DNA from: a virus
Virus record (IMG/VR): IMGVR_UViG_3300006754_000229
Coordinates: 1-21,442 of that record
Reading direction: 5' to 3' (one strand)
DNA length: 21,442 nt
This document shows, piece by piece, positions 1 to 21,442 of the stretch (the stretch's first letter is position 1; every line of letters starts with the position of its first letter). The notes beneath the pieces are model-generated. The model did no database searches. It was not told the origin of the DNA and worked only from the letters and a program-made list of their open reading frames with translations. The position numbers and the translations under genes are program-made.

Positions 1-835
1 CTACTTTTTGTGTTGCTTGTGGGTCTGGTGAAGGGGGTGGTGTTACATCTACAGTAGTTTCTGTACTATCACCATATGTATATTTCTTCAAATTATTGTC
101 CCAATTAGGTGTTTCACCTTTAGAAACCGCTTCAAGATACTCTACTGGTTTTTGAGCATAAACATCTTTCCATACTTCAGCGTTTTCTGTCCATTCTTTT
201 GTTTTTTGTGTGTCTGTTGATAGAGGACTTGGGTCTTCTGCCATAACCATAGAAACTACCGTATAGTTTCCTTTTCCACTTGGTAGTGGTACAGATTTTA
301 ACATAAGAGTTAAATCTCTTCCTTCAGTAACATTAGTTATATCACCACGTTTTTGAAAGATTGGAATAATTTTATCTAATGTCCCGTCACCTTTCCAATT
401 GTGTTTAAATCTCCAAAATTTAACACCGTCTTCTTCATTGTTTCTATCAACTAATTTAACGATATAAAATTTACGTGAACGATATTGTCTCGCTAACTCT
501 TTATCTTTATCATCACCAGTTAATCTTAAAGCCTCTTCTACTTCATTAAGTGGGCTTCTATCACCTGTTGGGGAACCGTCTCCGTTCTTTCCTGGGTCCA
601 TTAATTTTACCCATCTACCATCTACTTGTACTTCGTGAAAAAATACTTCTTTAAATGGTGAACTACCATCTGCTGTAGGTAGGATTCTAATTGTTTTTTC
701 GCCTTCTGTTTGACCTTTAGGAAGAAAAGTTGCAAAATATTTTTTTAATCTTTCTTCATTACTAATAAAGGGTTTATCGGAAGTGCTAGCTTTTTGTGTG
801 TTTTCGTACTGTTTTAATATTGCTTCTAAACTCAT
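1..835 (-). CDS. gp32-like single-stranded DNA-binding protein (3' end off the window)
   Basis: The translation from the ATG at 833-835 runs open for 278 codons to the left edge, so the C-terminus is missing. It resembles T4 gp32, which coats single-stranded DNA during replication, recombination and repair. Seen: an N-terminal basic helix-like stretch, then KTIRILPT (about residues 47-54), SPFKEVFFHEV (59-69), DGRWVKLMDPGK (72-83), RSRKFYIVKLVDRNNEEDG (119-137) and VKFWRFKH (138-145), in the order of the gp32 OB-fold core. The visible part contains no cysteine, so the structural zinc site of T4 gp32 is absent. A Pro/Thr-rich tail begins near residue 262; gp32 proteins usually end in an acidic tail, which would lie outside. 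The leader is A-rich with no Shine-Dalgarno. A terminator at 881-917 separates it from the virion genes, so it probably has separate control. The family call is by pattern only. Confidence 0.72.
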   Translation of the reverse strand, partial: MSLEAILKQYENTQKASTSDKPFISNEERLKKYFATFLPKGQTEGEKTIRILPTADGSSPFKEVFFHEVQVDGRWVKLMDPGKNGDGSPTGDRSPLNEVEEALRLTGDDKDKELARQYRSRKFYIVKLVDRNNEEDGVKFWRFKHNWKGDGTLDKIIPIFQKRGDITNVTEGRDLTLMLKSVPLPSGKGNYTVVSMVMAEDPSPLSTDTQKTKEWTENAEVWKDVYAQKPVEYLEAVSKGETPNWDNNLKKYTYGDSTETTVDVTPPPSPDPQATQKV

Positions 836-880
836 AATATTTTTTTTATTTTTTACTAAATTAATTTACAATAAAATATA

Positions 881-917
881 AAAACAAAAAACGGGTAAGT
901 CAACTGATTACCCGTTT
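881..917 (-). terminator. Rho-independent terminator after the virion gene block
   Basis: Perfect 10-bp stem (889-898 paired with 908-917, AAACGGGTAA/TTACCCGTTT) with a 9-base loop. Read on the minus strand it is followed at once by TTTTTTG and TTTTT. It lies 25 bases past the stop of the acidic protein gene and before the gp32-like start, so it should end the long tail/baseplate transcript. Confidence 0.85.
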
Positions 918-941
918 AAAATAAGTTATTTATAATATATT

Positions 942-1772
942 TTATGCTCTATTTCCTAATACGGAAATATCTTCTTCTTCCTCTTCATCTGGAACCCAAC
1001 TATTTTTTATATCGGTATCATTATATTCATCTACCTCATCTTGTGTTAAAACATACTCATGTTTATTAGGGTGTTTTTTAAGTTCTGCGTTTTTTTCGTC
1101 CCAAAATTCATGTGGTTTTTTTGTAAATGGTCCACTGTCTAAGTATCTGAGTTCTAATTTTTCGGTCGGAGTTTCTGGTTTTAGTTCTGCAAACTTATTT
1201 TCTAAATTATTCATTTGGTCTAAAACCTTATCCATTGAGCCTAACTGAGTTTCTAGAGAATCTAATTTACCCATTAAATCACTTATTCTTTGACTTTGGG
1301 TTGTTATTTCTTGGGAAACTGTGTCAGCTTTTTCCCCTGTTTCCTTTGTCATAGTTACTATGTCTGTCACATCTAACTCCTCAACTTCAGATTCCTCTTC
1401 AGCTCCTTCTACACCTTCTACGTCTCCACCTTCTAAATCAGCTGCAACATCTTCTTCTCCTTCTAAGTCTTCACCACCTTCAACATCCATATCTAGTTCT
1501 TCTTCACCACCTTCGTCACCACCTTCAACATCCATATCTAGTTCTTCTTCATCTCCCCCTTCTAAATCAGCTGGAGCATCTCCTTCTTGTTCACTCATAT
1601 CTCGTTGGCGTTTATTAAACGCTTCTAGTCTGCCTGATTGACCTTGGGTGTTCACAAATCCGGAGCCTACGCTACTTAAACTTCCTTGTGATGTTTCTTC
1701 TAACATTTCCACATAGTCAGTAATTTTAGAATAACGTTTTAACTCCTCACTTATTTGGTTTTCTATATTCAT
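942..1772 (-). CDS. Acidic low-complexity phage protein with coiled coil, function unknown
   Basis: A 276-residue protein I cannot assign. Three parts are visible. The N-terminus (1-60) is ordinary and soluble. Residues about 60-135 are extremely acidic and Gly-rich, built from repeats such as EEELDMDVEGG and DLEGGD. Residues about 138-198 look like a coiled coil (heptad-spaced L/I/M in ISDLMGKLDSLETQLGSM). A charged C-terminal region contains FWDEKNAELKKHP and a run of five to six acidic residues. There is no signal peptide or membrane segment. The start ATG (1770-1772) is one base after the stop of the 67-residue gene, so the two are translationally coupled. Its place at the end of the tail/baseplate transcript, just before the terminator, suggests a virion or virion-assembly protein. 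A scaffold-like or DNA-mimic role is conceivable but unsupported. Confidence 0.8.
   Translation of the reverse strand: MNIENQISEELKRYSKITDYVEMLEETSQGSLSSVGSGFVNTQGQSGRLEAFNKRQRDMSEQEGDAPADLEGGDEEELDMDVEGGDEGGEEELDMDVEGGEDLEGEEDVAADLEGGDVEGVEGAEEESEVEELDVTDIVTMTKETGEKADTVSQEITTQSQRISDLMGKLDSLETQLGSMDKVLDQMNNLENKFAELKPETPTEKLELRYLDSGPFTKKPHEFWDEKNAELKKHPNKHEYVLTQDEVDEYNDTDIKNSWVPDEEEEEDISVLGNRA
1471..1551. repeat. Two perfect 36-bp direct repeats inside the acidic protein gene
   Basis: Positions 1471-1506 and 1516-1551 are identical over 36 bases, with a 45-base period (15 codons), so the frame is kept. They encode the duplicated EEELDMDVEGG segment. A related, less exact pair (TTCTAAATCAGCTG near 1429 and 1559) flanks them. 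Exact DNA identity, not only protein similarity, points to a recent in-frame duplication. Confidence 0.9.
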
Positions 1773-1773
1773 T

Positions 1774-1977
1774 TTAATCCATTAATAAGGTTCTACCGTC
1801 TTCGGTTACCATTTTCTTATTTACTCTTTCTATCAAACCGTCTTTAGTTTTGATAGTATAACATTCTCCAGTTTTTAAATCACACACTTCTTCATATCCC
1901 TCTTCTTCAACTGTAGGTGCTTTTTTCTCTGGTTGGTTTCCTAGGTACTTGTCTAATTTACTTTTTAAGTTTTCCAT
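1774..1977 (-). CDS. Small hypothetical protein (67 residues)
   Basis: Not recognised. It is a short charged protein with N-terminal ENLKSKLDKYLG, then an acidic linker (VEEEGYEEV), then CDLKTGECYTIKTKDGLIER, where two cysteines are six residues apart, and an ending VTEDGRTLLMD. The repeated Thr/Lys/Gly turns suggest a small beta-hairpin domain. It has no membrane segment. The ATG is preceded by an AT-rich leader that carries a TATTTATA element (1990-1997) and no Shine-Dalgarno. It ends one base before the next ATG, so it is an operon partner of the acidic protein. A small virion-associated or assembly protein is possible from its position, but nothing in the sequence proves a role. Confidence 0.7.
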   Translation of the reverse strand: MENLKSKLDKYLGNQPEKKAPTVEEEGYEEVCDLKTGECYTIKTKDGLIERVNKKMVTEDGRTLLMD

Positions 1978-1989
1978 AGTGTTTTTTAT

Positions 1990-1997
1990 TATAAATA
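1990..1997 (-). promoter_or_regulatory. TATTTATA element upstream of the 67-residue gene
   Basis: The minus strand reads ATATTTATAATA, ending 12 bases before the ATG at 1977. The same octamer is found at a similar distance before three other starts in this window (16152, 20262, 20299), so it may be a phage promoter element. It is in a 50-base gap after the giant hub gene. Confidence 0.4.
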
Positions 1998-2027
1998 TCT
2001 TATAGTGTAAGAAAGTTAAGTATATTT

Positions 2028-5000
2028 CTAGTTACTATCAACATATTCCCCTACCCCATCGAAATTTCTTGTTCCTTCATATGGACTAGCATTAACAGCG
2101 GGAGCAATCATATGTAAAAAAGTTGATGGTTTTAAACTATAATACATTGTTGATGAAACATCTTCCCAACTGTCTCCGTCAGTATCAACATCAAATTCTA
2201 TCTTATTTATCATGGTACCTAGTTTACTTCTCAAATTTCTTCCTAGTGTTCCCGCTAATGCATTTTTCATTTGGAAACATGGACATCTTTTATTACTGAA
2301 CTGATTATGACCGTAGAATATACGAGCAAACTGTTCTGCGGTTACTTTAGCGGGTGCACTTGCTATAGGTCCTAAGTTAATAGGGGTAATAGACCCTCCC
2401 ACCCATAGTGTGGTCGCTTCCGTAGTATTAGCAGTTCTTCTTAATTGTAAAAGTCCGTATTGAAAGGCAATATATAACATTAAGTCTTCTAAGGAGTCTT
2501 TTTGAGGGTGAGTAGCGTAGTCTCCACCACTTGAATCGTAAGTTCCCATTTTTGAACAATTGGCTATCAGAGCTATCCCTATACTATAGGCGTTTGCTCC
2601 ACGAGTATGTGCTCCTTGATACTTTGTTGGTCTAGCTTTTAAAATTGTTCCATTACCCGGACTACCACCTGTTCCTCTAGATATTAAATAATGGTACCCA
2701 ATACCAGAAAAATCTCTATTCTTATGTTGTTTGTCTATAGTTTCAACTGGTTTATTCCCATAATCGGTACCAGCTGTAACGTGTACAATAATAGATTTAA
2801 CATCCGATGGTCCACTAAACCGTGGTGCTTTTGCATTACCATCTGTATTTTGTTCCGTACCTTCAGGATGAAATCCTCCTTCTCTCTCTTGTTTATTATC
2901 TGTTTTTTGTTTAACTCTTACCTTCTTTACAAATGATTTTGCTAATTTAGCCACAAAATTCTCCACGTTTGGTAATCGGTGGAATGGTACCCTTACACCT
3001 GTAAATGTGGTAGTCATGGTATTTGGTTGTATCGAATGTTCAACTGTCATAATTAGGTATGGTCCCGTGAACATAGGTACATTTCTTAATGAAAAATACA
3101 TTGTGGGTTGGATACATACATTACCCATTGCGCTAACTTTACAAGTATAAGAACGAGTTCTGTATACATTAAATAAACTTAGTCCTTGGGTCGCGATAGT
3201 TTTATCATTTGCTGATTGTGCTAATTGTTCTTCAACCACAAAACTTTCCGCTGTTGGTTTGGTATCAGAAGTGTCTAAATTTACTCCTTTAAATATATTT
3301 TGATTATCTATACCGAAGTCTACCGCAAAAGACATTACTTTGTTACACCTCTTGGGGTCTGCACAATTAGAAAAAAGAGGGTTGTCTGCGGTTCTTCCCA
3401 TTAAAAATGAATCACTGTTATATCGATTTATGGGGTTTTTAACATCAGGTAATGAAGATGTTTCTCCTACATATTGACACACAAATTTAGGTGAAGACTC
3501 CAAATAATCTACTTCTAAATGGGTTCCAAATAAAGAATTAGCTTCGTCGGTGGTGTTGTATTTTGAGTATTCTTTACCGTCACTGGTTACCCCATAAAAA
3601 TTAATATACGACGGTAGGGGTAAAAAATTAAAATTCTGATTATCTAAAATAGAACCTATAAGACCTAATAAATTTAAACTTCCATTTGCTGGATTTGTTA
3701 ATGATTTAAAGGCGTCTAACCCTAGAATAGCGGTGTCCCCGATGTCCCTATTAGCTATATCTAAAAATAAAAAATCTTCAAATATAAGTTTTCTCTCTAT
3801 TTCTTCTCCAGAAATCCATTTATCATTTATTACTCTAAATGTATTGTATAAATCTAATTTTAACTCATCGCTTTGTATTGCACTTTCATCCTTAAAATCA
3901 TCTATAAGTCCTTCGTTTGGTATCTCGGGTAAATCTTGTTTTAAATTAAAGAATAGTTGATTTAGGTGTTGGTATTGTCCGTCATCTAACTTTTCCACTA
4001 TCTCATTTTTTATCTTCTGAATAAATTCACTATTAAAATTTGCGGGAGCTGCTACCGGAGTAAGGGCAGAAGCGACGGTGGTAAAATTAAGACTATTTGT
4101 GGTGGAACCATTTTTTATTCTTTCAGTAACATATATTTTAATAATTTTTCTAAGTAATTTAATATTCTCTGAAGTGAAATCAATATTCATTTCTCTAAAA
4201 AAGTCAGTTATCTCCGACCCATAATCACTGTACACTAAACTTAGATGTGAAGAATCTCCGATTTGTCCTATGTGTAATTGTAAGTCTTTCCATTCTTGTG
4301 GATGATTGAGTTGGGAGGTGGCAAATGGCACTTCTGGAGGTAAATTACCTTTATATTCTCCCCAATCATAATATTTCTGGTCTCCTACAAAAGTCCTTAA
4401 AGCTTTTATATTAATATCTTTTGGGTTATAGAAATTAAATGCGACGGTATCTGCCATAAACAACCCTAAAATTCTATTACTTTTATTAAGTTGTGTTTTT
4501 GCTAAATTATACCCAAATTCTGTAGCCGTATCTGCCGGTGTCACACTATCTTGACTTACTGTCATCATATTTCTTATAACCGATTGTAGAGTTTTTAAGT
4601 CGGTCTCACCTATTTTATTTCCCCACACATCTGTGGAGTCCTGTGAGTCAGTAGTTGCACTAAAAGCGTTTAAAGCGGGGTTAAAATCAACATCTTTCTG
4701 AGAAAAATTAAGAAAATATTCTTCAAATGTGTCTAATATTTCTGGTGAAAACACGTCAAATATCTCATCTATACTACTATAATCACCTAAAGAAGAAATA
4801 TGAAAAGCTCTTTGTTCTTTTTGTAGGTTATTAATTTTCTTACAATATTCGTTATATGAAGGTTTACTTGTTGGTGTATGTTCAAAATATCCATAATTAG
4901 ACATCCCCCAACAAAACCTCACATTACCATTATGTGTTGTAGGATTATTTGTTAAGTTAAATGGGTCTACTTCAAAACTGAGTTGTTCTTTTTTAATAGC

Positions 5001-8000
5001 ACCTCCCGGATATAAAATATATTGGGGTGTATATCCACTCGTAAAGACATCTCTACTGGTGTCATAATAAGTGTACCAAAACTGACAATTAACATCTCCT
5101 TGTGTTGGACTCTGTGCTGGGGATATATCTAAGTCTGTTGAGTGTTTGACATTTAGGGCACCAATGTTTATAAAATTATTTACCTCTATACTAGATAACG
5201 GCACACCTGTTACAGGTACTGAATTATAAAGTAGGTCTCCTGTAACAAAATAATGCATTAAATTATTTAATTCAGGATAGAACCCTACATTTATCTTTCT
5301 AAAATTACCCCCTATATTCCAATCCCCAGAAAATAGTATTTGGGTATTATTTTCACCAATATTCAATGAATATTGATTTATTAATCCTGAAGTATCGTTA
5401 AAATACTTGTTGGCGTCGAAATCCTTCCATACTGAATCTAGAATGTCTATCCCGTTCTCTATAAAATTCTTATATCTATGCCATATACTTCCATATTTTA
5501 AAATCCATGCGTACGGTAGGGGGTGTACTGCTGAAAGTTGGTTAAGGGTTGTAAAAACATAGTCACCAAATTCTGGCATTTGACCGCCCTCTTTTAATTG
5601 TTTAATTGTTAATTCTTTTAAACTTGCTAAAGGTAATGAATTTAAAAATAAATAAGAGGCACTAATGTATGGGTTAGGTGCACCGGTTAATTCGTTCATC
5701 ACACCTTCAATCATCGCGTTAGTAAAATAAGGTGTGTTTAGCATTGATGTTAATTGTTTGTCAAATGTCTTACCATTAATATATATTTCACTATAATCCA
5801 CCGCTCCTTCAGTTAAAAATAACCCATTATTAATAGATGTATTTTCTGGTGTTACAGGAGTATAGTAAGGTGTTTTTTCTCTTGTATTAATATCTTCAAA
5901 AAATAATTTCCAACTGAGTGATGTATTTAAAATATTAATTGTTCTTTTTTCCAGAATAGTAGAGTAGTCGTTAATCATGGTTGGTGTTGTCCACCATGCA
6001 TCACAAAAGAAGTGTGGTGGGGTTATACATATACTATCTTCTACTCCTTCAGCTGCACTTAATAAAGAAGTATAAGATTTAACATCACTACCATAAACCA
6101 AGGAATTACTTAATTTATTAAGTTCTTGTTTAGAAGGTAAATTGTGACCGTTAGCTAAGTTCATTTTTGTCCATGGACCATAAATGTATTCTCCTGTACT
6201 CCCATCTATGTCTTCTCCTTGTGTAAAATCAAAATCCACTAATGGGTAGGTGTCTAAGATGTTATCTTCTGCTGATTGGGTGAGTATAGATTCATTCATA
6301 GTCTCAATCTGATTCTGAATATCTATATCTCTTGACTGATATTGTGCTCCTACTAAAAGGGTGTATGGATAGATTTTAAATCTAGCATTATTAATTTTTT
6401 CTCTAATATATGGAGTAACATATTCGTCTCTTACAAGTAGCTGATAATCAGTAAGAGGAGCTATAGCTTTCAAATACTCCAGAAAACTATTATAACTCCA
6501 TGTTTGGTTTTTCAACAATTCTTGTAAATCAAAGAATCCGTTTGTTTTTTCCTGTATAGTAACTGATTCAAATTTTGATATATTTTTTAATAGTAAATCC
6601 GAAGTGTTTTTATTATATCTAAATTGTATTCCTGAAAAGAAACCGTGTATTGTGGACCTATCCCACACTTCATAACTAAAATCTACTTCACTTACTTTTA
6701 AATAACTTTGGGTTTCAAATACATCAAAAGATGTTGTGGGTACCCAATTCTCACCTAGTGTTGACACTCCGAAGTTAAATTGGTTTTGTCCAGTATCTTT
6801 AATAGTAGAAGCTTTAAGAAATTCTTCTACAAACTCTACTTCGGGCCACGACTCACTTTTATATGCTTTTGTACTAGATATAACTTTAATGGCTCCTGGA
6901 TATGTGGTAACAAAAGACGTTCCACCATCTTCATTTTCTTCTCTAACATAATAATGAGGCCACGGATAAATAAAATTATCTTCTGGTAATTCTGAGCTGG
7001 TAGACGCTTTACCGTTTCCTTTAACAGCGTTTAATCTATCAGGGTTATTTCTCTGATTCATTGCGTCTAAATGAACATCGTTCATAAGTCTCAAGAAAGT
7101 ATCTGCATTTGCGATAACTATACCAAATAAGTTTCTAACTGTAGGTCTAAACCCTAATCCTTGTTCACTTTCTATAACTTCGTTAACAACATCGGTTAGA
7201 TTTTTCTCTACAATCTGTCTTTTTTCGTTAAATTTAGTAAAAATATTGTTAATTTTAGTCTCAAATGAAGAAGGGACACCTTCAAACATAAACCACTCCA
7301 ACCCATTATTTTCTCTACCTTCTGGTGGTAAAACAGTGAAGTTTTGGTAACCGATGTCTACTGGAATAGAGTGTGTCCCACTTTTTCCGAATGTTGGGTT
7401 TTCTAATAGTGCCGCATTATGTTCACTAATCTCCTTTTTTAATTTATCCCTACCTGATTCTCTTTTTGGTAGGTCGTCTTGGTATGTTTTTTTCCAACTA
7501 TAATAAGTTAAATCCTTAATTTCATCATAATATTCATTAAGTCCACCGACATCCATATAGGTTCGTCTCCATCCACCACTATCCATTACTTTTGCTAGAT
7601 ACGAATCTAGAACCTTTTCATACTTATCGATATCATCTAACGCTTTTAAATTTTGTTTCTTTAATTCTTTTTCTATAGCTTCCTCTAAAGTTTTAGCTTT
7701 AGTTGCTAATTGCCTTAATGTTAAATGTGGTACATTAGGACCTAATAAATTATTTCTTTTATAGGTTACAAAAACTTCATTAAGTGTTTGATATCCTTTG
7801 GTGGTGGTGAATGTGTCTACATCATCATTCTCTACATTAGTTACCCCATAACTTCTGGCGTACATATAAGGAGCGTTAAGTAATTGTGACACATTTATAT
7901 CTGCGAGTAAGGCCGCTATTCTACCTATAAAATCACAAGTAACCGTATAATTACCGGTTTCGGGGTCAAAATTAGCGTTAAATTTTCTTAACATTAGTTG

Positions 8001-8612
8001 GTATTGGACCGCTTTTCCGTAATAACCTTTTAATGTTAAAAGAAATAATGGATATGGAAGATTAAAAAATACTGCATAAGCAGAATTATTTCCCATTTCA
8101 AATAAAGTTTTTCCTCTAACATCGATAAAGGTCATGCTTACTTGTGGAACATATGAACGGTCATAAGTTACACTAATGTTGGATATACCAAAAGATTCGT
8201 TATCTAATCTATTCTTTATGCTCTCAGTTTTATTCTCCGTATTACCCATAAAAGGGTCTTTCTTTGTGATGAATACCTTCTGATTATATGGTCCGTCTTG
8301 GTTGGACCCACCTGTTTCGGTGTCAGTCCAATCACTAGTCATATAGTCTTTTCCTCCTGGTTTTAAAAAGTTAATTTTACCTTCAAAAACATCAACTAAT
8401 GATTCGGTTTCCATTCCAGAACCAGTAATAACTTTACTTCTAGGCACTACTCTTGCCTGTAAATTAGCGTATATAGTTAAATTTTCTTGGCTTACAAGTC
8501 TGTCTTGCGGTTTACCGTTAACATCCACAACTTTGTTTGGGTCGAGAAGAACTACATTGTTTTCTGCTAGTTCGACAAGTAAGTTATCGTTATTATAAAT
8601 TTCATTCGCCAT
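2028..8612 (-). CDS. Giant baseplate hub-like protein with C-terminal N-acetylmuramoyl-L-alanine amidase
   Basis: A 2194-residue structural protein. Residues about 140-250 hold a conserved tail module (NLPYPLFLLTLKGYYGKAV, then FNANFDPETGNYTVTCDFIG). Residues about 1819-1880 (TRSYTCKVSAMGNVCIQP, FTGPYLIMTVEHSI, TTTFTGVRVP) look like the closing barrel of gp27/gpD-type hub proteins. After a charged linker (about 1890-1935) comes an Amidase_2/PGRP-type domain (about 1935-2120): IIVHVTAG, GIGYHYLI, GAHTRGANAYSIGIAL and GHNQFSNKRCPCF. The likely zinc ligands are H1944, H2102 and C2110; H and C are eight apart, as in T7 lysozyme (H122/C130). The domain should cut the bond between MurNAc and L-alanine in peptidoglycan during tail penetration. 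Most of residues 250-1800 I do not recognise. It lies just downstream of the LysM/gp53-like gene, as hub genes usually do. The amidase call is firm; the hub call is inference. Confidence 0.85.
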   Translation of the reverse strand: MANEIYNNDNLLVELAENNVVLLDPNKVVDVNGKPQDRLVSQENLTIYANLQARVVPRSKVITGSGMETESLVDVFEGKINFLKPGGKDYMTSDWTDTETGGSNQDGPYNQKVFITKKDPFMGNTENKTESIKNRLDNESFGISNISVTYDRSYVPQVSMTFIDVRGKTLFEMGNNSAYAVFFNLPYPLFLLTLKGYYGKAVQYQLMLRKFNANFDPETGNYTVTCDFIGRIAALLADINVSQLLNAPYMYARSYGVTNVENDDVDTFTTTKGYQTLNEVFVTYKRNNLLGPNVPHLTLRQLATKAKTLEEAIEKELKKQNLKALDDIDKYEKVLDSYLAKVMDSGGWRRTYMDVGGLNEYYDEIKDLTYYSWKKTYQDDLPKRESGRDKLKKEISEHNAALLENPTFGKSGTHSIPVDIGYQNFTVLPPEGRENNGLEWFMFEGVPSSFETKINNIFTKFNEKRQIVEKNLTDVVNEVIESEQGLGFRPTVRNLFGIVIANADTFLRLMNDVHLDAMNQRNNPDRLNAVKGNGKASTSSELPEDNFIYPWPHYYVREENEDGGTSFVTTYPGAIKVISSTKAYKSESWPEVEFVEEFLKASTIKDTGQNQFNFGVSTLGENWVPTTSFDVFETQSYLKVSEVDFSYEVWDRSTIHGFFSGIQFRYNKNTSDLLLKNISKFESVTIQEKTNGFFDLQELLKNQTWSYNSFLEYLKAIAPLTDYQLLVRDEYVTPYIREKINNARFKIYPYTLLVGAQYQSRDIDIQNQIETMNESILTQSAEDNILDTYPLVDFDFTQGEDIDGSTGEYIYGPWTKMNLANGHNLPSKQELNKLSNSLVYGSDVKSYTSLLSAAEGVEDSICITPPHFFCDAWWTTPTMINDYSTILEKRTINILNTSLSWKLFFEDINTREKTPYYTPVTPENTSINNGLFLTEGAVDYSEIYINGKTFDKQLTSMLNTPYFTNAMIEGVMNELTGAPNPYISASYLFLNSLPLASLKELTIKQLKEGGQMPEFGDYVFTTLNQLSAVHPLPYAWILKYGSIWHRYKNFIENGIDILDSVWKDFDANKYFNDTSGLINQYSLNIGENNTQILFSGDWNIGGNFRKINVGFYPELNNLMHYFVTGDLLYNSVPVTGVPLSSIEVNNFINIGALNVKHSTDLDISPAQSPTQGDVNCQFWYTYYDTSRDVFTSGYTPQYILYPGGAIKKEQLSFEVDPFNLTNNPTTHNGNVRFCWGMSNYGYFEHTPTSKPSYNEYCKKINNLQKEQRAFHISSLGDYSSIDEIFDVFSPEILDTFEEYFLNFSQKDVDFNPALNAFSATTDSQDSTDVWGNKIGETDLKTLQSVIRNMMTVSQDSVTPADTATEFGYNLAKTQLNKSNRILGLFMADTVAFNFYNPKDINIKALRTFVGDQKYYDWGEYKGNLPPEVPFATSQLNHPQEWKDLQLHIGQIGDSSHLSLVYSDYGSEITDFFREMNIDFTSENIKLLRKIIKIYVTERIKNGSTTNSLNFTTVASALTPVAAPANFNSEFIQKIKNEIVEKLDDGQYQHLNQLFFNLKQDLPEIPNEGLIDDFKDESAIQSDELKLDLYNTFRVINDKWISGEEIERKLIFEDFLFLDIANRDIGDTAILGLDAFKSLTNPANGSLNLLGLIGSILDNQNFNFLPLPSYINFYGVTSDGKEYSKYNTTDEANSLFGTHLEVDYLESSPKFVCQYVGETSSLPDVKNPINRYNSDSFLMGRTADNPLFSNCADPKRCNKVMSFAVDFGIDNQNIFKGVNLDTSDTKPTAESFVVEEQLAQSANDKTIATQGLSLFNVYRTRSYTCKVSAMGNVCIQPTMYFSLRNVPMFTGPYLIMTVEHSIQPNTMTTTFTGVRVPFHRLPNVENFVAKLAKSFVKKVRVKQKTDNKQEREGGFHPEGTEQNTDGNAKAPRFSGPSDVKSIIVHVTAGTDYGNKPVETIDKQHKNRDFSGIGYHYLISRGTGGSPGNGTILKARPTKYQGAHTRGANAYSIGIALIANCSKMGTYDSSGGDYATHPQKDSLEDLMLYIAFQYGLLQLRRTANTTEATTLWVGGSITPINLGPIASAPAKVTAEQFARIFYGHNQFSNKRCPCFQMKNALAGTLGRNLRSKLGTMINKIEFDVDTDGDSWEDVSSTMYYSLKPSTFLHMIAPAVNASPYEGTRNFDGVGEYVDSN

Positions 8613-8621
8613 GTTAGTTTA

Positions 8622-8984
8622 CTAATATGAAGTGGTTCCATTAGGGTCCTTTAAGTCCTCATCTGATTTACCATAATAAAAATAGTAGTCATCAACTGAT
8701 TGTTTATATTGTTGTAATGAAGCTACTAAAGGATATGGAACAGTCAATACTCTTCCATCATTTATGTCCCATTCTAAGCCACCAACATCTGGATTCGCTT
8801 GTAATATTAACCAACCAAAATAAGGTGTGCCATAATATTCTTGACTAATTTTATCTAATCTAGATTGCCCTACTTTATATATAACTTTCTTGTCTGATGG
8901 TTTTGACTTTATCCTTATAAATGGTACTGGTTTATTTTTTCCATTTATAATAAATTGTTTGTATCTATCGTAGTAATCTGCCAT
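8622..8984 (-). CDS. Baseplate wedge gp53-like / LysM-type tail protein
   Basis: A 120-residue protein. Residues about 33-86 read KVIYKVGQSRLDKISQEYYG, then PYFGWLILQANP, then DGRVLTVPYPL. This is the LysM-like pattern found in T4 gp53-type wedge proteins and in gpX-like tail proteins, which join the tape-measure end or hub to the baseplate wedges. It sits between the 1689-residue baseplate protein (gap of two bases, TAA-AA-ATG) and the hub-like protein (gap of nine bases), as in many contractile-tail phages, so all three are probably co-translated. The C-terminus (about 90-120) is Tyr/Asp-rich and variable. It has no signal peptide. A true peptidoglycan-binding LysM role is less likely than a structural one, because in phage baseplates this fold usually works as an adaptor. 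Confidence 0.68.
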   Translation of the reverse strand: MADYYDRYKQFIINGKNKPVPFIRIKSKPSDKKVIYKVGQSRLDKISQEYYGTPYFGWLILQANPDVGGLEWDINDGRVLTVPYPLVASLQQYKQSVDDYYFYYGKSDEDLKDPNGTTSY

Positions 8985-8986
8985 TT

Positions 8987-11900
8987 TTAATTAAATTTTA
9001 AATTAAAGTTAGTATTACCCTCATTTGTTGTAGTATGTACTCTTCTTATTATTTCTTCATAACTAGTGTCTGTCACTTTGTCATAATATAATTTTCTCTC
9101 TTTTTCTATTTTAACTTCAGTGATACTCGTAGAATCTCCAGCAATAGAAAGACCTTCAACAACGTTAGTTTGTCCCTCAGGAGCAAATCTTTGGGTAACT
9201 TGTTGTTGAGCTGTAACCATTTGTCCTAAGAAATAATTTTCATTTAATGAAATAGCGTCACTAAAAGCAACAATACAGTCTTTTAACCAATCTGGGTCAA
9301 CAGAAGTAATTTTTAATGCATCACGAATTCCTGTCCATAAAGAATTACTATTATTTTTATAAGGGTTATAATTTTCTTTAAAATATTGTAAATTACCGGT
9401 CATTGTAGAGTCTACAATGGATTTTTCCATGGCTATATGTGAAAAAACAAATACGTCCGATTTATCTGCTGTAAGTTTGGTGCTTTGAGTTGGGGCTATT
9501 TCTATCCCTATAGTTGATGGATTGGTTGTCCAGGCGGTGGTATCTGGGTTTGTGAATCTACCGGATTTAGTTAAATTGAACATCTCACTTATACTACTAT
9601 TGGCGTGTACACATAAAGCTCCTTGTGAATAACAACCTACACTAGTCTCTCCATTATAAACTTCAGAATAATAAGTGGTAACATTTGTAGTGTATTCATA
9701 ATCTGTACCCATTTCTATTAAAGTGTCTGTTGACGTGGTTGGTGACGTTGAGTGCACTGTTGTGGTTTCTCCCGACAAACTAAATACGGTGGTTTTTCCA
9801 TTAGTGATATAACCATCACACCCTCTTCCTAATGCATTTATTTTATTAACATTACTTATGTAGGCTAAAGACTTATTTTTAAGTTCTGATTGTGCAGCTT
9901 GTAATACACCCCCAATTTCTCTTGCTATCTCTTCCGCTTTATCTTTTAAGAAATTTCTTAACCTTCTTTTATTTTTATTAGATGGGTTAACTGTAGCATG
10001 TTGTTGTTGTATATAAGTTAAATCGTCATCTATATCTTCTACGAAACTATCAAAAAAGTCATTAAAATTATTTTGCCAATTTATGGGTACTCCGACTAGT
10101 TTACCATTTACAGTGTTATATGCACCCACTGACGTACCTATATAATATTCCCCATCAACCCATTCCTTTTCATTTGTTAATACCTGTAGCCAACCATTAT
10201 TATAGTTCTTCATAATATTGTCTACTTGGTTGGTTGTTGATGTCATATAATCAAATGCAGCTGTGTTAAAGTCACCATAAACCGACTTATAAGTTATAAA
10301 CCCTGATTCTCCACTTGTTGTTATGGTTGGATTTTGTCTATCTCCGATAGTTAATCCGTCTTGTTCTGAACTATCTAACGCGTCTTCTAATGCCGCTTCA
10401 TCTTCTTGATTGCCCGCACCACTTCCTTGTGTCTGTCCTATTAAGTCTTGATTTGCCGCTAACCACGCTTGTTCGTCCACATCATCATCAGTTACAGTTA
10501 AAACTGCCCTATCATCAAACATTTCAGTATTTGCATAATAATTAAATGAAAGAGCGTTTTGTAATCTATTAACGGGTTCTTTTAATCCTTGTCCACCAAT
10601 ATAATTAAAGGTAATATTAACAGAAGCTATCATAGGTTGTACACCAATCCCTTCTGGATTTAAATCAAACAAATTATCATCATAACTAATACTCAATTGT
10701 TGTATGGCAATCTTAGTATTATAGAAATCCCCAATTCTTAACACACATATAGGTGGAGCTCCAAATGCAGTGTTTCTTGCAGCGTCTTCTGTTGATAGGA
10801 TTCCGTCGGCTGTTTTAGTTGGAATTGTTGCTCCTGGTCTTACACATTGATTTAAAAATGTTAGTCTACTGTTTAATCCTTCAGGTGTTATAGAATGAAA
10901 TGCTGGATGGAAAAATTTAAATTTTTGTTTAAGGGTATCATAAATAAATTCATTTTCTTCTTGTATTAAATCAAAATAATCACATTCGGTAACCATTTTC
11001 ATTAATACTTTATTAGCTATCTCTCTTCTAGTATTATTTTGTCTTTTTTCTTTTTCCTTAATTTCAGGTGGTGTTGGTCTTTCTATTCTTCTTGGTGGTT
11101 TAGGTGGTTCTGGTGGTGTAGGGTCTTTTAGTACCTCAACACCAGTAATTCTTACCGCTCTACAGTCTGCTGCACCAGCCGTATAAACAGCGTTAGCACC
11201 ACTTTCATCCGATGAACATAAATTCTCCCCTAATGCGGTCGGTCCTGGAAATTGGAGTCTTCCATTCTCCATATATGTTTTAAAAGCTGCACCACCATCT
11301 AAAATATATTCTTTGAACATTTTCTCAACAGAGTCTAGTCTTCTTTTAGATAAATTAAGATTATAACTTTGACTGGCAATAGAACTTGCAGACCCCTCCA
11401 TATTTAATATTACTGTATAAAGACCGGTATCTAAAACTTCTTTAAGAGCTTTAGCGAAAGCGGGCCATCTAGTCAACCATTCATTTTTTGCCCCACTACC
11501 ATCCTCAAAGAAATTCTGTAAAGCTGCTTTAGCTTCTTCATTAGGTGCTCTATTAAGGTGTTGGGTAACAGAATTAGTAGAAGATAGATATCCCCCAAAC
11601 TTTGACATACTACCCGCCGCACATTCAGTATAACTCACACTAGATGTGGTTTGTGTGGTGTTTGGATTTGGGTAGTCGTTATCGAAAAAGAAAGCTAGTG
11701 GTGGTTGGATGTAACTTTGTAAATCGGGTATGTTGTCCGTAGGTACTGTTTTTCCAGGTTCACCATCTGTTGTTTCAACCAATATTTCTTGTATTGTTTC
11801 ACTGTCCATACCAGGAGTATTTAACATTTCTTGGTATTGTGTTAATTCATTAACTGAAAATTGTTGCCATTTTCTAGCTAAATCAAAAATGTCGTATTTT

Positions 11901-14056
11901 TTACATCCCGCAAAAAATGAGTCTAAAATTTCATCTGTCTCTTTTGGTCCTAATTTTTGTAATTCTTTTCTTACTAGTAGATTTAAAATACTAGGATGGT
12001 CAACAACTATTTTAAATTTTAATGTACCACTTCTGTCTGTATGGTTATAAGTATATATGGGTTCTGGTCTACCTATAAATTGATTGCCTGTCCAGTTTGG
12101 TTGGCTGGCTTCATCAACGGATAAGTCATAAGGAGGAAACCACATAATTCTTCCTCCATTTGGTCCTCTTTCACAAGCAGGTAAATCATTATATGTGAGT
12201 CCTTTTTGAGTACTCGTTCTCCAAGCTAAATTCTCAATTGAGAACATATATTTCTTAACTTTAGAGTCTACGATATTGGTGGACCCTTTACCCGATTCAT
12301 CTGTTCTCCAAGGTGCTACATTTAAATTATAAGGACTATCTAATACTGAATAGGTTTCAAACCTATGATTCATTTCATTTTTAACTAGTTTACTATAATT
12401 GTAATATGGAACATCTTTGGTCCATATTCTACAATATTCTCTAGGTTGTTCTACACCTTTGCCTGAAGTTGGGTCTGAGTTAATAAACCTTCTAACTCTA
12501 GAACCTTTTGTTAGTTCTTTATACCCATCATTAAAAACTTTACTAACTTGATTCATAGCGTGTGAAACAGATTTTAACCGGGCACCACCTTTAGGAATAG
12601 AATCTATAATTTGTTGAGTTGCGTCCATAATAGAGTCGTCTCTAAATTTATAGTTGGTGGACCTTGTATTATCGTAACCACCTGGAGTATCATAGGTTGC
12701 CGTATCATCGGTAGACCCTTCGAATCCTTGAGTTGTCCCGGGCACTTGTGGTCCTGGTGGTTTTTCGCCAAAACCTAAAAATTGACCCACTTGTTGTAAA
12801 AAACCTCCTGATGGGGTGTTCTCTGTATACCATGTAAATCCTCCAGGAACATTTCCTTGATTGGCATAGGCAATACCTTTCATCCCAAAATCATATTCGT
12901 TAGAATCAAATTCTTTTGCTACCGCGTCTGGACCGTATATTGGTACGTAATTTTTACCAGCATACGTGTTGTCCGGTGGACTTGTCATATCTTGTATACG
13001 ATTTCTTGGGCCACCGACATATTCAGGCATATTAGGTGGTTGATTTCCAAAACCTAGTATTCCTCCACCAACAAAATCTATAACTTCACCTATCGCTGCT
13101 CCTACCGCTGTCTGTGCTTGTGCACCTTCACCATAGTTAGGTCCATATTTGTTATATCGGATATGTTTAAATAATGATGATTTAGTTCCTCCCGCTGTAT
13201 ATTCTAAAAATCTTTGAGATGGGGATTGTCTTCTCCTTGGTATACCTACTAAACTCCCTAATATTCCAGTTATATCTGATACTATTTTACCGGCCGTTGA
13301 TAATCCACGAGCAGGTTCTAACTCAAAATAATCTCCTGGTATATAAGAAAAGGGAACATACACGCCCGTTAATCTGGATACAAAATCTAAACCTTTACCA
13401 ACAAGTCCTTTGGGAACTGTGATATGATTGTCTCTTTCAATTAGTGATTCTCTGCCTGTAACAATGTCTAATGCATTGTATGGGTCTTTCATAGCGTCTA
13501 CAAAATTCAATCTCCCAACTGTTTGTTGGTAGAGTTCAAACGCTATCCTGTTTTCAAATTCTTTTCTTAGTTGTTGTGCACCATATTGTTGTAATAAACT
13601 ATCATCTAATAAATTGCCTGATAATAAACCTTCTGAACTTACACTTGTCAATATCTGTAAAGGAGAATAATATTGTCCTACAGTCATAAATGGATTTGCC
13701 CCAAATAATCCTGCTCCTGTTTCCGGTGCTTCAAAGTTAGGGTATAATCCAAAATTTACTTTGCCTAAACTTTGTGAGGATGTATATATCTGAGTCCAGG
13801 TATCGTACCCACCTGGTGGACCGTATGCGTTAGCCAAATAAGATTTATCAATAAAAAATTCACCAGCTAAATCCACATCTGGCTGTTCTACAACATTTAA
13901 TTCTCTAGTGTCTTCTATAGAATAACTTCCAGGGGTATAATTACCATAAGGTCCTAATGCATCTCGAATTGGTAGATTTTTCGTAAGCATTAACTTTCTT
14001 AAGTAATCAGTTCCTTGAAAACTTAAAGAATTTAAATTATTTGTATTTTGTGGCAT
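8987..14056 (-). CDS. Large baseplate/virion structural protein with a split OmpA-like domain
   Basis: A 1689-residue protein. Residues 1-480 are Gly/Pro/Tyr-rich with no recognised fold. Residues about 605-700 hold a conserved tail module (GGRIMWFPPYDLS, FIGRPEPIYTYNHTDRSG, KIVVDHPSILN). Residues about 784-977 look like an OmpA C-terminal (peptidoglycan-binding) domain with insertions: opening strand LAFFFDNDYPNP, core MEGSASSIASQSYNLNLSKR, closing strand CRAVRITGVEVL. A Pro-rich linker follows (PTPPEPPKPPRR, about 979-990), then a second tail module (about 1049-1184: FHPAFHSITPEGLNSRLTFL, VLRIGDFYNTK, LNPEGIGVQP, LQNALSFNYYANTE). The remaining 500 residues, Thr/Ser/Asn-rich, are unassigned. 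Its place between tape measure and gp53-like genes says baseplate. The OmpA-like part may hold the baseplate to peptidoglycan during entry, although the usual Asp is replaced (S891). It is not a T4 protein I can name. Confidence 0.75.
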   Translation of the reverse strand: MPQNTNNLNSLSFQGTDYLRKLMLTKNLPIRDALGPYGNYTPGSYSIEDTRELNVVEQPDVDLAGEFFIDKSYLANAYGPPGGYDTWTQIYTSSQSLGKVNFGLYPNFEAPETGAGLFGANPFMTVGQYYSPLQILTSVSSEGLLSGNLLDDSLLQQYGAQQLRKEFENRIAFELYQQTVGRLNFVDAMKDPYNALDIVTGRESLIERDNHITVPKGLVGKGLDFVSRLTGVYVPFSYIPGDYFELEPARGLSTAGKIVSDITGILGSLVGIPRRRQSPSQRFLEYTAGGTKSSLFKHIRYNKYGPNYGEGAQAQTAVGAAIGEVIDFVGGGILGFGNQPPNMPEYVGGPRNRIQDMTSPPDNTYAGKNYVPIYGPDAVAKEFDSNEYDFGMKGIAYANQGNVPGGFTWYTENTPSGGFLQQVGQFLGFGEKPPGPQVPGTTQGFEGSTDDTATYDTPGGYDNTRSTNYKFRDDSIMDATQQIIDSIPKGGARLKSVSHAMNQVSKVFNDGYKELTKGSRVRRFINSDPTSGKGVEQPREYCRIWTKDVPYYNYSKLVKNEMNHRFETYSVLDSPYNLNVAPWRTDESGKGSTNIVDSKVKKYMFSIENLAWRTSTQKGLTYNDLPACERGPNGGRIMWFPPYDLSVDEASQPNWTGNQFIGRPEPIYTYNHTDRSGTLKFKIVVDHPSILNLLVRKELQKLGPKETDEILDSFFAGCKKYDIFDLARKWQQFSVNELTQYQEMLNTPGMDSETIQEILVETTDGEPGKTVPTDNIPDLQSYIQPPLAFFFDNDYPNPNTTQTTSSVSYTECAAGSMSKFGGYLSSTNSVTQHLNRAPNEEAKAALQNFFEDGSGAKNEWLTRWPAFAKALKEVLDTGLYTVILNMEGSASSIASQSYNLNLSKRRLDSVEKMFKEYILDGGAAFKTYMENGRLQFPGPTALGENLCSSDESGANAVYTAGAADCRAVRITGVEVLKDPTPPEPPKPPRRIERPTPPEIKEKEKRQNNTRREIANKVLMKMVTECDYFDLIQEENEFIYDTLKQKFKFFHPAFHSITPEGLNSRLTFLNQCVRPGATIPTKTADGILSTEDAARNTAFGAPPICVLRIGDFYNTKIAIQQLSISYDDNLFDLNPEGIGVQPMIASVNITFNYIGGQGLKEPVNRLQNALSFNYYANTEMFDDRAVLTVTDDDVDEQAWLAANQDLIGQTQGSGAGNQEDEAALEDALDSSEQDGLTIGDRQNPTITTSGESGFITYKSVYGDFNTAAFDYMTSTTNQVDNIMKNYNNGWLQVLTNEKEWVDGEYYIGTSVGAYNTVNGKLVGVPINWQNNFNDFFDSFVEDIDDDLTYIQQQHATVNPSNKNKRRLRNFLKDKAEEIAREIGGVLQAAQSELKNKSLAYISNVNKINALGRGCDGYITNGKTTVFSLSGETTTVHSTSPTTSTDTLIEMGTDYEYTTNVTTYYSEVYNGETSVGCYSQGALCVHANSSISEMFNLTKSGRFTNPDTTAWTTNPSTIGIEIAPTQSTKLTADKSDVFVFSHIAMEKSIVDSTMTGNLQYFKENYNPYKNNSNSLWTGIRDALKITSVDPDWLKDCIVAFSDAISLNENYFLGQMVTAQQQVTQRFAPEGQTNVVEGLSIAGDSTSITEVKIEKERKLYYDKVTDTSYEEIIRRVHTTTNEGNTNFNLKFN

Positions 14057-14091
14057 TTATATCTTTTTTAATAATTATCTAACTACTCTTT

Positions 14092-16152
14092 TTAGTTTAA
14101 ATCGTATCCTTTACCTAACTCAACATAATCAGGTTTACCTGTCATTGACACTTGTTGGAATCTGGACTTTAGTATTTGGATGTATTGGTCATTACTTAAT
14201 ATCTTCATAGGGTCAAGATTTCCTAAATTTTTACCATCTAGAACAATATTAATGGTTCCACTTGTCTCTTGTTTAACACTAAGTGAGTCCATTCCTCCTA
14301 CATTATTTGTTGTATTATATGATGATTCAAATACATCTCCTGCCGTTACTGTTTTAGCTAAATCACCCGCTCCTAGGTTGGTGCTTCCTATCTTAGTCAT
14401 GTCTATAGCAAAAATAGTGTCGTTGGCTGATGTGTGTGCCATTCCTTGACTGGAAAGTATATGTGCTGGTCCCTCAGTACCGTAGTCCTCTACATTTACA
14501 TGCCCTGCAAAAGTTGAGAGTCCGGTATTAAAATACTCTAACCCTGCAGTTACCATATTTTCAAAGGTACTCTGAGGTCCGAATGCCCCGGAAATATCAA
14601 CCCCCATACCCTTTAAGGTGGCATTTTGTTCTTCAGTACCAAATATCATTCCTTCTAACCCGCCAGAAAGATTAGTGGCTAAAGCGTCAGTTATTCCTTG
14701 TATTATACTCGTATTTACCTGTGCAAAACCACCAGATAATGTTTTGTTTATGTCCGCGAAGGGTAAATTCTTTATTAAAGATGCCTCTAGTGCTTTACCT
14801 GGTGTTTCAATTGTTCGAGCTATAACTTCCAGAGCATTTAATTGTTCAATCATCAACTGTCTTTCGTCCATCCCTTCAAACTTCGCGTCTTCCATTTTCT
14901 GGTCGTCCAGTTGTTTTCTTAACTCTGATAGGTGTTCTCCCGAAAGATTTTGTAAATCAATCATCTCTCCTCCTACTTGTATTTCAAATTGGCCTCCTTC
15001 ACCCATAGTGGCCATCCCTTCTATAAATCCTTGTAGTTCTTCAGCGTCATCAGCTTTTAAAAGGTCTAAACTAAATTGTCCCTGCATCATATCGAACTTG
15101 TGTTGTTGTTCCATCATTCTCACAAATTCCTCTCTAGTCATATCTAATTCAGATGCTAACGCACCAATTTGCCTTATAGAGGTTGGAGGTATTTCTATTC
15201 TACCAGTTTCTTCATTAAATATTGCTAAGTCTCTACCTGCTCCAATTAATGTATCTTGTAACCCTTCTAGGTCATTAGTAGCCATATACATTAATTTAAA
15301 TGGGTCTGCTAAATCTCCAGCGGCTCCCCCTAACACTTGTAAATTAGCTGCTAACTCAATAGCACCTTCTGGACTCATTACTTTTTCTGCAAGACCAACT
15401 ACTTTACCCATATCAAGACCTAATTTTTGAGCTTGTGCGGCCATTCGGGCAAATCCTTTAACACCATCTGCAAAATTGTAACTATTAAGGGTATCCATTC
15501 GACCAGCTATATCACCCATAAATTTGTCTACGTTGATACCTTGCATTCTGGCTACTTCTGCCATTTCCATGGTTTTATCTACCGCGTCACCCATTGATAA
15601 CCCCATTTGTTCGAATCCTTGAACTACCTCCGCAGATTCTTGAGCAGTCATGTTCAAAGAAACTGACATTAGAGTTAGTCTTTCTAAATCTTCACTACTA
15701 ATAGATAAATTTCTACCTATTTCATCACTTATTTCTGCAAGTGTTTCAAAAGTTCTAGTTTGGTCTATACCGAATTTGTGGAGTTGTACTGCAGCGTCGA
15801 GTACCGTGGCAGATGTTTGTTCTTGTAATTTACCAGTTTGTCCTAGGTTGGTAACTACTTGTTTCCTTAAGGTTACTTCTTTTTCTATAAGAGAGTTAAC
15901 TTGTCCCGCTGCAGCCGCGTTTGCTTCCTCACTCTTACCTATTTGAGTAATCAAACTTAGACTAGCCATTTGTTCTTTAACCGTTGCGCTTATTAAGCCT
16001 AAATAATTTTTCTGTCCTTTTACATCGGTTTTATTGGTGAGAATATCGGAACCCCAACTACCTGACTCAATGATGTTACGTTGAGCTTCACTAAATTTAG
16101 TTCTATACTCTCTTTCACTTAAGTTCATCTTCTCCCAAGGTTTATTTGCCAT
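14092..16152 (-). CDS. Tail tape measure protein
   Basis: A 686-residue, mostly helical protein. Residues about 40-330 are rich in Ala/Leu/Met/Gln/Glu heptads with the repeating style of tape measure proteins (TLAEISDEIGRNLSISSEDL, SVSLNMTAQESAEVVQGFEQ, GFARMAAQAQKLGLDMGKVV, AANLQVLGGAAGDLADPFKL). The middle (about 330-450) has a long charged coiled-coil-like stretch, and the C-terminal 200 residues are more Gly/Thr-rich. It lies directly after the chaperone-like pair and before the baseplate genes, which is the classical place. The family fixes tail length by stretching from hub to tail end and may help DNA pass the inner membrane. By the common rule of about 0.15 nm per residue it would suit a tail near 100 nm (inference). 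No strong membrane segment stands out. The ATG is preceded by a TATTTATA element. Confidence 0.82.
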   Translation of the reverse strand: MANKPWEKMNLSEREYRTKFSEAQRNIIESGSWGSDILTNKTDVKGQKNYLGLISATVKEQMASLSLITQIGKSEEANAAAAGQVNSLIEKEVTLRKQVVTNLGQTGKLQEQTSATVLDAAVQLHKFGIDQTRTFETLAEISDEIGRNLSISSEDLERLTLMSVSLNMTAQESAEVVQGFEQMGLSMGDAVDKTMEMAEVARMQGINVDKFMGDIAGRMDTLNSYNFADGVKGFARMAAQAQKLGLDMGKVVGLAEKVMSPEGAIELAANLQVLGGAAGDLADPFKLMYMATNDLEGLQDTLIGAGRDLAIFNEETGRIEIPPTSIRQIGALASELDMTREEFVRMMEQQHKFDMMQGQFSLDLLKADDAEELQGFIEGMATMGEGGQFEIQVGGEMIDLQNLSGEHLSELRKQLDDQKMEDAKFEGMDERQLMIEQLNALEVIARTIETPGKALEASLIKNLPFADINKTLSGGFAQVNTSIIQGITDALATNLSGGLEGMIFGTEEQNATLKGMGVDISGAFGPQSTFENMVTAGLEYFNTGLSTFAGHVNVEDYGTEGPAHILSSQGMAHTSANDTIFAIDMTKIGSTNLGAGDLAKTVTAGDVFESSYNTTNNVGGMDSLSVKQETSGTINIVLDGKNLGNLDPMKILSNDQYIQILKSRFQQVSMTGKPDYVELGKGYDLN

Positions 16153-16167
16153 AGTATTCTTTTATAC

Positions 16168-16175
16168 TATAAATA
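16168..16175 (-). promoter_or_regulatory. TATTTATA element upstream of the tape measure gene
   Basis: The minus strand reads CTATTTATAGTATA; the octamer ends 15 bases before the tape measure ATG (16152). It is in the only gap (40 bases) between the chaperone-like pair and the tape measure. Read on the plus strand it is TATAAATA, the T4 late-promoter core, but in the wrong direction for the gene. Confidence 0.4.
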
Positions 16176-16192
16176 GATGGGGATTAAATTTC

Positions 16193-16366
16193 CTAGCGTA
16201 TTCTGTTTTGTGATTTGTTACGTGCTTCTTCTCGAGCTTCATTCTTTTTCTCAAACTCATTTATTAATTTTCCAAGATAATATCTTCTCTCAAAAATCGG
16301 CATGTTATATATGGATTGGTGGGTAAAATTAGCGTATTTAACCAAATAATAAATTTCATCAAGCAT
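16193..16366 (-). CDS. Small tail-assembly protein (gp51/chaperone-like), possibly made partly by +1 frameshift
   Basis: The ATG at 16364-16366 gives 57 residues: MLDEIYYLVKYANF, then IYNMPIFERRYYLGKLINEF and a charged KKNEAREEARNKSQ tail. The open frame continues upstream without stop to a TTG at 16411, overlapping the end of the gp26-like gene in the +1 frame. Small helical proteins of this look lie between tube and tape measure in many contractile-tail phages; in T4, gene 51 follows gene 26. T4 gp51 is much longer, so equivalence is uncertain. I chose the ATG because it starts seven bases after the upstream stop. The overlapping frame holds a run of six T then C (near 16393-16399) where a ribosome could slip +1 and join the two proteins, as in G/GT-type chaperones. 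It likely helps tail tube or hub assembly and would be absent from the finished virion. Confidence 0.65.
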   Translation of the reverse strand: MLDEIYYLVKYANFTHQSIYNMPIFERRYYLGKLINEFEKKNEAREEARNKSQNRIR

Positions 16367-16373
16367 AGCTTGC

Positions 16374-17138
16374 CTATACTCCGAAGAAAGGACGAAAAAA
16401 CTCTGCACCAAATGCCACTCTGGAAGTGACCTTTTCTCCTGACGGTGCTGTTGTTGAAATTGTTAAGTCTAACCCTGGTTGATTGTTAGTTATATATTTT
16501 CTCAGAGACTGGGAGTCTTTGATAGGCATGGATTGAATCCATACTGCTAACTTCTGAGGGTCACGTTCATTATCAATTTCTTTTATTAATAACTCTAATC
16601 TTTTAGTGACGGATGGGATTATTTGTTGTCCTTTATATGATTCATCTAACGTATCTAATACTTTTTCCTCTGCTGCTCCTAAAAACTTAAATTTAGCTCT
16701 TTTTTTGGAGACGGGGAAAATAAATTCAAATTCTCCCTCACTATCTGGTTTTAAATCAAACTCTTTTAATCTAACAGCACTTAAATCTACTATGTGTTCA
16801 AATGGTTTTTTAGTTTTGGGGTCTATTAATTTTAAATTATATTCACTACCGTAAGCTGTATTTCTTAAAAATATTAAGATAGCTTCCTTGTCACAATCTA
16901 ATAGTTCTTCAATTTTAATATCTGAATTAACTATTTTTCTTCTTAACAACTCATCAATTAAATTTCCTGATTGGACTATATTTTGGGATGTTAAAACGTT
17001 TTCGTCAGATGCAGTTAAATAAGTTACTTTAACTGATTTAGTATTGTTTTTATAGAATATACCGTTAGATGGTAATGTCACGATGTCATAAGGTACATTT
17101 ACCTCATGTTGTGGTTGATATGATTGTGTTGGGTCCAT
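16374..17138 (-). CDS. T4 gp26-like baseplate hub assembly / tail chaperone-like protein
   Basis: A 254-residue protein. The N-terminus has VPYDIVTLPSNGIFY (about 15-29), the LPS-x-G-x-(F/Y)-Y signature I associate with the T4 gp26 baseplate family, followed by a beta-rich region with YLTASDENVLTSQN and a helical segment LIDELLRRKI. Later come LLDCDKEAILIFLR, a FEFIFPVSKKRAKFKF strand pair and a C-terminal GAEFFRPFFGV. In T4, gp26 acts in hub assembly. Here it sits between tail tube and tape measure, where the main tail assembly chaperone is usually encoded, and its 3' end overlaps a small ORF in another frame. Both observations suggest a chaperone role. It starts a new transcription unit: a terminator (17221-17254) and a TATTTATA element (17187-17194) lie upstream. 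There is no membrane segment. The family call is from memory of the motif. Confidence 0.62.
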   Translation of the reverse strand: MDPTQSYQPQHEVNVPYDIVTLPSNGIFYKNNTKSVKVTYLTASDENVLTSQNIVQSGNLIDELLRRKIVNSDIKIEELLDCDKEAILIFLRNTAYGSEYNLKLIDPKTKKPFEHIVDLSAVRLKEFDLKPDSEGEFEFIFPVSKKRAKFKFLGAAEEKVLDTLDESYKGQQIIPSVTKRLELLIKEIDNERDPQKLAVWIQSMPIKDSQSLRKYITNNQPGLDLTISTTAPSGEKVTSRVAFGAEFFRPFFGV

Positions 17139-17186
17139 AGATTTTTATTTACATAAAAAATTAACTTACTTATAGTTAAAGTAAAC

Positions 17187-17194
17187 TATAAATA
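17187..17194 (-). promoter_or_regulatory. TATTTATA element upstream of the gp26-like gene
   Basis: The minus strand reads GTTATTTATAGTTTACT, 48 bases before the ATG at 17138 and downstream of the tail tube terminator. It would restart transcription for the chaperone, tape measure and baseplate block. Its distance to the start is longer than for the other copies, so it is the weakest of the set. Confidence 0.33.
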
Positions 17195-17220
17195 ACTATC
17201 CTATTTTATAAAAGTATTTA

Positions 17221-17254
17221 AAATAAAAAATCCATACCGAAAGATATGGATTTT
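17221..17254 (-). terminator. Rho-independent terminator after the tail tube gene
   Basis: Perfect 10-bp stem (17227-17236 with 17245-17254, AAAATCCATA/TATGGATTTT) and an 8-base loop. On the minus strand it continues into TTTTTTATTT. It begins 21 bases past the tube stop codon, making the tube gene the end of its transcript. Confidence 0.82.
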
Positions 17255-17275
17255 ATAATAAAAGGTAATATTAAA

Positions 17276-17764
17276 TTAATAAACTAATATACATCTGTCT
17301 GGTCTTAATGTAGCTGTTATATTTGCTAGTCCTTCATCACTATAACCTAAATCGTTAAAGTTAACATCTGTTAAGAAAGTTCCTTGTAAAATCCATTTCT
17401 CTACAACAACACCAGTAGGGTCTAACATTTCTAAATCAATATCTTTTTTGTAACCCGCAGCGTAACCCATTCTACCTGTTACTGATTCAGCGTGTAATCT
17501 AGTCCATTCCATCAATGCTTGTGCAGCAGATGGACCGATAGGGTCTCTAAATGTTACATTTATTGTATTCCACACAAATCTACCTGCAACATATGTAGAT
17601 GTATTTAAAAAAGGAATTTCTACAGAACCTATACTAATATTAGGTCTAGATGTACTTTCCACATACCACTCATTAATACCTAAAGAAGAAGGAAATCTTA
17701 AAATAAACCTATTCTTTTTCTTTGGTTCATACGGTATGGGCATTTTCATTAATAAATCAGCCAT
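17276..17764 (-). CDS. Tail tube protein (T4 gp19-like)
   Basis: A 162-residue protein with the usual length and pattern of contractile-tail tube subunits, which stack as hexamers to make the DNA channel: FILRFPSSLGINEWYVES (about 21-38), SIGSVEIPFLNTSTYVAGRF (45-64), the NVTFRDPIGPSAAQALMEW stretch (69-87), then RMGYAAGYKKDIDLEMLDPTG (97-117), WILQGTFLTDVNF (123-135) and a closing ITATLRPDRCILVY. The first part forms the tube sandwich and the later part the inter-ring contacts in this family. A terminator follows it and a 138-base leader precedes it, so it can be expressed apart from its neighbours, as suits a subunit needed in many copies. A sheath gene, often next to the tube gene, is not in this window. 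Siphovirus-type tubes share this fold, but the gp26/gp53-like neighbours favour a contractile tail. Confidence 0.82.
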   Translation of the reverse strand: MADLLMKMPIPYEPKKKNRFILRFPSSLGINEWYVESTSRPNISIGSVEIPFLNTSTYVAGRFVWNTINVTFRDPIGPSAAQALMEWTRLHAESVTGRMGYAAGYKKDIDLEMLDPTGVVVEKWILQGTFLTDVNFNDLGYSDEGLANITATLRPDRCILVY

Positions 17765-17902
17765 GTCTATTCTTTTGTTTTATGTTTTTATTTACTAATA
17801 AATATACGGTTTGTTAAAAATAGTTAGATTTTAACTCTTTACTTACCAAAATATATATTCTAGTGTTATATGCATAATAAATATATGCTTTATAGAGAAT
17901 AA
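17765..17902. promoter_or_regulatory. Tail tube leader, AT-rich, no ORF
   Basis: A 138-base AT-rich gap between the HAD gene stop and the tube ATG. On the minus strand it holds two near matches to the TATTTATA element (TATTTATT at 17797-17804 and near 17875-17882) and a short TATGCATA palindrome (17869-17876). I see no Shine-Dalgarno and no hairpin with a T-run. It probably holds the tube promoter. Confidence 0.35.
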
Positions 17903-17930
17903 TTAATATAAAGCATGCTTTATATAAAGC
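17885..17930. repeat. Alternating inverted repeats around the HAD gene stop
   Basis: The 10-mer ATGCTTTATA occurs at 17885-17894, inverted at 17907-17916, direct again at 17915-17924, and its first eight bases inverted at 17923-17930. Together they make two overlapping perfect palindromes: 20 bp at 17906-17925 and 14 bp at 17917-17930. They cover the last codons and stop of the HAD gene. No T-run follows, so a plain terminator is unlikely; an operator, an RNA processing site or a weak terminator is possible. Confidence 0.6.
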
Positions 17931-18562
17931 TTATTCTTTAGTTCTGGTGGTAAAATAGCTTTTAGTCTTCTCATCTCTTTAATATTCTTTAAATCATCAT
18001 CTATAAATAATATCTCGTCATACACCTCTAATAAGTCTTCCACTACTTCTACCTTTTTTTCATAGTCTGTTTCTCCCTTTAACCCAGTAACTCTACTTGT
18101 GTCATTTACAGCATATACATTTGCACGATTTAAATAATCTCCAATAGCTACCAATTCACCACCCTTATTTTTATACATCAACCAGTCCTTTAATCCTTTA
18201 TATACCATGTCTTCCGAAGACCTAGCAGTCAAGATGCCTAGTTGGTATCCTTTTGATAGTAGTTCATCCATTATTTGTAAGTTGGAGACAATCGGTTGTG
18301 CGTCTTCGATGGACCTTTTAATTTTTAAAGGGTCTAAAAAATCTCTATAATCATAATACCTTTTAGTTTCCTCAGTTACATCTTCTTTTGAGTATTCTGC
18401 TGGGGTTAATTTAATTTCTTTACTATCTGTTGGTAATTTTCGGTATATATAAATTTGGGATGGTTTTAATATAGTATCATCTACATCTAATAAAACTAGT
18501 TTATTAGTGTTATTATCCTCACTTAAGAGAGTTTTTATTCTATTTTTTACTCTATAACCCAT
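17903..18562 (-). CDS. HAD-superfamily phosphatase with N-terminal capsid-targeting-like peptide
   Basis: A 219-residue HAD hydrolase. Motif I is LVLLDVDDT (nucleophile D26, acid D28), motif II is GILTARS (T112), the motif III lysine is probably K169 or K170 (YEKKVEVV), and motif IV is ILFIDDD (D188-D190). The fold core should remove phosphate from a small molecule, a nucleotide or a polynucleotide end; the substrate cannot be read from the sequence. A cap-like insert lies between motifs I and II (about 35-95). The N-terminus, MGYRVKNRIKTLLSE, is basic and amphipathic and ends in L-x-E at residues 13-15, like its three neighbours, before the catalytic domain starts near 20. It is the third gene of the deoC operon (three-base gap), so a role in nucleoside or deoxyribose phosphate metabolism is reasonable. 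T4 Pnkp-like 3'-phosphatase is the main alternative. Confidence 0.75.
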   Translation of the reverse strand: MGYRVKNRIKTLLSEDNNTNKLVLLDVDDTILKPSQIYIYRKLPTDSKEIKLTPAEYSKEDVTEETKRYYDYRDFLDPLKIKRSIEDAQPIVSNLQIMDELLSKGYQLGILTARSSEDMVYKGLKDWLMYKNKGGELVAIGDYLNRANVYAVNDTSRVTGLKGETDYEKKVEVVEDLLEVYDEILFIDDDLKNIKEMRRLKAILPPELKNKLYIKHALY

Positions 18563-18565
18563 TTA

Positions 18566-19450
18566 TTACTTAAAGTGACTTAAAAAGGGCCATAACTCAT
18601 CCTCCTGTAAAATCTTAGTTACTGAGGGCATCATCCATGGAGATATATTAGATATTTTCATTCCATTGGTTAACCATATGAATACTTGAGAGTTTTTTAA
18701 TGCACTTACTTGTGCTTCACCAAATGTACCAGCTCCAGCTGTCCCGTCAAAATTTATAAGATTGGTGTCACAAATTTTTAACATATATAAATCCTGTACT
18801 ACAATCTGGTCTCTTATTTTTTCTCTAAAAGTTTTAAACTGTTCATCGTCTAATTTATTATCTTTCCATGCTTTAAATAAGGTTTGGAATTCTTCATCTT
18901 CATCTCTTACTGTTTCAGCTCTCAGCGGGTTAAGAATAGCCGGCAATTCAAGGCCTTTAAAGTCCATAGTACCACTTGTTACCAAATCAAAAAGTCTTTC
19001 TCCCTTAACCACATGGTCGGAACCAAAAAAGTTTTCTACTTGAGTTCTCCACGACAATGCGTCCGTAGCAAAGTCTATCCCACCGCCTAAATATATCGCT
19101 CTAGGTGTAAAAATTCCTTGCATGTCATTAGGGTCTAACACATTTAACATCTTAATAGTGTCCTTCATCTCTTCTGCACTTGCATTTATTAAAAAATTAG
19201 AGGCTTTATCCGTTAAAAATCTTTTAAACCATTTGCTTATTTGACTAAAGATTCCTCCAGAAGCTTTTAATTCAGGTATACCACCATACTCGATTTCAGA
19301 TAATTCGACCTGTTCATTAGAAGATACCAAAGTTTCTAGATTATTTTTCAATTGAGCCCTTACATCGTAAGGCAAAGAATATAGTTCATCATATACCGAT
19401 ACTTGGTCGTCTTTATATTCTTTTAAAAGTTTTTTAATTCTATTTTTCAT
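18566..19450 (-). CDS. Nucleoside 2-deoxyribosyltransferase-like protein with N-terminal capsid-targeting-like peptide
   Basis: A 294-residue protein. The second half matches the nucleoside 2-deoxyribosyltransferase pattern: AIYLGGGIDFATDALSWRTQ (118-137) for the first strand, NPLR (174-177), RDQIVVQDLYMLKICDTNLI (213-232), then GTAGAGTFGEAQVSA (236-250) with E245 where the catalytic Glu normally stands, and FIWL for the next strand. The family moves deoxyribose between bases or hydrolyses the N-glycosidic bond of deoxynucleosides. Residues about 15-115 are an extra N-terminal region I do not recognise, with a helical SKWFKRFLTDKASNFLIN segment. The first residues, MKNRIKKLLKE, form a basic amphipathic helix ending in L-x-E (9-11). 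The ATG shares one base with the deoC stop (TAATG), so translation is coupled. Acting next to DeoC, it could feed deoxyribose from host nucleosides. The exact reaction is not certain. Confidence 0.7.
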   Translation of the reverse strand: MKNRIKKLLKEYKDDQVSVYDELYSLPYDVRAQLKNNLETLVSSNEQVELSEIEYGGIPELKASGGIFSQISKWFKRFLTDKASNFLINASAEEMKDTIKMLNVLDPNDMQGIFTPRAIYLGGGIDFATDALSWRTQVENFFGSDHVVKGERLFDLVTSGTMDFKGLELPAILNPLRAETVRDEDEEFQTLFKAWKDNKLDDEQFKTFREKIRDQIVVQDLYMLKICDTNLINFDGTAGAGTFGEAQVSALKNSQVFIWLTNGMKISNISPWMMPSVTKILQEDELWPFLSHFK

Positions 19451-20262
19451 TAGTATTCTAAATTATCTATTTTATTACCCTTCACAATGTCTTTTGCTGA
19501 GGAAGTGCCCAATCTAGTTGCTCCCGCGTCCAACATTTTTTCTGCATCTTCCTTACTATAAATACCTCCAGATGCTTTAACTTGGAGTGGCCCAGAATTA
19601 GACTTCATAATACTTACTGCTTCCGGAGTAGCTCCTATTGGTCTGTCGTCATCCGCTTGATAAAATCCTGTAGATGTTTTAACAAAAACATTACGAGCTT
19701 TTTCAGGACCAACAGTTTCTACAACTATTTTACTAATTAATCCTGTAAGTTCAGCAATTTCTTCAGGAGATAAAGCTGCCGATTCTATAATCCACTTAAC
19801 CGTTTTTCCTTTATCTATTCCTATAGCTGTCCCTTCACTAACTTCCTTCATAACCTTATCTAGATTACCACTCTTAAAAGCATTATAATCTACCACAAAA
19901 TCTAGTTCATCGACCCCATGTTGAATTGCTTTTAGAGCTTCATCCATTTTAACTCCATGTTCACTATTACCATGTGGAAAACCTATAACCGTACCAACTA
20001 ATACTCTTCCGGGATAACCTTTTTTATCTATTAACATTCTTGCGTTTGCAACATATTCGGGCCTTAACATAACTAATTTCATGTCATGTTCTATTGCATC
20101 TTTAATTGTGTCGAAAACTATTCTATCAGTTTCAAACTCATCTACGCCAGCTTGTTCGGGTGTTTTTAAATATGTGGAATCTATATAACGGGATAAATTA
20201 ACATCATCTTGTTCTTTTATCAGCATTAAATCTTTTATTCTATTTATTTGTTCAGATAACAT
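19450..20262 (-). CDS. deoC: Deoxyribose-phosphate aldolase
   Basis: A 270-residue class I aldolase that splits 2-deoxyribose 5-phosphate into glyceraldehyde 3-phosphate and acetaldehyde through a Schiff base. The catalytic set is complete: D28 in YIDSTYLKT, D121 in ELDFVVDYN, Schiff-base K195 in VFVKTSTGF and K229 in VKASGGI; the last two are 34 apart, as in E. coli (K167/K201). GTVIGFPHG (90-98) and TRLGTSS (249-255) are also typical. The core begins near residue 22; before it is an extra peptide, MLSEQINRIKDLMLIKE, ending in I-x-E at 15-17 and absent from cellular enzymes as far as I know. It is first in a three-gene operon (deoC, deoxyribosyltransferase-like, HAD). DeoC is known in some marine phages as an auxiliary enzyme for recycling host nucleosides. 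The leader has a TATTTATA element and no Shine-Dalgarno. Confidence 0.93.
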   Translation of the reverse strand: MLSEQINRIKDLMLIKEQDDVNLSRYIDSTYLKTPEQAGVDEFETDRIVFDTIKDAIEHDMKLVMLRPEYVANARMLIDKKGYPGRVLVGTVIGFPHGNSEHGVKMDEALKAIQHGVDELDFVVDYNAFKSGNLDKVMKEVSEGTAIGIDKGKTVKWIIESAALSPEEIAELTGLISKIVVETVGPEKARNVFVKTSTGFYQADDDRPIGATPEAVSIMKSNSGPLQVKASGGIYSKEDAEKMLDAGATRLGTSSAKDIVKGNKIDNLEY

Positions 20263-20274
20263 AGGTTACTTGTT

Positions 20275-20294
20275 TATTTATAAATATATTTATA
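20275..20294. promoter_or_regulatory. Bidirectional AT-rich control region between deoC and the kinase gene
   Basis: The 36-base gap (20263-20298) is the only divergent junction. It has the perfect 12-bp palindrome TATTTATAAATA (20275-20286), giving one TATTTATA octamer facing each gene: 20275-20282, 16 bases before the kinase ATG, and 20279-20286, 16 bases before the deoC ATG. A further copy at 20287-20294 (TATTTATAGTAT) abuts the kinase start. The equal spacing on both sides supports a shared promoter. Confidence 0.5.
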
Positions 20295-20298
20295 GTAT

Positions 20299-20952
20299 AT
20301 GAAAAATTTAATAAAAAACATATTAAGGGAAGAGTTATTATATGAGGAAAAAGTGATTAGTTTTAATAACCCTAGTAATAACTTCGTTGTGATAGCGGGA
20401 GGCCCTGGAGCTGGTAAAAGTTTTATAACTAGAAACTTAATTAATTTAGATAATGTAAAAGAATTTAATGTTGACCAGGTTAGGGTTATGACAGCTAAAA
20501 AATTATGGGGTGATGACTGGGTAGAGATGATATCTACACCAGAAGGGTATCAAAAAATATTAGATATGACCTATACAACCTCTGACCCTAAAAATTTGAC
20601 TGTTAAATTTTTAAAACAATTTCTACAATCAGAACGAAATCAACCAGTTAATGTAGTTTACGATGCGGGTGGAGGACAAGAACAGGTGATGAAGGATGTG
20701 TGGAATATAGCAAAAGAAAATGGGTTTAACACTACACTAGTATATGTTAGAACACCATTAGAATTAGCTCAATTACGAAATACTGAAAGACCTAGAAGTT
20801 TACCCCCTGAAATGGTTGGCCAATACCACCAACAAGTTAAGGATAATATGAGAAATATGTTTCCTTTATTTGATGATGTATGGACGGTAGATAATAAAGA
20901 GTTGATTGATTTATCCGATAGACCATCTGAAAATATAGAAAAAATTAAGTAA
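20299..20952 (+). CDS. P-loop kinase (zeta-toxin/polynucleotide-kinase-like) with N-terminal capsid-targeting-like peptide
   Basis: A 217-residue P-loop phosphotransferase. Walker A is GGPGAGKS (34-41, K40). Then come a conserved FNVDQVR (a D on the second strand), VVYDAGGG (Walker B-like), LVYVRTPLELAQLRNTERPR with the Arg-rich lid pattern, and SLPPEMVGQYHQQV. This is the zeta-toxin/AAA_33-type kinase layout; such proteins phosphorylate nucleotides, UDP-sugars or polynucleotide ends, and the acceptor cannot be told here. The first residues, MKNLIKNILRE, end in L-x-E (9-11) and are very like the start of the deoxyribosyltransferase-like protein, although this gene lies on the opposite strand. 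It is the only plus-strand gene; its stop overlaps the HAD gene stop by eight bases (20945-20952), tail to tail. A true toxin is unlikely, as no antitoxin gene is next to it; a kinase-phosphatase pair with the HAD gene is an alternative. Confidence 0.75.
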   Translation: MKNLIKNILREELLYEEKVISFNNPSNNFVVIAGGPGAGKSFITRNLINLDNVKEFNVDQVRVMTAKKLWGDDWVEMISTPEGYQKILDMTYTTSDPKNLTVKFLKQFLQSERNQPVNVVYDAGGGQEQVMKDVWNIAKENGFNTTLVYVRTPLELAQLRNTERPRSLPPEMVGQYHQQVKDNMRNMFPLFDDVWTVDNKELIDLSDRPSENIEKIK

Positions 20953-21385
20953 TTACCTTATTAACCTTAAGTTTAATGTGTGGATATTTTTTACACGATT
21001 CTTTCACATCTTTAATGTGTTTGTCCTTATCCTCCCAATACTCTATTTCAGTTGTTTGTGGGTATTTTTCTAACAGTTTCTCTACCCTTCTACCTTTGGA
21101 CCTATTTCCTGTTTTTCCTTTTATATACAAGTTTTCATCAAACGTAAGTTTCTTCGACTCAAGTATAGAATTAACATAAGGTTTAACTTTATCTATTCTA
21201 TTAGTTAACAAAACCGTAACAATAGAATTTCCTGTAGATTCGTGATTATATTGTTGAATTGTGTTATTATTAAATTTAAAATCCCATTTATCGGAATCTA
21301 AACTTTCGGGGGTGTCAAGATAGGAACTATCTTCATAAGGTGTTTTGACTAAGGTATTGTCAAAATCGAACATTGCTAATTTCAT
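20945..21385 (-). CDS. HAD phosphatase, SAK RNA-repair-associated type
   Basis: The protein from the ATG at 21383-21385 is 146 residues; the frame is open further to an ATG at 21418, but that start would swallow the promoter-like box and adds 11 residues before the HAD core. Motif I is MFDFDNTLV (D7, D9), motif II VTVLLTNR (T61), a lysine follows in NRSKGRRVEKLL, and motif IV is IEYWEDKDKHIKD (E118, D119). The short length, LLTNR (LLTGR in relatives), LTFDENLYIK and the E-D-K-D-x-H ending match the HAD domain called Swiss Army Knife RNA repair-like (HAD_SAK_1). These are thought to dephosphorylate nucleic acid ends or nucleotides. It faces the P-loop kinase tail to tail, suggesting a joint end-healing role like T4 Pnkp, split over two genes (inference). 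It has no capsid-targeting-like peptide. Confidence 0.72.
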   Translation of the reverse strand: MKLAMFDFDNTLVKTPYEDSSYLDTPESLDSDKWDFKFNNNTIQQYNHESTGNSIVTVLLTNRIDKVKPYVNSILESKKLTFDENLYIKGKTGNRSKGRRVEKLLEKYPQTTEIEYWEDKDKHIKDVKESCKKYPHIKLKVNKVIT

Positions 21386-21407
21386 ATAGTAATTTTTAAA
21401 TTCAATA

Positions 21408-21415
21408 CAAAGATA
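21408..21415 (-). promoter_or_regulatory. Bacteroidota-type -7 box (TATCTTTG) upstream of the SAK-type HAD gene
   Basis: On the minus strand TATCTTTG fits the TAnnTTTG consensus of the Bacteroidota housekeeping sigma factor, 22 bases before the ATG at 21385, a normal distance. The upstream partner (a TTTG-like -33 box) is not clear; only TATATGG is near the right place. It supports early transcription by host polymerase and the start at 21385. Confidence 0.45.
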
Positions 21416-21442
21416 CATAAAAAATTCTAAATAACCATATAA

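Follow-up and report, generated by a model that had tools for sequence, protein, structure and literature searches.

The question raised by this locus is why four neighbouring phage genes for enzymes unrelated to one another, namely a kinase, a deoxyribose-phosphate aldolase (DeoC), a nucleoside deoxyribosyltransferase-like protein and a HAD phosphatase, all begin with a short basic leader that ends in [L/I]-x-E. The window, i.e. the whole stretch of 21,442 nucleotides of the IMG/VR virus record IMGVR_UViG_3300006754_000229, had been interpreted in a preliminary description as carrying an enzyme kit that these leaders direct into the phage head, where they are trimmed. The four leaders it named are present at the same positions, in open reading frames (ORFs) exactly as given, each of which opens with the earliest start codon available downstream of a stop. 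The features are collected in Table 1.

Table 1. Leaders, genes and promoter motifs of the cassette, in window coordinates
Feature	Position	Strand	Basis and remarks
Kinase leader MKNLIKNILRE	20299..20331	+	ORF list; predicted cut after E11; next residues ELLY
AAA_33 / Zeta-toxin-like P-loop kinase (PSTK/PNK-like)	20299..20952	+	Domain searches
DeoC leader MLSEQINRIKDLMLIKE, long type	20212..20262	-	Next residues QDDV; cellular DeoC alignable only from residue 21
DeoC, deoxyribose-phosphate aldolase	19450..20262	-	Domain model; KTSTGF and KASGGI motifs kept
Transferase-like leader MKNRIKKLLKE	19418..19450	-	ORF list, alignment; next residues YKDD
Nucleoside deoxyribosyltransferase-like protein (weak assignment)	18566..19450	-	Motifs YLGGGIDFA, AGAGTFGEAQ
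HAD leader MGYRVKNRIKTLLSE	18518..18562	-	ORF list, orthologues; next residues DNNT
HAD phosphatase (DUF2608; PHROG 415 polynucleotide kinase/phosphatase-like)	17903..18562	-	Domain searches
SAK-type HAD gene, same cassette, leaderless (internal negative control)	20945..21418	-	Domain search, orthologues
Divergent overlapping ATATTTATA motifs, probable late promoters	20279-20294		Kinase: 20286-20294 +; DeoC operon: 20279-20287 -

Genes of the locus and their setting

DeoC is identified by TIGR00126 (138.1 bits against a cut-off of 117.3), and both of its Schiff-base lysine motifs align with those of solved enzymes. The kinase (AAA_33/Zeta-like) and HAD-like (DUF2608) domain assignments are likewise supported. 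The deoxyribosyltransferase is weakly assigned from motif order and from sub-threshold matches to Pfam PF15891/PF05014 (E 0.04-0.13); sequence searches of the PDB returned nothing meaningful for this protein, and its AF2 models (pLDDT 37 from the single sequence and 48 from 7 sequences) were too poor for a fold search.

The cassette has the tail sheath gene (gp18) on one side and the tail tube gene (gp19) on the other. At the same gp19-gp18 site, sister phages encode an additional superoxide dismutase (SOD), a DUF5872-like protein and others, and all gene families inserted there between DeoC and the kinase carry the tag; tagged genes are also found at a distance from tail genes. The ATATTTATA motif is situated in relatives upstream of terL and of sheath, tube, hub and head genes, and this structural-gene motif precedes 61 of 139 matches to the tag pattern as compared with 1 of 77 for a codon-permuted pattern.

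Conservation and mobility of the leader

Among orthologues with intact N-termini, a leader ending in [LIFM]-x-E is present in 13/13 HAD, 13/13 transferase, 13/13 kinase and 12/12 DeoC proteins, in a set that includes several near-duplicate contigs and represents about 8 distinct lineages. The adjacent SAK-HAD gene, described earlier as being without the peptide, indeed lacks it in all orthologues (0/11). Across leaders the last residue, E, is conserved together with the residue two positions before it, while the remaining positions vary, and in the alignment of the transferase-like protein E11 is the sole invariant residue among the first 19. With the short-tag regular expression, matches occur at 45 of 1121 N-termini, from 20 families, as compared with 21 of 5407 positions of internal Met residues (p = 4e-20); with the long-tag expression the counts are 7 of 1121 and 0 of 5085. 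At the internal-Met rate, the presence of at least 3 tagged genes among the 15 of the window has p = 2.6e-5.

The preliminary description had proposed a search for more proteins with this start, and these turned out to be numerous: in IMG/VR the leader stands at real gene starts of at least 53 unrelated families (117 proteins), including Fe/Mn superoxide dismutase, Nudix, GNAT and kinases. Matches to the tag pattern coincide with gene starts in 113/139 cases, compared with 12/77 for the codon-permuted pattern, and loci with at least two tagged genes number 16 and 0, respectively. The four tagged enzymes of the proposed kit are present, and the kit is larger than was noted, with SOD, the DUF5872-like protein, Nudix, GNAT and others. 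Both domains of the sister-phage SOD score above cut-off (PF02777, 7e-40; PF00081, 1e-13). The Acb1 match of a further tagged protein (L139) lies below Pfam's cut-off; an anti-CBASS role is not claimed for it, a 2',3'-cyclic phosphodiesterase being equally possible.

Leaders are also exchanged on the same protein. The kinase carries MKNLIKNILRE in most phages and MLLKEIEKIKRLMFVE in G004/G005, and the DUF5872-like protein carries either MKNIIKKILRE or MKIRLTESQVKKLMMF...LDE. A second, quite different long type of leader ends in the same motif; the DeoC leader MLSEQINRIKDLMLIKE resembles the leader MKKQILSEQFKRMQ..GIITE of immuto phages. Among cultured phages, tblastn with a long leader found immuto phages only, and with a second long leader it gave no match. 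In Flavobacterium phage immuto_2-6A, whose laboratory host is Flavobacterium sp. LMO8, KNV73 proteins that bear leaders are encoded at 111675-112139, 25061-25456 and 111184-111654, among others. A literature search, with subscription papers outside its reach, found no paper on these leaders in environmental phages. Judged from these sequence comparisons, the leader is a real, modular and phage-specific element that is associated with gp21 and with a putative late promoter.

The prohead protease and the cut site

The window lacks gp21 and gp23, being too short to include them. The gp21-type protease called for by the preliminary description is found in relatives (an S77 protease in G003 and G011), and gp21 is present in 17/44 tagged contigs versus 2/36 control contigs (p = 4e-4); with the comparison limited to contigs of at least 100 kb, p is 0.11. 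Among tagged contigs of that length, gp21 occurs in 9/9 with an intact gp23 match and is missing in 7/7 without one, the latter seven being probably incomplete. Common descent of T4-like phages, instead of function, may account for part of the link to gp21.

The same cut motif had also been expected in the capsid protein, and [LIV]-x-E is kept at the T4 gp21 cut site in 21/21 gp23 proteins of relatives; in RM378 the site reads LME. The excess of [LI]xE, which served as background only, is small in the scaffold gp22 (1.32 versus 1.18 for the proteome) and amounts to 1.62 in gp23 and 2.15 in the portal-neighbour protein.

The residue that follows differs between the two kinds of site. After the cut in gp23 stands A, S, T or Q, and E in 0/21, while the residue after the tag's E in the 53 families is E in 24, S in 8, N in 4, Q and T in 3 each, D and G in 2 each, and A in 1. 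In the window it is E (kinase), Q (DeoC), Y (transferase-like) and D (HAD), and none of these is the small residue (A/S/G) that follows the cut in the T4 sequences of the IPs, gp22, gp23 and gp24. We have not treated the small residue as defining, since the gp21 motif is described as L/I-X-E with few further requirements (PMC9026906). Nevertheless, the dissimilarity to the capsid site makes cleavage less certain than targeting, and cleavage at the leader's E bond may be poor or absent.

Distant homologues with T4-IP-like leaders are encoded by the 735-kb phage LR756501, in which the transferase begins with MKNFTRFINE, DeoC with MVKNFDKFVRE, and an adjoining HAD-like ORF with MKKLSNIKNFELFLNE. 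Such leaders occur there at 8/222 versus 1/663, and the gp21 match in this phage is below cut-off only.

Proposed route of the tagged enzymes and its alternatives

We consider it quite likely that the leader is a T4-type capsid-targeting sequence (CTS), by which enzymes would be loaded into the prohead; gp21 would probably cut them there before their ejection. According to this model, the tagged enzymes would be produced late in infection alongside the head proteins, the basic amphipathic leader would bind the scaffold core of the prohead and so bring the enzyme into the head, and the gp21-type protease would most likely cut after [L/I]-x-E to release it. The enzyme would remain with the DNA in the head and be ejected into the next host. 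The cargo from the window would be the kinase, the HAD phosphatase, the transferase-like protein and DeoC. As a guess, the cargo could after entry remove deoxynucleotides or deoxyribose phosphate, repair ends or RNA, and protect against superoxide; possibly the transferase acts as a hydrolase that feeds DeoC. Action on host nucleosides and nucleic acid ends, as proposed in the preliminary description, is likewise conjecture.

Similar starts could arise in AT-rich genomes simply through Lys, Asn and Ile codons after the start, and these phages do have 32-34% GC and many AAA/AAT-rich starts. This composition bias is very improbable as the explanation: in bacterial genomes, matches to the tag codon pattern are gene starts only at the control rate (22/121 versus 12/77), the codon-permuted pattern has no gene-start excess, conservation is confined to the terminal E and the residue at the second position before it while other positions vary, and the very different long leader has the same [L/I]-x-E end. 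Bias was rejected on the bacterial scan and the permuted control. The extension in cellular homologues, named earlier as evidence against packaging, is absent from cellular DeoC and SOD. The leader might instead sort proteins to another phage-made site such as the host membrane, a replication compartment or the tail tube lumen; in contractile injection systems, N-terminal signals direct cargo to that lumen. A basic amphipathic helix and a cassette between sheath and tube genes would suit such sorting, which we nonetheless regard as unlikely, given that the gp21 motif ends the leader in every orthologue, that the leader is associated with gp21 and similar to T4 head CTSs, and that some tagged genes lie far from tail genes. 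DeoC is a known microcompartment enzyme and PduP/PduD-type peptides look alike, with a comparable helix and ending, yet an encapsulation peptide for a protein shell of this sort is hardly credible here, as most of the cargo (SOD, Nudix, GNAT, kinases, HAD) has no such link and the association is with gp21/gp23 phages.

A variant that overlaps with the favoured reading is that packaging relies on the leader, which gp21 then leaves uncut, the conserved E belonging to the scaffold-binding face. Targeting can be separated from processing in T4, where Asp at position 10 stops the latter and not the former (PMC9026906), and the frequent E directly after the supposed cut, unlike gp23 sites, fits this variant; we hold it as possible but doubtful, because the residue two before E, which is T4's processing residue, stays L/I/V and gp21 asks for little else (PMC9026906). 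Returning to the CTS reading, loading into the head is well supported, if indirectly, by the further tagged proteins, gp21 in relatives, the [LIV]-x-E of the capsid protein and the absence of the leader from cellular homologues and bacterial gene starts. The exact T4-like trimming that had been proposed along with it stands less well, with E after the tag's E in 24/53 families and in 0/21 capsid sites. A leader that is common to dozens of unrelated phage proteins and resembles the T4 signal suggests that the phages probably carry a ready-made enzyme kit, with DeoC and in some cases SOD among its members, into the cell along with their DNA.

Relation to known systems

The closest likeness is to the T4 CTSs (propeptides of IPI, IPII, IPIII, Alt and gp24) with gp21, where a short N-terminal [L/I]-x-E leader is likewise found on unrelated proteins in gp21/gp22/gp23 phages. 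MAKINELLRE of T4 gp24 is nearly identical to the short leader of the window type, and this sequence, MKTYQEFIAE of IPII/III and the short tags have hydrophobic residues at -6, -3 and -2 from E. In contrast to T4, where the cargo consists of small anti-restriction proteins, most of the cargo in these phages can be recognised as enzymes (DeoC, SOD, kinases, Nudix, GNAT), the leaders are of at least two interchangeable types, and E is frequent after the cut. The T-even proteins Ip1-Ip3, injected inhibitors of GmrSD, are also unrelated proteins at variable gene sites with the packaging leader alone in common (PMC12373910), whereas the window proteins have enzyme folds without a known anti-restriction role. 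In phiKZ-like phages, many inner-body and ejection proteins of the head, including enzymes, are cut after x-x-E (S/A-x-E) and ejected, but the protease branch, the motif and the propeptides are different (PMC9026906). Polyvalent proteins of tailed phages also deliver injected enzymatic domains, e.g. GNAT and nucleotide-acting enzymes, within giant multidomain proteins (cited in PMC7824862); here single enzymes each have their own leader.

We lean toward the view that T4-like and some huge phages use the same modular code for loading the head, in which several types of leader can replace one another on dozens of enzyme families, and through which the virion delivers a working metabolic and repair kit ahead of the expression of any phage gene: deoxyribose-phosphate removal, superoxide dismutation, nucleotide and RNA-end processing, and acetylation. 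If so, many so-called auxiliary metabolic genes would encode virion proteins, and enzymes such as DeoC and SOD would do their work at the very onset of infection instead of being expressed as such genes. A short readable signal would flag head-packaged, injected proteins straight from metagenomic DNA, dozens of phage genes of unknown role would become candidates for early effectors, and the long-standing question of what T4-like virions inject would become testable in cultured phage. Cultured relatives of these T4-like phages infect Bacteroidetes.

Gene Cassette and Leader Conservation

The window spans one entire IMG/VR record of 21,442 bp, and its gene content marks the source as a T4-like myovirus. 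The four leader starts, short basic amphipathic peptides ending in [L/I]-x-E, match the preliminary description exactly, and each gene uses its first possible start codon. Comparison with relatives, whose contigs were retrieved entire, reveals that the cassette is kept in ~8 lineages in the order gp19, HAD, transferase-like, DeoC and, divergently, variable genes, kinase and SAK-HAD (the adjoining HAD gene), up to gp18. Among intact N-termini, the leader with a hydrophobic-any-E ending is present in HAD (13/13), transferase-like (13/13), kinase (13/13) and DeoC (12/12) orthologues, and this glutamate is the sole invariant residue within the first 19 of the transferase-like alignment. SAK-HAD was correctly described as leaderless (0/11 orthologues). 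In sister phages the leader also marks each family inserted in the DeoC-kinase interval, namely superoxide dismutase (SOD), DUF5872-like, f203, f314 and f333. Elsewhere in the window, the C-terminal part of a 2194-residue tail/baseplate-region protein reads like a PGRP/amidase domain (SIIVHVTAG...IGYHYLISRG); by sequence it is perhaps a tail-tip peptidoglycan enzyme.

Coordinates of features in the window and in other phage records
Feature	Record	Position	Strand
gp32-like ssDNA-binding protein, baseplate, tape-measure-like and tail tube genes	Window, before cassette		-
Acidic protein with GGDEGGEEELDMDVEGG-type repeats	Window	942-1772	
2194-residue tail/baseplate-region protein	Window	2028-8612	
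HAD	Window	17903-18562	-
Transferase-like	Window	18566-19450	-
DeoC	Window	19450-20262	-
GATATTTATA motif, two overlapping divergent copies (36-bp DeoC-kinase gap)	Window	20279-20294	
Kinase	Window	20299-20952	+
SAK-HAD	Window	20945-21418	-
Run of genes with long leaders	G011 (IMGVR_UViG_3300025099_003636)	77461-84303	
Tagged protein, weak Acb1 match	L139	2527-3069	
DUF5872-like protein	Flavobacterium phage immuto_2-6A	111184-111654	

The Leader as a Movable Module

A scan of IMG/VR for degenerate codons encoding MK.[L/I/V/M/F]IK.I[L/F].E found at least 119 stretches versus 77 for a codon-permuted control. Among the matches listed, 113/139 tag matches are gene starts versus 12/77 controls, 16 loci hold two or three tagged genes versus none, and the suggested search for further leader-bearing proteins gives at least 53 unrelated families, including Fe/Mn SOD, Nudix, GNAT, HAD and AAA_33 kinases, one of the last with a fused tRNA-ligase-type phosphodiesterase. 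A second, longer leader type has the same ending (e.g. MKKIKLTEETLVRIVGRVIKE; MKKQILSEQFKRMQFLAGIITE in the immuto phage; MLSEQINRIKDLMLIKE in the window DeoC), and the two types interchange on one protein, as seen for the kinase (contigs G004/G005) and for the DUF5872-like protein (G003 versus G006). By these patterns the leader is a module.

The protein with swapped leaders (YDVWPSAYASGA..KCR), presumably of family DUF5872, occurs in G002, G003, G006 and the cultured immuto phage. The G011 run (MKKIKLTEETLVRIVGRVIKE, MAKKVTLTESELIKMIQQIVKE, MKKISLTEAELTKIIQKVIKE) is presumed to be an island of head-loaded proteins. The acidic window protein starts MNIENQISE|ELKRY; because its relatives start MGVNKLIQE or MSRKKNIESILSE, it may likewise be tagged or belong to the core.

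The extension proved foreign to cellular homologues, as the phage DeoC and SOD can be aligned with their cellular counterparts only from residues 20-21 onward. Of the pattern matches in bacterial and archaeal genomes, 22/121 are gene starts, the control level; some of these look viral, since at least three of the 22 share protein families with viral hits.

Distant homologues bear comparable starts. In the 735-kb phage LR756501, the transferase-like protein (MKNFTRFINE) and DeoC (MVKNFDKFVRE) carry leaders like those of T4 internal proteins (IPs), and a HAD-like ORF with MKKLSNIKNFELFLNE, assigned from its DxD motif and position rather than by search, adjoins the transferase. Such leaders occur in 8/222 genes versus 1/663 internal Met positions across three 50-kb stretches, two of them picked for holding the homologues; gp21, the prohead protease, gives a sub-threshold match only. 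In T4-like phages of Aeromonas, Methylophilales and Pelagibacter, which possess gp21, the kinase homologues have short starts ending in x-E (MKMKFSEFVQLEE, MKTFAELQE, MIPFILKE).

Association with the T4 Head System

By published rules (PMC9026906), gp21 cleaves after L/I-X-E, and IP leaders, 10-19 residues long, direct their proteins to the core; positions 4 and 7 are important in targeting, 8 and 10 in processing. The hydrophobic spacing to E in T4 gp24 (MAKINELLRE) and IPII/III (MKTYQEFIAE) is the same as in the leader. Being so short, the window can reveal neither gp21 nor the capsid protein gp23; these results come from relatives and other tagged contigs. There the gp21-type protease (PF03420) expected from the preliminary description is found in 17/44 tagged contigs versus 2/36 controls (p = 4e-4), and the expected capsid cut motif, [LIV]-x-E at the T4 E65 column, in 21/21 related gp23 proteins, with the immuto, Mel-JY01 and RM378 phages represented among them. 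Part of the gp21 association may stem from common T4-like descent, because contigs of at least 100 kb alone give 9/16 versus 2/9, which is not significant (p = 0.11). Nine of these 16 tagged contigs hold both an intact gp23 match and gp21 and seven neither, two of the seven retaining fragmentary gp23 matches only. In G037, G045 and the second locus of G018, gp23 matches are fragmentary and spread over short frames, as if the capsid gene were interrupted or decayed.

The leader is thus far best read as probably a T4-type capsid-targeting leader that would load tagged proteins into the head; gp21 trimming exactly after its E is favoured by a narrower margin of belief. Unlike gp23 sites, where A, S, T or Q follows the cut, the next residue is E in 24/53 families among the matches listed; either the protease tolerates E, or it cuts poorly there and the leader's main role is targeting. 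Such a T4-type leader would here extend to a broad enzyme cargo.

Probable Late Promoter

In relatives, GATATTTATA precedes terminase, sheath, tube, hub, gp21 and gp22 (scaffold) genes by 10-40 bases and is therefore probably a late promoter. Among the matches listed, its core TATTTAT occurs in the 60 bases ahead of 61/139 tag matches versus 1/77 controls, and the 9-base core ATATTTATA is ~17-30 fold enriched upstream of genes relative to its average across the genome. The putative promoter GATATTTATAA reads opposite to T4's TATAAATA; it is seen 10-40 bases upstream of structural genes in G003, G004, G011 and the immuto phage, and in the window.

Cargo Function

The DeoC assignment is secure and that of the transferase-like protein weak; the latter could be a deoxynucleotide hydrolase feeding DeoC. 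Both kinase and HAD look like enzymes that process nucleic-acid ends. Together with optional SOD, this cargo points to nucleotide handling, repair of ends and protection on entry, any specific role being doubtful. The tagged L139 protein matches anti-CBASS Acb1 and 2',3'-cyclic phosphodiesterase weakly and is a candidate injected anti-defence enzyme.
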